This document shows positions 1-60,897 of a DNA stretch of 60,897 bases, one piece after another; position 1 is the first letter of the stretch; each line of letters opens with the position of its first letter. The notes under the pieces were generated by a model. The model had not been told where the DNA came from and made no database searches. It was given only the letters and a program-made list of their open reading frames with translations. A program made the position numbers and the translations under genes. The DNA is from Sedimentisphaerales bacterium (GTDB taxonomy: Bacteria; Planctomycetota; Phycisphaerae; Sedimentisphaerales; Anaerohalosphaeraceae): NCBI GenBank assembly GCA_016926155.1, contig JAFGPC010000216.1:1-60897 (forward strand). The letters run 5' to 3'.

Positions 1-3000
1 ACCACCGCTGCCAAGAGCTGAATTGTTTATAATCTCATTGATTTGAATGATACCTGATGCCGATTGCAGGAAGAGTCCTCCTCCATTCTCATTGGACTGG
101 TTGTCACGAATAACATTGTTGGCCACTTCGATCTTCCCGATCACAAAGAACCATATCCCTCCGCAGATTTTACTGGTATTGCCGTAAATGGAATTGTCAC
201 GCAATCCGACATCCGAGCAATTCAGAAAACTCACACCGCCTCCTACGGCTGTGCCGGAGTTGCCATAGATTTCATTTTCCGCCACTTCAGCGATGCCGGA
301 TACATGATCAATACAAACGCCTCCCCCATGATAACCTGAAACATTATTACAGATTCGGTTTCGTAATATTCGGATGGACTTGGCGTTATCGAGAGCGATT
401 CCCCCTCCGTTTCCATTGGAATGATACCCATTTTGAATCGTAAAACCTTGTATTGCGATATGACTTGTATTTTGAATATTTAGACAGGGTTCCCGCTCCT
501 GTCCATCTAGAATCGTACTGTCCCGCCCATACCCCTGAAGAACAATATTTGGATCTCCGGAACCTATAACAAGATTTTCCTTATAGGTTCCTGCAGAGAC
601 ATATAACGTTTTGATATCACTATACCGATCCAGAATTTCCTGGATATTTCTCACCGGACTGGACGGACTGAATCCGTCATTTTCGTTGCTGCCGGGAGAA
701 AAACCATCTTCTGCAATTTCATCATTCACATAATAATCCCGTAACGACCCCGCTGATTCGTACTCAGCGGTAATGGTCTTATTCCCTGTCATTATAAAAT
801 GTATGGCCATGTTCCGGGTGATTGTGTTCTTATTTGCATCTGCCCAGCGAACAAAGTTATAACCGGTCAGGGCTCCGGCGCGAAAAGACACCGGTCTTCC
901 CTCCAGCACACGGTAGGTGTAATCGGTAAAATTATAATGGCTTCCTGTAACCCAAATGTTTTGCTTGGGAGTAGACATAACACGCAGCGTATACATTGTG
1001 CCGATAGTGAAATTACTCTCTGATGTATCACTGATACTGGGATCCGTATTGGCCATAACTCGTATCCGATAGTCAGATCCGGGCGCAAGCATGGGTTCTT
1101 CCCAGAGAAACCACCGGCTATTATAAGGTAGATTTTCTGCACCAGGAACAGCCTGCCATGTGTTCCCTGCGTCGGCGGAATAATCCAGTCGGACCGTTTC
1201 ATCGGACATATAATCAGCGCCACAGGCGTTCCAGCGAATCCATATGTCGGCGTTTTCGTCTATAACTTCACAACCTTTGGGCGACATCATCTGCACATGA
1301 CGGCCGTTTTCTCCCCTCAGAACACGAAGGCCCGGATCACCATGCAGATTTACCATGAATAACAGATCTCTATATCCATCGTCTATAGTATTCACCGTTG
1401 CATAATAGGCTCGACTTACGGAAAATGCCTCTCCAATTGTTTGGCGGTTATTTTCATATAATTCTGAAAACAGACATCTGGCGTCGTCAGGACGAAGCCA
1501 TCCCGGTCGTGTGTAACCAATATAAATGACAGCGCCTCCTTTCGGATTCCGAAGAAGGGCCTCACTCAGGCAGACTTCGCATTGGTCAAAATGAGCTGTG
1601 GAACAGGAAGAAATTAAAAAAATACTTGGACGATCGGCATTGGTCATTTGATCCGCTATGAGAGTATTAACACTGGTATAATAATTTGTATTTCCATGAG
1701 ATGAACTGAAAATATAATGATAGCCCCAATTCAGTTTTTCCAGCACATTACAGCTCATATAACCGTAGTCATAATCCCCGCAATATACCCGATCCCATGA
1801 TGTATATGTTTCAAAAAAATATGACAACCGTGAAGCCTGCCAGAAATTTTGTATTCCCCAATTGTCCATCTGATATAATTGTCGAGTAGACATTTCCCAA
1901 GGATCCACAGGATCATGATCCTGGAAATCGAGCGGTCTGTCCAATCCGGTTTTAAGCTTGTCGTTCGCACCACAATGTGCCTGAAGCAGCATCGTGTTTG
2001 CAAAGCCATCCGGGGATCGGTTTTCGTACGTACGAACCTTTGCAATATAAGCCAACGCCTGTTCCGATGTTTGGACGGGAATCCTTCCTATCCAGACCTC
2101 GGAGGCAAAATCCACCTCATCCTCAATTTCCCCATATATGCCGTCCCCATCCGCATCCCACGTGCCGTCCAGGCATCCGTAATATAAATCGCACGGGATA
2201 TCAACCCATGGCTTGCTGCAATAACGGACGGGGACAGGCACATCATCTCCTCCAAGAACCGCCCATCGAGTACCGTAATTGAGATAATAGTCACGAATGC
2301 AATTTCGTATACGTGTAGGATCATCCTCACCCCCATCCGGGCGAGTCCCCTCATAATGGCTGCGTATCCAATCCATGGTTATGACCGTAGCTGATGTACC
2401 CTTTGAAATTCGATAATCGGCAAGCTCCTGAAATGCATCACACAGGATTTCGTTTGTAATAATAATATATTGGATTTCATTTTCAGTTTCCCAGTCAAGC
2501 ATTCCTGATCTTTTTAAGCTGGGAATTACAACCAAATCCTGAGGGTTGACGATTAAACGGGCTACTTCATCTGAATACTGGGATTGGATTGGGGCTTGTA
2601 GGAGCGGATTCGAAGTTTGGCGCAAATAAGACGGCGGACTTTCTACTTCCGAGAACAATAGTTTACCCTGTATACGACGGGCGTATAAAAGTTGCGATGT
2701 GTCTTCTTTATAACGTAATACATTTAGACGGACTACGGCTAGGGTAAATCCGTGTAAATGCTCCGTTCCCTGTAAAACAGCAGATTCCTGTGGGTAATAA
2801 TCTAATATACTATATGCAAGTGGATCGAAATGCAATGCCTCGTCCATGTCTGTATCAGTAGGATGTGGCGGCTGGATTGGATAAATAAATAAATTATTGG
2901 CAAATACTTCCTCCTCTACTTCTACCTCTACTCCAGTCGGAATGGAACCGGTGGGAATCACAAGCCGAATATAACGCGTGGGTAGCTCGGGAAATCCGGG

Positions 3001-3186
3001 ACTGTCTTTGATACTTATCCCATCTTTCAGGAAAACGCGTGTATAACCACCATTGGATTGCAAACTAATATCATTATCTTCGATTTCCAAATCAAATTCT
3101 ATACTGCCTGCCCTTGCTTGCAGAAAAAGACACAATAAAACAAGCACAAAAAAGGCCTTCGCCAAGAGAAATTTTTTAAACCTCAT
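1..3186 (-). CDS. Secreted C25 (gingipain-like) cysteine peptidase with beta-helix C-terminus, 3' truncated by window edge
   Basis: An open frame of 1062 codons starts at ATG 3186 and continues past base 1, so the C-terminus is missing. The N-terminus is a clear signal peptide (KKFLLAKAFFVLVLLC, cleavage near ARA-GS). A propeptide-like stretch is followed by a peptidase C25 domain at about residues 230-590. Its catalytic pair is visible: His497 in SSSHGNTNYY and Cys528 in SSCSTAHFDQC, spaced as in gingipains. An Fn3-like segment follows at about 620-710. From about residue 800 the protein becomes a right-handed parallel beta-helix (repeats such as GGGIALDNAKSI and NNVIRDN). An SD (AGGAGG) lies about 11 nt before the start. 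The protein probably acts outside the cytoplasm on proteins or as an autoprocessed surface protein. Family assignment is strong and substrate is unknown. A C-terminal anchor or sorting signal cannot be judged. Confidence 0.85.
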   Translation of the reverse strand, partial: MRFKKFLLAKAFFVLVLLCLFLQARAGSIEFDLEIEDNDISLQSNGGYTRVFLKDGISIKDSPGFPELPTRYIRLVIPTGSIPTGVEVEVEEEVFANNLFIYPIQPPHPTDTDMDEALHFDPLAYSILDYYPQESAVLQGTEHLHGFTLAVVRLNVLRYKEDTSQLLYARRIQGKLLFSEVESPPSYLRQTSNPLLQAPIQSQYSDEVARLIVNPQDLVVIPSLKRSGMLDWETENEIQYIIITNEILCDAFQELADYRISKGTSATVITMDWIRSHYEGTRPDGGEDDPTRIRNCIRDYYLNYGTRWAVLGGDDVPVPVRYCSKPWVDIPCDLYYGCLDGTWDADGDGIYGEIEDEVDFASEVWIGRIPVQTSEQALAYIAKVRTYENRSPDGFANTMLLQAHCGANDKLKTGLDRPLDFQDHDPVDPWEMSTRQLYQMDNWGIQNFWQASRLSYFFETYTSWDRVYCGDYDYGYMSCNVLEKLNWGYHYIFSSSHGNTNYYTSVNTLIADQMTNADRPSIFLISSCSTAHFDQCEVCLSEALLRNPKGGAVIYIGYTRPGWLRPDDARCLFSELYENNRQTIGEAFSVSRAYYATVNTIDDGYRDLLFMVNLHGDPGLRVLRGENGRHVQMMSPKGCEVIDENADIWIRWNACGADYMSDETVRLDYSADAGNTWQAVPGAENLPYNSRWFLWEEPMLAPGSDYRIRVMANTDPSISDTSESNFTIGTMYTLRVMSTPKQNIWVTGSHYNFTDYTYRVLEGRPVSFRAGALTGYNFVRWADANKNTITRNMAIHFIMTGNKTITAEYESAGSLRDYYVNDEIAEDGFSPGSNENDGFSPSSPVRNIQEILDRYSDIKTLYVSAGTYKENLVIGSGDPNIVLQGYGRDSTILDGQEREPCLNIQNTSHIAIQGFTIQNGYHSNGNGGGIALDNAKSIRILRNRICNNVSGYHGGGVCIDHVSGIAEVAENEIYGNSGTAVGGGVSFLNCSDVGLRDNSIYGNTSKICGGIWFFVIGKIEVANNVIRDNQSNENGGGLFLQSASGIIQINEIINNSALGSGG

Positions 3187-3250
3187 AATCTGGATTGCCT
3201 CCTACATTCGCCGGTTTCAAGCAGAACTTCAATATTTCTTGTCAACATAA

Positions 3251-3279
3251 AAGATATACATAATGCCTTTCAATGTCAA
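3251..3279 (-). promoter_or_regulatory. Sigma70-like promoter for the C25 peptidase gene
   Basis: On the minus strand a perfect TTGACA (3279-3274) is followed after 17 bp by TATCTT (3256-3251). This places transcription start near 3244 and gives a leader of about 58 nt before ATG 3186. It shares the 3187-3640 intergenic stretch with a second, forward promoter. Otherwise that stretch shows no gene I can support. Confidence 0.6.
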
Positions 3280-3495
3280 GAAAATTTTTTTAATGTATTT
3301 GTCTCTCTTGTCATGGCGTGTTAGTCTGTGACATAACGACTTACGAGATAGGAAATTACAAGAAACAGGTCTTTTCTCATCAAGAGATCCTTTAAGTGAG
3401 TGTCTACCACTATGGCATTGTATTCGGATCTACAAATGAGGATGGAATGGAGACTCGGAAGGACAAAATCGGCCCTGGCGGGGTCAAAAATGGGG

Positions 3496-3523
3496 TTGCA
3501 TTTGTCCGCAAGTCCTCTATAAT
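3496..3523 (+). promoter_or_regulatory. Putative promoter for the TPR/alpha-CTD gene
   Basis: TTGCAT (3496-3501) and a perfect TATAAT (3518-3523) are separated by 16 bp. The predicted transcript would have a leader of about 110 nt before ATG 3641. The -35 element is weak, so confidence is moderate. Confidence 0.4.
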
Positions 3524-3640
3524 GTGACGTTTATTCGATTCGGAGGATTTTGGTAAGGGTGACTGGTTCCGGGTGGGATGTCTGCCCAAAAGGAACCGGC
3601 AGGGAACAAAGGAAACAGGATTTCGGATTAGGAGCAGTAG

Positions 3641-4933
3641 ATGGTATCGGCGGCAGAGGCGCAGGTGCATTTATTCGGTGAGCCCTTCCCTTCATTGGAT
3701 GGGCTTAATAAACTGAATGCGTATGTGAATTCGAGCGAGCTGCGCAAACAGAAGTTTGTCGAGCAGATCGAAAAGAACCAAAGCAATGCCCTGGCAGCGG
3801 GTGTCGGCTTGGAAATGATTGGCGAGCCTGCCAGAGCCTTGGATCTGCTGTCCAAGGCCCCGGATTGCAAGGAAAAGTTTCTTTATCAGGGTTATGCCCA
3901 GCGTACATTGGGACATTACGATCAGGCCCTGTCCAGCTTGGACAAGGCAGTAAAGCAACATGCCGACTCTTTGCTGATCGCAATGGAAAAAGTGGCCACA
4001 TTTCGAATGGCCGCTCGATTCGATGAAGCGATTGCGGAGTTGCAGGCCTGTTCCAATTATGAAAAGGTCAGCGCTGAGTTTCACTACCAGCGGGGTCGCC
4101 TGGCCAATGCCCAAGGCCAGTATGATGAGGCGATTGCCGACTTCCAGATTGCCGTGGAGCTCGATCCGCATCATACCGAGGCACTCTTCCATTTGGCGTT
4201 CGCCCTGGACCTGCGGGGCGAGGACGAGGCAGCGATTGATTATTATCGTCAGGCCGTCAAATCGCCTCCGATTCGCGTCAATGCCCTCTTGAATCTAGCC
4301 GTATTGTACGAAGACCAAGAAGAATACGAACGGGCCTGGGCCTGCGTAGAGGCTGTATTGGATTCCCATCCCAACCATGCCAAGGCGCGATTGTTCCTCA
4401 AGGACATTGAAAGCTCCAAAACCATGGTCTACGACGAGGAAAAGGCCAAGCGCCAGGATCGACACGCCAAGATCCTGGAAATCCCACTGACGGATTTCGA
4501 GCTTTCTGTCCGAAGCCGCAACTGCCTGAAAAAGATGAATCTGAACACCCTGGGCGATATGCTGCGGATTACCGAGGCGGAATTGCTCAGTTATAAAAAC
4601 TTCGGCGAGACCAGCCTGCTGGAGATCAAACGGATTCTCGATATGAAAGGGCTTCGTCTCGGGATGGCGCTGGAATCCAGTGCCGGCAACCTCTCAGCGC
4701 AGGCCTTTGCCAGCGGCGCCAGCGAAGAGGTTCTCAATAAAAGCGTGGATGAATTGGAATTGAATGTCCGCAGCCGACGTTGTTTGACTCGACTGAATGT
4801 GCGCACGCTGGGAGAGCTGATCATGCGGACCGAAGCAGAGCTTCTGGGATGTAAAAATTTCGGTGTGACCAGCCTGAATGAGATTAAGGAACGTCTGAAC
4901 CAGTTTGGTCTGAGCCTGCGGAAGCTGGAATAA
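3641..4933 (+). CDS. TPR protein with two RNA polymerase alpha-subunit C-terminal-like domains
   Basis: This 430-residue cytoplasmic protein starts at ATG 3641, with AGGAG 8 nt upstream. Residues about 40-265 hold roughly five TPR repeats (for example QGQYDEAIADFQIAVELDP). Two tandem domains then resemble the RNA polymerase alpha CTD, at about 280-345 (LSVRSRNCLKKM ... NFGETSLLEIK) and 365-430 (LNVRSRRCLTRL ... NFGVTSLNEIK). Compared with E. coli alpha-CTD, the first copy keeps the Arg265 and Asn268 equivalents. The second keeps the Arg, but Asn is replaced by Arg. Both keep the Gly...Ser and Glu of the second helix-hairpin-helix. There is no alpha N-terminal domain, so this is not RpoA. Inference: it is a DNA- or transcription-associated adaptor, since TPRs bind protein and alpha-CTDs bind DNA or sigma/activators. 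Function is unproven. Confidence 0.85.
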   Translation: MVSAAEAQVHLFGEPFPSLDGLNKLNAYVNSSELRKQKFVEQIEKNQSNALAAGVGLEMIGEPARALDLLSKAPDCKEKFLYQGYAQRTLGHYDQALSSLDKAVKQHADSLLIAMEKVATFRMAARFDEAIAELQACSNYEKVSAEFHYQRGRLANAQGQYDEAIADFQIAVELDPHHTEALFHLAFALDLRGEDEAAIDYYRQAVKSPPIRVNALLNLAVLYEDQEEYERAWACVEAVLDSHPNHAKARLFLKDIESSKTMVYDEEKAKRQDRHAKILEIPLTDFELSVRSRNCLKKMNLNTLGDMLRITEAELLSYKNFGETSLLEIKRILDMKGLRLGMALESSAGNLSAQAFASGASEEVLNKSVDELELNVRSRRCLTRLNVRTLGELIMRTEAELLGCKNFGVTSLNEIKERLNQFGLSLRKLE

Positions 4934-4984
4934 TCCGGACTCAGGTCCGATGACGGATGAGTTTCCGGCGAGGGAAAGCATTCA

Positions 4985-6244
4985 TTGCCCGTAACCCGAC
5001 GGAATACAATTTGGAGCTATGCGATCCTGCTATGGGTTACGGTTATTGTAATCCTTTGTTTATGGATCGGTTGTCGACAGCGACAGGTTCTGGAGCCGAC
5101 GCCCGGAATGGACGTCACCCAGGAATATCAAATTCGTGTATTGCTCTTTGACAATGTCAGAATGTGTACCCTTACCACGTTGGGTCCGGTTGTGGTTCGT
5201 TCGCTGGAAGGAGATACCGAAGCACGGTTTCCTGAAGCCCTCGAACAAATGGAAGTCAGCCGGCTTTCTGGAAAAATAGGCGTGGGTGAGCATATTTTCA
5301 GCGGCGCAGTGGAGATTTTCCCCGACAGTCCGTTCGTGTTTTCCATTGATGGACAGCGATTTCGCGGAAATTGCCATATTATTCCGGAAACAGATGCCGA
5401 GATGTTCGATGTGGTCAACAAAGTACCGCTGGAGGCCTATCTTGCCGGTGTTGTCGGGGCGGAAATGCCAAGTTACTGGGAAGCGGCCGCCTTGGCGGCT
5501 CAGACTGTCGCTTCACGGACGTATGCCCTGTATCACAAGCAAAGATACGGACAAGGAAGGTCTTATGATGTCCGCAGGACCGAGGCCAATCAGGTGTACC
5601 GCGGAGTGGATGCCGAGGCGCCGAGCGTATGGCAAGTAGTCAATGATACCCAGGGTCTTGTATTGACCTGCCGGCACCAGAGTGGACGGGAAGATGTGTT
5701 TCCCACTTACTTTGCCTCCACCTGCGGCGGCCATACGGAATCTTCCGAAAAAATCTTCGGAACGAATTACCCGCCCCTTCAGGGAGTTAAGTGCCCTTAC
5801 TGCAGGGAAACCAGTCGGCGTTCGTTTTATTCCTGGAATCCGGTGAAACTGGAAGTCAAGGATGTCTCCAAACGACTTTTTGCCCATTATCCGAGCCTGA
5901 CACGGCTGGAGTCTGTTGAGCAGATTGAGCCGCTTGAGATCAGCCAGTACGACGGATTTCAGCGCATTACGAAAGTTAATCTGATCGGCCGGAACGGAAA
6001 GAAACAATGGCTGGAGGCGGAAAATCTTCGCCTGGCAATCGATCCTTCCGGACGGGTATTGAAAAGTACTGCTTTCGAGATCGAGCGTTCCGGAAATGTG
6101 TTTGTTTTTTCTAACGGCCGCGGATTCGGGCATGGTGTAGGGCTCTGTCAATATGGAGCTCTGGGATTGGCGCGGGCCGGGAAAAGCTATGAAGAGATAC
6201 TGGCGTTCTATTATCCGGACGCCAAGAAGGTGCGATTGTATTGA
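4985..6244 (+). CDS. SpoIID/LytB-domain protein (peptidoglycan lytic enzyme-like), membrane-anchored
   Basis: The 419-residue protein starts at TTG 4985, with GAGGG about 10 nt upstream; the only nearby ATG codons are in other frames. One hydrophobic N-terminal helix (about residues 12-34) ends in LWIGC, so it is either a non-canonical lipobox or a simple membrane anchor. The SpoIID domain covers about 130-419: VPLEAYLAGVVGAEMPS carries the conserved Glu expected for lytic transglycosylase activity, followed by AAQTVASRTYAL, FASTCGGHTESS and the terminal GRGFGHGVGLCQYGA. Cys residues in TCGGH and CPYC could bind metal, as reported for clostridial SpoIID. In a non-sporulating bacterium the likely role is trimming glycan strands. 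It overlaps tgt by 4 bp (TTGA), so the two are translationally coupled. Confidence 0.85.
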   Translation: MPVTRRNTIWSYAILLWVTVIVILCLWIGCRQRQVLEPTPGMDVTQEYQIRVLLFDNVRMCTLTTLGPVVVRSLEGDTEARFPEALEQMEVSRLSGKIGVGEHIFSGAVEIFPDSPFVFSIDGQRFRGNCHIIPETDAEMFDVVNKVPLEAYLAGVVGAEMPSYWEAAALAAQTVASRTYALYHKQRYGQGRSYDVRRTEANQVYRGVDAEAPSVWQVVNDTQGLVLTCRHQSGREDVFPTYFASTCGGHTESSEKIFGTNYPPLQGVKCPYCRETSRRSFYSWNPVKLEVKDVSKRLFAHYPSLTRLESVEQIEPLEISQYDGFQRITKVNLIGRNGKKQWLEAENLRLAIDPSGRVLKSTAFEIERSGNVFVFSNGRGFGHGVGLCQYGALGLARAGKSYEEILAFYYPDAKKVRLY

Positions 6245-7359
6245 CCACGAGGGCGTTTCAGGTATTGGCAGAGGATGCAACATGTCGGGCCAGACGGGGT
6301 CGACTGACCACGGCTCATGGAGTTATCGAGACTCCCGTGTTTATGCCGGTTGGTACCCGTGGCGCAGTGAAGGGGCTTACCCCGGCACAACTGCGGGAAA
6401 CAGGATCTGTGATCGTGCTTGCCAATACCTATCACATGCTTCTGCGGCCGGGTGTGGATACAGTCGCCGAGTTGGGCGGATTGCATCGGTTGATGGCCTG
6501 GGATGGACCGATCCTTACCGATAGTGGCGGGTATCAGGTATTTTCACTAAGCTCATTGCGGCGGATCGGTGATGACGGCGTGGAATTTGCCAGCCATATA
6601 GACGGAGCAAAATTATATCTGGATGCAAAGATCGCCACGCAAGCCCAAAATAAGCTCGGTGCCGATATTATTATGTGCTTTGACGAATGTCCGCCCTATC
6701 CATGTGAAACAGTGGCCTTAACACAGGCCGTGGAACGGACAGTACGCTGGGCCAGACAATGCAAGGATACGCATGATAATCCAAAGCAGCTTTTATTTGG
6801 AATCGTGCAGGGTGGGGTGAATGACGAATTGCGGACAGAGTGCAGCAAGGCTCTTATAAAAATAGGATTTGACGGATACGCCATTGGCGGCTTAAGCGTT
6901 GGTGAAGGGCATGAACAAATGGTGGCAACGGTGAAACACACCACTGCCCTGTTGCCGGTTGCGAAACCGCGATATTTGATGGGTGTTGGAACACCGACAG
7001 ACATCGTGGCGGCTGTCAGTGCCGGAGTGGATATGTTTGACTGCGTGCTGCCGACACGGAATGGACGAAATGCTTACGCCTTTACAAGCAGCGGACCGAT
7101 GCGGTTGCGAAATGCGGTTCATGGCAGTGAATCGGAACCGATCGACGAAGAGTGCGATTGTTACTGCTGTCAATATTTTACCAGAGCGGCCGTGCGGCAC
7201 TTTTTCAATGTAGGAGAAATGCTTGGACCGATCTTAATCTCGATCCATAATCTTTCCTACTACCAAAAGTTGATGCGGGAGATCCATGGGCAAATTGAGC
7301 AAGGGACCTTTGCCGACTGGGCAAGGCAAAAGATAGCAAATGACAAATGGAATGGATAA
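6241..7359 (+). CDS. tgt: Queuine tRNA-ribosyltransferase (tRNA-guanine transglycosylase)
   Basis: The enzyme exchanges guanine 34 of GUN-anticodon tRNAs for preQ1 during queuosine synthesis in the cytoplasm. At 372 residues it has full family length. Visible signatures are FMPVGTRGAVKGLTP near the N-terminus, DSGGYQVFSLS with the base-binding Asp, the nucleophile region VLPTRNGRNAYAF, and the C-terminal zinc site CDCYCCQYFTRAAVRH. The start is TTG 6241, which overlaps the TGA of the preceding SpoIID-like gene by 4 bp. yajC and secDF follow; a tgt-yajC-secD-secF order is also classic in other bacteria (known context). No other queuosine genes are in the window. Confidence 0.95.
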   Translation: MTTRAFQVLAEDATCRARRGRLTTAHGVIETPVFMPVGTRGAVKGLTPAQLRETGSVIVLANTYHMLLRPGVDTVAELGGLHRLMAWDGPILTDSGGYQVFSLSSLRRIGDDGVEFASHIDGAKLYLDAKIATQAQNKLGADIIMCFDECPPYPCETVALTQAVERTVRWARQCKDTHDNPKQLLFGIVQGGVNDELRTECSKALIKIGFDGYAIGGLSVGEGHEQMVATVKHTTALLPVAKPRYLMGVGTPTDIVAAVSAGVDMFDCVLPTRNGRNAYAFTSSGPMRLRNAVHGSESEPIDEECDCYCCQYFTRAAVRHFFNVGEMLGPILISIHNLSYYQKLMREIHGQIEQGTFADWARQKIANDKWNG

Positions 7360-7426
7360 ACCGTTCTTGAATGGATACAGGCTCCTGTAACCATTCGAAC
7401 GATTAAAAGCAAAAAGGAATGATAGA

Positions 7427-7864
7427 ATGAATCAGATTTGGTTTTTGGCACAAGCAGAAGCCGGTAACGAAACCGGGGACGAGGGCACAGTTATCCGCAG
7501 TTCGGATGTGAAGGAAACGGAACAGACAACCAGTACGACAACCGAAGGGGGAAACGTCGCCCAGGGACAAAAACAACAGAAGGCTCCCATGTCGCCATGG
7601 ATGCAGTTACTGCCGTTTATCCTTATTTTTGCTTTGATGTATATGCTCATGTTCCGCGGACCGAAAAAGAAGGAGCAGGAACGGCAGAAAATGATACAAG
7701 CCCTTAAAAAGAACGACCGCGTCAGGACGGTCGGCGGTATTCTGGGGACGGTTGTTGACGTTAAGGATGATGAAATCTTGCTCAAAGTGGATGAGTCGAA
7801 CAATACAAAAATCCGCGTCATTCCAAACGCCATTCATAAACTGGCATCGGATGACAGTAATTAA
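7427..7864 (+). CDS. yajC: Preprotein translocase accessory subunit YajC
   Basis: The protein has 145 residues from ATG 7427 (upstream AAGGAATGATAGA is a plausible SD). A single membrane helix (about 62-78, LLPFILIFALMYMLMF) is followed by the YajC signature RGPKKKEQERQKM and the compact VGGILGTVVDVKDDEILLKV domain. YajC is normally about 100-115 residues. The excess here is an N-terminal Gln/Thr/Glu-rich extension of about 50 residues that should lie outside the membrane. YajC associates with SecDF at the SecYEG translocon. The gene sits directly between tgt and secDF, as is usual. Confidence 0.95.
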   Translation: MNQIWFLAQAEAGNETGDEGTVIRSSDVKETEQTTSTTTEGGNVAQGQKQQKAPMSPWMQLLPFILIFALMYMLMFRGPKKKEQERQKMIQALKKNDRVRTVGGILGTVVDVKDDEILLKVDESNNTKIRVIPNAIHKLASDDSN

Positions 7865-7918
7865 ACGGCGTTTGGCCGGTCGAACGAACAACAGGAAACG
7901 AATTGACAGGAAGTGGCC

Positions 7919-10900
7919 ATGAAGAATAACGGCTGGAAGATTGTTTTAATCTTTGCATTGATCGTGATTGCAGTTTACTCTTTGGTAATACGGGATCCAG
8001 AAAGCGACAAATGGAAGCTGAACCTTAAGCCGGGTCTGGATATTGGGGGAGGCACAAGTCTGATCTATGAAATCGATGCGACAGAGATGGCCGCTAAAGA
8101 TCGCAAAGGTTTGGCCCAAAGCATGATCCCCATTCTCCAGCGACGAATCGATCCGGACAACGTAGCCAATATCGTAATTCGCCCGCAAGGGGATACACGC
8201 ATCGAAATCCAGCTTCCCCTGTCCAGTCCGGAAACCAAGAAACGTCGGGAGGCTTATGAACAGGCGCTGGAGGCCCTTCAGAAAGAAAATCTAAACTTGC
8301 TGACGGTCAAACGCTCTTTGTCACTGGAACCCAACAAGAGAGCCGAACGGCTGGCCCAATTTTCAGGGAATTCTGAAAAACGCAAGAGCATCCTGGATCA
8401 GGTCACATCCGCGTATGACGCGTTAAAAGTCGTGGAGCAAAAACGTGACCGGTACATCACACAACGAGAGCAGCTTAAAACGCAAATCGAAACAACAAAC
8501 ATTCTTAAAGGCGATTTTGTTGAATCCATGGCTGTAAGCTGGTCAAAAAAGACCGGCCAGGATCTTATGGATACAATTAAAAAACAAGTCGACGATGTCA
8601 CCAAGGGAAAAGACGTCACAGAACAAATAAAAACCAAAGCGATCGAACTCATCACCCAATACATGGATGCCTATCGGGGCTGGGCAGATGCCGTTAATGA
8701 ATTGACCCGAGAAGGAGGTGTACGCCAGGAATGGCAGACTGCTGCCGAAGAACTTCAGAAGATTAATCTGGACATTGATGCCCTGACCAGCGCTCTGGAC
8801 ATGCCCGAGACGGCAGATCGGGCAAAAATCATGGTTGATTTCAAGGAACGATTCCCGGATCGAACTGAGAAAATTGATGCCGTGATTGATACATTCAAAA
8901 AATATTCCGCCGTACGGGGTGCCTTGGATGATCCGGAAGATCTCAAGCGAATGCTCCGCGGTGCAGGTGTTTTGGAATTCCGTATTCTTCCAACGATTCC
9001 GGATCCGACCGGTAAGACGAATACGAGCGAATTGGAAGGATACGTGGAGGCCCTTCAGACCAAAGGCCCTAAAGGCGCATCGGATGATCGTTATGTATGG
9101 ATGCAGATCGAGGATCCAAAGAACTGGAAGGTGGATCGTGCGATTCTTGCTCCCTTCGGAGACAAAGTCTATGTACTGGCCAGTAACCAGAACCAGACCA
9201 ATGAAACAATGCTTCGCAATTCAGGAGAGCAGGAATGGAAGCTGAAGCGTGCCCGTCCATTCATCAATCCCGAAACCGGGTGGCCGGCAATTCTTTTTTC
9301 CCTCGATCCTATCGCAGCTAATTTATTTTATAACGTAACAAAAAACAATATTGGGCGGCCGTTGTGTATTTTGCTGGATAATCAGGCCATTTCGGCGCCG
9401 AATATCGAATCAGCAATCAGCAGTAGCGGAACGATTACCGGGCAATTTACGGAAACGGAAGTGCAGGATCTGGTCAACAAACTCAACGCCGGCTCCTTTC
9501 GGGCAAGCTTGAGCGAGGTGCCCATTAGTGAAAAAACCATCGGATCCACCCTTGGTGAAAAAAACCGAAATGAAGGGATTACAGCGGGCCTGTTCGGTCT
9601 GGTGGCAGTAGCGGTTTTTATGCTTATATACTATCTACGCTCCGGATTGATCGCGGATGTTGCATTGCTTTTGAATTTATTATTTATTCTGGCAATCATG
9701 TCCATCTGGCAGGCTACGTTTACCCTGCCGGGCATCGCAGGTCTGATTTTGACTATTGGTATGAGCGTGGACGCCAACGTGCTCATTTTTGAGCGTATTC
9801 GCGAAGAGCAGGAACGGGGCTCTCCGATTCGCACCGCTATCGCCAACGGTTACAGCCGCGCATTTCGAACAATTCTTGACGCCAATATTACCACGTTCTT
9901 CGTGGCATTGATTCTATACATGGTTGCTTCGGAAGAGATTAAGGGCTTCGCAATCGTTCTAATGCTGGGTATTGTTTCCAGTATGTTTACCGCCCTCTTC
10001 GTGACACGTATGACTTATTCCATTCAATTGGATACGGGATTGCTAACCGATCATCTGAGCATGCTCCGCCTGATCCATGATGCAAGAATTAACTGGATGG
10101 GCCTGCGCAAGGTGTTTATCACTGTCTCAGGTGTTTTAATTATTGGTGGACTATCGGCGTTTTTCCTGCGGGATGAAACCACTAACAGCAAATACGACAT
10201 TGAATTTACCGGTGGAACAAGCGTACAGATAGATCTGAAAGCCAGTACGCCATGGGACAACCGTGACAAGGTGGAACAACGATTCCAACAAGTGGCGAGA
10301 GAGCAATTTCAAAACGATGCTCTCGCAGCAGCGAATGTCTATAGCATTGGTAAAACAGGATCGCAGTATGAAATCACAACGACCGAGACAAATAAAACTC
10401 TGTGCACAGTGAAATTCGACCAGGTAGGCAAAAGCATCGAGGACGTAACGAATGCGATTCGTCAAGCTGCTGAAGATGCTGCCGGTACACTTTATAACCT
10501 GAAAGTCACTGTAGATACTGAGGGCAAAACTTTCACCGTCTCGACCAGTCAGGTAAATAAAGGACTGGTCAAATCTGTTCTGGAAAAAGCCTTTACGCAG
10601 AATGGTACAGTGGGTGAACCGACAGTGGATGAGGTGGTCAGTGAGGCAGTCAGAACAGCGTTTGAAGGATATCTTTCAGTGCGGGAAGATCTGGGGATTG
10701 AAATCGCCTCGACAGAGAAAGTAGCCGACACTGATGTGGAATTGACCGATTACCTGGGTGGTATTAAAATTACTGCTAAACTGAGAGAACCAACAACAGC
10801 AACGGACTTGAAGCAACGATTCCGTGATGTCCGATTCAAACCGGATATGCAGGATCTTACCTGGTATCGGTACAATATTCTCAGCACCGATCTAGCCGAA

Positions 10901-11638
10901 CTTGCTCCAGAAGAGGAAGTCGGTGAATTTGTCTATGTCAGCGTGCACCCGGAAGCCGGAAGCCGGGAACTCGACGAAGAGGAGTGGAACCGGTTTGTGA
11001 CAAACGAACAGACCAAGATCATTCAAACCGGTTCCCTGTCAACGACACTTTCACGAGTAACCCAGATTGATCCCTCGATCGGTCAGGAAGCAAAGACGCG
11101 TGCTTTGATCGCAATCATCCTGTCCCTGATTGCTATTGTGGCTTACATCTGGATTCGGTTTGGAACCGCTCGATATGGGATTGCCGCGATTGCCGCTCTG
11201 GTGCACGATGTGTGTATTACGCTGGGTGCTGTCGTTGTATGCACCTATCTGGCCGGTACCCCGATTGGAAAGATGCTGCTGATCCAGGACTTCAAGATCA
11301 ATCTGCAGATTATTGCGGCGTTTCTGACGATCATCGGCTATTCATTGAATGATACGATCGTTGTCTTTGATCGGATCCGTGAAAACCGCGGCAAGCTGTC
11401 AACATTGACTCCACAGATCATCACCGACAGTATCAATCAGACCTTGAGCAGAACCATTCTGACATCATTCACGACTTTCCTTGTAGTGCTGATTATGTAT
11501 CTCTGGGGTGGAACAGGGCTACGAGGATTTACGTTTGCCATGCTGTTCGGTATTATTATAGGCACATATTCATCTATTGCGATTGCAGCACCGATTCTAC
11601 TCATCGGAAGCAAGAAGGATACCTCCTTGAAAAAGTAA
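7919..11638 (+). CDS. secDF: Fused protein translocase subunit SecDF with a helical insertion in SecD
   Basis: I chose ATG 7919 because AGGAAG (7908-7913) lies 5 nt before it; GTG 7913 would overlap that SD. The protein has about 1239 residues. The SecD half has an N-terminal helix, GLDIGGGTSLIYE, LEFRI, and the helix bundle from about 540 with GMSVDANVLIFERIREE. The SecF half begins near 715 with YDIEFTGGTSVQI and the C-terminal bundle FLTIIGYSLNDTIVVFDRIRE. SecDF uses the proton gradient to complete protein translocation. Two oddities stand out. About 240 charged, largely helical residues are inserted in the SecD periplasmic region (about 103-343). The SecF periplasmic region (about 785-1050) is also longer than usual. 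Fusion of SecD and SecF is common in planctomycetes. Confidence 0.95.
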   Translation: MKNNGWKIVLIFALIVIAVYSLVIRDPESDKWKLNLKPGLDIGGGTSLIYEIDATEMAAKDRKGLAQSMIPILQRRIDPDNVANIVIRPQGDTRIEIQLPLSSPETKKRREAYEQALEALQKENLNLLTVKRSLSLEPNKRAERLAQFSGNSEKRKSILDQVTSAYDALKVVEQKRDRYITQREQLKTQIETTNILKGDFVESMAVSWSKKTGQDLMDTIKKQVDDVTKGKDVTEQIKTKAIELITQYMDAYRGWADAVNELTREGGVRQEWQTAAEELQKINLDIDALTSALDMPETADRAKIMVDFKERFPDRTEKIDAVIDTFKKYSAVRGALDDPEDLKRMLRGAGVLEFRILPTIPDPTGKTNTSELEGYVEALQTKGPKGASDDRYVWMQIEDPKNWKVDRAILAPFGDKVYVLASNQNQTNETMLRNSGEQEWKLKRARPFINPETGWPAILFSLDPIAANLFYNVTKNNIGRPLCILLDNQAISAPNIESAISSSGTITGQFTETEVQDLVNKLNAGSFRASLSEVPISEKTIGSTLGEKNRNEGITAGLFGLVAVAVFMLIYYLRSGLIADVALLLNLLFILAIMSIWQATFTLPGIAGLILTIGMSVDANVLIFERIREEQERGSPIRTAIANGYSRAFRTILDANITTFFVALILYMVASEEIKGFAIVLMLGIVSSMFTALFVTRMTYSIQLDTGLLTDHLSMLRLIHDARINWMGLRKVFITVSGVLIIGGLSAFFLRDETTNSKYDIEFTGGTSVQIDLKASTPWDNRDKVEQRFQQVAREQFQNDALAAANVYSIGKTGSQYEITTTETNKTLCTVKFDQVGKSIEDVTNAIRQAAEDAAGTLYNLKVTVDTEGKTFTVSTSQVNKGLVKSVLEKAFTQNGTVGEPTVDEVVSEAVRTAFEGYLSVREDLGIEIASTEKVADTDVELTDYLGGIKITAKLREPTTATDLKQRFRDVRFKPDMQDLTWYRYNILSTDLAELAPEEEVGEFVYVSVHPEAGSRELDEEEWNRFVTNEQTKIIQTGSLSTTLSRVTQIDPSIGQEAKTRALIAIILSLIAIVAYIWIRFGTARYGIAAIAALVHDVCITLGAVVVCTYLAGTPIGKMLLIQDFKINLQIIAAFLTIIGYSLNDTIVVFDRIRENRGKLSTLTPQIITDSINQTLSRTILTSFTTFLVVLIMYLWGGTGLRGFTFAMLFGIIIGTYSSIAIAAPILLIGSKKDTSLKK

Positions 11639-11662
11639 AACATTCGATAGACCATTTGCACA

Positions 11663-11680
11663 CTTCGTTGTAAAACGAAG
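11663..11680 (+). promoter_or_regulatory. Small hairpin overlapping the ribosome binding site of the LysM gene
   Basis: CTTCGTT (11663-11669), loop GTAA, then AACGAAG (11674-11680). The right arm contains most of the only SD-like sequence (GAAGGA, 11677-11682) for the LysM gene. It could reduce translation of that gene relative to secDF. No T-run follows, so it is not an intrinsic terminator. Confidence 0.35.
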
Positions 11681-11691
11681 GATGGGCAGTG

Positions 11692-12165
11692 ATGAACAAG
11701 GACGTAAAAATCGGGATTCTGGTCGGGGCGGCATTGGTAGCCGGCGCCACCTTAATTATCTCCATCTGGCCCGGTTCGTCAGTAGAAGATCGACTAATTC
11801 AAACCTATCGCCAGATGCCACGGGATGCAGATGGATATGAAACTCTCGGTGCCAATGGTAGCACCGAATCGAGCCCAAGCGTGACACAGCACCAAAGCAC
11901 GACACACCGGCAGATCGCCGTGCTGGAGGCATTGGAAAGTTCTAATCAATCCAATGGATCCCCCTCTACTGCCGATCAGCCGCCCGGGAATGACGAAAAA
12001 GCGACTCGCATTCATGAGGTTAAGCAAGGCCAGACCTTGTCGCATATCGCTCAGCAGTATTACGGTTCACCCACACAGTGGCGCAAAATCGTTGAAGCTA
12101 ACAAAAAAACGCTGTCCGATCCCGACAAGGTCAAACCCGGCATGCGACTGGTGATTCCAGAGTAA
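11692..12165 (+). CDS. Membrane-anchored LysM-domain protein
   Basis: The protein has about 157 residues. ATG 11692 lies 9 nt after GAAGGA; GTG one codon upstream is equally possible. A hydrophobic helix (about 6-25, GILVGAALVAGATLIISI) anchors it in the inner membrane. A low-complexity Ser/Gln/Asn linker follows. One LysM domain (about 110-157, HEVKQGQTLSHIAQQYYGS to VKPGMRLVIPE) ends the protein. LysM binds N-acetylglucosamine in peptidoglycan, so the protein probably tethers membrane to wall or positions a partner. It follows secDF by about 50 bp on the same strand and may be cotranscribed. Confidence 0.85.
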   Translation: MNKDVKIGILVGAALVAGATLIISIWPGSSVEDRLIQTYRQMPRDADGYETLGANGSTESSPSVTQHQSTTHRQIAVLEALESSNQSNGSPSTADQPPGNDEKATRIHEVKQGQTLSHIAQQYYGSPTQWRKIVEANKKTLSDPDKVKPGMRLVIPE

Positions 12166-12239
12166 CGTTTCCCTGCTGATTTCCTTGTACGGTACCTCGA
12201 ACAATGATGCATAGCGCACCTGAAAAGGAATGAGCAACA

Positions 12240-12785
12240 ATGGGTGAGAATTTTCACATCACGCTGGATCCTTTCACAATTACAATCATCTTTATCCTTC
12301 TCTCGGCATTTGTAGCCGCCTTCATAAGGGGGCGACGAAAAGACAAATGCCTCAAATCGTTTCAGGGAGACCATATTACACTGCAGCGGATTGATGGACA
12401 TTGTGTCTGGGGAAAGTTGACCGTAGAAAACACGGGGATTGAGTTGTGTCACCAAAATAAACACATGGATGGTCAGAGACACATCGAATCCAGTACGATT
12501 CTGTATAAACACGAACTCGGAGCCATTCAGGGATTTGTGCGTTTTCTGGAAGAATTGGATGAAAACGGAAAACGGCAGCGAAAACGAGAATTAACTCGTA
12601 CTTATCATCCGGGCGTTTTGCGAAGATTGGGACGACGGATGATGAATGTATTGCGGACACTGCGGGATTCGTTTGTGGAGGTGTTGAATCTGGTGTTGGT
12701 TCGGGATCAGAAAACAGCCCGTCTCGGACAGGTTCTTAGTAACCAGGTCAAGTATGTTTCACAAATGAAGGGCAAGATCATCTGA
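12240..12785 (+). CDS. Membrane-anchored hypothetical protein, N-terminal part of a gene interrupted by TGA
   Basis: ATG 12240 is preceded by AAAAGGAATGAG. Residues about 10-30 form one membrane helix (FTITIIFILLSAFVAAFI), followed by a basic, largely helical cytoplasmic region of 150 residues. I do not recognise a named domain. The frame stops at TGA 12783-12785 after 181 residues. Reading on in the same frame continues without another stop to 13019 in protein-like sequence, so this is probably the front part of a 259-residue protein. Either the shorter product is functional or the gene carries a nonsense change. Confidence 0.65.
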   Translation: MGENFHITLDPFTITIIFILLSAFVAAFIRGRRKDKCLKSFQGDHITLQRIDGHCVWGKLTVENTGIELCHQNKHMDGQRHIESSTILYKHELGAIQGFVRFLEELDENGKRQRKRELTRTYHPGVLRRLGRRMMNVLRTLRDSFVEVLNLVLVRDQKTARLGQVLSNQVKYVSQMKGKII

Positions 12786-13019
12786 ACAATTAATACATCC
12801 TTTGAACCTTTGTTGGAACGACATATTGGACAGAAGGTTGTCATTGAAATACTGGAAAAGGACACATGGATCGAATATGTGGGTGTATTAAAGGATTACA
12901 CGTCAGACTTCATTGAAATACTGGATGTCAACTATTCTGTGAAGCAAAGTCAGCACCCCATGCCTGTGGATATGATTATTCCGAGGAATCGAGCAACCGT
13001 ACGGCATCTTGGTGAATAA
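12786..13019 (+). CDS. In-frame continuation of the preceding gene beyond TGA (separate small ORF or readthrough/pseudogene tail)
   Basis: This stretch is in the same frame as 12240-12785 and ends at TAA 13017-13019. The segment EPLLERHIGQKVVIEILEKD, followed by a YVGVLKDYTSDFIEILDV region, looks like a compact beta-rich Sm/RNA-binding-like fold and not like random translation. The only independent start would be TTG 12810 (69 residues), which has no visible SD. The simplest reading is that one 259-codon gene was split by a single TGA. Sequencing error, a genuine nonsense mutation and programmed readthrough cannot be separated here. Nearby genes use TGA as a normal stop, so the code is not globally reassigned. 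Confidence 0.5.
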   Translation, partial: TINTSFEPLLERHIGQKVVIEILEKDTWIEYVGVLKDYTSDFIEILDVNYSVKQSQHPMPVDMIIPRNRATVRHLGE

Positions 13020-13220
13020 CATAATCTTGCTTCAGCAAAGGAGATAAAATCACCGATAGTATTGTATTGACCTCCACAGTATATCAAATAAAGAATCCTG
13101 AGACACAAAAAGACATTGCTTTTCAGGTCACTTATTTCTAGTGTGGTTATATAGCATACAAATGATCTCTCTGCGAATAAAGGCTGTCTGTATTTAATTA
13201 ACGAATACGGAGGATGTTCG

Positions 13221-15029
13221 ATGAATAAACGATTTCGGATTATAGTTGTAACCATTGTCGTATTGGGTATAAGGGTATTTTCCTCGACCAATCACGCTGC
13301 TGATATCAGTGGAACTTTACAGGTCTGGCATAAGGTTACGGTAACATTCGATGGCCCCGAAACGGGCGAGACCGCTGAACCAAATCCCTTTACGGATTAT
13401 CGTCTGATGGTTACGTTTCGGCAGGGAGATCGTAAAATTCATGTCTGCGGATATTATGCCGTGGATGGGAATGCCGCCGAAACCAGTGCTGTTTCAGGCA
13501 GTAAGTGGCGTGCGCATTTTGTCCCGGTTTCTCCCGGGCAGTGGGACTATACAGCCTCTTTTCGAACCGCCAAGAACATTGCAATGACACTTGCTCCTCA
13601 GGCGGGCGTTTCTACATCTTTTGACGGTGTAGCCGGTTCATTTACAGTACGGCCTTCCGACAAGAATGGAAAGGATTTTCGCGGGAAAGGTTTTCTACAT
13701 CCATCACCTGAAGGGTATCTGCGATTTAGCGGATCCGGCAAGTACTGGATTAAAATGGGAGCGGACAGCCCGGAAAATCTCCTTGCCTATGCGGATTTTG
13801 ATGGAACCTTCGACACAGACGGATTAAATCGGGAAGGAGAAGCGCAGGGCGGCGTATTCCTTCATACATACCAGCCGCATGTCAAAGATTGGCGACAGGG
13901 GGATCCGACTTGGCAAGGTGGTAAGGGCAAGGGATTAATCGGAGGACTCAATTACCTGGCCCAAAAAGGTGTCAACAGTGTATATTTCATTACCTACAAC
14001 CTTGATGGAGGTGACGGCAAGGATGTCTGGCCCTGGATCAATCCAGAAGAACGGTTTCGCTTTGACTGCAGCAAGCTCGATCAATGGGAAATCGTGTTTG
14101 AACATATGGATACGCTGGGGATCATGCTGCATAACATCAGCCAGGAGCAGGAAAATGATCAGGGTCTGGACAAAGGGGAATTAGGACCGCAACGCAGGCT
14201 CTATTACCGGGAACTGGCGGCAAGATTCGGCCATCATCTCGGAATTACATGGAACCTGGGCGAGGAGAATACAAACACCGACCAGCAGAGAAAAGCCTTC
14301 GCAGAATACTTTCATGAACTGGATCCATACGACCACCCCGTCGTCGTGCATACATTCCCGGGCCAGTATGACAAGGTGTATAAACCCCTGCTTGGATATC
14401 CATACCTGCAAGGCCCGTCCCTTCAGACAGAAGACACACACAATCAGGTTCGAAAATGGATCGATGAATCCTTAAAGGCGGGTAAAAAATGGTATGTTTG
14501 TCTGGATGAGATCGGTCCGGCCAATACGGGCATCAAGCCGGACGCCGATGATCCTGACCATTACAGCGATCGGACAAAGCATTTGTGGGGTGCTTTAATG
14601 GGCGGTGCCGCCGGTGTGGAATGGTACTTTGGATATCGATTTGCCCATAATGATTTAAACTGCGAAGACTGGCGATCGCGGGATATCTGGTGGGATCAGA
14701 ACCGTTATGCCGTCAACTTTTTTATGAACTATCTGCCGTTCCCTCAAATGCATCATGCCGATGAACTGATAACTGGGAAAAATTACTGCCTTGCCCTTCC
14801 ATGTGAAGTATACGCAGTATATCTGCCCTCCGGAGGAACGACACAGATCGATTTGGGCAATAGCAATTACTCATTTTCAGTTGATTGGTACGATCCTGGA
14901 TCCGGTGGATCATTGCAAATCGGCTCGAAACATACCATCCACGGGCCGGGCAAGCAATCGATTGGCCTGCCTCCAAAGAAACAGGATAAGGATTGGGCGA
15001 TTCTGATCAAATTAGAATCGCGCCCCTAA
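13221..15029 (+). CDS. Secreted DUF5060-domain glycoside hydrolase
   Basis: ATG 13221 lies 7 nt after GGAGG. A signal peptide occupies about residues 1-27 (IIVVTIVVLGIRVFSST). DUF5060, an immunoglobulin-like domain found at the N-terminus of glycoside hydrolases, spans about 33-145 (VWHKVTVTFDGPETGE to FTVRPSD). A TIM-barrel-like catalytic region follows (about 170-500), with candidate acidic residues in WNLGEENTNTDQQ and CLDEIGPANTG. A small beta-sandwich with YLPSGGTTQIDL ends the protein. At 602 residues it matches exported DUF5060 hydrolases, often annotated as apiosidase-like or DUF4038 relatives. A weak promoter candidate is TTGACC 13067 with TAAAGA 13089. The substrate is unknown; the neighbourhood suggests plant or algal polysaccharide. 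Confidence 0.8.
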   Translation: MNKRFRIIVVTIVVLGIRVFSSTNHAADISGTLQVWHKVTVTFDGPETGETAEPNPFTDYRLMVTFRQGDRKIHVCGYYAVDGNAAETSAVSGSKWRAHFVPVSPGQWDYTASFRTAKNIAMTLAPQAGVSTSFDGVAGSFTVRPSDKNGKDFRGKGFLHPSPEGYLRFSGSGKYWIKMGADSPENLLAYADFDGTFDTDGLNREGEAQGGVFLHTYQPHVKDWRQGDPTWQGGKGKGLIGGLNYLAQKGVNSVYFITYNLDGGDGKDVWPWINPEERFRFDCSKLDQWEIVFEHMDTLGIMLHNISQEQENDQGLDKGELGPQRRLYYRELAARFGHHLGITWNLGEENTNTDQQRKAFAEYFHELDPYDHPVVVHTFPGQYDKVYKPLLGYPYLQGPSLQTEDTHNQVRKWIDESLKAGKKWYVCLDEIGPANTGIKPDADDPDHYSDRTKHLWGALMGGAAGVEWYFGYRFAHNDLNCEDWRSRDIWWDQNRYAVNFFMNYLPFPQMHHADELITGKNYCLALPCEVYAVYLPSGGTTQIDLGNSNYSFSVDWYDPGSGGSLQIGSKHTIHGPGKQSIGLPPKKQDKDWAILIKLESRP

Positions 15030-15086
15030 TGCCATTGCGGCGTTTCCATTCCATCGAGAGAAAAAGGATCGACAGATTGCCTCGGG

Positions 15087-15833
15087 CTATACCATGTCCG
15101 GACCGGGGGGTTGCAGGGGGCGGGATTGGGTAAAAAAGCTCCAGACTTCATTTGCGGCAAACTCTTCCACCTGCTTCAGGTATCCGGCCGGAGAAAATCC
15201 TTCTTCTGCTTGAAGGGAACGGGGCCGGGGCCAGATAAAAATCGTCTCAATAAGCAATTTTCGCGGCTCCCTCAGGAAGGATTCAGCTCGGACTTCGATG
15301 GATCGCGGCTCCTGGTCCTGATTCAGTTGGTGTGGTGGAAGAAGCAACCGCAGACCCCCACCGGCAACCGGACGGGATCCTAATGTTTTGAAATCCGCAG
15401 GAGATTGACCGAGACGAACCTCCCAGAGATACTTAAAGGCATGGTCCTGTGAACTGTAAAGATGATGGATCATGGCCGAGGTTTGAATCAATTGGCATTG
15501 TTCCAGACTCCACGCCTGTTTATAAGCCATGGTGGCCGCTTCGGCATCTCGGGAAAACATATCAATGTCATACCCCGGATTGGCTGAGAGAATCTGAATC
15601 TGGGCAACCTGCGGGCCCGGTGAATCCAGCCGGATTTGCAGGTGAGAGGGTTGCTGGCGAGTTAAAGTAAGGCGTTTCTCCGTCGAGTTGACCTGTCCAA
15701 ATTCCAGCCCCTGATCGAGAAGAGACTTTTGAAACTGAACAGACCGGGCGCTATCGGCAAGCCATGGGAAGGCCAGCACATAACTGATCTGAAAACGAAC
15801 ACTGGTTCGACTCTCTCGGTTGATCGGTTCCAT
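15087..15833 (-). CDS. Hypothetical cytoplasmic protein (possible TIGR04255-like)
   Basis: I place the start at ATG 15833 because AAGGA lies about 8 nt upstream on the minus strand; a longer open frame to 15953 has no such signal. The product has 248 residues, no signal peptide and no membrane helix. The pattern is alternating beta strands (TRQQPSHLQIRLDSPGPQ), then a helix and a tail of predicted strands (RSIEVRAESFL). The overall style vaguely resembles the TIGR04255 family of about 250-residue proteins, but no diagnostic motif lets me assert it. It lies convergent to the DUF5060 hydrolase. Confidence 0.6.
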   Translation of the reverse strand: MEPINRESRTSVRFQISYVLAFPWLADSARSVQFQKSLLDQGLEFGQVNSTEKRLTLTRQQPSHLQIRLDSPGPQVAQIQILSANPGYDIDMFSRDAEAATMAYKQAWSLEQCQLIQTSAMIHHLYSSQDHAFKYLWEVRLGQSPADFKTLGSRPVAGGGLRLLLPPHQLNQDQEPRSIEVRAESFLREPRKLLIETIFIWPRPRSLQAEEGFSPAGYLKQVEEFAANEVWSFFTQSRPLQPPGPDMV

Positions 15834-16057
15834 ATCATGATTCCTTATAATCGTTATACACAGTATATTCGATGTGGCCCATTTGACAAGGTGAAGATCA
15901 AAAAAGGCACGTCCCAATATAGGCTTTGGGGATAACGAAATCTGCTGAAACAAGCTTCAGGAAGTAATTTTCGGCCAATCCCCTTAAGACGGGCCGTGGA
16001 AATACCGATGTCAAAACTGATACCTGTATAAATGGACCGCTCTGGCAAGGAAAAACG

Positions 16058-16225
16058 ATGTTGTCCTGGCTGATTCGAAAGAAAAAACAGATTCGCTGCA
16101 AAATAGAAGGCTATGATCTGGATATTTATCCCAGCCAACGAAGTTGTATCAAACAGGACATGACCCACGTACGTCCTCAGCAATTGCCCCCCCTGATGGT
16201 CCGTAAAGCCGCTTGGCGGCGGTAA
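16058..16225 (+). CDS. Small basic hypothetical protein, 55 residues
   Basis: ATG 16058 is preceded by AAGGA with 7 nt spacing, and the frame closes at TAA 16223-16225. The peptide begins MLSWLIRKKKQIRCKIEGYD, contains DLDIYPSQRSCIKQDMTH and ends with a basic tail (VRKAAWRR). Amino acid use looks like a real protein, with many Lys/Arg and a structured core, and codon use resembles the neighbours. It lies between the minus-strand hypothetical gene and hflX. I see no known domain. No other gene is visible in 15834-16332. Confidence 0.5.
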   Translation: MLSWLIRKKKQIRCKIEGYDLDIYPSQRSCIKQDMTHVRPQQLPPLMVRKAAWRR

Positions 16226-16263
16226 TTGTTTCCTCCGTTATCCACACAAAAGTCTACTGGCTC

Positions 16264-16291
16264 TTGTAATTATAATATAGCATGTTATAAT
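16264..16291 (+). promoter_or_regulatory. Promoter of hflX
   Basis: TTGTAA (16264-16269), 16 bp, TATAAT (16286-16291). Another TATAAT is at 16271-16276. The implied transcription start near 16298 lies downstream of the most upstream in-frame start codon of hflX (TTG 16291). This favours translation from TTG 16333. Confidence 0.5.
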
Positions 16292-16332
16292 TGCGTATTA
16301 AAAGCTTTTTGATTGGAGGTTTTTACAGAGAT

Positions 16333-17652
16333 TTGGAAAAAGTGCGAGATCAACTCCGGGTCAAGAAGGAGCGAGCGGTTCTTGTAGCAGCGATCCTGAA
16401 AGGCCCGGAGGGTTTTAAAAGCGACAATCTGGTCGAGTTGACAGCACTGGCTGAAACCGCAGGAGCTGATGTTGTAGATCGGTTTCAACAGAAAGTCCAA
16501 CGAATCCACGCAGCAACATATATCGGTTCAGGCAAAGCCCGTATGCTTGGAGACCGCGTCAAAAAAAACAAGGCCGATGTTGTCATTTTCGATAATGATC
16601 TATCCCCGGGCCAGATTCGTGAACTTGAGAAGATCGTTGAAGCCAAAGTCCTGGATCGCAGCGAATTGATCCTGGACATTTTTGCAACTCGGGCCAAAAC
16701 CCGTCAGGCTAAACTACAGGTCGAACTGGCTCAATTGGAATACACATACCCTCGATTGACTCGGATGTGGTCTCACCTGGACACGGTAGCCGGCGCTGGT
16801 GGTGGCACGGCTGCCGGAGCGGTCGGCGGCATTGGAACACGCGGCACAGGTGAAAAGCAGCTCGAAATCGACCGGCGACTGGTCAGTAAACGGATTACTG
16901 AGCTCAAACGGGAACTGGTTACGATTGACCGACGTAAATTGCGGGAAATCGGGGGACGACATGGACACTTCAAGATTTGCCTGGTTGGATACACCAACGC
17001 AGGAAAAAGTACCCTCATGAAGCAATTGACCGGTGCGGATGTTTTTATAGAGAACCGGTTGTTCGCCACTTTGGACACACGAACCCGGAAATGGCGCTTG
17101 GATGGCTCGGTGGAAGTGCTGCTCAGTGATACGGTTGGATTTGTGAGCAACCTGCCCCATCATCTGGTAGCCTCATTTAAAGCTACCCTGGAAGAAGCGA
17201 TTAATGCAGATCTTCTATTGCATGTAGTAGACGCCGGAAGCGATGGTGCCTTCGAACAAATGAAAAGTGTTTATACTGTCCTAAAGGAAATTGGTTGCGA
17301 CAGAAAAGACAGCCTGGTCGTGCTGAATAAATGCGATGCGATCCGACAGATAACAACTCTGGAATCATTGCAGACGATCCATCCGGAAGCGGTTTGCATA
17401 TCCGCAAGGACGGGAATGAATATCGACAAATTGACGGAGACAGTACTGGATCGTTACCGTGGCGGAGAAACGAAAATTCGGGTATCGTTTCGAGCCGGTG
17501 ATGGAAAGGTGCAATCGTTCCTGCGAGCCAATGGCAAGGTCCTGGAAGAAAGTTATATTGACAGTAAGGTCCATATTCTGGCTCACCTGGGAAGAAGCCA
17601 GCTTCCCCTGCTGCAACGATTGCATCCGGAAAAGATAGAGTTAGTGGAATAA
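16333..17652 (+). CDS. hflX: Ribosome-associated GTPase HflX
   Basis: HflX binds the 50S subunit and splits stalled or idle ribosomes. Signatures are the HflX N-domain motif GSGKARMLGDRV with DLSPGQIRELE, the glycine-rich linker AGAGGGTAAGAVGGIGTRG, G1 GYTNAGKST, G3 DTVGFVSNLPHHLV, and G4 NKCD. A C-terminal extension completes the protein. I choose TTG 16333 (about 439 residues) because GGAGGT (16315-16320) lies 12 nt upstream and the promoter -10 covers the earlier TTG at 16291. The SD spacing is long, so the start is uncertain by a few codons. The gene appears monocistronic. Confidence 0.93.
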   Translation: MEKVRDQLRVKKERAVLVAAILKGPEGFKSDNLVELTALAETAGADVVDRFQQKVQRIHAATYIGSGKARMLGDRVKKNKADVVIFDNDLSPGQIRELEKIVEAKVLDRSELILDIFATRAKTRQAKLQVELAQLEYTYPRLTRMWSHLDTVAGAGGGTAAGAVGGIGTRGTGEKQLEIDRRLVSKRITELKRELVTIDRRKLREIGGRHGHFKICLVGYTNAGKSTLMKQLTGADVFIENRLFATLDTRTRKWRLDGSVEVLLSDTVGFVSNLPHHLVASFKATLEEAINADLLLHVVDAGSDGAFEQMKSVYTVLKEIGCDRKDSLVVLNKCDAIRQITTLESLQTIHPEAVCISARTGMNIDKLTETVLDRYRGGETKIRVSFRAGDGKVQSFLRANGKVLEESYIDSKVHILAHLGRSQLPLLQRLHPEKIELVE

Positions 17653-17822
17653 TAACGTTCTACTACGAATAAAACATGGGAGGAGTCGATATAGCCTTTA
17701 GTAATTGTTGTAATTTTAACACATATTCCCGCCATATCTACTATCAATGCAAAAAGCGATGTCATTTGTCTTTTGTGCCCCTATCCGATTAAAATCACCA
17801 TCTTCTACAGGCTTTTCCGGGA

Positions 17823-17851
17823 TTGTTTAAAAACGGAAAAAATTGTATAAT
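17823..17851 (+). promoter_or_regulatory. Promoter upstream of the GH57-glycogen synthase gene
   Basis: TTGTTT (17823-17828), 17 bp, TATAAT (17846-17851) in an AT-rich stretch. The leader to GTG 17980 would be about 120 nt. Nothing else is evident in 17653-17979. Confidence 0.5.
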
Positions 17852-17979
17852 TAGAATGGATCAAAAAAATGCGATCTGTGAACAGGAAGTTTTCAGACAC
17901 AATGGAAGCGGGGACATTTGCGATGTGATTGGATCGGTCTCCCAAAATAAACACAACGTTTGTATGACGGGTTTTTGCT

Positions 17980-20712
17980 GTGTTCTGGTTGAGCTTATGC
18001 TTTGATTTGCATCAACCTTTTCGGGTGCATCCGGAGGGGAGTGAATTTCTCTGGGATGAAAAAAACCGTTCCATTTTTCTCGATCTAACCGAACAATGGT
18101 ATCTTCCGAGTTTATGCGCTCTTCTTGAAATGGTTTCTAAATGTACCTATTTCCATGTTTCTCTCAATGTATCAGGAACTTTTCTAGAACAGGCGGAAAG
18201 TTATCAGCCTGAGGTGATCGCGGTTCTGCAAAAGCTGGCTCATCTGGGAGAAGAAACAGGACAAATCGAATTATTGGATCAGACTTATCATCACTCTTTG
18301 GCGTCTTTGTTCAGTGATCCGGAACGGAGTGAATTCAAGGAGCAAGTTTCTCTGCATCGAAAGAAAATCTATGAGATGTTCGGGATTCGCCCTACAGCCT
18401 TTGCCGATACGGAATTTTTGTTCGATCGTGATGTCGCAGAAATTGTTACAGAAATGGGATATCAAGCGATTCTTTGCGAGCCTTATTTAATGGCGTCCGA
18501 TCCGGACGATCCCAATCGTACGACGAATACGGTTTTTCACGCTATCGGGAAAAATGGCAAGGGACTTGCCTTGGCTGCCCTACCTTGTAACCATGAACTG
18601 GCTGGTCAATTGCCCATTACCCAAACCCAGGCAAGTGAAGTCATCCGCATTCTGTGTCGTACCCGTGGTGAACTGGCTCTACTGGTTTATCCCCTTCCTC
18701 CGGAACAAAAGCACATCTCTGACAAGCCTTCAATATCTGTTTTTCTCCAAGTCTTGGTGGAAGCCCTAGGGCAAATTCAGGACTACGTGACGATGGCCAA
18801 TCCAAGCGAAATTGCCCGGCGTTTTCTTGCCACAGAGAATGAGATTTCCATATCCATACCCGCCGAAGATGCCGGTCCCGCCGAATCAATCGCCTATCCT
18901 CCAGTCCTGTTGGGCCGACCCATACAGCGTCTCCTGTTTAACAGAATTCAAATCCTGGGATCTCAGGCCCGACTGGCAGGCGGTGAATTTCTGCGGAGAT
19001 ATCGCTATTTGACCAGTTCCGACCATCTTGTATATATAACAGATGATGCAATCACCCAGAACGGAACTTTGAATCCTTACGGATCTCCTGTTGCGGCAAC
19101 ATACGCACTGACACATGCCACAGATGAATTACTCCATCATGTTAAAAGTTTTAATATTCGAAAAAAAACTTCCAGAACACCGATATTGATTGTCACACCT
19201 GAAACGGCTCGTTTGCCCTCTGAAGGAATGGGACAGTTTGCCAAATATGTCTCGGGTAAAAGTGGAGGGCTCGGAGAAGTGGTTTCGGCCTTATGTCAAG
19301 GATTGTCACAACGCGGGATTCCCGTCCATCTGATCACCATTAATCTGAGTCGAAGATTTCGTGAGGAAGCCGGGCTGAGTGAAGCAGAATGGATTCAGAA
19401 ACGCCATCACTTGAATCCACAGAATGTACACCTTGTCAGTTCTTCTATTTTTGAAGAATATCGCAGTGCATATGAAGGTTCACCACCTTTTAATGCCGCT
19501 GAATTTCAACGCCAGATGGTAAATACATATATTAAGGAAATCCGCAGTGGGTATGAAGGTCGTGCATTACTCCATACCCATGATTGGATGGCTGGAGGAG
19601 TAGTGCCGGCCTATGCCAGAATTCGCGGGATTCCCGTCCTGCACACAGTACACAACACACATACCGGCGGCATTCCATTGGAGATGATGCAAGGGGTGAA
19701 TCTTCGAATTTTACGGGATCATCTGGTCATCGGGACAGGTCCAAAGGGACCTTATATAGACTGTCAGGCCAGCGCTATTCGCAGCGCCACCCGGATCAGT
19801 TATGTTGGAGACCGATTCTTGCGAGAGGTAGTGGGAGACTGTTTTCTCGACCGACAGATTATCCCCCCCAGCGTACGCCAGGAGACCAAGGCCAAATACG
19901 TTGCTCATGCCGCGATAGCCATTCCCAATGGTATTTCCCCGGACATGTATCCGGAGTGGCAGCCAGAAGGACGGGGTATGGATGATCCCGGATTGGCCAA
20001 ACGTTTCGGGCTCGAGAGCAACCTCCTGGAAGCCAAGCGTTTAAATCTTCTCAAGTTTCAGCAGCGAATGGGTCTCCAGACCGATCCGGAGGCTATTTTG
20101 CTTTATTGGCCTTCCAGACTGGATCCGGCCCAAAAAGGAATCGAACTCCTGGAAGATATCGCCCTGCGGTTTGTCGAGCACCATCCGGATGTTCAAATTG
20201 CCATCGTAGGTGATCCGGTCGGCGGGAACCCGACACATGTCGAATATTTAGGCCGTATTGCCTGCGCATCCAAGGGACGAATTGCGTTTCATCGATTCGA
20301 ACAAGATCTGAGTATATTAGGATATGCAGCCGCAAGGGATGTGTTCGGAGCGTCGCTGTATGAACCTTTCGGACAGATCGATGTTGTAGGTAATCTTTTT
20401 GGAGCGACTGCCACCAACCGTGATACGGGAGGCTATGCTGATAAAATTTCCCTGTTACGAATACGGGCATGGGGAGCTCCCATCGATCGAGGCAATGGCG
20501 TTTTATTTCGAGATTATGACTCCAGTGGTCTCTGGTGGGGTCTGTCCAAAACCGTGGAACACCATCGGTATTTTCGAGCCAATCCCGCCGAATGGCAGCG
20601 ACAGATGCGCCGCATGATGAAAGAAGCTCGCGATACATGGAGCCTGGACAATATGGTCGCCCAGTATATTACAGCATATGAAGAACTCAATGACGGCAAA
20701 CCTCTGATTTAA
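17980..20712 (+). CDS. Glycogen synthase (GT5) fused to an N-terminal GH57-type alpha-amylase domain
   Basis: The protein has 910 residues from GTG 17980; TTG 17989 is an alternative and no strong SD is visible. Residues about 1-390 form a GH57 domain: CFDLHQPFRVHP (family motif 1), LNVSGTFLEQ, LLDQTYHHSLASL and TAFADTEFLFD. Residues about 415-905 form a bacterial or plant-type starch/glycogen synthase: FAKYVSGKSGGLGEVV (the ADP-glucose-binding KxGGL motif, Lys near 427), LLHTHDWMAGGVVPAYAR, YWPSRLDPAQKGIELL and SLYEPFGQIDVV. The expected role is elongation of alpha-1,4-glucan, with a hydrolase or branching-like domain acting on the same chain. No other glycogen genes are adjacent. Confidence 0.9.
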   Translation: MFWLSLCFDLHQPFRVHPEGSEFLWDEKNRSIFLDLTEQWYLPSLCALLEMVSKCTYFHVSLNVSGTFLEQAESYQPEVIAVLQKLAHLGEETGQIELLDQTYHHSLASLFSDPERSEFKEQVSLHRKKIYEMFGIRPTAFADTEFLFDRDVAEIVTEMGYQAILCEPYLMASDPDDPNRTTNTVFHAIGKNGKGLALAALPCNHELAGQLPITQTQASEVIRILCRTRGELALLVYPLPPEQKHISDKPSISVFLQVLVEALGQIQDYVTMANPSEIARRFLATENEISISIPAEDAGPAESIAYPPVLLGRPIQRLLFNRIQILGSQARLAGGEFLRRYRYLTSSDHLVYITDDAITQNGTLNPYGSPVAATYALTHATDELLHHVKSFNIRKKTSRTPILIVTPETARLPSEGMGQFAKYVSGKSGGLGEVVSALCQGLSQRGIPVHLITINLSRRFREEAGLSEAEWIQKRHHLNPQNVHLVSSSIFEEYRSAYEGSPPFNAAEFQRQMVNTYIKEIRSGYEGRALLHTHDWMAGGVVPAYARIRGIPVLHTVHNTHTGGIPLEMMQGVNLRILRDHLVIGTGPKGPYIDCQASAIRSATRISYVGDRFLREVVGDCFLDRQIIPPSVRQETKAKYVAHAAIAIPNGISPDMYPEWQPEGRGMDDPGLAKRFGLESNLLEAKRLNLLKFQQRMGLQTDPEAILLYWPSRLDPAQKGIELLEDIALRFVEHHPDVQIAIVGDPVGGNPTHVEYLGRIACASKGRIAFHRFEQDLSILGYAAARDVFGASLYEPFGQIDVVGNLFGATATNRDTGGYADKISLLRIRAWGAPIDRGNGVLFRDYDSSGLWWGLSKTVEHHRYFRANPAEWQRQMRRMMKEARDTWSLDNMVAQYITAYEELNDGKPLI

Positions 20713-20848
20713 AGCGGATCGAATTCCTTTCTCCCTTTATTCCGGCCCGTTTTTTTATTGTACATGCTGTTCTTTCATACTTTGTATCTTGCCGTGTCTA
20801 TAAGATCCTAATTTCGTAAACACACTGTTTTTTACCTCTTCATGGTAT

Positions 20849-23632
20849 TTATGGTTTCAATAGAAACACAAGCGTCGGATCCATGGGATAACGTCCAAAT
20901 CGTTCTCCGTAGATAGCCAGGCCGCCCCGTAAAGAGTCGTCGACCTCCAGTCGAATAACAATCGTCTTTTTCTTATAAGCCTTTTCTAAGGCCTCCTTCG
21001 ATATACCAGCCTCGATCAAGAATCCATAGGAGCCGGCTTCACGAAGGAAGCGATCCCTTTTCTGGCTGAACCAGGATAGAATACCACGATGATCGGCCGG
21101 ATCATCCGGTAATTCAAATACACCGACACTTTTACCCATTACGCGAATGCAGACAGCACTAGGAAACGTAGTCTCATCTGTCATAGGATAGGCATTGCGA
21201 TTCAGGCTGGGATCGTGTGTACCCTTGCCCCGCATGAAATCGCCCTCCTGCTTGGCAGCCCCTTCCCTGTCTTTGCCGAATAGTTGTTTGGCTCCCAATT
21301 CCATCCGTACTGTTGCGTTATCAATTTTTTCCGGAACAAGATTTTCAGGCCAATCGATCTGATACTCGAAATAGCCGGTTCCTGCCCCATTAACCTTCAA
21401 GCCGTCCAGCACGTTCCATTGCTTGAGTGACCACTTGGCATCATGGAATGTATTGGGAGCAAAACGAACCACATGTAACTTTCTATTCCCACGCAAGGGA
21501 ATTTCCTCCTCCCTTGGACTGGAACCATCTTCCACAAGATAAGTCGTAAAGTTCCGATGCAGGATTCGTCCGGTTCTATCTTTAAGGACCAAAGTCAGAA
21601 CGGCCAGACAAGGCTCACCAGGCATGGTAATTTCGACAGAAGGCAGCTCCTTACTCATCCAGGGTGTGTAGGGAATTGCCTTTCGCCCTCGCCAGTATCG
21701 TCGCTGAATACCCAGCCGATTCCATCCATACAGTTCCATATCGAGAACCAGTTCATCGCCCACTTGATCATCCGTCATTAAAGAGGCGTAAAGAGGTACT
21801 CCAATTTTCTGTTCGGGCTTGATTACCCGGCACAATTCCCTTTCAGACGCAATATAAAACTTACTATGCAGGTCGTTCATCGTCATGTCATTGAGCAAAT
21901 CCGACATGCCGGTAAACTTATTGGACCGGTCGAAGCGCCAGTAACCATTCCATTCATTAATGACATCATGATGCTCTGTATACAACCAGCCGCACACTTT
22001 GGGATGGCGACGGAATTCATTGATCATGATATGATAATCCCAGCTCCAGTCCACATCGCCGGTGCTTCCTTCATAGCCCCAGACATCGCCGCATTCGCTG
22101 TTGAACATCGGATCGCCGTCCTGTTTTCGGCCGCCGATATAATTCCAGGTCGATCCGACATAGGTGTCACTACAGATCTGATCCAGCAGATCCCGCCAGC
22201 CATAGCCGGGAAGATAGGCATGCCAGGTATTGATGTCAGTAGCTACATGGTCATGGTTGCAGGGAGAGTTGTCTTCGGCCAATCGAGTCGAATCGAGTTT
22301 CTTGGTCAGACGATAGACACTTTCCACCCATTTCTGGGTTTCCGGGGTATATCCTTTGTTGCCAGTCCGCAGACCCCATGTTTCATTGAAATCTACCCAG
22401 GAAAAGATCGACGGATGGTTATAATCCCGTTTGATCATCCCGCAAAGGGCATATTCCATTTCGGCCCGCATTTTTTCATCAGGATCTCCCCAACTGTTTG
22501 GCACATCGGCCATGATCAGCACACCCAAACGGTCCGCCCAATATAGTTTTCGCGGAATTTCCACCTTGATATGAATCCGCTGGCCGTTCAATCCTATATG
22601 ACGCGTACGCAGAATTTCATCCCGCATGAAGGCATCGCTGGGAAACGTATAAAAACCATCCGGATGGTATGACTGGTCCAGTGTCAGTTGAAGATAAATC
22701 GGCTTATTATTCAACATGACATAAGGGATATTCGTACCAGGCAGTTGCCCTGTGCTGATTTTACGCATGCCAAAGTAAGTCTTAACCCGGTCTTCCATTC
22801 CATCTTTTCTTCTCAACGTCGCCTCGACCTCATAGAGATAAGGATCATCCGGGGACCATAATTTCATAGTCGGTATCCCGAGATCGTATTGTAAGATTTT
22901 TTGTCCCTTGGCAATCCTCTGCCTGGTTCCGGGCCCTTGAATGACCTCGCCGTTAAGCGGATTGAGTTCGAATTGCAATTCCTCTGGCGCTTCCTGATCC
23001 AATATGACTTTGACTGTAACCTTCATATCGTCGATATCCGGTGTAAAGTGGACTGTTTCCATTGCCACCTGCGGACGGGCTTCCAGGTACACTGTCTGCC
23101 AGATTCCCGCTGCCCGACCGTACCCTTGTTTTCCTTCCAATTTGAACTTGTGAGGTGTATCATCCACTCGCAGAATCAGCGTTTGCTCTTTGCCGATTTG
23201 CAGCATCGGTGTCAAGTCAAATTCAAACGGTGTATACCCCCCCTGATGTTCACCGAGTTTCTTTCCATCCAACCAGGCGGATGTGTGCCAGTCGCAGGCG
23301 CCAATCACCAGGAATACACGTTGTCCTTTCCAATCCAAAGGAACCTGAATGGAACGAGTATACCAGCCGACATCGGCCTGATCCTTTACACCGGATAGTG
23401 TGGATCCCCAGGGGAAGGGAACCATGATGGTCAGAGGAAAGTCTCGATTACCGTTAAACCATTCTTGATCGAGTCCTTGGTTCTCCGAATCAAATTCAAA
23501 CTGCCAGGAGCCGTTCAGGTTCATCCATCGGGATCGCTGAAAATCTGGCCTCGGATGCTCCGGCAAAGGGATTTCACCACTAACCGTATTGACAACGGCT
23601 AAAAAAATTATACATGCAATTACATTCCGCAT
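20849..23632 (-). CDS. Secreted glycoside hydrolase family 2 protein (beta-galactosidase/glucuronidase-like)
   Basis: I chose ATG 23632 because GAGGTGG lies 4 nt upstream on the minus strand; ATG 23650 would precede the SD. The protein has about 927 residues with a signal peptide (VIACIIFLAVVNTVSG). GH2 architecture is clear. The sugar-binding jelly-roll runs about 20-180 (MNLNGSWQFEFDS, GWYTRSIQVP, LGEHQGGYTPFEFDLT). The immunoglobulin-like domain precedes the TIM barrel, which begins around residue 300 (TRHIGLNGQRIHIKVE). The acid/base Glu is expected in SWVDFNETWG (about 415) and the nucleophile in MFNSECGDVWG (about 510). C-terminal beta domains follow. The enzyme removes beta-linked sugars outside the cytoplasm; the exact sugar is not predictable. 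Confidence 0.88.
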   Translation of the reverse strand: MRNVIACIIFLAVVNTVSGEIPLPEHPRPDFQRSRWMNLNGSWQFEFDSENQGLDQEWFNGNRDFPLTIMVPFPWGSTLSGVKDQADVGWYTRSIQVPLDWKGQRVFLVIGACDWHTSAWLDGKKLGEHQGGYTPFEFDLTPMLQIGKEQTLILRVDDTPHKFKLEGKQGYGRAAGIWQTVYLEARPQVAMETVHFTPDIDDMKVTVKVILDQEAPEELQFELNPLNGEVIQGPGTRQRIAKGQKILQYDLGIPTMKLWSPDDPYLYEVEATLRRKDGMEDRVKTYFGMRKISTGQLPGTNIPYVMLNNKPIYLQLTLDQSYHPDGFYTFPSDAFMRDEILRTRHIGLNGQRIHIKVEIPRKLYWADRLGVLIMADVPNSWGDPDEKMRAEMEYALCGMIKRDYNHPSIFSWVDFNETWGLRTGNKGYTPETQKWVESVYRLTKKLDSTRLAEDNSPCNHDHVATDINTWHAYLPGYGWRDLLDQICSDTYVGSTWNYIGGRKQDGDPMFNSECGDVWGYEGSTGDVDWSWDYHIMINEFRRHPKVCGWLYTEHHDVINEWNGYWRFDRSNKFTGMSDLLNDMTMNDLHSKFYIASERELCRVIKPEQKIGVPLYASLMTDDQVGDELVLDMELYGWNRLGIQRRYWRGRKAIPYTPWMSKELPSVEITMPGEPCLAVLTLVLKDRTGRILHRNFTTYLVEDGSSPREEEIPLRGNRKLHVVRFAPNTFHDAKWSLKQWNVLDGLKVNGAGTGYFEYQIDWPENLVPEKIDNATVRMELGAKQLFGKDREGAAKQEGDFMRGKGTHDPSLNRNAYPMTDETTFPSAVCIRVMGKSVGVFELPDDPADHRGILSWFSQKRDRFLREAGSYGFLIEAGISKEALEKAYKKKTIVIRLEVDDSLRGGLAIYGERFGRYPMDPTLVFLLKP

Positions 23633-24011
23633 TTTTCCACCTCTCATCATCTATCACCTCATTACCGAAGTAGATTATCCTTAGTAACTTTTCAACATAC
23701 GATTCCATTCGTACTTCTCTTTTGAGTGGCACTTCCAAGATATTATAAAGGTGTCCGCCATCCAGTTCCAGACCTTTGAAATATTTATTGAGTTCAACCT
23801 AAAAGAAGATATGGACATAAAGATTGATAGAGATCGGAATTATTATGGTTTTTGTAATTCATCGAATTTACACACATGGTTTGACTCCAATTTCAAAAAA
23901 ACATCACCCATCTTGATTCTCTACGCCGGTAAGGCTATAGTATCATCTATGGATCAGTACAGTCGCCATGGTCCGGCGGGGGCCAGAACGAAGGATCGGT
24001 GAGATACGCAC

Positions 24012-25073
24012 ATGTCGAAGAAAAACGCCGAAGATAAAACCTCGGGAAAATTAGATAAACTTAAGCAGCTTTTGCATCGCAAAGCGGCAATGTTGATCGT
24101 TCTGCAGGATAATCCCGATCCCGATTCCATTGCCGCTGCTGTCGCACTTCGCAAACTGGTTAATACGTTGGCCAAAATCCCTTGTACGATCACCCACGGC
24201 GGTACGGTAGGCCGGGGCGAAAACCGGGCCCTGGTTCGCTACCTGAGCCTGAATTTACGTCCCTGTTCTGAGATCGACTTTGCCAAGTTCGATCTGATTG
24301 CTATGGTCGATACTCAACCCGGTACCGGTAATAACTCCCTACCCGAAGACTACCAGCCGGACATTGTCATCGATCATCACCCGCTTCGCAAAACCACCCG
24401 GATTATCCCTTTTACCGATATCCGGCAAAAATATGGAGCAACCGCAACGATTCTACTGGAATATCTAACCTCCGCTGAAATCGGTATTGATGTCCGCCTG
24501 GCAACCGCTCTTTTGTACGCCATCCGCTCTGATACCCAGGACCTCGGAAGAGAGGCCTGCAAGGCTGATATCGAAGCTATTGGCACCTTATTTCCATTGG
24601 CCAACTGCAGGATGCTTAGCATCATTCAGCGAGGTGCTGTCCCCAAGACCTATTTTCGTATGCTCGCCGAAGGCCTTAACAATGCCTATTGCCATGGCCA
24701 TGCCATGATCAGCCGTTTGGGTGAGATCGACAATCCCGACATGATCGCTGAGGTTGCTGATCTATTGCTTCGGGAGGATAACACAGTATGGACTATGTGC
24801 ACAGGAATCTATGAAAACAAGCTTCTTATCAGTTTAAGAACCAACCAAGAGACCCGCAAAGCCTCCGACGTGATCCGCAAACTGGTCGCTCGTCGGGGTA
24901 CCGGCGGCGGACATGACACCTACTCCGGCGGTCAGATCCCTTTGGGGAAACGTTCCCGTACTCGTCAAGCAAAATTGATCGAAGCCATTCAGGATAAATT
25001 CCTTAAGGCCGTAGGCATGGCTTCCCATACTCCCGAACGCCTAGTTACAATAAAGTATTCAACCCAGCCATGA
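24012..25073 (+). CDS. DHH/DHHA1 family phosphoesterase (NrnA-like)
   Basis: This 353-residue cytoplasmic protein has the DHH signatures NPDPDSIAAAVALRKL, AMVDTQPGTGN and VIDHHPLRK, with metal-binding Asp and His residues. The C-terminal DHHA1 substrate domain carries the GGGH motif (RRGTGGGHDTYSGG). Family members hydrolyse nano-RNA, pAp or cyclic dinucleotide products. Overall length and motif order match NrnA-type oligoribonucleases, but the spacing is not diagnostic. The stop overlaps the start of mutY by 4 bp (ATGA), so the two are coupled. The 23651-24011 stretch upstream holds no gene I would defend. Confidence 0.88.
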   Translation: MSKKNAEDKTSGKLDKLKQLLHRKAAMLIVLQDNPDPDSIAAAVALRKLVNTLAKIPCTITHGGTVGRGENRALVRYLSLNLRPCSEIDFAKFDLIAMVDTQPGTGNNSLPEDYQPDIVIDHHPLRKTTRIIPFTDIRQKYGATATILLEYLTSAEIGIDVRLATALLYAIRSDTQDLGREACKADIEAIGTLFPLANCRMLSIIQRGAVPKTYFRMLAEGLNNAYCHGHAMISRLGEIDNPDMIAEVADLLLREDNTVWTMCTGIYENKLLISLRTNQETRKASDVIRKLVARRGTGGGHDTYSGGQIPLGKRSRTRQAKLIEAIQDKFLKAVGMASHTPERLVTIKYSTQP

Positions 25074-26143
25074 AACAGAACGACAGACTCAGGCATATCT
25101 CAACCGCCCTGCTTGATTGGTATCGTGCCAATGCTCGTATTTTACCCTGGCGGCAGACTCGTGATCCCTATTATATCTGGATTTCCGAGATCATGCTTCA
25201 GCAGACGCGTGTGACAGCCGTTGTCCCCTATTTCCAGCGATTTATTGCACGTTTTCCGACGATCCAAGTTCTGGCAAAAGCCAATATCGACGTTGTATTA
25301 AAGTTCTGGGAGGGCTTGGGGTATTACAGCCGAGCACGAAATCTGCATGCAGCGGCCCGAAAAATCTGCAAAGAATACGGTGGAAATCTCCCGCATGATG
25401 TTGTGCAATTACGGTTTCTGCCTGGGATTGGACGTTATACCGCCGGGGCGATTGCCTCCATCGCCTTTGATACCGACGAACCGGTCCTTGACGGCAATGT
25501 AATCCGTGTTCTATGTCGTATGGAGTGTATCGAAGTCAATCCAAAACAAGCTGAGGTTCACGAAAAACTCTGGAAATTGGCCCGCCGTTTAATCCCAAAA
25601 GGACAAGCCGGTGACTTGAATCAGGCCCTCATGGAACTGGGGGCAATGGTCTGTCTTCCAAAAAATCCACAGTGTCTGACATGTCCAGTGCAAAAATACT
25701 GTGTTGCCCTCCGAAACCAAAAACAAAATGCCCTTCCCATTCGTCAAAAGAAAAAACCGCTACCCCGCTATACCATAGCTGTCGGCGTGGTCTGGAAGAA
25801 CGGCCGAATCCTCATCGACAGGCGACCTGCGAACGGCATGCTTGGCGGATTGTGGGAATTCCCCGGTGGAAAAAAAAAGAAAAATGAATCTCTGATACAA
25901 ACCGTTCAAAGAGAGACGCTCGAAGAGGTGGGAATCCATATTGAAGTGCAGAAGAAAATCACGACTGTCCATCACGCCTATTCTCACTTTCAGATCTGCC
26001 TGCACGCTTTTCACTGTCGATGGATATCGGGTAAACCAGAACCGTGGGGCTGTGACCAGGTAAAATGGGTTTGGCCATCCCAACTGGACAAATATGCTTT
26101 CCCTACAGCAAATCAGAAGATCATTGCAAAGCTTCTTCATTAA
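25070..26143 (+). CDS. mutY: A/G-specific adenine DNA glycosylase MutY
   Basis: MutY removes adenine mispaired with 8-oxoguanine in base excision repair. This 357-residue protein has WISEIMLQQTRVTAVVPY with the catalytic Glu, the helix-hairpin-helix FLPGIGRYTAGAIASIAF, and the catalytic Asp in VLDGNVIRVLCRM. The 4Fe-4S ligands are in CLPKNPQCLTCPVQKYC (C-x6-C-x2-C-x5-C). The C-terminal Nudix-like 8-oxoG-recognition domain (about 235-357) contains WEFPGGKKKK and ETLEEVGIHI. It starts at ATG 25070 inside the last codons of the DHH gene. It converges on the deacetylase gene, with a 200-bp gap that shows no clear terminator. Confidence 0.96.
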   Translation: MKQNDRLRHISTALLDWYRANARILPWRQTRDPYYIWISEIMLQQTRVTAVVPYFQRFIARFPTIQVLAKANIDVVLKFWEGLGYYSRARNLHAAARKICKEYGGNLPHDVVQLRFLPGIGRYTAGAIASIAFDTDEPVLDGNVIRVLCRMECIEVNPKQAEVHEKLWKLARRLIPKGQAGDLNQALMELGAMVCLPKNPQCLTCPVQKYCVALRNQKQNALPIRQKKKPLPRYTIAVGVVWKNGRILIDRRPANGMLGGLWEFPGGKKKKNESLIQTVQRETLEEVGIHIEVQKKITTVHHAYSHFQICLHAFHCRWISGKPEPWGCDQVKWVWPSQLDKYAFPTANQKIIAKLLH

Positions 26144-26342
26144 CTGGACCGAGCAAAAAAGGGCTTGTACATTAAGAAGTTACACCACCGATCGCAAGAT
26201 TGAAGTTTGAGGAGGTTTTGAGACTCGCCTTGGGGAAGGGTCTAAACCGGCTGTAAAAATAGAAAAAATAGAATATCGAGAACGATTTTGGTATTATCCA
26301 AACACAAGGATTGCATCCTGAAATAGAATGTTCGATTACCCT

Positions 26343-27284
26343 TTATGATCCATTTAAATCCGATACGGACGCATAGAGTTGCGCGTAAGTGCAAGGTTGT
26401 AATCCCATGTGCCGTACGTAAGCGAAAGTCAGCTCCAGCATTTTCATGTTCAGATCGAACTTGTGCAGGGACCATGGGTGCCAGATCAGAGAGACAAATG
26501 ATTTCCCTGACTCCACAGCCTTATCCAGAAAAATTTTGTTGACGTTAAACTCGTCTTCTGGAGTCTTGCAGTATCCGTTTGCTATCGCCTCCGGAAAAGG
26601 AGATGGCCACAATGTGAGTCTTCGGGGCCCCCATTGGTTATGGTTTTTGAGAAGATTTTCATGCCAGCCGTGGCCGGGCAGTTCCCAAATATCAGGAAAA
26701 CCTTCTTCCGAATAAGTAAACGGTTCCCGTAACAGCGCTGGCAGGGAGTAGTCCGGCCCCCAGAGAAGGCTGCTGACATAGTGAATTCCTGCTTGGTGAA
26801 GGATTTTCAATACTTCTGGTTCACCTTTGAGTGCATTCTCGAAACCGCAACCTGGACGTAACCCGATACAAGGCCGTTCGAAGACACGCTCGACAGACGC
26901 CTTTCCTTCGAAAATTTCCTTTCGTTTTTCATCCAACGGGATGGCTGAGCCGCAGAACTGGTGATCTCGAAGCATTCGATGGGAATATGTGTGCGTCGCA
27001 ATCTCGAATAGAGGATCATCTAAAAGCTCACGGTATGCAGTGGGATTCGCGTCCAGCGTCCTGCCCAAAATAAAAAAGGTTGCCGGCATCTCGAATTGCC
27101 TGTGGACCTTTACGATCTTTCGGCATGCTGCCAGGCAATCTGACGACTCGGTATCGTAGGCAGCGATATAACGGGTATCGGTTTGTCTTGTAGTTCGGAG
27201 ATTCGACTGACAAGACAGAACGCTTGCACCGATCCCACATAATAAGCTCGACTTGATAAAATCTCTTCTGGAAAAACTTCGCAA
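26343..27284 (-). CDS. Exported polysaccharide deacetylase (NodB-like), Tat signal
   Basis: The perfect SD AGGAGG lies 7 nt before TTG 27284, so translation should start there and not at the ATG 27302 that lies upstream of it. The product has about 313 residues. The N-terminus LRSFSRRDFIKSSLLCGIG is a twin-arginine signal, and SVLSC shortly after could be a lipobox. The NodB-type domain shows an Asp-containing first strand (AAYDTESSD), ATFFILG, and the metal motif ATHTYSHRMLRDH (H-x3-H). WELPGHGWHE and VSLIWHPWSLHKFD near the C-terminus supply further active-site residues. It probably removes acetyl groups from an extracellular polysaccharide. It lies just downstream of the sulfatase on the same strand. 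Confidence 0.85.
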   Translation of the reverse strand: MRSFSRRDFIKSSLLCGIGASVLSCQSNLRTTRQTDTRYIAAYDTESSDCLAACRKIVKVHRQFEMPATFFILGRTLDANPTAYRELLDDPLFEIATHTYSHRMLRDHQFCGSAIPLDEKRKEIFEGKASVERVFERPCIGLRPGCGFENALKGEPEVLKILHQAGIHYVSSLLWGPDYSLPALLREPFTYSEEGFPDIWELPGHGWHENLLKNHNQWGPRRLTLWPSPFPEAIANGYCKTPEDEFNVNKIFLDKAVESGKSFVSLIWHPWSLHKFDLNMKMLELTFAYVRHMGLQPCTYAQLYASVSDLNGS

Positions 27285-27316
27285 TTTTTTACCTCCTGAC
27301 ATAAGATGGTTGCATC

Positions 27317-27589
27317 CTATCTTGGTTGCACACGAAAAAGGTGAATTTCATGAGACTCATTGGGACAAGCCACCTCAGCATAGAGCCACAATTCATCTTC
27401 CACCTGCATCCAATGGGAATAACTTGAGGAACTGTCAAACTGCTGTCCACAGCCCGGGATAAACAGACGGAGAACAAGGTCAGTTCTACCATAAAAGCCA
27501 AACAACATGAGAAACCTCGTTTTCCTATATATCGTTTCGCCATATCCAATGCCCTCTAGAGCAAAGAGTACTCTTTGTCGAGCATGCAC
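27317..27589 (-). pseudogene. Possible remnant of a BNR/beta-propeller-like carbohydrate enzyme
   Basis: An open frame of 90 codons (GTG 27589 to stop 27317) begins 2 nt after the sulfatase stop. It contains EGIGYGETIYRKTRFLMLFG and WLYAEVACPNESHEIHLF, which read like the closing blades of a five- or seven-bladed propeller hydrolase. It has no SD, no signal peptide and no N-terminal domain. I therefore regard it as a remnant or a small domain protein coupled to the sulfatase. The family suggestion is inference from style only. Confidence 0.3.
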
Positions 27590-27591
27590 AA

Positions 27592-29124
27592 TCAGTTTTT
27601 CTGTCTGGCAGATCGAGATTGTTTCGCTTCTTCCTCCTGCTCCTGCATGAAAGAGGACAGTGCTGTTGTGGAAGTACGGTTTTCGAATGCTGTCAATGCC
27701 GGGTCCCCAGTCTGTCGCATCCAGACTAGCAATTGATCCCGCAATTGCGAAAGCGTTTTCTCATACGTTGGATCATCGATCAGGTTGTACAAAGCATCCG
27801 GATCAGCGGTGAAATCATAAAGCTCTTCCGGGACTCGATACTGGAATAAATGGACACGAGACGCGATTTCTGAATTTCTTTCAGCCGCCTGAACCATTGC
27901 ATGGAAACTTCGTCCTGATTGCGACTCATTTCGAAATACTCGCTTGCCGTCTGACCAGGGACTGAAGATATACCCATACCGCCGGGTCTGGATGCACCGC
28001 ATGGGATAGCGGCTTCGCGCGGAGGTTTCATGAAACTGTGTGAACACACAGTCTCGACCGGGTTGGGTTTGTCCCCGCAACAACGGCAGGAAGGAGGTAC
28101 CGTCAATTCCTTCTGGTATCGAAACACCCACGGCCTCCAACACCGTTGGCAGAAAGTCGATACTGGAGATAAAATGCTGTTGATCACAGGTACCGGGACG
28201 TATCTTACCCGGCCAACGAACAATCCAGGGTGTATGGGTACTGTGGAAATAGCAATTCGTCTTGGCAAATGGCAGGGCCATTCCATTATCCGAGAGAAGC
28301 ATCACGAGAGTATTGTCTGCCATGCCACTTTCATGCAGAGCCCGTAATATCGCCCCTGCCGTATCATCCGCTCGACGGACGGAACTGTAATACTCTGCTA
28401 TTTCCCGTCGGATTTCGGGAAGATCAGGCAGGAAATCCGGTATATCAATTTCTTCGGGCTGATATGCACGGGAGGGAGAGGTTATATGCCCCGCACCCCA
28501 ACGTTTCATGGCCTGTTTTTCCTGATCGCTGCCTGAGAACGGCCGATGCGGATCATGAGAGTTCGCACAGAAGTAAAATGGACGGTTTTCTCGATGAGCG
28601 CGTTGAAAAAATGATAAAGCTGTCGTGTAATAGCGCTGCGGATCCCGACCCCAACCAAGTTCCTCCATGTTGTGCCACATGTCCCATCGAAAATTCTGAT
28701 GCGGGGTCATATGGCTGACTTTGCCCAGGATTCCTGTTAAAAATCCTTTCTCTTGCAGGATGCCATGGATTGTCTTGATCTGCGGATTGGTAATATGGTT
28801 GAATCCAATGATCCCGCTGCAGTGAGGGTAACGACCCGTTGCCAATGCCCCTCGACAGGGCTGACAGACGGCTACGGTCACGTGGGCATGAGCAAAACGC
28901 AGTCCCTCGGATGCCAGTCGATTAATGTGGGGAGTGGCATCCGGTACAGGGCTGTCATAAACACCTACAGAACTGCAATTCATATCATCCACTGTAATCA
29001 GAAGGATGTTTGGGCTTGCTGTTGCAGAACCAGCTTGTCCTATAGGACTCCAGAGGGACAGTAATGTTCCCGCTGTGGTCCACCGGATAAAGTCACGTCG
29101 TGACAGATATTTCGGATGCATCAT
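27592..29124 (-). CDS. Tat-exported sulfatase (type I, formylglycine-dependent)
   Basis: This 510-residue protein has a twin-arginine signal (YLSRRDFIRWTTAGTLLSL). The sulfatase fold begins with NILLITVDDMNCSSVGVYD, where two Asp bind calcium. The activation signature is VAVCQPCRGALATGRYP. The Cys is the formylglycine precursor, but the usual C-x-P-S-R is C-x-P-C-R here, as in some environmental sulfatases. HDPHRPF, LLSDNGMALPFAKTNCY and the late LYDFTADPDALYNLIDDP match the family. It removes sulfate esters from polysaccharides or glycans outside the cytoplasm. It needs a formylglycine-generating enzyme or anSME, and neither is seen in the window. The next gene downstream is a deacetylase. 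Confidence 0.9.
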   Translation of the reverse strand: MMHPKYLSRRDFIRWTTAGTLLSLWSPIGQAGSATASPNILLITVDDMNCSSVGVYDSPVPDATPHINRLASEGLRFAHAHVTVAVCQPCRGALATGRYPHCSGIIGFNHITNPQIKTIHGILQEKGFLTGILGKVSHMTPHQNFRWDMWHNMEELGWGRDPQRYYTTALSFFQRAHRENRPFYFCANSHDPHRPFSGSDQEKQAMKRWGAGHITSPSRAYQPEEIDIPDFLPDLPEIRREIAEYYSSVRRADDTAGAILRALHESGMADNTLVMLLSDNGMALPFAKTNCYFHSTHTPWIVRWPGKIRPGTCDQQHFISSIDFLPTVLEAVGVSIPEGIDGTSFLPLLRGQTQPGRDCVFTQFHETSARSRYPMRCIQTRRYGYIFSPWSDGKRVFRNESQSGRSFHAMVQAAERNSEIASRVHLFQYRVPEELYDFTADPDALYNLIDDPTYEKTLSQLRDQLLVWMRQTGDPALTAFENRTSTTALSSFMQEQEEEAKQSRSARQKN

Positions 29125-29516
29125 GTATTTCCATTATCCTGTTGTGAATATAGTTTCGACGTTCGGTTGGATAAAGCCATAAGCTGACTACTCAATATAT
29201 CATTTTATACACTTATCGCAAAGGGATTCTGCCTGTTCCTGCACGGCCTAGGTGTCTTTCTCCTGCTTATCTGGTGGATGTTCTGATGTTTTTGCGCCAG
29301 CGAAATGATATGACCATATCCAAATGATGTGATCACAATAACTGGATCAAGACTCGGAAAGCACGCCATAAAAAATATTAAAAAATTTATATCCCACCGG
29401 GTTATTCTGGAACCTATCCCAAAACCTTTGGCAAATGGCGTTTGCAGCGATGAAAACGCATATTTAATGGATTTAGGGATGCCTTCTAACATTATTGTAG
29501 ATAATAAGATAATAAG

Positions 29517-29623
29517 AGGTGTGGAAAGTCCATTTCGACGCGAGTGATTTTTTCTTTGATTAAGATACTCGTGACTTGCTATAATTATTTTTAGAGAAGT
29601 ATAGGCGGAGTAGGTGTGGAAAG
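29517..29623 (+). repeat. Pair of 12-bp direct repeats upstream of the PEP-CTERM gene
   Basis: AGGTGTGGAAAG occurs at 29517-29528 and again at 29612-29623, 95 bp apart. Each copy is followed by CATTTC a few bases later (29531 and 29628). The two copies bracket a TATAAT element (29580-29585). They may be operator sites or chance. Nothing else in 29125-29738 looks coding. Confidence 0.4.
29556..29585 (+). promoter_or_regulatory. Putative promoter of the PEP-CTERM gene
   Basis: TTGATT (29556-29561), 18 bp, TATAAT (29580-29585). The leader to ATG 29739 would be about 145 nt and would contain the second 12-bp repeat. Confidence 0.45.
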
Positions 29624-29738
29624 AGTGCATTTCAACTCACTCCAAGCCTCATGACGAGAATGTGTGTATGCATGGTGTGTCAAGTAAATGTCAAAGGAAT
29701 TTATCGATTTATTAACAGTGTTTTTGGAGGATCGAAGG

Positions 29739-30419
29739 ATGAAAAAAGTATTGTTAGTTTTAATATGTGTAGGATTGATGTCAGTAGCGAGTGCTTTTAC
29801 AATCACTAACGGGGATTTTGAAACAGGTGGTGGAGAAAATATCGACGACGTCACCGGCTGGTATGACCTTAGCACGGGTAGCTTTTGGGAAGGTGCATGG
29901 CAGACCAACGCTTCCTGGATCACAGCAAACGGAACCAATGTCGTGGTCTTATCTGCATATAACACGGTGGCAGGGGATCCTCTGGCTGGCTCGTACCTCT
30001 ATCAGAGCATGGGAGCCTCAGCCGGCGAGTCTTCGGTTATGATTGGCTTCGATTGGGGTCATCCTGATGATACAGCCGCAGGTAGGATTGATGGCATAAC
30101 CATCTCCGTCCTTGCCAGTGACGGCTCGTTTGTCGCGGATGACGCAATCGATGTATACGGCGCTGCCGGTGTCTCCCTGCTCGACTCTGCATCGTATGAT
30201 CATGTCGCACTGGGTACTGATGGTGAGATTTTCCCGGTTGAAGTTACGCTGGATCTTTCCGGAGCTAACGCGGGAGACGAAATCTTCCTTCGCTTTAACA
30301 GCTATATGCCAGAAGGTGGCGATCCATGGCCGATTTTGGACAATATCAGCATCGTTCCGGAACCGGCAACACTGGTTCTGCTGGGTTTGGGCGGATTGCT
30401 TTTGCGGAAATGCAAATAA
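29739..30419 (+). CDS. Exported PEP-CTERM protein
   Basis: ATG 29739 is preceded by GGAGGATCGAAGG, a strong SD region. The 226-residue protein starts with a signal peptide (VLLVLICVGLMSVASA). The body is rich in Gly/Asp/Asn and Ser and is probably a beta-sandwich (ITNGDFETGGGENIDDVTGW), a type common in PEP-CTERM proteins. The C-terminus VPEPATLVLLGLGGLLLRK is a textbook PEP-CTERM sorting tail: Pro-Glu-Pro, hydrophobic helix, basic end. Such proteins are processed by exosortase and associated with exopolysaccharide. No exosortase gene is in the window. Its biochemical role is unknown. Confidence 0.88.
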   Translation: MKKVLLVLICVGLMSVASAFTITNGDFETGGGENIDDVTGWYDLSTGSFWEGAWQTNASWITANGTNVVVLSAYNTVAGDPLAGSYLYQSMGASAGESSVMIGFDWGHPDDTAAGRIDGITISVLASDGSFVADDAIDVYGAAGVSLLDSASYDHVALGTDGEIFPVEVTLDLSGANAGDEIFLRFNSYMPEGGDPWPILDNISIVPEPATLVLLGLGGLLLRKCK

Positions 30420-30946
30420 GATACTTCTCATCGCCTCCTAATTAAATTAAATATGAGGCTGTTGAAAAATGCCATGATGCGGCGGTGTTACTCCGCTCGT
30501 GAGTCTCCCGTCTCACCATGTTTGGCTCGCAGGGATTGATGTGCCCCCATTTTTATATCAGTCTTTATGAGAGTATGTCACACGAATTCTCCCTATCTTT
30601 AAGAAGGCCGAGGGAACTGCCTTGCTCAAGACAAAACGCTGCGAAGGCGGCCGGTAAGCAATTCACCAAGATACCTATCCAGTTGCAGCGACAACAGAGA
30701 AATACCGCCCGCCATCCTTCACGGTCCTCATGGCACAAGGAAGCAATCATAGAGGCCGATCTCCACAAAAAAGACGGGACTCCCGCTTCGCAGAATCTTT
30801 ACCACGCCCCTGCCCGTTCGCTTAGTGGGACTCGCATGTACCCTTTCCCCCACGGTATGAAATTTTTGGATAGTCGAGTGTTCAGGTAGAGTTTTTACTT
30901 TCAATAAATTAACGTATCCTCATTGACTACTGATTTTTCAGAAGCA

Positions 30947-30976
30947 TTGAAATCCAAGCATATATTATGCTATTAT
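30947..30976 (+). promoter_or_regulatory. Putative promoter of the six-hairpin glycosidase gene
   Basis: TTGAAA (30947-30952), 18 bp, TATTAT (30971-30976), within an AT-rich tract; TATAAA a few bases later is an alternative -10. Confidence 0.4.
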
Positions 30977-31024
30977 AAAAAACTAAAGAGAATAGGAATG
31001 CCTGTTGAGAAAACAAATGAAATG

Positions 31025-31047
31025 CCAGCCAGTGAATCACTGGTTGG
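31025..31047 (+). promoter_or_regulatory. Strong hairpin in the leader of the glycosidase gene
   Basis: CCAGCCAGTG (31025-31034), loop AAT, CACTGGTTGG (31038-31047). This is a 10-bp stem with one G-U pair, ending 19 nt before ATG 31067 and just upstream of the SD-like AGAAGG. There is no T-run, so it is more likely mRNA stability or translation control, or an operator palindrome, than a terminator. Confidence 0.4.
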
Positions 31048-31066
31048 ATAACAGAAGGCCTGTACC

Positions 31067-33775
31067 ATGTTCAAACGTAATCCGTACCTAGTCATCGTAA
31101 CCATTTGGGTCATATTTCCTTTCCTCATTGCACGGAATCTTGTACAAGCAGAGACCATCCTGCACATCGATTCTTTCCCTATCTATGGTCAGGTCAAAAA
31201 TCTTGAGCCACAGGTGCTGGACTTCCGTTACAAGCCTGAACGCTGGCAAGTGTGTGTCGGTCTACCTGATGATCCACATAAAACCATCGTCGGCTCCGAT
31301 GGCGGCTTATACTATGATTATGGCGGTGGCCGCTTCTATGATTTCAAAACACGTCTGCTGGCCAGTCTTGAAACCAATACCAATGCAGGCAGTGCTTTCC
31401 GGCAAAAACTGCTTCACGCTCGCATCCCCATCGTTATAAGCGAACAAGACTACGATGGTCTGCAACTGATTCAGCGTGCCTGGGCTGGTGCTCCAGGAAC
31501 CAATGACATCGCCGAGTGGAATAAGGAGCGTGTTGACTATCTTTGGCTAACCATGAAAAACAACAGCCAAACGATGCGGAACGGACGTATTGTCATAAAC
31601 ATTGGCTCTCAAAAAGAGTGGATTGCTGTTTCAAACAAAACACAGGTTCAACTCGCCACTGAACCACAAGAGGTATTCTGTTCTACCAGTCCGGCCTTTG
31701 TGACAGTTTGGCCTGAACCGGAAGGACGTGATTCTACAGATCGTATTCCAATTCGTGCGGTTCGCCTGCCATCAGTCTCTCGGAACTGGGGAAAGCCTAA
31801 CATCTCCTGCGATCCACGGTTCAGAGACATCCTGGTTGGATATGGTCAACCCTTGCAGTTTCGATGTCACGCCCAACCGGGCAAGAGTTATCGATTGGCC
31901 TTTGGCTTGATCGAAAGCTGGCACGATCAACCCGACAGACGACCATTAATGATTCGAATAGAGGATAAAACTGTCCGCAAGGTGGACCTGATTTCCGAAT
32001 ATGGACAGCATACTCCTGTTGTCCTATTGGTTGATGCAACTGACATCAACAATGACGGCTGGATTGAAGCAGGGATCTATTCCCCCGAAGGTGTAGAGGA
32101 TCGAAATACTATCCTGACAGCCCTATGGCTTTTCCCAATGGAAAAAGCCCCGACGGCAAAACAGATCCTTACCGGCGGTATAGACGAACAGGCCTTGGCT
32201 ATCTACGATGCCAACCGGCCTGTGGAACAGCCGCTTAAACTCTTCTTTGCCGAACAAACACTCACCCCAGGTCAGGAGTACAATGTCTTAATCAGTCTGC
32301 CACAAGGGACTAATGCTCCTGTCAAGGCCGAAGTCTCTCAAGCCCAATCGTTATTTGATACTGCTGTCACCTATTGGAAGAAGGTCAAGATACCCTATGA
32401 TCGAATGGTTGTACCCGATCCGTCTGTTCAGGCCCTCCTCGATTCATGTATTCGTAACATTTATCAGGCGCGTGAGTTGCGGAATGGGCAACCGGCATTC
32501 CAGGTCGGTCCAACCTGCTACCGCGGCACATGGGCTGCTGATGGGCCGTTTATCCTGGAGGCTGTCACTTACCTTGGCCGGGCTGACGAGACCCGGGCCG
32601 GGTTGGAATTACAGGTCCAAAAGGATGAAGGGCCGGGCGGTGTAGCCTTTTCCAAGAAATGCGGTCTGCGGCTCTGGATGATCTGGCGACATGCCCAGCT
32701 TACTGGAGACTGGAATTGGCTCAAAACGATTTGGCCCCAAGTCGAGGCCAATGTAAACCTGATCATGGAATATCGACACTTGACCAGAGACGATCCCAAA
32801 CAAGCCAATTATGGCCTGATGCCTATCGGATTTGGGGATGGAGGCCTTGGTGGACAGCATCGGGAGTATACCAACGTCTATTGGACCCTCGCCGGTCTCA
32901 AGGCGGCCATTCAAATGGCAGAGAAACTCGGTGTATCATCATCAGCTACATGGAAATCTGAATACGAAGATTATTGGGAAACCTTCGACAAGGCCCGTAA
33001 CCGTGACAAGCTTATTGATACGTATGGCAATGTCTATGTTCCTGTGACCATGACCGGGGAGCAGAAGCAGTTACCTCAAGGCGGCGCGTGGGCATTTCTG
33101 CAGTCCATTTACCCAGGCAGGATTTTTACCCCGGATGATTCCCTTATGCTCGGTACCATGGCCATGCTCGACGCCGTAGAGTGTGAAGGCTTGATTTACG
33201 GCACAGGATGGCTGCCGGATGGGATATGGAATTATGCGGGCAGTTTTTATGCTCACGCCCATTTATGGCTTGGCCACAGCGAAAAGGCTGCCGCTACTCT
33301 GTATGCTTTTGCCAATCATGCCTGTCCTCTGCTATGCTGGCGGGAAGAACAGAATCCCAAGGGAAAAGCACCAAAGTATGTCGGTGATATGCCACACAAT
33401 TGGGCCGGCGCAGAGTTCATTCGGCTGGTTCGCCATCTGCTCATTTTGGAACGCGGAGATGAGTTGCATCTATTGGGAGTCATGCCCGATTCCTGGGCCA
33501 TACCCGGCAGTCAAATCAAAATGAAACAAATCCCTACTTCTTTTGGTATAGTCAGCCTTGAAGTTCAATTTTTAAAAGATGGACACAGTGCAATAATCCG
33601 TCTTGTTCCTCCCCATCGGGAAAAACCTAAGAAGATCGTTATCCACCTCGAACATTTCCATAAATCCATAGAAAGCGTATTTCTTGACGGCCAACCTGTA
33701 AAGGCAGAGTTTCCCATCAACACGCAGAAACCTTTGATTTTACGGATTCAATTCAAGAAAATGCCCGACTTGTAA
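31067..33775 (+). CDS. Secreted (alpha/alpha)6-barrel glycosidase, amylo-alpha-1,6-glucosidase/GH63-like
   Basis: This 902-residue protein has an N-terminal signal (VIVTIWVIFPFLIARN, cleavage near VQA-ET). The first 430 residues are beta-rich. The catalytic region from about 455 has the helices of a six-hairpin glycosidase: ARELRNGQPAFQVG, CYRGTWAADGPFILEAVTYL (an acidic residue pair as in GH15/GH63-like catalytic sites), RLWMIWRHAQLTGDWNWL and GTGWLPDGIWNYAGSFYAHA. HNWAGAEFIRL and a final beta domain close the protein. It is probably extracytoplasmic and removes glycosyl units from oligosaccharides. The exact family and linkage are uncertain. ATG 31067 follows a weak SD (AGAAGG). Confidence 0.75.
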   Translation: MFKRNPYLVIVTIWVIFPFLIARNLVQAETILHIDSFPIYGQVKNLEPQVLDFRYKPERWQVCVGLPDDPHKTIVGSDGGLYYDYGGGRFYDFKTRLLASLETNTNAGSAFRQKLLHARIPIVISEQDYDGLQLIQRAWAGAPGTNDIAEWNKERVDYLWLTMKNNSQTMRNGRIVINIGSQKEWIAVSNKTQVQLATEPQEVFCSTSPAFVTVWPEPEGRDSTDRIPIRAVRLPSVSRNWGKPNISCDPRFRDILVGYGQPLQFRCHAQPGKSYRLAFGLIESWHDQPDRRPLMIRIEDKTVRKVDLISEYGQHTPVVLLVDATDINNDGWIEAGIYSPEGVEDRNTILTALWLFPMEKAPTAKQILTGGIDEQALAIYDANRPVEQPLKLFFAEQTLTPGQEYNVLISLPQGTNAPVKAEVSQAQSLFDTAVTYWKKVKIPYDRMVVPDPSVQALLDSCIRNIYQARELRNGQPAFQVGPTCYRGTWAADGPFILEAVTYLGRADETRAGLELQVQKDEGPGGVAFSKKCGLRLWMIWRHAQLTGDWNWLKTIWPQVEANVNLIMEYRHLTRDDPKQANYGLMPIGFGDGGLGGQHREYTNVYWTLAGLKAAIQMAEKLGVSSSATWKSEYEDYWETFDKARNRDKLIDTYGNVYVPVTMTGEQKQLPQGGAWAFLQSIYPGRIFTPDDSLMLGTMAMLDAVECEGLIYGTGWLPDGIWNYAGSFYAHAHLWLGHSEKAAATLYAFANHACPLLCWREEQNPKGKAPKYVGDMPHNWAGAEFIRLVRHLLILERGDELHLLGVMPDSWAIPGSQIKMKQIPTSFGIVSLEVQFLKDGHSAIIRLVPPHREKPKKIVIHLEHFHKSIESVFLDGQPVKAEFPINTQKPLILRIQFKKMPDL

Positions 33776-33807
33776 GCGTCCAAGCCATTGGAAGAATGTC
33801 TACATAA

Positions 33808-34547
33808 ATGTCCACATTTAGTTATATCGTCCAGCCTAGACCTCTCACAAAATGGTGCAAGGCACACCGGAAAGAAGACGGCTACCGGTTCAAACGGATC
33901 GAGCGGGAAGGCGACGAACAGCGTTACCTGGTGGTTCATGCAGACGACACCACTGCCATAGCAAGCGCCGACGTGAGGACGTGCAGCCGATCCGATCCGA
34001 AATGGCCGTGGACCTGAAAGCATACTTTCGAGGGAAGATGCCGAACGTCAAAGCCTTCCCGATGCACAAATTCCCCCGATGCTCGGACATGCTCAAAGAG
34101 GACCTGGCCGAGGCTGGCATTCCCTATGAGGTGGACGGCAGGAAAGCGGACTTTCATTCATTGCGGCATACGTTCGTTACCAGCATCGTCCAGAGCGGAG
34201 CAACGGTTAAAGAATGTCAAAGTCTGGCACGGCACAGCAGACCGGAACTGACCATCGGGATATACAGTCATGTCGGCCTGCATGATACCCGGCGCGTTGT
34301 CGAAAACCTGCCGGACTATAAAGCGTCAAACCGAGAGCAATCACGTATGACAGGAACGGATAACAAACCTGTTGATATAAAGGGAAAAGTTAGGCGCGCC
34401 GAAAAAACCGGGTCCCAAACTGGGTCCCAACATAGGAAAATTGGTGAACATGGGCGAACATTTCAGGGAGAAAACACAAAAAAGTGTGATGCAACGAAAC
34501 AGGCCTTAGAACGCAATATAACGCACTCTAAGGCCGATTCGGATAAC
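33808..34547 (+). pseudogene. Decayed tyrosine recombinase (integrase) abutting a tRNA gene
   Basis: The C-terminal catalytic half of a phage-type integrase is recognisable at about 33970-34330: SKRRREDVQPIRSEMAVDL, DFHSLRHTFVTSIVQSGA, LARHSRPELTIGIYSHVG. The box II residues (R-H, then H) and the Tyr are present. The upstream piece (EREGDEQRYLVVHADD, 33902-33952) is in a different frame, so there is a frameshift near 33950-33970. The N-terminal core-binding domain and the catalytic Arg I are missing. The frame runs on antisense through the tRNA to 34625, which is not real coding. This is a dead remnant of an element that used the tRNA-Met 3' end. Confidence 0.75.
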
Positions 34548-34620
34548 TGGGCCCGGAGGGACTTGAACCCCCGACCAAGGGATTATGAGTCCCCTGCTCT
34601 ACCGACTGAGCTACAGGCCC
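34548..34620 (-). tRNA. tRNA-Met (anticodon CAT)
   Basis: A 73-nt cloverleaf on the minus strand, read from 34620. Acceptor GGGCCTG pairs with CGGGCCC. The D-arm is GCTC...GAGC. The anticodon stem-loop GGGGA-CTCATAA-TCCCT has CAT as anticodon. The T-arm is GGGGG-TTCAAGT-CCCTC. The discriminator is A and CCA is not encoded. The start of the acceptor (G1-C72) is fully paired, so it is not an initiator tRNA. It is either elongator Met or the Ile2 type whose C34 is lysidine-modified, which sequence alone does not settle. The integrase remnant abuts its 3' end. Confidence 0.93.
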
Positions 34621-34760
34621 TTTAAATGCCCGACGAAAAAAAAGATCCTTTTCGTCAAAGTATTCTGGACAGAAGTGTACAGCTAGGATGGGGAAAAAGC
34701 AATATCAGGCAATGGAAAAACCGCATTAATTGTATTGAGCTTGAAAAACACACGATTGAA

Positions 34761-35630
34761 TCAGTCCAGACGAATACCTTTTTGTTGGAGCCACGTTTTC
34801 AGGTCACCCATCTCGTTATCGAAGACCTGTTCGTCGTAGTCTTCCTCTAGTTTCTGCACTTTCTCCAGCAATTCTGGTTGCTCGGCCACAATGGCATCAA
34901 GCCGTTTTTCGAATTCCTCACTCAAGCTTCTCAAATCTTGAATCGGCACCTGGATGCCCAGCAGGGCGCTGACCTGACGTACGGCGGCTTCGATGCAGCG
35001 AGGATTATATCCTTGAACATAGGCGGGGATCTCAGCAACGAGACTGATCATTTCCAGGCCGGCCTGGTGAGAACGCAGGGTAAGATAGGTGATCACACCG
35101 GCAGGACCCGTATATTCACTGAGTCTCATACCCTGCCGGATGATTTCCTCGCCAAGATGTTGTTCCGACACGTTACAAAGGAATCGCGGATCCCGGTTAT
35201 GGGGTGTCAATCCCGCTACGCTGCCAATGAAAACGACTCGCTGCACTCCATATTTCTCACAAACGGAAAAGATGCAATCTGTATAATCGCGCCACATAAG
35301 GTTAGGCTCTTTTCCCTCGAAAAGGAGAAGTTTCTGATCCGGCGCTGCATAGAAGATATTGCTCGGTTCAGCAAAATCCCGGATTATGCCATCCTCGATT
35401 TTGCAGTGTGGCCGAAACAAGGCTGAAAACTCCATGGTCCCGGGAAAATTGTAAATGTAAAAATTTTCCGGCTTGATCTGGGCGAACGAATCCGCCCCCA
35501 GTGCCCGTATTATATACTCCACAGTGCCGGTAGACACATCTCCCCCATCCATCCAGCCGGTAAAGCCGACTAACAGATTGCCGCCATGCATCCCAATCTC
35601 TTTATCGTATTGCAATTGGTCGTTCGCCAC
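34761..35630 (-). CDS. PAC2-family protein (ATP-grasp/proteasome-chaperone-like fold)
   Basis: This 289-residue cytoplasmic protein starts at ATG 35630. Motifs of the PAC2 family are GNLLVGFTGWMDGGDVS near the N-terminus, VQRVVFIGSVAGLTPH in the middle, and SLVAEIPAYVQGYNPRCIEA. The C-terminus is a long charged helix (about 235-285). Bacterial PAC2 proteins are widespread in actinobacteria and planctomycetes, but their function is not established. The name comes from similarity to proteasome assembly chaperone 2. No proteasome genes are nearby. The tRNA-Met follows 140 bp downstream on the same strand, and the BNR_4 gene is divergent. Confidence 0.85.
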   Translation of the reverse strand: MANDQLQYDKEIGMHGGNLLVGFTGWMDGGDVSTGTVEYIIRALGADSFAQIKPENFYIYNFPGTMEFSALFRPHCKIEDGIIRDFAEPSNIFYAAPDQKLLLFEGKEPNLMWRDYTDCIFSVCEKYGVQRVVFIGSVAGLTPHNRDPRFLCNVSEQHLGEEIIRQGMRLSEYTGPAGVITYLTLRSHQAGLEMISLVAEIPAYVQGYNPRCIEAAVRQVSALLGIQVPIQDLRSLSEEFEKRLDAIVAEQPELLEKVQKLEEDYDEQVFDNEMGDLKTWLQQKGIRLD

Positions 35631-35801
35631 AGTGGATTCCCTATTTTTACTTCAGTTTCAGTTCTTCTTTATCATTACCCAAACTCAGAGTATTAATCCA
35701 GAAAAAAACAGAATCTCGCACAAACTTCATCCTAGTATGATATACTTACAGAATCTTTTTATGTATGAGTCTTACGTGGAACATAGCAGGAAAATCAGGA
35801 A

Positions 35802-37238
35802 ATGGAACAATACAGTTTTCGAATCATTTTATGGAGTGCATATTTCTATGGATTATCCATAGTATGCTGTGCCCAGCCGGAAACAATAAATCAAAAAGAT
35901 GACGGCTATCGTGGTATCTGGTATATGAACCAGCCTTCCAAGGATGAATACGTATATAAATACAGTGGAGGGTTGGGAACATATTGCGCCAAACATCGGC
36001 CGTTTGCGATATATTGCCCGCAGGTAAAGAAGACGTTTTTTTGTTATGGAGGGACAACAAAAGACAGTAATCAAAAACTGTTACATATGGTCTCCTACTT
36101 TGATCATCAATCCGGCCTGGTGCCCCGCCCTACCATCCTGCTTGACAAGAAGACCGAAGATGCGCATGACAATCCGGTGATCAGCGTCGATACCTATGGG
36201 ATACTCTGGATTTTTTCTACATCGCATGGAACAGGCCGTCCATCGTATATTCATCGCAGCAGAAAGCCTTATGATATTGAAGCCTTTGAATGGGTACCGG
36301 CAACAAAAATGCAGGACAGAAAAGAGATATCGATGACCAATTTTTCCTATATGCAGCCGTGGTACAAATCCGGCTTTGGTTTCGTATGCTTTTTTACCCG
36401 ATATAACTACCCTGCTCAACGAACAAGTTGTTTTATGACCAGTTCAGATGGAATTCACTGGTCTTCATGGCAGCGGTTGACAGCCATGGATCATGGGCAC
36501 TATCAGATCAGTGTCCTGGGCAGAACAAAAGCTGGGACTGCGTTTAATTACCACCCGAAAGGGAAAGGATTGAATTGGCGAACCAATCTCTATTACATGG
36601 AAACTGAGGATGAGGGAAACACCTGGGAGACAATCGATGGAGCAACATTACAAGTGCCTTTAACAAATCCTAAAACGCCGGCTCTCGTACGAGATTATGA
36701 AAGTCTTGGCTTAAATGTATACCTCAAAGATATCTGTTACGACGAGCAGGATCAGCCGGCAATCTTGTATATAACCAGCCAAGGGTATCAATCCGGTCCA
36801 GATAATGATCCCCGAACATGGACCATCGCACGATGGACCGGCAAGGAATGGGAATTTCATACCATCACAACCTCGGATAACAATTATGACATGGGTTCGC
36901 TGTACATTGAAGATCTTGACCATTGGCGATTGATTGCTCCGACACAACGGGGACCGCAGGCGTACAATCCGGGGGGGGAGATCGCCATGTGGACCAGCCG
37001 TGATATCGGCAAGACATGGACGATGCAGCGTCAGATGACCACAGGCAGTAAAAGAAACCACACATATATGCGACGTCCGGTCAATGCCCACCCTGAATTC
37101 TATGGCCTATGGGCTGATGGGCACGGCCGGCAACCATCCGAGTCGAGGCTGTATTTTTGTAATCGGGAGGGGGATGTATTCATCCTGCCCCAAAAAATGG
37201 AAAGCGATTTCATAAAGCCGGAGAAAGTTAATCAGTAA
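35802..37238 (+). CDS. Exported BNR_4 beta-propeller protein (possible PL24/PL25-type ulvan lyase relative)
   Basis: This 478-residue protein has an N-terminal signal (IILWSAYFYGLSIVCCAQ). The mature protein begins INQKDDGYRGIWYMNQ and carries KYSGGLGTYCAKHRPFAIYC. Propeller blades follow, with Asp-box-like and Trp-rich repeats (TEDEGNTWETIDGA, TSRDIGKTWTMQ). This pattern is typical of BNR_4 proteins, which include ulvan lyases of PL24 and PL25, but catalytic residues cannot be confirmed by eye. A role on a sulfated glycan would fit the nearby sulfatase. The TAA at 37238 directly abuts the stop codon of the opposing sulfotransferase gene. Confidence 0.7.
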   Translation: MEQYSFRIILWSAYFYGLSIVCCAQPETINQKDDGYRGIWYMNQPSKDEYVYKYSGGLGTYCAKHRPFAIYCPQVKKTFFCYGGTTKDSNQKLLHMVSYFDHQSGLVPRPTILLDKKTEDAHDNPVISVDTYGILWIFSTSHGTGRPSYIHRSRKPYDIEAFEWVPATKMQDRKEISMTNFSYMQPWYKSGFGFVCFFTRYNYPAQRTSCFMTSSDGIHWSSWQRLTAMDHGHYQISVLGRTKAGTAFNYHPKGKGLNWRTNLYYMETEDEGNTWETIDGATLQVPLTNPKTPALVRDYESLGLNVYLKDICYDEQDQPAILYITSQGYQSGPDNDPRTWTIARWTGKEWEFHTITTSDNNYDMGSLYIEDLDHWRLIAPTQRGPQAYNPGGEIAMWTSRDIGKTWTMQRQMTTGSKRNHTYMRRPVNAHPEFYGLWADGHGRQPSESRLYFCNREGDVFILPQKMESDFIKPEKVNQ

Positions 37239-37811
37239 TCATCCACGGTTACGGTAGAGGTTCGGATCGACGGAAGCGGCCATGGCATCGACATCCAGTA
37301 TCCACCCTAAAAATGCATTAACACGCTCGCACTGACCTAGAGGATCGGAAACCATATCGGCATAATTGACATCGAGAATGTGGAAGCAAGACTGCCCGGC
37401 AATCCACTGGTCAAACTGGTCGAGTTGTTTCCGGAAGAGCGCGGCCATCTGCTCGTCGGAGATATTTCCCCCATTTTTACCCAATCGACAGAGCATTTTT
37501 TTCTGGCTGGCCAGAACCTCTGTCATGGCCCGACGCATAAATACGACACGATACGTATGCCCCTCAGTAGGAAGATCATACAACAGGCGGTAAACCATCT
37601 TAACGACCTTGCCGTGTGCCGATGTGAGCCACGAAGCATCCTCCTTGGTCTTTTTGACCGGCTCATACTCATAATATCCCCGAGGATTATCGTCATCAGC
37701 AGCACGGATATGATCCGTCAAAGCCTCCATCCCACCGGCCGCGATCGCCTGCATCATCATGCTCGTACCCGAACGGGGCAAACCGGAGACAATTGTTAGA
37801 AAATCACTCAT
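37239..37811 (-). CDS. Sulfotransferase-family protein
   Basis: This 190-residue protein begins FLTIVSGLPRSGTSMMMQA, which is the 5'-PAPS phosphate-binding loop of sulfotransferases. Further family elements are RVVFMRRAMTEVLASQKKM (3'-phosphate site region) and FHILDVNYADMVSDP. It is shorter than typical sulfotransferases (250 or more), so only the minimal core is present. The product could be a sulfotransferase or a P-loop relative. It probably acts in the cytoplasm on an unknown acceptor. The gene is convergent with the BNR_4 gene with zero spacing. Confidence 0.8.
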   Translation of the reverse strand: MSDFLTIVSGLPRSGTSMMMQAIAAGGMEALTDHIRAADDDNPRGYYEYEPVKKTKEDASWLTSAHGKVVKMVYRLLYDLPTEGHTYRVVFMRRAMTEVLASQKKMLCRLGKNGGNISDEQMAALFRKQLDQFDQWIAGQSCFHILDVNYADMVSDPLGQCERVNAFLGWILDVDAMAASVDPNLYRNRG

Positions 37812-37901
37812 CGTCGTTCCTCACAGATCCCTGTTACAACAAGAGATCGAAAGTATAACAACATCCAGGATAAAGGCAATCAGGATTCAGAGGTTGACAC
37901 G

Positions 37902-38426
37902 TTAATCGAGAGAAGATTCGCCGTGGAGGATGATCTCAATTTTCTCGGCAACCCATTCGGCGTGTGCCTGCTCTGTCACTTCAGGCTTGCGTTTGGCCAG
38001 CAGCACACATAGAACAGGCAGGTGTTTGTCACGGGGAATGGCCTCAAACAAACGATACCACGTCTTGGGGACATAAGGTAGCTTTGTACGGGCCGATTCC
38101 TGGGCCTGGAGGACCCATTGGTCGTGCTGATCCTCGATCATACAGGACAGACGGCTCTCCAGGGCGTGTTCATCGCAGGCCCGGTCAAAAAGCTGTTCAG
38201 CCGTTTCACAGGGGGCCTTGATCTTGACCTGCAACCGATCCGGCCCCGGCTGGCGAATCATATCGAAATAGACCGGTATGGCGTGGTAATCCTCGTAGAT
38301 CAGATCCAGAATGCAGGAGCGTAGACGGTCGATATAGGCAAAATTGACCAGGCAGGCTTCCAACCCGTCCAATCCCTCGGCTACGTCGGGAAACGCGTAT
38401 TGTATTATGACTCGCTCCATGTCCAC
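37902..38426 (-). CDS. Hypothetical cytoplasmic protein, 174 residues
   Basis: The frame opens at GTG 38426, with ATG 38420 two codons later as an alternative start. There is no signal peptide or membrane helix. It is alpha/beta mixed (VIIQYAFPDVAEGLDGLEAC, YEDYHAIPVYFDMIRQ) with a Trp- and acid-rich C-terminus (AEWVAEKIEIIL). I recognise no domain. It shares the minus strand with the sulfotransferase 90 bp downstream and may be in the same transcript. Confidence 0.6.
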   Translation of the reverse strand: MDMERVIIQYAFPDVAEGLDGLEACLVNFAYIDRLRSCILDLIYEDYHAIPVYFDMIRQPGPDRLQVKIKAPCETAEQLFDRACDEHALESRLSCMIEDQHDQWVLQAQESARTKLPYVPKTWYRLFEAIPRDKHLPVLCVLLAKRKPEVTEQAHAEWVAEKIEIILHGESSLD

Positions 38427-38593
38427 ACTCGGTTCATTACAGCCATTAAAAACATACTACCAAATGGATAATACAAGTTCAAGTCTTAACCGAGAAGTCT
38501 GTATATTTATCGGATACAACACGAAAAAGTTCCGGTAGGAAAAATACTGAACGATGCAATCAACGGCATTGTCATGTCGTTAAACTGAAATCA

Positions 38594-38622
38594 TTGACAT
38601 AACCGGATAAAATTGGTAGTTT
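38594..38622 (+). promoter_or_regulatory. Promoter of the IMPase-radical SAM-ARH operon
   Basis: A perfect TTGACA (38594-38599) and TAGTTT (38617-38622) are separated by 17 bp. The leader to TTG 38674 is about 45 nt. Confidence 0.5.
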
Positions 38623-38673
38623 TGCCTTCATAAAAGGAATATATTAACAGGGCATATCCGTTCGGAGAGATAC

Positions 38674-39468
38674 TTGGAGCAATTTCTTAAAGAGATCATT
38701 CTAGAAGCCGGGCAGATGACGCTTGATTTTCGCGTCCGCCTCGGGGAATTAAACGTCAAGCATAAGATGGACAAGGATCTGGTCAGTGAGGCGGATGTAG
38801 CCGTGGAAAACTTTCTCGTTGGCTTGATTCAAAAACGCTATCCGGATCATGCGATTTTCGGGGAGGAAAGCGGGCAACATACCGGCGGGGAATATCGCTG
38901 GATCATCGATCCGATCGACGGGACCACCTCCTTTGTTCATGGCCAGCCTTATTATTCGATCAGCATTGCTCTCGAACAAGCCGGAAAGACCATCCTGGCC
39001 GCTGTCAATGCTCCGGCCCTAGGTGAATTATTTACTGCTCGGCTTGGATACGGAGCGTATCTGAATGGAAGTCCGATTCATGTCTCTTCCCGCACGCAAC
39101 TCAGTGACAGTGTAATGGCGACTGGATTCGCCTGCATCCGAGGCCACAGCAGCTTTACCAATCTGCCGATCTTCAATCAACTGGTACCGATCCTTCGCGA
39201 TGTCCGTCGCTATGGCTCGGCTGCCGTTGACCTGTGCTATACGGCCTGCGGGCGGATGGAGGGTTTCTGGGAACTGAACTTGAAAATCTATGATGTCGCT
39301 GCCGGTGCTCTGATCCTGCATGAGGCCGGGGGACGCTTCTCTGACTTTTCCGGCGGGACCGGACAATTATCCCATGAAGTGCTGGGGACCAACGGCCACA
39401 TTCATGAGCAGGTGATGGATGTGATTGTCAGGGCCTTAAAGGATATTGATCATAAAAGCCAGGATTGA
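38674..39468 (+). CDS. Inositol monophosphatase family protein
   Basis: TTG 38674 is the start; GGAGA lies 6 nt upstream. The 264-residue enzyme has the full metal-dependent sugar phosphatase signature: GEESG (first metal ligand), WIIDPIDGTTSFVHGQP (core motif) and KIYDVAAGALILHEAGG (C-terminal motif). The substrate may be inositol phosphate, a histidinol phosphate-like compound, or a 3'-phosphoadenylate. CysQ-type activity would suit the nearby sulfotransferase, but sequence alone does not decide. It is the first gene of a tight three-gene operon and overlaps the next by 4 bp. Confidence 0.9.
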   Translation: MEQFLKEIILEAGQMTLDFRVRLGELNVKHKMDKDLVSEADVAVENFLVGLIQKRYPDHAIFGEESGQHTGGEYRWIIDPIDGTTSFVHGQPYYSISIALEQAGKTILAAVNAPALGELFTARLGYGAYLNGSPIHVSSRTQLSDSVMATGFACIRGHSSFTNLPIFNQLVPILRDVRRYGSAAVDLCYTACGRMEGFWELNLKIYDVAAGALILHEAGGRFSDFSGGTGQLSHEVLGTNGHIHEQVMDVIVRALKDIDHKSQD

Positions 39469-40934
39469 GAGTTTATATGTTAGTACTGGTCAATACAAAT
39501 TCCATGCAGCCGCCTATTGCTCCGATTGGTCTGGATTATGTGGGCACGGCAGCCCGACAGGCGGGAATAGAGGTAGAACTCCTGGACTTGTGCATAGCAG
39601 CAGATCCTAATTCTACTATTAAAAACTTTTCTGATCATAGAGAGGCCTCGTTGGTCGCCCTGACATTCCGAAACGTGGATGACTGCTTCTGGCCCAGTGC
39701 CCAGTGGTTTGTCTCTGTATTGATAGAAACGATCCAAGCCATTCGATCCGTCACTGATGCGCCGATCTGCCTGGGCGGAATCGGCTTCTCGATCTTCCCG
39801 GAACGGATCATGGAATATACCAAAGCCGATTTCGGCATTTACGGTGATGGGGAAAAGACCCTTTCCGATCTCTATCATGCACTGCGTCAAGGAGATCGTG
39901 TTGATTCAATCGAAGGATTATTATGGTGGGATCAGGGAATTTTACGAAAAAACAGACCTGCCTGGCCGCAGCCGTTATCCATCCCGACACAGCGGAATCT
40001 GGTGGATAATCGAACTTATTTTGAGCGAGGAGGACAGATCGGCATCGAGACCAAGCGCGGCTGTAACCGCAAATGTATCTACTGTGCCGATCCGTTGGCC
40101 AAAGGGACAACCCTGCGGCTTCGGGATCCGGCGGAAGTCGCCAATGAATTCGAGTCGCTTCTCCAACAGGATATCGATGTTTTTCATCTCTGTGACTCGG
40201 AATTCAATATCCCTTATGACCACGCCATTGCTGTATGCAGGGAAATCCAGCATCGAAAATGGATAGATCGAGTCCGATGGTATACCTATATGGCCGTCAC
40301 CCCTTTCGATAAAACACTGGCCCTGGAGATGCGACGGGCCGGATGTGTGGGAATCAACTTTACCAGTGATTCGGCATGCCCGGCTATGCTCAAGACCTAC
40401 TGCCAGCCACATGGAAAACAGGATCTGGATCGGGCGGTGTGTTTGTGCCGCGAAAACGGCATACGAGTAATGCTCGATCTGCTGCTAGGCGGCCCGGGGG
40501 AAACTCCGGAGACGATCTCCGAGAGCATTGCTTTTTTCAAGCAGATCGATCCGGACTGTGTCGGCGCTGGAGTGGGTTTACGTATTTACCCGGGTACGGA
40601 AGCCGCTCATTTGATCAGCAATGAAGGCAGTTTGGAATCCAATCCAGCCATCCGGCGCAAATACGATGGGCCAGTCGATTTTTTCCAGCCCACCTTTTAT
40701 ATCTCACCTGCCCTTGGAAGTGATGCCGCCAGCCTGGTACGGGAATTGATCGGCGACGATGAACGCTTTTTCCCTCCCATGTCCGAAATCGGAACCGTAA
40801 AAGTAGACAGCGAGGAAAGAGGGAAACTGGATGATCACAACTATAATGACAACCGGCAGCTTACCGATGCCATTGCCGCCGGCTCCCGCGGCGCTTACTG
40901 GGACATTCTTCGACAGCTACGGAACCAGCTATGA
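39465..40934 (+). CDS. B12-binding-type radical SAM protein
   Basis: This 489-residue protein has a cobalamin-binding-like N-terminal domain (NSMQPPIAPIGLDYVGTAAR and ICLGGIGFSIFPER). A radical SAM barrel follows, whose 4Fe-4S motif is ETKRGCNRKCIYCADP (C-x3-C-x2-C). Downstream elements are DLLLGGPGETPETISESIAF and a C-terminal region (IYPGTEAAHL) typical of B12-radical SAM enzymes of the BchE/ladderane-type superfamily. TTG 39465 overlaps the preceding stop; ATG 39477 (MLVLVNTN) is an alternative start. The reaction is not predictable. Its stop overlaps the ADP-ribosylglycohydrolase gene by 4 bp (ATGA), so both are made together. Confidence 0.87.
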   Translation: MRVYMLVLVNTNSMQPPIAPIGLDYVGTAARQAGIEVELLDLCIAADPNSTIKNFSDHREASLVALTFRNVDDCFWPSAQWFVSVLIETIQAIRSVTDAPICLGGIGFSIFPERIMEYTKADFGIYGDGEKTLSDLYHALRQGDRVDSIEGLLWWDQGILRKNRPAWPQPLSIPTQRNLVDNRTYFERGGQIGIETKRGCNRKCIYCADPLAKGTTLRLRDPAEVANEFESLLQQDIDVFHLCDSEFNIPYDHAIAVCREIQHRKWIDRVRWYTYMAVTPFDKTLALEMRRAGCVGINFTSDSACPAMLKTYCQPHGKQDLDRAVCLCRENGIRVMLDLLLGGPGETPETISESIAFFKQIDPDCVGAGVGLRIYPGTEAAHLISNEGSLESNPAIRRKYDGPVDFFQPTFYISPALGSDAASLVRELIGDDERFFPPMSEIGTVKVDSEERGKLDDHNYNDNRQLTDAIAAGSRGAYWDILRQLRNQL

Positions 40935-42025
40935 CCCAAGTTATAGAATTGGAATCTCGTATTCGGGATAAAATGACAGGTCTTCTTATCGGCATGGCCA
41001 CGGGAGATGCACTGGGGCTTCCGCGGGAAGGTTTGTCACGGGAACGCGCCCTGCGAATGTTCGGATCGGCCCCCCTTTCGCATCGTTTCCTCCTGGATCA
41101 TGGCATGGTAAGTGACGATACAGAACATGTCTGCATGACGGCACAGGCCCTTCTGGCAAGTGGAATGAATCCGGTCCGGTTCGGACAATCCCTTTCCCGG
41201 CGGCTTCGCTTCTGGCTTCTGGGCCTTCCTGCCGGCATCGGATGGGCCACCCTTCGCAGCATTATCCGGCTGTGGCTGTGCAAAAACTGGGAGACCAGCG
41301 GCGTTTTTTCCGCCGGAAACGGCCCGGCCATGCGATCCCCTGTCCTTGGGGCCTGTCTGGGAGAGGATATTAAAAAACTTGCACAATTCGTCTCCATCTC
41401 CACGCGAATCACACATACTGATCCCAGAGCGGAAGAAGGGGCGATGATCATCGCTCTGGCCGCTCATTATGCAATCAGCCACGAACTGGACGATTTCGAT
41501 GCCATCTCCTTTTTGACATCTCTCAAGGAAAGCATAACACAAACCAAACTGCTGGAGGTACTACAGGCTGTTGAAACCGCTTTGCATGATAATTGCTCTG
41601 CCCATGAACTTGCCTGCCGGCTTAGCCTGAAGGATGGCGTATCCGGCTACATCGTGCATACGGTGCCTGTATGCCTGTTCTGCTGGTTACAAAATCCGGG
41701 GAATTTCCGAAAGGCTGTGGAGGAAGTAATCCTGCTGGGTGGTGATACGGACACGACAGGTGCCATTACGGGGGCTCTGGCCGGGGCTACTGTCGGATTC
41801 TCACAAATTCCGGAAGAATGGGTAAAAGGTCTATGGGAATGGCCCCGCTCGGTGAAATGGATGAAAAAACTGGCTGAGAAACTCTCGATCGCTTACCTTA
41901 CTTCCGGCCAACCTACTGATATTCGCCCAGTTCGGCTAGCATGGTATGGAATCCCCCTGCAAAACCTTGTCTTTATTGCCGCCGTTCTAGCCCATGCCTT
42001 CCGACGGCTGCTGCCGCCTTATTGA
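40931..42025 (+). CDS. ADP-ribosylglycohydrolase family protein
   Basis: This 364-residue protein has the ARH/DraG fold. GLLIGMATGDALGLPREGL comes first, then the metal site VSDDTEHVCMT (Asp-Asp). ITHTDPRAEEGA is in the middle and ILLGGDTDTTGAITGAL is the second metal motif. The binuclear Mg site is complete by eye. Members hydrolyse ADP-ribose from proteins, nucleic acids or small molecules. The C-terminus has a hydrophobic segment (LQNLVFIAAVLAHAFRRLLP) that may associate with the membrane. ATG 40931 overlaps the radical SAM stop. The 3' end overlaps the convergent radical SAM gene by 7 bp. Confidence 0.9.
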   Translation: MTQVIELESRIRDKMTGLLIGMATGDALGLPREGLSRERALRMFGSAPLSHRFLLDHGMVSDDTEHVCMTAQALLASGMNPVRFGQSLSRRLRFWLLGLPAGIGWATLRSIIRLWLCKNWETSGVFSAGNGPAMRSPVLGACLGEDIKKLAQFVSISTRITHTDPRAEEGAMIIALAAHYAISHELDDFDAISFLTSLKESITQTKLLEVLQAVETALHDNCSAHELACRLSLKDGVSGYIVHTVPVCLFCWLQNPGNFRKAVEEVILLGGDTDTTGAITGALAGATVGFSQIPEEWVKGLWEWPRSVKWMKKLAEKLSIAYLTSGQPTDIRPVRLAWYGIPLQNLVFIAAVLAHAFRRLLPPY

Positions 42026-42873
42026 TCCAGGACGTGCAGGTCCTTTTCTCCAGCGTAATCAAGTACTTCGTCAATCTCCTCCCTCGTAGGCCTACGACGG
42101 ATCTGTGGAAATTCCCTAGAACGATAACAGGGATGATACTGATCCATGATATTGACGGCCGTGTTGGGCGATACGGATTGGACCAGAAAATCGATGATCT
42201 GCCTGCTGCCTGCCTGACGATTGGGCAGAACCAGATGACGCACGAGCAACCCTCGCACTGCGATTCCCTTTACAATCTGTAAATCACCTACCTGCCGATG
42301 CATCTCCCGCACAGCGGCCTGATTGATCCGCGGATAGTCGGGTGCACCCGAATAAGTGACGGAGGCAGATTCCATCCCATACTTCATATCGGGCATATAA
42401 ATATCGATTAATCCTTTCAGCAATTGCAGCGTTTCCACAGAATCATACCCACCGGTGTTATAAACCGTAGGTATCACAAGTCCACAGTCCCGCGCCTGCA
42501 GGATCGCCTTGGCAATCGGAACAATCGAATGAGTAGGTGAAACCAGATTGATATTATGACATCCCTGCTCCTGAAGGCTCATCATGATCTGAGCCAGTTG
42601 CCCTACAGGCAGATCCCTTCCCTGCCGCTCGTGGCTGATGCTGTAATTCTGGCAGAACACACAACCAAGATTGCACCCGGCAAAAAAGATCGTCCCCGAG
42701 CCCCTCGTTCCGACAAGAACCGATTCCTCCCCGAAGTGTGGACCGGCCGAACTGATGCGCGGCAGCATTCCAATCCCGCAATACCCAATCTGCCCGGTAT
42801 TTCGCTGAACTTTACATTGTCTAGGGCATAAAATACATGGACTTTCCCTGTTACGCAGGTCTTCCATTCTCAT
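42019..42873 (-). CDS. Radical SAM protein, PflA/AmmeMemoRadiSam-like
   Basis: Start ATG 42873 is chosen over GTG 42888; the SD is weak, so a few codons are uncertain. The protein has about 284 residues. An N-terminal Cys cluster (CILCPRQCKV ... GQIGYCGIG) is followed by the radical SAM motif FFAGCNLGCVFCQNYSIS (C-x3-C-x2-C). VSPTHSIVPIAKAI, YNTGGYDSVETL and VLPNRQAGS complete the pattern. It resembles activating enzymes of the COG1313 type often annotated as 4Fe-4S proteins or AmmeMemoRadiSam partners; the Memo/AMMECR1 partners are not adjacent here. The target is unknown. Confidence 0.85.
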   Translation of the reverse strand: MRMEDLRNRESPCILCPRQCKVQRNTGQIGYCGIGMLPRISSAGPHFGEESVLVGTRGSGTIFFAGCNLGCVFCQNYSISHERQGRDLPVGQLAQIMMSLQEQGCHNINLVSPTHSIVPIAKAILQARDCGLVIPTVYNTGGYDSVETLQLLKGLIDIYMPDMKYGMESASVTYSGAPDYPRINQAAVREMHRQVGDLQIVKGIAVRGLLVRHLVLPNRQAGSRQIIDFLVQSVSPNTAVNIMDQYHPCYRSREFPQIRRRPTREEIDEVLDYAGEKDLHVLDQ

Positions 42874-43003
42874 CGGAATGGCCCCCACGTATCTTTAAAA
42901 GGATATATCATATCCCGCCTTCTCGCCTAAGATATTTGATGCTTCAAGGCTTACAAATTACTCTAATCGCAGGAGCTGTACAGTATATTCAGCGCATAAA
43001 GAA

Positions 43004-43025
43004 GGAGCAACACAAAGGTTGCTCC
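43004..43025 (-). terminator. Intrinsic terminator of ahcY
   Basis: On the minus strand GGAGCAAC (43025-43018), loop CTTTGT, GTTGCTCC (43011-43004), then a T-rich TTCTTT. An 8-bp stem lies about 50 bp past the ahcY stop. Confidence 0.6.
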
Positions 43026-43075
43026 CTCTGACATCCATACGAATTTCAAGTGACCGAAAAACCGGTAAACAGCGA

Positions 43076-44521
43076 TTAATATCGATAATGCTCCGGCTTA
43101 TAGGGTCCATCGACCGAAATACCCAGATAGGCCGCCTGTACATCGTTCAATCTTGTGAGCTTGGCGCTGAGACGTTCCAGGTGCAGCCGAGCGACTTCTT
43201 CATCCAGTTTTTTGGGCAGCGTGTATACCTTACATTCGAGTTTTTCGCTCGCCAGCATGATCTGGGCCAGGCACTGATTGGTAAAGCTGTTGCTCATTAC
43301 AAAGGAAGGATGCCCCGTCGCACAACCCAGGTTGACGAGCCGACCTTCGGCCAGCAGAAGGATCGAACGGCCGCTCTTGAGCGTCCACTTATCCACCTGC
43401 GGCTTGATATTCTCCTTGACGCATTCGGGTGTGTTGACCAGATAGCTGGTTTCTATTTCGCTGTCGAAATGCCCGATGTTACAAACGATCGCCTCGTTCT
43501 TCATCTGTTCCATATGCTTTCCGGTGATCACATCACAGCAGCCTGTCGCCGTAATAAAGATATCCCCGATCGGCGCCACCTCTTCCATCATCGTGACCTC
43601 ATACCCTTCCATCGTCGCCTGCAAAGCACAGATCGGATCGATCTCGGTAATCAGCACACGGGCTCCGAGACCTCGCATGGACTGAGCACACCCCTTACCC
43701 ACGTCGCCATATCCGCAGACAACGACGATCTTGCCAGCGACCATGACATCTGTCGCCCGCTTGATGCCGTCGGCGAGTGACTCCCGGCAACCGTACAGGT
43801 TGTCGAATTTGCTCTTAGTAACTGAATCGTTCACGTTGATTGCAGGAAATGGAAGCTCACCCTTTTCGGCAAGCTGATAGAGTCGATGCACACCCGTCGT
43901 CGTTTCTTCCGAGACGCCCTGCATGGCCTGCCCGATGCGCGTCCACTTCTGTGGATCGGTCTGATAGCCGGCGGCCAGACGCTGCATAATGATCTTGAAC
44001 TCGGGATTATCATACTTCTTTTCCAGCAGGGAAGGTTCTTTTTCCACCCGCATGCCCTGGACGACCATTAACGTCGCATCACCGCCGTCATCCACGATCA
44101 TGTCCGGTCCCGATCCATCCGGCCAAGTCAGGGCCTGTTCGGTACACCACCAATAATCCTCGAGTGTCTCGCCCTTCCAGGCGAAAACCGCAGCCGAGCC
44201 GGCCTTGGCAATCGCGGCGGCCGCATGATCCTGCGTAGAGAAGATATTGCACGAAGCCCAGCGGACATCGGCGCCCAGCTCGACCAGTGTCTCGATCAGC
44301 ATCGCGGTCTGAATGGTCATGTGCAGCGAGCCCATAATCTTTTTGCCCGCCAGCGGCTTGGATTTTCCGTACTTGGCCCGCGTCGCCATCAGACCGGGCA
44401 TCTCGTTTTCAGCCAGTTCCATCTCCTTGCGGCCCCACTCGGCCTGCGACAGGTCCGCGACCTTGTACGGCAGGGCCGGATCGACCGGCATCACACCCCT
44501 GGCCTCTTGCATCGTCTCCAT
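43076..44521 (-). CDS. ahcY: Adenosylhomocysteinase
   Basis: The enzyme hydrolyses S-adenosylhomocysteine to adenosine and homocysteine and so supports SAM-dependent methylation. ATG 44521 is preceded by AAAGGAAG. The 481-residue protein shows [16 protein letters not shown], the NAD-binding [30 protein letters not shown], the catalytic-site region [18 protein letters not shown], and the expected C-terminal tail [11 protein letters not shown]. It is a full-length member. No methionine-cycle partner is adjacent. A terminator follows it and a promoter candidate precedes it. I saw no SAH riboswitch in the leader. Confidence 0.96.
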
Positions 44522-44626
44522 TCCACTTCTTCCTTTCACTTCCTTTGGATCACGTAACGTACCGGATGAACAACTTATCTGTTATTACACTCATCGGATC
44601 GGCATAGCCACGCACGATCCAGTCTA

Positions 44627-44655
44627 CCTATACCCCCATTTCGGTATTTTGGCAA
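44627..44655 (-). promoter_or_regulatory. Putative promoter of ahcY
   Basis: Minus strand: TTGCCA (44655-44650), 17 bp, TATAGG (44632-44627). The leader is about 100 nt to ATG 44521. Confidence 0.45.
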
Positions 44656-44718
44656 GCTTTTAGACAGCCATTGAACCGAATGTTGACAGATTCAACAAGG
44701 TGTTGATACATTCTTTTT

Positions 44719-45246
44719 CTATCCGCAGCCCCACAGGATATAGATCCTGCATTTGTCAGGCACATAAGCGAAGACTCTGCCGACAGCGCCTTCGGCAACC
44801 AGAAATTTGGTTTCCTTTGCCAGTTGCCAATTGTCATCCTGATACTTACTTTCCCAGAAATCCGGGCCATGCCGGAAGAGAACATGCAACCAGTGATTTG
44901 TTTGAGGTAGAAAGTGATCGATACTCAAATCGGCTTCCTTTTCAAGCCAGGTTTCGCATTCATCCCGGCTATCCAAAGAAAAAGCAAAGTAATGATGTGC
45001 ATCAACAAAACCTCTTTTAGCACTGTATAAATGATGGGCATTTTCAGGCAAGGTCGAGGACCATTCATAATGGTCATATCGTATATCCGTATCGCTCTTG
45101 ATTTTGGGATAAGCCAGGTTGGCAAGAAATCCCTTCATCTGGACAGAAAAGTATCCTGCCAGAAATGCTCCGACAATTAAAAAAAGAAAGATAATCCCTT
45201 TCAACCAGAAGCTGATTTTACGATTCCTCTTGCCTCCCTTGCTCAT
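44719..45246 (-). CDS. Membrane-anchored hypothetical protein, 175 residues
   Basis: ATG 45246 opens the frame. A positively charged N-terminus is followed by one membrane helix (FWLKGIIFLFLIVGAFLAGY, about 13-32). The rest should face outside, with many acidic and aromatic residues (HYEWSSTLPENAHHLYSA, FRHGPDFWESKYQDDN) and a short hydrophobic end (RIYILWGCG). No known domain was recognised. It lies 33 bp after the thioredoxin lipoprotein gene on the same strand and may share its transcript. Confidence 0.6.
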   Translation of the reverse strand: MSKGGKRNRKISFWLKGIIFLFLIVGAFLAGYFSVQMKGFLANLAYPKIKSDTDIRYDHYEWSSTLPENAHHLYSAKRGFVDAHHYFAFSLDSRDECETWLEKEADLSIDHFLPQTNHWLHVLFRHGPDFWESKYQDDNWQLAKETKFLVAEGAVGRVFAYVPDKCRIYILWGCG

Positions 45247-45279
45247 TTAATTGTCCTCCTTTGCTCTGCTGTTGCCGTA

Positions 45280-46008
45280 TTATGCAGGCGGCAGGACGCC
45301 TCTCTGTCTTCCGACGGAAAGCACATGTTCGATGACCTCCTCGGTCAGTTCATGCCCTTCCAGCAGGGGAAAGCCTTCCCATACGACTACTCCCTCTTCC
45401 GGCTCGATGAGAATCGCGTGCGGGATGCCGAAGACGCCCAGGGCATTTTTGTAGCGTTTCTGCGGATCGACGCCCACGTGGAACTTCAGCTCGTTTTCGG
45501 CCATGAATTGGAGCACGGGCTCCTCCTCTTCCTCGCTGATCCCAATGACCACGAGCGAATCGGCATATTTTTCGGCAAACGCACTGAGCTTGGGCAGCAA
45601 CCGACGGCATGGCGGGCACCACGTCGCCCAACACTCCACGAGGACGTACTTGCCGTCCGTCTTCGGCTCGTCGGTGAGCCACTTGGATACGACGATTTCG
45701 GGCGCTTGTTCCCATAAGAACGAATCGGCCCACAGCCGCTTGGGCGGCGGAGCATCCTGGCCTTCCGATTCAATCGTAAAGGGCGAGTTGGCTGCGAACC
45801 GCGGGATCTCATCGGTTGTGGTTTTGGCCTGTGGTTCGGTCACAACGGGCTCTTCGCCCGCAGGTTCGGCCTGGACTGGATTGTTTGCCTGGGTCGCCTG
45901 TTCCGTAGATTCCTGTCGCGTCTGTTCAGATCCGACAGTCCGTTTACGACAGCCGCCTATGGCACATGCGAGTATCAACAAACCAGTCAGAAATACTGAT
46001 CGTATCAT
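45280..46008 (-). CDS. TlpA-like thioredoxin lipoprotein
   Basis: This 242-residue protein has a lipoprotein signal (SVFLTGLLILACAIGGC, lipobox AIGGC). A long Gln/Thr/Glu/Pro-rich linker (about 22-85) follows, then a thioredoxin-fold domain of TlpA/ResA type whose active site VECWATWCPPCRRLL carries the redox pair CPPC. IPHAILIEPEEGVVVWEG includes the cis-Pro region. It is anchored to a membrane facing the periplasm and probably reduces or exchanges disulfides there. The partner is unknown. The hypothetical membrane protein gene follows on the same strand. Confidence 0.9.
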   Translation of the reverse strand: MIRSVFLTGLLILACAIGGCRKRTVGSEQTRQESTEQATQANNPVQAEPAGEEPVVTEPQAKTTTDEIPRFAANSPFTIESEGQDAPPPKRLWADSFLWEQAPEIVVSKWLTDEPKTDGKYVLVECWATWCPPCRRLLPKLSAFAEKYADSLVVIGISEEEEEPVLQFMAENELKFHVGVDPQKRYKNALGVFGIPHAILIEPEEGVVVWEGFPLLEGHELTEEVIEHVLSVGRQRGVLPPA

Positions 46009-46168
46009 AAATTACTCCGATATTGGATCAATCTTTGTCAAGTTAGATAGATTGTAGGCCCTCCGAGGCTTGGATGCAACCTCCGGCTATTGTAAAGAAA
46101 ACGAATCAAGGCCGGTTTTGAAAGTAACTCAGACCGATAGATTATCATAGAGTCTAAGAAAGTATTTA

Positions 46169-46285
46169 GGGATCTTTAGAGATCTTTGGGGATCTTCCAT
46201 TTTTAGCTCAAAAACCGAACATCCCATGGGGCTCTTTGGGATGTTGGGCTGGCGCTATCAAAAATCCAACTTCCCTAAAGATCCC
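46169..46285. repeat. Phased GATCTTT repeats and an 11-bp inverted repeat upstream of the AAA ATPase
   Basis: Three consecutive 10-bp units begin GATCTT at 46171, 46181 and 46191 (GATCTTTAGA, GATCTTTGGG, GATCTTCCAT). An inverted copy, CTAAAGATCCC (46275-46285), matches GGGATCTTTAG (46169-46179) exactly. Between them AACATCCCA (46218-46226) and TGGGATGTT (46237-46245) form a 9-bp hairpin. The 10-bp phase puts the units on one face of the helix, as for binding-site arrays. The intergenic region 46009-46486 contains no visible gene. Confidence 0.55.
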
Positions 46286-46334
46286 CCAATATCCCAACCA
46301 TTTTCTTCTAGGAAACCTTTCAATATCGTTCTGG

Positions 46335-46355
46335 ATGCCGGATCAAGCCCGGCAT
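46335..46355. repeat. Short REP-like palindrome
   Basis: ATGCCGG (46335-46341), loop ATCAAGC, CCGGCAT (46349-46355). Short palindromes of this GGATCAAG-centred type recur in many bacterial genomes. Only one copy lies in this window. Confidence 0.4.
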
Positions 46356-46423
46356 GACAAGGAAGAACCATTTACCAAAGACCAACGACTTCATCCTGAG
46401 ACATGAGGGATTTCAGTTAGGGA

Positions 46424-46451
46424 TTGTCTCCAGTACGCAGGCTGATATAAT
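46424..46451 (+). promoter_or_regulatory. Putative promoter of the AAA ATPase gene
   Basis: TTGTCT (46424-46429), 16 bp, TATAAT (46446-46451). The leader to ATG 46487 is short, about 30 nt, and contains GAAACGAGGAAAGG as SD. Confidence 0.5.
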
Positions 46452-46486
46452 AGAATATACGGGATGAGAAACGAGGAAAGGTCGAG

Positions 46487-47968
46487 ATGAGCGATATCCA
46501 GCATTTGACGGAAATGATTCGCGCGGGTACGGCGGCGATTTCCATTGTAACGCACGAGGAGACCTACGCCCTGGAGTGTCTCTGTACGGCGGCCTTCAAT
46601 AATCGCAAGGGGGTTTTGATCTGGTCGGCCGGCTGCGGATTCCGTGACGGCATTCTCGACAAATCGCCTGTTACCGACACCGACAACGCCATCTCGGCCC
46701 TGCGTTACATTCTCCTGCAAAACCAGAAGATCGTTTATGTTATGCTCGATCTGTCCGCCCATATCAAGGACAACGTCGTCATGCGGCTGCTTCGTGACAC
46801 AATCCAGCACTGCCATTCCACTGGAGCCAACCTGACTATGATCGATGCCGAGGATCGCTGGCCGGCCGTGATTTCCTCTCATGTCACCTCCTATGACCTC
46901 TCCCTTCCGGACGAGAAGGAGCTGGTCGAAATCGTACGCAATTCCCTGAAAAGCGCCCATAAAGCCCGCCCGATTCGCATCGAAATTTCACAACAGGGTA
47001 TGGATGCCATAATCCGCAACCTACGGGGCTTGACCCGCCGACAGGTCAAGGATCTCGTGCTTTCGACTATCGGCGATAATCGGGTCCTGAATGATGACGA
47101 TGTGGTCAATATACTGGCCGGTAAGCGTAAGATGTTGCGCGTCGACGGGTTGCTTACCTATGTCGAAGCACCACTGACGCTCGATGAGATCGGGGGAATG
47201 GAAAACCTCAAGCGATGGCTCAATACCCGCAAAGGCGCCTTCAGCAAAGAGGCTCGTTCGTTCGGGCTGGAGGCGCCCAAGGGCGTGCTTATGCTCGGCG
47301 TGCAGGGTGCAGGCAAGAGTCTTTGCGCCAAAGCCGTTGCTACAGCATGGCAGCAGCCGCTACTTCGTCTGGATCCGGGGCGGCTGTACAACAGTTATGT
47401 CGGCGAATCCGAGAGAAATCTGCGCCTGGCCCTGCGACAGGTGGAGATGATGAGTCCGGCGGTTCTCTGGGTGGATGAAATTGAAAAAGCGTTCGCCTCG
47501 GCCGCTTCGCGCAGCACCGACGGAGGCCTCTCTCAGCGTATGTTCGGAACACTGCTGACCTGGATGCAGGAGCATGCCGATCCGGTCTTTGTCGTGGCTA
47601 CGGCCAATGACATCGCCGCCCTGCCCCCTGAACTACTTCGAAAAGGCCGGTTCGATGAAATCTTCTTCATAGGCCTTCCCCAGCATGATGCCCGACGACA
47701 GATTTTCGAGATTCACTTACGCCGCCGCAATCGCAATCCGGAAGCCTTCGATCTCGAAAAACTGATCGAATGCAGTGACGGTTACAGCGGCGCGGAGATC
47801 GAGCAGTCCATTGTCTCAGCTATGCATGAAGCGTTTGGAAACGGCGATGTGACTAGCGATCATATTATCTATGCTCTGCAGAACTCCCCGCCTTTGTCAG
47901 TAACCATGAAAGAGCGCATCGCCGAACTGTATCGCTGGGCCCAGGGCCGCTGCGTTTCGGCCGACTGA
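46487..47968 (+). CDS. Ycf46-like AAA ATPase
   Basis: This 493-residue protein has an N-terminal regulatory domain (about 1-225), similar in layout to cyanobacterial/chloroplast Ycf46: IVTHEETYALECLC, DRWPAVISSHVTSYDL, GLTRRQVKDLVLSTIGD. The AAA module follows: APKGVLMLGVQGAGKSLCAK (Walker A), WVDEIEKAFA (Walker B), VATANDIAALPPELLRKGRF (sensor/arginine finger region), and SDGYSGAEIEQSIVSA in the C-terminal lid. ATP-driven remodelling is expected; the substrate is unknown. In cyanobacteria Ycf46 has been linked to carbon uptake regulation, which should not be transferred here. The lipoprotein gene follows 14 bp downstream, so they are likely cotranscribed. Confidence 0.85.
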   Translation: MSDIQHLTEMIRAGTAAISIVTHEETYALECLCTAAFNNRKGVLIWSAGCGFRDGILDKSPVTDTDNAISALRYILLQNQKIVYVMLDLSAHIKDNVVMRLLRDTIQHCHSTGANLTMIDAEDRWPAVISSHVTSYDLSLPDEKELVEIVRNSLKSAHKARPIRIEISQQGMDAIIRNLRGLTRRQVKDLVLSTIGDNRVLNDDDVVNILAGKRKMLRVDGLLTYVEAPLTLDEIGGMENLKRWLNTRKGAFSKEARSFGLEAPKGVLMLGVQGAGKSLCAKAVATAWQQPLLRLDPGRLYNSYVGESERNLRLALRQVEMMSPAVLWVDEIEKAFASAASRSTDGGLSQRMFGTLLTWMQEHADPVFVVATANDIAALPPELLRKGRFDEIFFIGLPQHDARRQIFEIHLRRRNRNPEAFDLEKLIECSDGYSGAEIEQSIVSAMHEAFGNGDVTSDHIIYALQNSPPLSVTMKERIAELYRWAQGRCVSAD

Positions 47969-47981
47969 TAAGGAGATGATT

Positions 47982-48539
47982 ATGCGTATCATGTATTTTG
48001 CATCTGCATTGCTGGCTGTGGGGCTCATGGGCTGTGGGCAAGCAACCATATATAATGCCCGAATCGGATATGACGGCCCGGCTCAACCGCTGGACAATCT
48101 GGCTGTCATTGCCTTCCATCATGTGGACACCAAGATCCATACCGTAGACGGTCAATCCGTCTGGAAAATGCCGCTTTTACTGCAATCTCAGGATGTTCCC
48201 CCAGGGCAACTTTTATTCGGCAGCGCAGCGGTTCTTCTGACACCGGGTTCGCATACGTTTACCTTTATCCACATGCGATGGGAGACTGACTGGAAAGGCG
48301 ATCTGATACGCTATAATTCCTATCGGCCCGTCGAAGCCCAATTCGAAGTACAAGCCGGCCGGCTCTATACCATCAAACAGAAGCTGCACAACTATAATAC
48401 CTTCCGTTCCTACAATGACTGGGTGACCTGGGTGCCTGAACTAGTCGAACTCGGATTTGTCGAGCAGCTACTGGAACCTTCTCTTGCCGAGCCCTGGCTG
48501 GCTTCGGTCGATCTCTGGAGAAAGAAAGCCATGGAATAG
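47982..48539 (+). CDS. Lipoprotein of unknown function
   Basis: ATG 47982 is chosen because AGGAG (47971-47975) lies 6 nt upstream; ATG 47976 would overlap it. The 185-residue product has a lipoprotein signal (IMYFASALLAVGLMGC). The mature part is beta-rich, with LLTPGSHTFTFIHMRWETD and RPVEAQFEVQAGRLYTIKQK. That region is reminiscent of small periplasmic lipoproteins with a PEGA-like or cell-envelope stress fold, which I cannot confirm. It is cotranscribed with the AAA ATPase and possibly links it to the envelope. Confidence 0.7.
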   Translation: MRIMYFASALLAVGLMGCGQATIYNARIGYDGPAQPLDNLAVIAFHHVDTKIHTVDGQSVWKMPLLLQSQDVPPGQLLFGSAAVLLTPGSHTFTFIHMRWETDWKGDLIRYNSYRPVEAQFEVQAGRLYTIKQKLHNYNTFRSYNDWVTWVPELVELGFVEQLLEPSLAEPWLASVDLWRKKAME

Positions 48540-48631
48540 CTCCACCAGTTTGCTTATCTTCGCTTTATCGATAATTTTTTCCCTTTGAATTGCGACTTGC
48601 AAGCCATGAATCCCTGTGTTTAAATATCGGT

Positions 48632-49627
48632 ATGTTTGAAAAGATTACCATTATTGGTGATGGGGCGATGGGCACGGTTTGCTCGATGCTGTTGTGCGCC
48701 AAAGGTTTTCAAGTAACCTTATGGGGCTACGATGTCGACCAGCTCGCCGAAATCGCCATCAAGCGTGAGAACGTGCGTTTTTTGCCGGGTTATGCGCTTC
48801 CGGATGAACTGTACTTTGAAGCCGGTGACGACAAGGCCGTGAAGAATGCAGATTTGATCATTTCGGCTGTGCCTTGTCAATTCATGCGTGTTGTCTGGAA
48901 CCGGCTCAGGAAGCATACACCACGTTCCATCCCGATCGTCAGCGTTGCCAAGGGTATCGAACAGGAAACTTTATTTTGCCCGACCGAGATCCTAGCCGAA
49001 GTTCTTGGAAAGAAACGTCGTTATGCCACGCTTTCGGGTCCGACCATCGCCGATGAAATCGCCCGTAGCCTGCCCGCCACGGCCACAGCCGCCAGCCAAA
49101 GTAAAAAACTGGCCACACAAATCCAAAAAACCTTTAACGGCGAATTGTTCCGCGTCTATACCAATACCGACATACTCGGCGTGGAATTGTGCGGCGCCGT
49201 CAAGAATGTGATTGCCATTGCCGCCGGCATTATCGACGGCATCCATTTCGGTGACAATGCCAAGGCCGCCCTGTTGAGCCGCGGCCTGGCCGAGATTCGT
49301 CGCCTGGGGCTCGCCATGGGAGCCCAGGAAAACACCTTTGCGGGCCTGTCGGGCCTGGGGGATCTGGTTACCACCTGCATCTCTCCGCACGGGCGAAATC
49401 GTTCCTTCGGGGAGCGAATCGGACGGGGTATGACCAGCGAACAGGCACAGCAGGCGATTCGCGGGATCGTCGAGGGCGTACAGACCTGCCGCGGCGTCCT
49501 GAAACTGGCAAAAAAACACTGTGTGGAAATGCCGATCACCGAGGCGGTCTGCGAGGTCATTCACGAAGGAAAAAGCGTCCAGGAAGCCATTCACGACCTC
49601 ATGAGTAGAAGACTCAAGGCCGAGTAA
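48632..49627 (+). CDS. gpsA: Glycerol-3-phosphate dehydrogenase [NAD(P)+]
   Basis: The enzyme makes sn-glycerol-3-phosphate from dihydroxyacetone phosphate for phospholipid synthesis. ATG 48632 is used because the Rossmann start KITIIGDGAMGTV (G-x-G-x-x-G) follows at once; the earlier in-frame GTG-like start would add 14 non-conserved residues. The 331-residue protein shows AVPCQFMRVVW, the catalytic Lys in LCGAVKNVIAIAAGI, NAKAALLSRGLAEIRRLG and GLSGLGDLVTTC. A C-terminal EGVQTCRGVLKLAKKH helps define the substrate site. No strong SD is seen. Confidence 0.95.
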   Translation: MFEKITIIGDGAMGTVCSMLLCAKGFQVTLWGYDVDQLAEIAIKRENVRFLPGYALPDELYFEAGDDKAVKNADLIISAVPCQFMRVVWNRLRKHTPRSIPIVSVAKGIEQETLFCPTEILAEVLGKKRRYATLSGPTIADEIARSLPATATAASQSKKLATQIQKTFNGELFRVYTNTDILGVELCGAVKNVIAIAAGIIDGIHFGDNAKAALLSRGLAEIRRLGLAMGAQENTFAGLSGLGDLVTTCISPHGRNRSFGERIGRGMTSEQAQQAIRGIVEGVQTCRGVLKLAKKHCVEMPITEAVCEVIHEGKSVQEAIHDLMSRRLKAE

Positions 49628-49676
49628 ACAAAGCCGATAGTTCCTTTCCCTACCTCTGTACCCTGTCGTTCGAACC

Positions 49677-50834
49677 TTACTCTTTTTCCTTTGCCGCCAC
49701 GCCGAATGCCGCCGCCATTCCGATGGGAATCAGAATCCAATCCCAGTAGTCAAATGATTCCTGAAACGCCATTGAAAAGCCAGCAGGTGTATCATTCATC
49801 CTCTGAAGAAGGCCCTGTGTCATTTCAGGAAAGTACTTTCGGGTCATTTGACGTGCCTGTGCTTCATCCCACGCAGACATTGTTTCCATGATTTTCGGCA
49901 CATACACTATCATCTGCTCATCCAACTCCTCGTCCTCCTGGCCCGAAGCAAAATTTTGAATCAGCCGATTTACTGTTCCCTCTTCGATCTGACCGTTTTC
50001 TTCCAGATGGCGACAGACAATCATAAAGATTATTTCCGGCTGCTCTTCCATCATTTTATCAATTGCTTTATCGGTCAGCTCTCCTTGAATTTCTTTCATG
50101 AATCGTTGATTGTCTTGAGCCAATGCCTTTAAATCCGGAAGTAAAAACCACTGAGCAAGAAAGGCCTTACCAGCAAACATCCCTCCCAAACCGATCACGG
50201 CAGCAACAATACCTAAAAAAATGTTTCGATGTTGGGTTAAAAGGACAAGTCCTCCCCCGGCCGCAGCACCAATCAGAACTTCCAGATAGAAAAAGTTAAA
50301 ACCTGTTGCCGTCGCCACCCCGGCCCAGATCGCCGCCACAACGACGGTACATACAATAGAACAAGCAACGGCTAATGGAATTTTCCCCGCACCTTTAGCA
50401 AGAGCCGTTACAGGTGCCGAACCGCTGGAAGATATAACTTTGGGTATCGACGAGGCCGGTCTTGGCGGTGCCTCTTGCATTTCGACAGCTGGTTCTCTCT
50501 GGAGATCCGTCCCGAAAACATCATCCCCCCACATATCTACATTATCATCATTTCCACTTTGACCTGCACCTGTTACAACCGGGGCCCTTTCCAATGGCGG
50601 TTCTGTTGGAGAATCCAATCTGACATTCCCGTTGAACATTTCGGCATTCTCGGTTGCAAACGGATCCTGGGGATCGGCATATTGAGCTGTGGGAATCGCT
50701 TTGTCCGCCTTGTCGACAGGTGGTGTTGGAACTATACAGGGCTCCTGGCACCGCGCACAGCGTACGCGTTTTCCGGCCCAGTCGTCTTTCACCCCCATTT
50801 TCTGATTGCACTTGACACACCGAAACTTGATCAT
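49677..50834 (-). CDS. Zinc-ribbon membrane protein of unknown function
   Basis: I choose ATG 50834, with GGGAGG 7-8 nt upstream on the minus strand. The product is about 385 residues. The N-terminus is a double-Cys zinc ribbon (FRCVKCNQKMGV ... RVRCARCQEPC, two CxxC pairs), then a long disordered Pro/Asp/Glu linker (about 40-165). Three or more membrane helices follow (AVACSIVCTVVVAAIWAG, YLEVLIGAAAGGGLVLL, IVAAVIGLGGMFAGKAFL). A helical region rich in acidic residues comes next, and a final helix is near the C-terminus. This zinc-ribbon plus TM layout is common in planctomycetes. Function is unknown; the ribbon probably faces the cytoplasm and binds protein or nucleic acid. Confidence 0.75.
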   Translation of the reverse strand: MIKFRCVKCNQKMGVKDDWAGKRVRCARCQEPCIVPTPPVDKADKAIPTAQYADPQDPFATENAEMFNGNVRLDSPTEPPLERAPVVTGAGQSGNDDNVDMWGDDVFGTDLQREPAVEMQEAPPRPASSIPKVISSSGSAPVTALAKGAGKIPLAVACSIVCTVVVAAIWAGVATATGFNFFYLEVLIGAAAGGGLVLLTQHRNIFLGIVAAVIGLGGMFAGKAFLAQWFLLPDLKALAQDNQRFMKEIQGELTDKAIDKMMEEQPEIIFMIVCRHLEENGQIEEGTVNRLIQNFASGQEDEELDEQMIVYVPKIMETMSAWDEAQARQMTRKYFPEMTQGLLQRMNDTPAGFSMAFQESFDYWDWILIPIGMAAAFGVAAKEKE

Positions 50835-51063
50835 ACCGAGCCTCCCTTTGCCCCCCGTGTTTTCCCTTTCGTCGGAACCCAACAACTCTCCGGATACTCT
50901 TTTTATTATATCGACTAAAATGATTCCGGTCAAAATAAATCTCTGTCATCGACCTTCTTATAAAAATACATCCCCTGTTCTCAATGTAACCCTGATAGCA
51001 AGCTTACCGCCATTGTCCCGAACAGGCGCTTGACGCCAGCCAAACCTTTGGGTAACATACCCG

Positions 51064-51083
51064 CTTTCCGGTGCGGACCGGAA
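51064..51083. promoter_or_regulatory. Hairpin upstream of the aldose epimerase gene
   Basis: TTTCCGGT (51064-51071), loop GCGG, ACCGGAAA (51076-51083). This 8-bp perfect stem lies about 42 bp before ATG 51126. No T-run follows on the forward strand, so it is better read as an operator palindrome or leader hairpin than as a terminator. Confidence 0.35.
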
Positions 51084-51125
51084 AAAGAAGGGATGGTCAC
51101 CTCAAAACAGTAGAAAGGATGAACC

Positions 51126-52274
51126 ATGAAGACACGTTTCTTAGTGATAGCCGCTGCAGTAATGATTGGATTCTATGCAGGCTGTGACACCCAGATCATG
51201 GGGATCAAATTCGGAAAAGGGACAAATATGAACATTTCCAAAGAATCCTTCGGCAAGACGCCCGATGACAAATTAGTCGATCTCTACACGCTCACCAACG
51301 GTAACGATATGACCGTCAAGATCACCAACTATGGCGGCATCATCACCAACCTGATGGTTCCCGACCGCGACGGTAAGATCGATGACGTAGTTCTCGGATT
51401 CGATACACTAGAGGAATACCTGGCCGGACACCCCTATTTCGGGGCGATCGCCGGTCGATACGCCAACCGCATCGCCAAAGGGAAATTCACCCTCGACGGT
51501 GTGGAATATAATCTGGCCGTCAATAATGGAGAAAATCACCTTCATGGGGGTATTGTTGGCTTTGACAAAGTCGTCTGGACCGCCGTCCCCGGCAAGGCTC
51601 GCTCCGATCGCGTCATGCTCACACTGACATATCTGAGCAAGGACGGGGAAGAGGGCTACCCCGGTAATCTGAATTGCACCGTGGTCTACGAGTTGACCGC
51701 CGACAATGAATTGAAGATAACTTATAAAGCCACCACTGACAAGGCCACCGTGTTGAACCTGACCAACCATAGCTACTTTAACCTGGCCGGACAGGCTTCC
51801 GGCGACATTCTCGGCCATGTGCTGACCCTCAACGCAAACTATTTTACTCCCGTCGACGAGGGCCTGATACCCACCGGACAGCTTGATAGTGTTAGAGGAA
51901 CGGTTTTCGATTTTACCTCTCCCCATACTATCGGCGAACGCCTAAATGATGTGCCTATGACCGGCGGCTATGATCACAACTTCTGCCTGAATAGCCAGGA
52001 TGGTTCGCTGGCCTGGTGCGCCACCGTTTACGAACCTGAAACCGGGCGAGTCCTGGAAATTGAAACCACCCAGCCGGGTGTGCAGTTCTACACAGGCAAC
52101 TTCCTGGACGGCTCCAATAAAGGAAAAGGAACCACCTATAACAAACATAACGGCTTCTGCCTGGAAACCCAGCATTGGCCTGATTCGCCCAATAAGCCCC
52201 ATTTCCCCTCAGCGGTTCTGGAACCCGGTCGAACGTATGATGAAGTGACCATATTCAAGTTTTCCACGAAATAG
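51126..52274 (+). CDS. Exported aldose 1-epimerase (galactose mutarotase), lipoprotein
   Basis: ATG 51126 follows GAAAGGATGAACC. The 382-residue protein begins with a lipoprotein signal (FLVIAAAVMIGFYAGC). The mutarotase fold follows: KITNYGGIITNLMVPDRDG, HPYFGAIAGRYANRIAKGKF, GENHLHGGIVGFDKVVW with catalytic His, LTNHSYFNLAG with the second His, and TQPGVQFYTGNFLDG. The catalytic Glu should lie in HNGFCLETQHWPDSPN. It interconverts alpha and beta anomers of galactose or glucose and here acts on sugars released outside the cytoplasm. A terminator follows it. Confidence 0.94.
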   Translation: MKTRFLVIAAAVMIGFYAGCDTQIMGIKFGKGTNMNISKESFGKTPDDKLVDLYTLTNGNDMTVKITNYGGIITNLMVPDRDGKIDDVVLGFDTLEEYLAGHPYFGAIAGRYANRIAKGKFTLDGVEYNLAVNNGENHLHGGIVGFDKVVWTAVPGKARSDRVMLTLTYLSKDGEEGYPGNLNCTVVYELTADNELKITYKATTDKATVLNLTNHSYFNLAGQASGDILGHVLTLNANYFTPVDEGLIPTGQLDSVRGTVFDFTSPHTIGERLNDVPMTGGYDHNFCLNSQDGSLAWCATVYEPETGRVLEIETTQPGVQFYTGNFLDGSNKGKGTTYNKHNGFCLETQHWPDSPNKPHFPSAVLEPGRTYDEVTIFKFSTK

Positions 52275-52317
52275 GCGGAGTTGACCGTTAAGCGAGTATA
52301 ATGTGAAAAAAATGATT

Positions 52318-52360
52318 GGCGGCGAACTTTCGGCATATCGATAGCGCCGCCTTTCTTTTT
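52318..52360 (+). terminator. Intrinsic terminator of the aldose epimerase gene
   Basis: GGCGGCG (52318-52324), a 20-nt loop, CGCCGCC (52345-52351), followed by TTTCTTTTT. A 7-bp GC stem plus T-run, about 45 bp past the stop. Confidence 0.75.
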
Positions 52361-52444
52361 AAAACGACGGATTAACGGGCCGGGCAGGGTTCTAAGGAGA
52401 AATGAACGTCAACTTAACTTTACTTATAAACTGTTGATCCTATC

Positions 52445-53089
52445 TTACCGCATGACCCAGGTTTTGCTCTTGAAAGTCAGGTTTGTCTGAGCCCGGAGTT
52501 TGGCGTCGCCACCTGTAAAGTATTCCAATCCTAGTGTCTTTCGCAGGATTACTTTTTGGGGGATTCCTACGGAATCGACTTTGATCGGATGATCAATTAC
52601 AGCCGTTTCATTGCTCAGGCCGGCGAGGAAAAACGTCACCAACCCGGCTTTGGAATCAAAATCCGGCCAGATAATGGCAATATCCCGCGTGTGGTCTTGC
52701 CCCTGAAGAATCTTATGGTCCACATCCTCCAGTGCTTCCAAAAAAGGATATCGTCCCTGGTGCCGCAGTTTAATCGCATCGAACACCGCACGGGGAGTAT
52801 CGGTTCCGGCTTGGATCGTTTTGAAGGTATCGGTCACCAATTCGCAGGAGGGGTAAAAAGGTGCATCCGTCATGGTACTGTTATTTGTTACGATCAGAAT
52901 AATATACCAGAATCGTCTCGCTTGTTCTTCACCGGGTAGTTTCATGGTAATCTGCTGGGGATTCTCATAGACAACCTCTAACGTCCAGTCGCCAATAGCA
53001 GACACCACCGCCGGTTTGGGATAGCTCAACACAGTCCCGATCCCGATCAGCATCCCAAGAGACACTATAGCCACAACCGCTCGTTTCAT
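52445..53089 (-). CDS. Exported hypothetical protein, 214 residues
   Basis: ATG 53089 starts a signal-like segment (VVAIVSLGMLIGIGTVLSYP). The mature protein is beta-rich (DWTLEVVYENPQQITMKL, RFWYIILIVTNNSTM), followed by a mixed region with IAIIWPDFDSKAGLVTFFLA. The pattern looks like an exported Ig-like or Sbal-type sandwich, a type often seen in planctomycetes, but no named domain is visible. It lies convergent to the epimerase and divergent from mgtE. Function is unknown. Confidence 0.6.
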   Translation of the reverse strand: MKRAVVAIVSLGMLIGIGTVLSYPKPAVVSAIGDWTLEVVYENPQQITMKLPGEEQARRFWYIILIVTNNSTMTDAPFYPSCELVTDTFKTIQAGTDTPRAVFDAIKLRHQGRYPFLEALEDVDHKILQGQDHTRDIAIIWPDFDSKAGLVTFFLAGLSNETAVIDHPIKVDSVGIPQKVILRKTLGLEYFTGGDAKLRAQTNLTFKSKTWVMR

Positions 53090-53281
53090 ACCGACTACCC
53101 TTTCCGATACGGATACAAACCTATCAAACGGCTATTATAACGCAAAAAAACGCACGGGTAAAGAAGTTTCTGGGCAGGAATCGGTTTCCGGGACTTGCCA
53201 AAGTCGCTCCGGTCGGGTTTAATGAGTCCAGCGGGACCGAATCGACGTCAAATCTACACAATAGGGTTCAGGAACGGAGTC

Positions 53282-54694
53282 ATGACCGAACAGAGAGAAC
53301 GACTTCTGGCACAGATCACGGATCTGATCGAGGCCGGTCGGATCGACGACCTGAGAATCCTACTCGCCGAACAGCGAACCAGCGATCTGGCTGAAATCGT
53401 CGAAATTCTCGAAGAAGACGAACAGAGAATCGTATTCGACCATCTGGATCGGACGGCCTCGGCCGAGGTGCTGGAAAAAGTCGATGAAGCAACCCGTTCC
53501 GAATTGTTTGAACTGCTTGCCGAGGAGGAACTAACCGACCTGATCTCGGAACTGGATGCCGACGATGCCGCTGACCTGCTTGCCGAATTACCCGAAGAAG
53601 AAAGCAAAGAGCTTCTCGACCAGATCGCACACGATCTGGCCTCTCAGATCAAAGACCTGATGATCTATTCGGAAGACTCGGCCGGCGGGATTATGGACCC
53701 ACTGGTGATTTCGGTCTGTGAGGATGCCACTGTAGGCGAGGCCATCAGTCGAATCCGCCAAGCCGAACTGGATGAGGATTTCTTTGCTGTTTTTGTTACC
53801 GATAAAGATGGCCGATTTGTGGGTGATGTCCGTATTCGTTCCCTCATTACCAAGCCGGAAAATACGCGAATCAAAGACCTGATTGAGCCGGACACTATTT
53901 TCGTCACTGTCGATACCGACCAGGAAGAGGTGCGTAATCTGTTCAAGAAAAACGATCTGATCGTCATGCCGGTTGTCGATCAGGAGCACAAGCTCGTTGG
54001 ACGAATCACCGCCGATCGGATTATTGAGGTTGCCGAAGAAGAGGCCGCCGAGGACCTGTACGCCATGGCCGGTACCGATCCGGCCGAACTGGAAACCTTC
54101 TCCATCCTTCGTGCCGCCCGAATTCGTATGACCTGGCTGCTGCCCTGTCTGGCCGGAACCGCTGTAACCACAATCGTGGCTTTATTCTTCAAAAATGTCT
54201 TTTTTGATGCTAAACTCGTTACGATTTACGCCACGGCGATCGCATTTGTTACCATGGTCGCCGCCATCAGCGGAAATGCCGGCCTGCAAACTTCGGCAAT
54301 TGTTGTCTGTGGTCTTGCAACAGGCGATCTGGCAGCCCTTAAACTTCGGCAGGTTTTTGCTCGAGAGGTCCGCGTCGCCATGGCTGTCGCCTTGTGCTGC
54401 GGCCTGTTTGGAACGTTGCTTTGTGGTCTGGTGCTTCATGTCATGCCCCCAGGCCTGTTCGACAGCCAGCAGATTCATTTGAATATAGTGCAGATATTGG
54501 ATATTGCCGGGGCTCTGGGGCTGGCCATGTTCACTGCGATCATGGTTGCCACAACCCTTGGATTGTTGTTGCCGTTTTTATTTCGTCGCATCGGGATCGA
54601 TCCGGCTATCAGTTCCGGGCCCCTGGTCACGACCGCTAATGACTCGATCAGCGTTGCCATTTACCTGGCGTTGACCCTATTTTTGGTTGGGTGA
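53282..54694 (+). CDS. mgtE: Magnesium transporter MgtE
   Basis: ATG 53282 is preceded by CAGGAACGGAG. The in-frame start 29 codons earlier lacks similarity. The 470-residue protein has the MgtE N domain (LLAQITDLIEAGRIDDLRIL and acidic repeats, about 1-125). Two CBS domains follow (about 130-255; DPLVISVCEDATVGEAIS and DLIVMPVVDQEHKLVGRI), then a plug helix. Five membrane helices complete it, with signature regions FVTMVAAISGNAGLQTSAI, AMFTAIMVATTLGLLLPF and the end FRRIGIDPAISSGPLVTTAN. MgtE is a Mg2+-gated channel importing magnesium; CBS and N domains sense cytoplasmic Mg2+. Confidence 0.96.
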   Translation: MTEQRERLLAQITDLIEAGRIDDLRILLAEQRTSDLAEIVEILEEDEQRIVFDHLDRTASAEVLEKVDEATRSELFELLAEEELTDLISELDADDAADLLAELPEEESKELLDQIAHDLASQIKDLMIYSEDSAGGIMDPLVISVCEDATVGEAISRIRQAELDEDFFAVFVTDKDGRFVGDVRIRSLITKPENTRIKDLIEPDTIFVTVDTDQEEVRNLFKKNDLIVMPVVDQEHKLVGRITADRIIEVAEEEAAEDLYAMAGTDPAELETFSILRAARIRMTWLLPCLAGTAVTTIVALFFKNVFFDAKLVTIYATAIAFVTMVAAISGNAGLQTSAIVVCGLATGDLAALKLRQVFAREVRVAMAVALCCGLFGTLLCGLVLHVMPPGLFDSQQIHLNIVQILDIAGALGLAMFTAIMVATTLGLLLPFLFRRIGIDPAISSGPLVTTANDSISVAIYLALTLFLVG

Positions 54695-54755
54695 TACACC
54701 CATCATAAACCAGAAGTGATCCTGTCAATACGGGATTGAATTAGGGATATCAGCA

Positions 54756-54785
54756 TTGACACGATTTAGGCAAATGGGGTATAAT
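54756..54785 (+). promoter_or_regulatory. Consensus sigma70-like promoter of the PilT/PilB-like/CvpA operon
   Basis: TTGACA (54756-54761) and TATAAT (54780-54785), both perfect, with an 18-bp spacer. The leader to ATG 54900 is about 108 nt. It is the strongest promoter visible in the window. Confidence 0.7.
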
Positions 54786-54899
54786 GTAGTTTTCCAGCTA
54801 TGTCTGGACCCTGACCGACACAAGGGGGATTCTCAGAGGGAATCCAACCGGAGAAAAGCAGAAAAACAAGATAACAACCAACAATACAGGAGCCCATGA

Positions 54900-56030
54900 A
54901 TGAAGGGCCAGCCGATTGACAGTCACGTACATCTCGAAAAAACGCCGGATATCGAAAAATGGTTCCGCGCCGCCATTAAAGCCGATGCCTCCGATCTGCA
55001 TTTGAAGGTCGGAATGGCCCCCAAAATGCGGGTTCACAGCCGACTGAAAAACACAACAGGGGAGGTCATGACACAGGAACGAGTAGAGGAACTGCTCTTC
55101 GAAATCATGACACCCAAACAGAGACAATACTTTCTTGAAACTGGCGCCCTCGACTTTGCCTATCAGGTAGAACAGACCGACCGGTTTCGTATCTGTGCCT
55201 TTCGTCAGCGGGGTATGACCAGTATGGCCGCACGGCATATCAGTAGCCACATTCCCCCATTTGAAACCCTGCACCTGCCACCCGTCGTCGAGAAAATTGC
55301 AGAACATCATGATGGTCTTGTGTTGGTCACCGGTCCTACAGGCTGCGGTAAAACCACCACAATTGCCTCGATGATCGATCACATTAATACCACTCGGGCC
55401 TGTCATATTGTAACGGTCGAAGATCCGATTGAGTTTCTGCACGTTGAGAAAAGAGCCATCGTATCGCAGCGCGAGATCGGCATCGATGTGCCCACCTATG
55501 ACGAAGCTCTTCGCTCTCTGATGCGTATGGATCCCGATGTGGTGCTGATCGGTGAAATGCGGGACAATGAAACTCTAACGGCCGCTATGCGGGCCGCGGA
55601 GACAGGCCACCTGGTCTTTGGAACCCTACATGCCAATAATGCCTCCCAGACCATTCAACGAATCCTTGATCTGTTTCCTCAGGAGGAGCGTGATCTGGCC
55701 AGGCAAACCTTTGCTCTGACGATTCGAGCCGTGGTCAGCCAGCAATTGCTGCCGGGCATCCGGAACGACGCCCCACGCATTCCCGCCGTGGAAATCCTGC
55801 TCCGTACGCCGATCGTTCGCAAACTGATCACCGAATCGCGGGAAAATGACATCCCCACCGCCATTCGATCCGGCGAAGGAGAGGGAATGCAGGATTTTAC
55901 CGAGTCGTTGAGGAGATTGGTCGTCGAAGAATGGATCGATCTGCGGGTGGCAAAACAATATGCGCCAAACATGGAAGAGCTGGAAATGGCTCTCAAGGGC
56001 ATTCGCTCATCGACAAGTGGAATTATGTAA
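54900..56030 (+). CDS. PilT-like ATPase (type IV pilus/GspE family)
   Basis: ATG 54900 follows AGGAG by 7 nt. The 376-residue ATPase has all the PilT-type motifs: DLHLKVGMAPKMRVHSRL, the Walker A VLVTGPTGCGKTTTIASM (Lys151), TVEDPIEFLHVEKRAIVSQ (Asp box), DPDVVLIGEMRDNETL (Walker B), and TGHLVFGTLHANNASQTI (His box). RIPAVEILLRTPIVRKLI is in the C-terminal domain. ATP turnover should be intact. PilT proteins power pilus retraction, but no pilin or other pilus genes are seen. Its partner is the membrane-bound PilB-like protein encoded 10 bp downstream, so the role may be something other than motility. Confidence 0.9.
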   Translation: MKGQPIDSHVHLEKTPDIEKWFRAAIKADASDLHLKVGMAPKMRVHSRLKNTTGEVMTQERVEELLFEIMTPKQRQYFLETGALDFAYQVEQTDRFRICAFRQRGMTSMAARHISSHIPPFETLHLPPVVEKIAEHHDGLVLVTGPTGCGKTTTIASMIDHINTTRACHIVTVEDPIEFLHVEKRAIVSQREIGIDVPTYDEALRSLMRMDPDVVLIGEMRDNETLTAAMRAAETGHLVFGTLHANNASQTIQRILDLFPQEERDLARQTFALTIRAVVSQQLLPGIRNDAPRIPAVEILLRTPIVRKLITESRENDIPTAIRSGEGEGMQDFTESLRRLVVEEWIDLRVAKQYAPNMEELEMALKGIRSSTSGIM

Positions 56031-56040
56031 TCTTGGGTAG

Positions 56041-57723
56041 GTGCGCTTCATGGAATTGACAATACCGTTTGTACTGGCCGTCACATACGGCGGATATGTT
56101 TCACCGATTAAACTAGCGATTGTTTTAGTGTTCTTTTTCCTGTGGATGCCTTTGGTGAACTGGACGTATAAAGACACCCAGGAGGTTCAGACCAAGACTG
56201 AGCAATGGACGACGGCTATGATTCTTGCCGGGGCTATCGGATTGCTTGTCTGGATTCTTATACCGGTTTTTTTGATCGGTTTTCTGCTCTATCTGGTGGT
56301 TTTAGGGGCTACCTCGCTGGCGTATGTGGTCCATCGGAATGCACGGGTAGCCGAATTTGAAAAAATCCTCACCGCTGATCACATTAAAAATATCTTCATC
56401 AACCAAAAAAAACGTATGGAAAAAGCAACACGCGGACTCACGCTGGTCACCGCTAATGGCAATGAAGTGCCCATGCCGCTTCCTAAAACCACTGAAGCAA
56501 TCGGTTTCCAGATGATCTGTGAACTGTTCGAAGACGCCATGTGGCGCCGTGCCTCCGATATTCTCTTTCAGCCCGGACAACAGGACTATTCCGTTACCTA
56601 TATCGTCGATGGAATGCCGATGAAACAGCCCGCCCGATCTCGGGAGGATATGGAACATTTCATTCACTTCATCAAACACATGGCTGACCTGGAGGTCGAA
56701 GAACGAAGAAAGCCGCAAATCGGTAAATTCCGGATCGATAAAGGAGCCGACCGTATTAAATGGGAAGTCCTCACAGCCGGATCCACCGCGGGCGAACAAC
56801 TCAAGGTTTCTCGTGTTCAGGAGTATGGTACTCGAACAGTAGAAGATATGGGATTTCAGCCCAAACAGGTCGAAGCTGTCAAAGGGCTACGTAAGTTGAA
56901 TAAAGGCGTGATCGTATTGACTGCCCCCCCCAAGAATGGGATTACCACCACGATGTACGCCTTTCTCCGTAACCACGACCTCTATATGAACAATGTCAAT
57001 ACAGTGGAAAAAAAGCTGGCCGCCGATCTGCAGAATATCACCCAGCATGTCTACTCCCCCAGCGATACAGGAACCACCACGTATGCCAAGAAAGTGCAAA
57101 GCGTGCTTCGCATGGGTCCGGAAATCATCGGGATTGCCGATTGTGAAGACAAGCAGTGTGTCCAACTGGCTTGTGCCGCCGGCCGGGATGGGGTGATCGT
57201 CTATCCGACTATGCAGGCTACCAGCGTGCTGCAGGCCCTGAGCCGCTGGCTCCAAATGGCCGAGGATAAGGATATGGCCATTGAAACGCTGGCCGGTATC
57301 CTCAATCAGCGGTTAATCCGCATCTTATGCGAAGACTGCAAGCAAGCGTATCAGCCTAATCAGGATCTCCTGCGAAAATTCAACATCCCCGCCGACAAAA
57401 TCGAGGTTCTCTATCGGCCGGGCGAAATCGAATATGACAAGCACGGAAAACCTATCGTTTGTGAAAAGTGTCAGGGTACAGGATTCTACGGACGCACAGG
57501 CGTCTTCGAAATGATTGTTATCGATGAATCCCTGCGGGCCGCCTTAAAGAAAGCCAAGTCGATCAAGGAAATGGGCGCCCTGTTCCGAAAGGCCGGGATG
57601 CTTTACCTTCAGGAACAATGTATCAAAAAAGTGGCGCAGGGCATTACCTCTATCAACGAGGTAATCCGCCATTTCTCGCAAAAAGCGGAAACCAACGAAA
57701 AACAGAAAAACGGCAATCAATAA
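56041..57723 (+). CDS. Membrane-anchored PilB/GspE-like protein with degenerate ATPase motifs
   Basis: GTG 56041 or ATG 56050 starts this 560-residue protein. Residues about 8-100 hold three or so membrane helices (IKLAIVLVFFFLWMPLVNW, LAGAIGLLVWILIPVF), unusual for PilB/GspE. A GspE-like N2 domain follows (RRASDILFQPGQQDYSVTY). The nucleotide site is lost: the P-loop reads LTAPPKNGITTTMYAF, with Ile301 where Lys is needed. The Asp box is TVEKKLA, and Walker B reads GPEIIGIADCEDKQCV without VGEIRD. The zinc module is kept (ILCEDCKQAYQPN ... CEKCQGTGFYGRTG). It should bind partners but not hydrolyse ATP. I infer a scaffold or membrane adaptor for the PilT-like ATPase encoded just upstream. Confidence 0.85.
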   Translation: MRFMELTIPFVLAVTYGGYVSPIKLAIVLVFFFLWMPLVNWTYKDTQEVQTKTEQWTTAMILAGAIGLLVWILIPVFLIGFLLYLVVLGATSLAYVVHRNARVAEFEKILTADHIKNIFINQKKRMEKATRGLTLVTANGNEVPMPLPKTTEAIGFQMICELFEDAMWRRASDILFQPGQQDYSVTYIVDGMPMKQPARSREDMEHFIHFIKHMADLEVEERRKPQIGKFRIDKGADRIKWEVLTAGSTAGEQLKVSRVQEYGTRTVEDMGFQPKQVEAVKGLRKLNKGVIVLTAPPKNGITTTMYAFLRNHDLYMNNVNTVEKKLAADLQNITQHVYSPSDTGTTTYAKKVQSVLRMGPEIIGIADCEDKQCVQLACAAGRDGVIVYPTMQATSVLQALSRWLQMAEDKDMAIETLAGILNQRLIRILCEDCKQAYQPNQDLLRKFNIPADKIEVLYRPGEIEYDKHGKPIVCEKCQGTGFYGRTGVFEMIVIDESLRAALKKAKSIKEMGALFRKAGMLYLQEQCIKKVAQGITSINEVIRHFSQKAETNEKQKNGNQ

Positions 57724-57744
57724 TATGAAATACCGGGAGAACAA

Positions 57745-58827
57745 ATGATTATTCTGGGCATCATACTGCTCATTATCGTAGCATGTGCAATCTATTATTA
57801 TCTGAAATGCACGATCATGACAGCTATCACTTCATTGTTCTGTGCTTTTTTTGCCATGTTGATTGCAATGGGTTATTTTGAAAACATAAATAACTTTCTG
57901 GTTGCCAAAGGCATGATCGGCCCCAACTGGCCTGCCGTTATTCTCCTGGTTTTATTCTCGTTTACCGCCGTTTTATTGCGCGTCCTGGCGGGATTTGTCG
58001 TCGGTTCACAAATCGATCTGGGGCAAATGACTCAGAAAGTTGCTGTTCCTGTTCTTGGCGTCTTTCAAGGCCTGATTCTTTCGGGGATTATCGTGATCGC
58101 AACAGGTTCTGTCTCCAGCTCCAAATGGATCAGTTATGAAAGGTTTACCCCTGGTTCAGAAACCCCATCCAATCCCAGCAAACCTTTGATCAATGCCGAC
58201 GGTATGGTTAGTGGTCTATTTTCCTGGATCAGTCAGGGTTCTCTAGGCGGCAAAAAGAGCTTTGCCGTTTATCATGCAGATTACCTCGATCAGCTTCATC
58301 TGTCCCGCATTGAAGGAACGTATCCCCTTGCCGGAGCAACCTGTATGATCGTCCCTTCCAAAGGAGTACGGCGACGTACTTTTGACGAGGTCAGTTATCT
58401 TGTCGTTCGCATGGGTTTGCGAAACACTGATATCAAGACAGGTGGCGCCCGTGCTCCTACCGGCGAGGTATCATTTGCTCCAGTCCAGATTCGTCTTATC
58501 GCCAAAGATGCGTCTCGCCCGTCCAACACCACCGGCACCGGACAGGTCTTTTATCCCCATGGATTTGTCGAAAACGGAACCCTTGTTAAAAAGCCTTTAA
58601 ATGAAGTCATCACTATGGACCGAGACAAGGATATTATCAGGAAGCCGGCGGGATTGGCAGCATGGTATGATGTCGCCTTTAAGATCCCGGAAAACCAAAC
58701 GCCTATTCTGCTCCAGTTCAAGCTGGGCGGCGTGGTCGACCTGCCGAAGGTACAGACCAGTACCGACGAACTGGAACGACAGCTCGATGTTCAGGAAAAC
58801 AATCCTAACGAGAAAAGTGGGAGTTGA
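57745..58827 (+). CDS. CvpA-like membrane protein
   Basis: ATG 57745 follows GGGAGA. The 360-residue protein opens with four membrane helices (about 1-125: IILGIILLIIVACAIYYYL, SLFCAFFAMLIAMGYF, WPAVILLVLFSFTAVLL, GVFQGLILSGIIVIAT), in the arrangement of the CvpA family. About 230 residues follow outside the membrane, beta-rich and ending in an acidic tail, and are not part of typical CvpA. CvpA is linked to colicin V export and membrane homeostasis, but its mechanism is unsettled. Being the third gene of the PilT/PilB-like operon, it is a candidate partner of that system. Confidence 0.7.
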   Translation: MIILGIILLIIVACAIYYYLKCTIMTAITSLFCAFFAMLIAMGYFENINNFLVAKGMIGPNWPAVILLVLFSFTAVLLRVLAGFVVGSQIDLGQMTQKVAVPVLGVFQGLILSGIIVIATGSVSSSKWISYERFTPGSETPSNPSKPLINADGMVSGLFSWISQGSLGGKKSFAVYHADYLDQLHLSRIEGTYPLAGATCMIVPSKGVRRRTFDEVSYLVVRMGLRNTDIKTGGARAPTGEVSFAPVQIRLIAKDASRPSNTTGTGQVFYPHGFVENGTLVKKPLNEVITMDRDKDIIRKPAGLAAWYDVAFKIPENQTPILLQFKLGGVVDLPKVQTSTDELERQLDVQENNPNEKSGS

Positions 58828-58868
58828 ATAATCCCTTTACAATATTCACGGAAGAACGAGAAACGATC

Positions 58869-59876
58869 ATGCCACTATTCTTCGACACCGTTATTGAACG
58901 GGCCAAACAACATCGAAAAAGGATCGTCCTTCCTGAAGGCGCCGACCGACGTATGATCGAAGCGGCTGCGATGATTCGGCAATACGACTTTGCGGAACTG
59001 ACCGTTCTCGGTGATGACAAGGCTATAACGCAACAGCTTACAGATCTGGACGTTTCGATCACGGAAGGTATGATTCTCAATCCAGCCAACACTGAAAGAA
59101 AACAGGAATATGCCCGTCAGTTGTTCGAGCTTCGAAAAACCAAGGGCATGACCGAATCACAGGCCGAACAGATCATCTGTGATCCCATGTATTTTGGAAC
59201 GATGATGGTCAAACTTGGCCATGCCGATGGTCTGGTCGCCGGCGCAGCTCATTCCTCCGCCGACACCATTCGACCCGCCCTGCAGATTATCAAGGCCGGA
59301 CCCGGTTGCCGTACGGTATCGAGCATGTTTTTCATGTGCTGGCCCGATCGGGTATTGCTCTTTGCCGATTGCGGCCTAAACCAGGATCCCAATGAATCCC
59401 AGCTTGTCGATATCGCCGTTGCAACCACCCGAACGGCCTTCCTGTTCGGACTCAAACCCCGGGTCGCCATCCTGTCCTATTCGACCAAAGGCTCCGGCGC
59501 TGGAACCGGCGCGATGAAAATGGCCCGTGCTGCCGAGCGTGCTGCCGAACGGATTTTCGCTTTGTTCGGGGCGGCGGTACCGGTGGATGGAGAATTACAG
59601 TTCGATGCGGCGTTTGTTCCTGAAATCGCCGCTAAGAAATGCCCCAAAAGCAAGCTCAAGGGAAATGCCAATGTTTTTATCTTTCCGGATCTGAACGCAG
59701 GAAATATCTGCTATAAGGCGGTTCAGCGGCTGGCCGGCGCCGAGGCCTATGGCCCTGTTCTGCAAGGTTTGGACAAGCCCGTCAACGATCTTTCACGTGG
59801 CTGCAGCATTGAAGACATTGTCGCCACCGTGGCGATTACCGCCATCCAGGCCAGCGAAGGACCGATCCCTGTTTGA
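58869..59876 (+). CDS. pta: Phosphate acetyltransferase
   Basis: ATG 58869 is chosen because the conserved LFFDTVIERAKQHRKRIVL follows it; an upstream TTG overlapping the CvpA-like stop is less likely. The roughly 335-residue enzyme converts acetyl-CoA and phosphate to acetyl phosphate and back. Signatures are RIVLPEGADRRMIEAAAMI, DPMYFGTMMVKLGHADGLVA, MFFMCWPDRVLLFADCGLNQ, SYSTKGSGAGTGAMKM, and FIFPDLNAGNICYKAVQRLA. GPVLQGLDKPVNDLSRGC closes the active site. Acetate kinase is not adjacent. It follows the membrane operon by about 40 bp and may be cotranscribed. Confidence 0.95.
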   Translation: MPLFFDTVIERAKQHRKRIVLPEGADRRMIEAAAMIRQYDFAELTVLGDDKAITQQLTDLDVSITEGMILNPANTERKQEYARQLFELRKTKGMTESQAEQIICDPMYFGTMMVKLGHADGLVAGAAHSSADTIRPALQIIKAGPGCRTVSSMFFMCWPDRVLLFADCGLNQDPNESQLVDIAVATTRTAFLFGLKPRVAILSYSTKGSGAGTGAMKMARAAERAAERIFALFGAAVPVDGELQFDAAFVPEIAAKKCPKSKLKGNANVFIFPDLNAGNICYKAVQRLAGAEAYGPVLQGLDKPVNDLSRGCSIEDIVATVAITAIQASEGPIPV

Positions 59877-59918
59877 GTCTCATGGAATGAATTATTCCAA
59901 CATATCAGGCATGTATAA

Positions 59919-60326
59919 TTGACAAATCCAAAAGAGTCCATTCATCGTTTTGTTGTCCTCTGCCATACCCGTGGCGACAATATTCACTGGGACCTTATGA
60001 TCGAACAGGGTGATCATCTTTCTACATGGCGGTTGCCCATTGCTCCCCGGAACATCGCCGATTACCCTATTCTTCTAGAGAAGCTTTTCGATCATCCCCT
60101 TCGATTTCTCTCCTATGAAGGCCCCGTACAGAATCAAACCGGCTCAGTCACACGCTGTGATCAGGGAATCGTATACATCTCCCAATGGGACGAGCGACAG
60201 ATTGGTTTCCGTGCCCTGGGCGATATTCTCAAAGGCCGTTTCCATTTGTGTCTCATCGAGAATACGCTCTGGCGGCTTAAAAAAGTACAGGACCGGATTT
60301 CCAACGAATTCACTGAAACGGAGTAA
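59919..60326 (+). CDS. Stand-alone LigD-type 3'-phosphoesterase (PE) domain protein
   Basis: TTG 59919 is the only in-frame start that keeps the RFVV core, because an in-frame TAA lies just upstream (59916-59918). The 135-residue protein matches the phosphoesterase domain of DNA ligase D: FVVLCHTRGDNIHWDLMIEQ with the metal-binding His and Asp, TWRLP, and DHPLRFLSYEGPVQNQTGS. In bacterial LigD the HxD motif is followed by a conserved Arg; here it is Met, so activity may be altered. Ligase and polymerase domains are absent, as in other short PE proteins. It could trim 3' ends during repair. The Nudix gene follows 3 bp later. Confidence 0.75.
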   Translation: MTNPKESIHRFVVLCHTRGDNIHWDLMIEQGDHLSTWRLPIAPRNIADYPILLEKLFDHPLRFLSYEGPVQNQTGSVTRCDQGIVYISQWDERQIGFRALGDILKGRFHLCLIENTLWRLKKVQDRISNEFTETE

Positions 60327-60329
60327 GAT

Positions 60330-60788
60330 ATGGCTGTCAAAGGACAATATATCTACGAATGGCCCCGGCCGATGGTGACCGTCGATGCCGTCGTCTATGT
60401 ACTTACAGGCAACACGGTTCAATTTCTCCTGATTCAGAGAGGTCACGAGCCGTTTCGGGGCAAATGGGCCTTCCCCGGAGGATTCATCGAGATGGATGAG
60501 GAATTGGAGGCCGCCGTAGCTCGTGAGTTGTTTGAAGAGACCAACCTGACCGGCATCGACCTCGAACCAATGAAGACCTTCGGCACAGTCGGCCGGGATC
60601 CGCGGGGTCGCACGATCTCCATCGCCTTTCTCGGGCAGGCACAGCCCGACCAGATGAGCGTTACAGCCGGAGATGATGCGGAAAGAGCCGCATGGTTCGA
60701 CTTCGACGCGTTTCCTCCCATGGCCTTCGACCATGAACGTATGGCTGCCGTCGCCATGGACCATATCCGCCGCCGCCACAATCTCTGA
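60330..60788 (+). CDS. Nudix hydrolase (ADP-ribose pyrophosphatase-like)
   Basis: The start is ATG 60330, 3 bp after the preceding stop. The 152-residue enzyme shows MVTVDAVVYVLTGNTVQFLL, the Nudix box in GGFIEMDEELEAAVARELFE followed by ETNL (G-x5-E-x7-REUxEExGU pattern with an extended GGFIE entry), and the late GDDAERAAWFDFDAFPPMAF. The layout is that of small cytoplasmic Nudix enzymes cleaving nucleoside diphosphates linked to a group, often ADP-ribose. The exact substrate is not determined. It is likely cotranscribed with the PE-domain gene. Confidence 0.9.
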   Translation: MAVKGQYIYEWPRPMVTVDAVVYVLTGNTVQFLLIQRGHEPFRGKWAFPGGFIEMDEELEAAVARELFEETNLTGIDLEPMKTFGTVGRDPRGRTISIAFLGQAQPDQMSVTAGDDAERAAWFDFDAFPPMAFDHERMAAVAMDHIRRRHNL

Positions 60789-60810
60789 TACTTTTAAAAA
60801 CGATCTTTTT

Positions 60811-60897
60811 TTACAAGACCCGAATGCGGACCGACTCCCCTGCGACAAGGTTCATATCCGGCGGAATAGCCACCAGGACGGGACGCCCCCACTGGGG
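60811..60897 (-). CDS. C-terminal 28 codons of an unidentified gene (window edge)
   Basis: On the minus strand an open frame enters at 60897 and stops at TAA 60813-60811. It ends in MNLVAGESVRIRVL, which resembles the closing strand of a beta-barrel or efflux/adaptor domain, but 28 residues are too few to name it. Confidence 0.35.
   Translation of the reverse strand, partial: PQWGRPVLVAIPPDMNLVAGESVRIRVL

Follow-up and report, generated by a model that had tools for sequence, protein, structure and literature searches.

The question raised by this locus is why a PilT-type ATPase should be encoded together with a second ATPase of the PilB/GspE type, carrying membrane helices and a degenerate P-loop, and with a CvpA-like protein, and whether the three genes are a conserved unit or a local remnant. 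The window analyzed was the 60,897-nucleotide contig JAFGPC010000216.1 of a Sedimentisphaerales bacterium (GCA_016926155.1, positions 1 to 60,897). The pilT, PilB/GspE-like, and cvpA genes were all confirmed within 54756-58827 (Table 1). As had been claimed from the DNA itself, they are tightly packed on one strand (+), with gaps of 10 bases between pilT and the PilB-like gene and 21 bases between the latter and cvpA, and they follow a consensus promoter. Of 12 relatives, 11 have the same type of site 5' of pilT, with a 12/12 match in 8 and an 11/12 match in 3. An MgtE transporter gene lies upstream of the unit, and a phosphotransacetylase gene, with a likely ATG at 58869, lies downstream. The claim that pilus genes are missing nearby also stood: no pilin, PilC/GspF, or secretin was recognized in the subset of window genes scanned as neighbors, and neither pilins nor PilC nor a secretin occurred among the conserved neighbors of operon loci. 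A 214-aa protein without a Pfam family, encoded at 52445-53089 (-), was found close to the operon at about 10 loci within the order. Several relatives among loci L048 to L056 (L-numbers denote loci of the sample) carry, 3' of cvpA and on the same strand, genes for a radical SAM protein and for a protein kinase of the Ser/Thr type (the annotation is that of L050), in the position taken by phosphotransacetylase in the window.

Table 1. Coordinates of the features of the three-gene locus
Feature	Position	Strand	Basis
Sigma-70 type consensus promoter, TTGACA-N18-TATAAT	54756..54785	+	12/12 match
PilT-type ATPase, 376 aa	54900..56030	+	TIGR01420; all catalytic motifs intact
Membrane-anchored PilB/GspE-like protein, 560 aa	56041..57723	+	PF00437; Ile301 at the P-loop Lys position
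Three N-terminal membrane helices (predicted), residues 22-49, 53-73, and 77-102	56104..56346	+	AlphaFold2 model, mostly pLDDT ~90
Degenerate P-loop TAPPKNGITTTM, residues 294-305	56920..56955	+	Alignment
CvpA-like membrane protein, 360 aa, four helices plus C-terminal beta-rich domain	57745..58827	+	Orthologue matches to PF02674; model

The first protein scored 418 bits (2.8e-125) against the PilT subfamily model TIGR01420, which has a curated cut-off of 319, and its best solved relative was PilT 2ewv. It had been described as retaining every ATPase motif, and the P-loop (Walker A), Asp box, Walker B, and His box were indeed intact, both here and in nearly all orthologues. In these respects it resembles the PilT/PilU retraction ATPases. 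However, the operon PilTs form their own clade (SH-aLRT 98), apart from the other PilTs of the genome, and their neighbors are the genes for CvpA and for a membrane PilB-like protein rather than pilus genes. In two loci of family f2 (L034 and L046), the operon PilT showed partial motif loss, with a variant His box or P-loop, as though the active partner were weakening there too.

For the second protein, the start may be the GTG at 56041 or, equally likely, the ATG at 56050 behind GGTAGGTG, which would give 557 aa. It matched the T2SSE family (PF00437) with 175 bits (1.6e-51) but did not reach the equivalog cut-offs for PilB or GspE (TIGR02538, 178 versus 676 bits; TIGR02533, 204 versus 630 bits). 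The AlphaFold2 model, with a mean pLDDT of 89.6, resembled Thermus PilB/PilF (5it5) and Vibrio EpsE (1p9w), with TM-scores of up to 0.90 (target normalized, 0.90 with 5it5_A). Membership of the same ATPase superfamily, as proposed, was therefore supported by both the Pfam match and the predicted fold. Fold, order of core motifs, and zinc module are shared with PilB/GspE ATPases; the Cys pairs of that module are present in the aligned window protein and usually also across the class, as the original prediction had it for the window. The differences lie at the N terminus and in the catalytic residues. The helices expected there were found in the model, standing where pilus-type ATPases usually carry the MshEN docking domain. 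MshEN (PF05157; MshEN/N1E in PilB/GspE) was present in 2 of 3 pilus or secretion paralogues scanned from this genome and absent from the window protein and six other operon members scanned. The charged residues K44, D45, K52, and R99 onward suggest a topology with the N terminus outside and the ATPase domain in the cytoplasm. In two loci of genus g86 (L115 and L123), the operon PilB-like protein has lost cysteines of the zinc module (RALAESSREAY), with the rest kept.

The alignment placed Ile301 at the position of the P-loop Lys, as had been stated, and the sequence APPKNGIT departs from the PilB/GspE consensus GxxxxGK[ST]. This is not peculiar to the window. Of the roughly 134 operon proteins in the class (Phycisphaerae-type genomes), about 131 were without the Lys, mostly with Val (69), Leu (23), Ile (14), or Arg (14) in its place. 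The operon proteins at L016, L176, and L177 have the Lys, by reversion or retention. Three more Lys-bearing sequences in the class sample are ordinary GspE-type paralogues, L071 and L084 by their tree position and L198 by inference. Among 137 class sequences, the P-loop Gly was invariant and the Thr/Ser was kept in 136. The Asp and Walker B boxes had been called lost, which held in part: most sequences lack the Asp of the Asp box and the His of the His box, but the Asp-box Glu was kept in 136 of 137, and Walker B is better described as altered than as lost, with Asp at the catalytic Glu position in 68 of 137 and Glu in 37. Between close relatives, the dN/dS of the PilB-like gene was 0.03 to 0.17, falling between the pilT and cvpA values in every pair for which all three were measured. 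The altered protein is therefore under constraint.

The third protein was modeled with a pLDDT of 90. The window copy had no Pfam match and did not reach the gathering score of CvpA (PF02674), but orthologues matched that family at an E value of ≤1 in 29/33 and 17/17 cases (46/50 together; best, 1e-11), and some scored above the gathering threshold of 29.3 bits (among them L103, 34, and L100, 29.9). Judged by family, it is a CvpA relative, as had been proposed, despite the lack of a match for the window copy by itself. The four-helix N-terminal domain is shared with the CvpA/Colicin V production family. The operon protein differs in its linkage to pilus-type ATPases and in often carrying an extra C-terminal domain of no recognized fold; Foldseek comparison of this domain with solved structures returned low TM-scores only, and assignment by fold was abandoned. 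In enteric bacteria, CvpA is known for its part in resistance to deoxycholate (PMC6705877).

Within the sampled order, almost every genome had a full-length orthologue of the PilB-like protein. Others were detected across the class, with identities as low as about 28%, and beyond it in part of the Planctomycetota (families f43, f71, f74, f80, f82, f48, f81, and f33, where f-numbers are family codes); f55, f47, and f37 gave core matches alone, as expected of ordinary GspE. The genomes retrieved by a scan with a 10-member profile were all planctomycete or Phycisphaerae/Sedimentisphaerales, apart from one uncultured bacterium. A pilT gene lay just upstream in 112 of the 129 loci examined, some of which overlap in the same genome or come from near relatives, and a gene for a four-helix protein followed in nearly all. 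The order pilT, PilB-like, CvpA was thus seen in most loci; it was conserved all through the class to which the window belongs and also in some of the other Planctomycetota sampled, so that a gene order unique to one genome was rejected. Some loci lacked a pilT call, and in most f43 genomes the PilB-like and CvpA genes are adjacent with pilT elsewhere. Lysine loss and membrane helices were conserved alongside the same neighbors across the class, as predicted; together with the gene order, this indicates that the unit is conserved and did not arise by local decay. The hisF gene lay directly upstream of the operon in 23 loci from many families, which points to vertical descent, and the module has apparently been inherited in this way. 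The literature covered, which took in few subscription papers or preprints, yielded no description of the trio.

The original prediction had taken an intact P-loop in related homologues as a sign of decay. Within the class the Lys is nearly always absent, but in five other families (f43, f82, f48, f81, and f33) the same operon gene encodes an intact P-loop (for example, GPTGAGKSTTL), Asp box, Walker B, and His box. In these families, too, the protein has membrane helices, and its gene is followed by one for CvpA (Pfam tested, L108 left out). Lysine loss, which on this evidence is lineage specific, therefore does not define the system, and the module can do without a lysine-less ring. The proposal of a membrane-docked active/inactive ATPase pair with a CvpA partner accordingly stood as to a conserved unit, but the inactive second ATPase is not its defining trait. 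In the PilB-like tree, all operon members fell into a single clade (SH-aLRT 96) that excluded the other PilB/GspE proteins of the genome. In a quick search of this tree, the two groups without the Lys came out together, though weakly supported (76). A constraint joining the f43, f82, and f71-type rows improved the likelihood by 9.35 (p-AU, 0.69), and the PilT tree grouped the same rows at 99, so that two separate losses of the Lys are favored over one. A shorter GspE-like protein (435 to 439 aa) without membrane helices or the P-loop Lys was also observed in f43 and f71 genomes (L128:5866-7170 and L127:5875-7194); genome G382 has both this protein and an intact operon copy.

The three-gene unit looks like an undescribed membrane machine. 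Our preferred reading, held at a probability of about 0.5, is an old planctomycete module that combines a PilT motor with a PilB-fold ring anchored in the membrane and with a CvpA partner, in which the lysine-less ring would serve as a coupler. A hexameric cytoplasmic PilT-type motor would act against the second, membrane-embedded ring of PilB/GspE fold, which would anchor by its own three membrane helices and not through the usual docking partner. CvpA would be the membrane partner in a physical complex with them, its extra domain probably facing the periplasm. In the window's class, the second ring is probably non-hydrolyzing in the normal way and may act as a fixed coupler or adaptor; if so, PilT alone would power the module, and the ring would pass the work on. 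PilT and PilU are two related retraction ATPases that act as a pair, and the operon likewise pairs two related ATPases, but here the partner is PilB-like, membrane anchored, and lysine-less. The module reading draws on the wide conservation of the genes and their order, the hisF neighborhood, the purifying selection, the CvpA matches of the orthologues, the separate clades of both ATPases, the exchange of MshEN for helices, and the loss of the Lys with retention of the Gly, Thr/Ser, and Asp-box Glu. Counting against it are the families whose second ATPase is intact, the three class members with a Lys, and the f43 genomes with pilT elsewhere, and since hisF is also kept beside the operon, the shared gene order may partly reflect slow rearrangement. 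The stronger version, a pilus-independent machine that is widespread in Planctomycetota and lost the Lys in parallel at least twice, is put forward tentatively.

The main rival, which we consider possible although on the unlikely side, is an accessory unit of ordinary type IV pili, comprising a PilU-like second retraction motor and a lysine-less, membrane-bound regulator of pilus ATPases. Several pilus-type PilB and PilT genes occur in the same genomes (in that of the window, besides the operon copies, about 10 PilB/GspE genes and three PilT genes, along with many PilC genes), and PilC and PilM were present in every class genome checked. This universality means that co-occurrence cannot separate the operon from pili, and the approach was dropped. 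Many of the PilM-domain matches lay in open frames of 650 to 850 aa, about twice the usual PilM length. For PilB as a signaling protein, a Myxococcus study offers a precedent (PMC5544727). The operon ATPases are nevertheless placed by both trees in clades apart from the genome's pilus-type ATPases, the conserved neighbors include no pilins or PilC, and these genomes have other PilTs that sit close to PilBs, all of which argue against an accessory role.

That the second protein still binds or slowly hydrolyzes nucleotide without the Lys, making both ATPases active motors, appears improbable. The retained Gly, Thr/Ser, and Asp-box Glu, the Arg substitutions, and the three Lys-bearing operon members would fit it, but the Lys, Asp-box Asp, and His-box His are all gone in most members, and the Walker B Glu is usually Asp or another residue. 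Still less credible is that the genes are neighbors by descent only and their products do not act together. Retention of hisF beside them in many families without an evident functional link would fit it; the three genes, however, overlap or nearly abut behind one promoter, rarely with any insert, across much of the phylum, and they stay together while the flanks change. Local decay of a pilus operon would account for the lost catalytic residues but was ruled out by the class-wide conservation and the dN/dS values. A defense system was also rejected: PADLOC gave no match for the second and third proteins and a weak partial match of PilT to mad8.

If the module reading is true, pilus-motor ATPases would be in broad use without a recognized pilus in the gene cluster, in a phylum of unusual cell biology. 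The operon would provide a natural experiment, in which the second ring is active in some families and lysine-less in others, and may offer a way into the molecular role of CvpA, of which little is understood.
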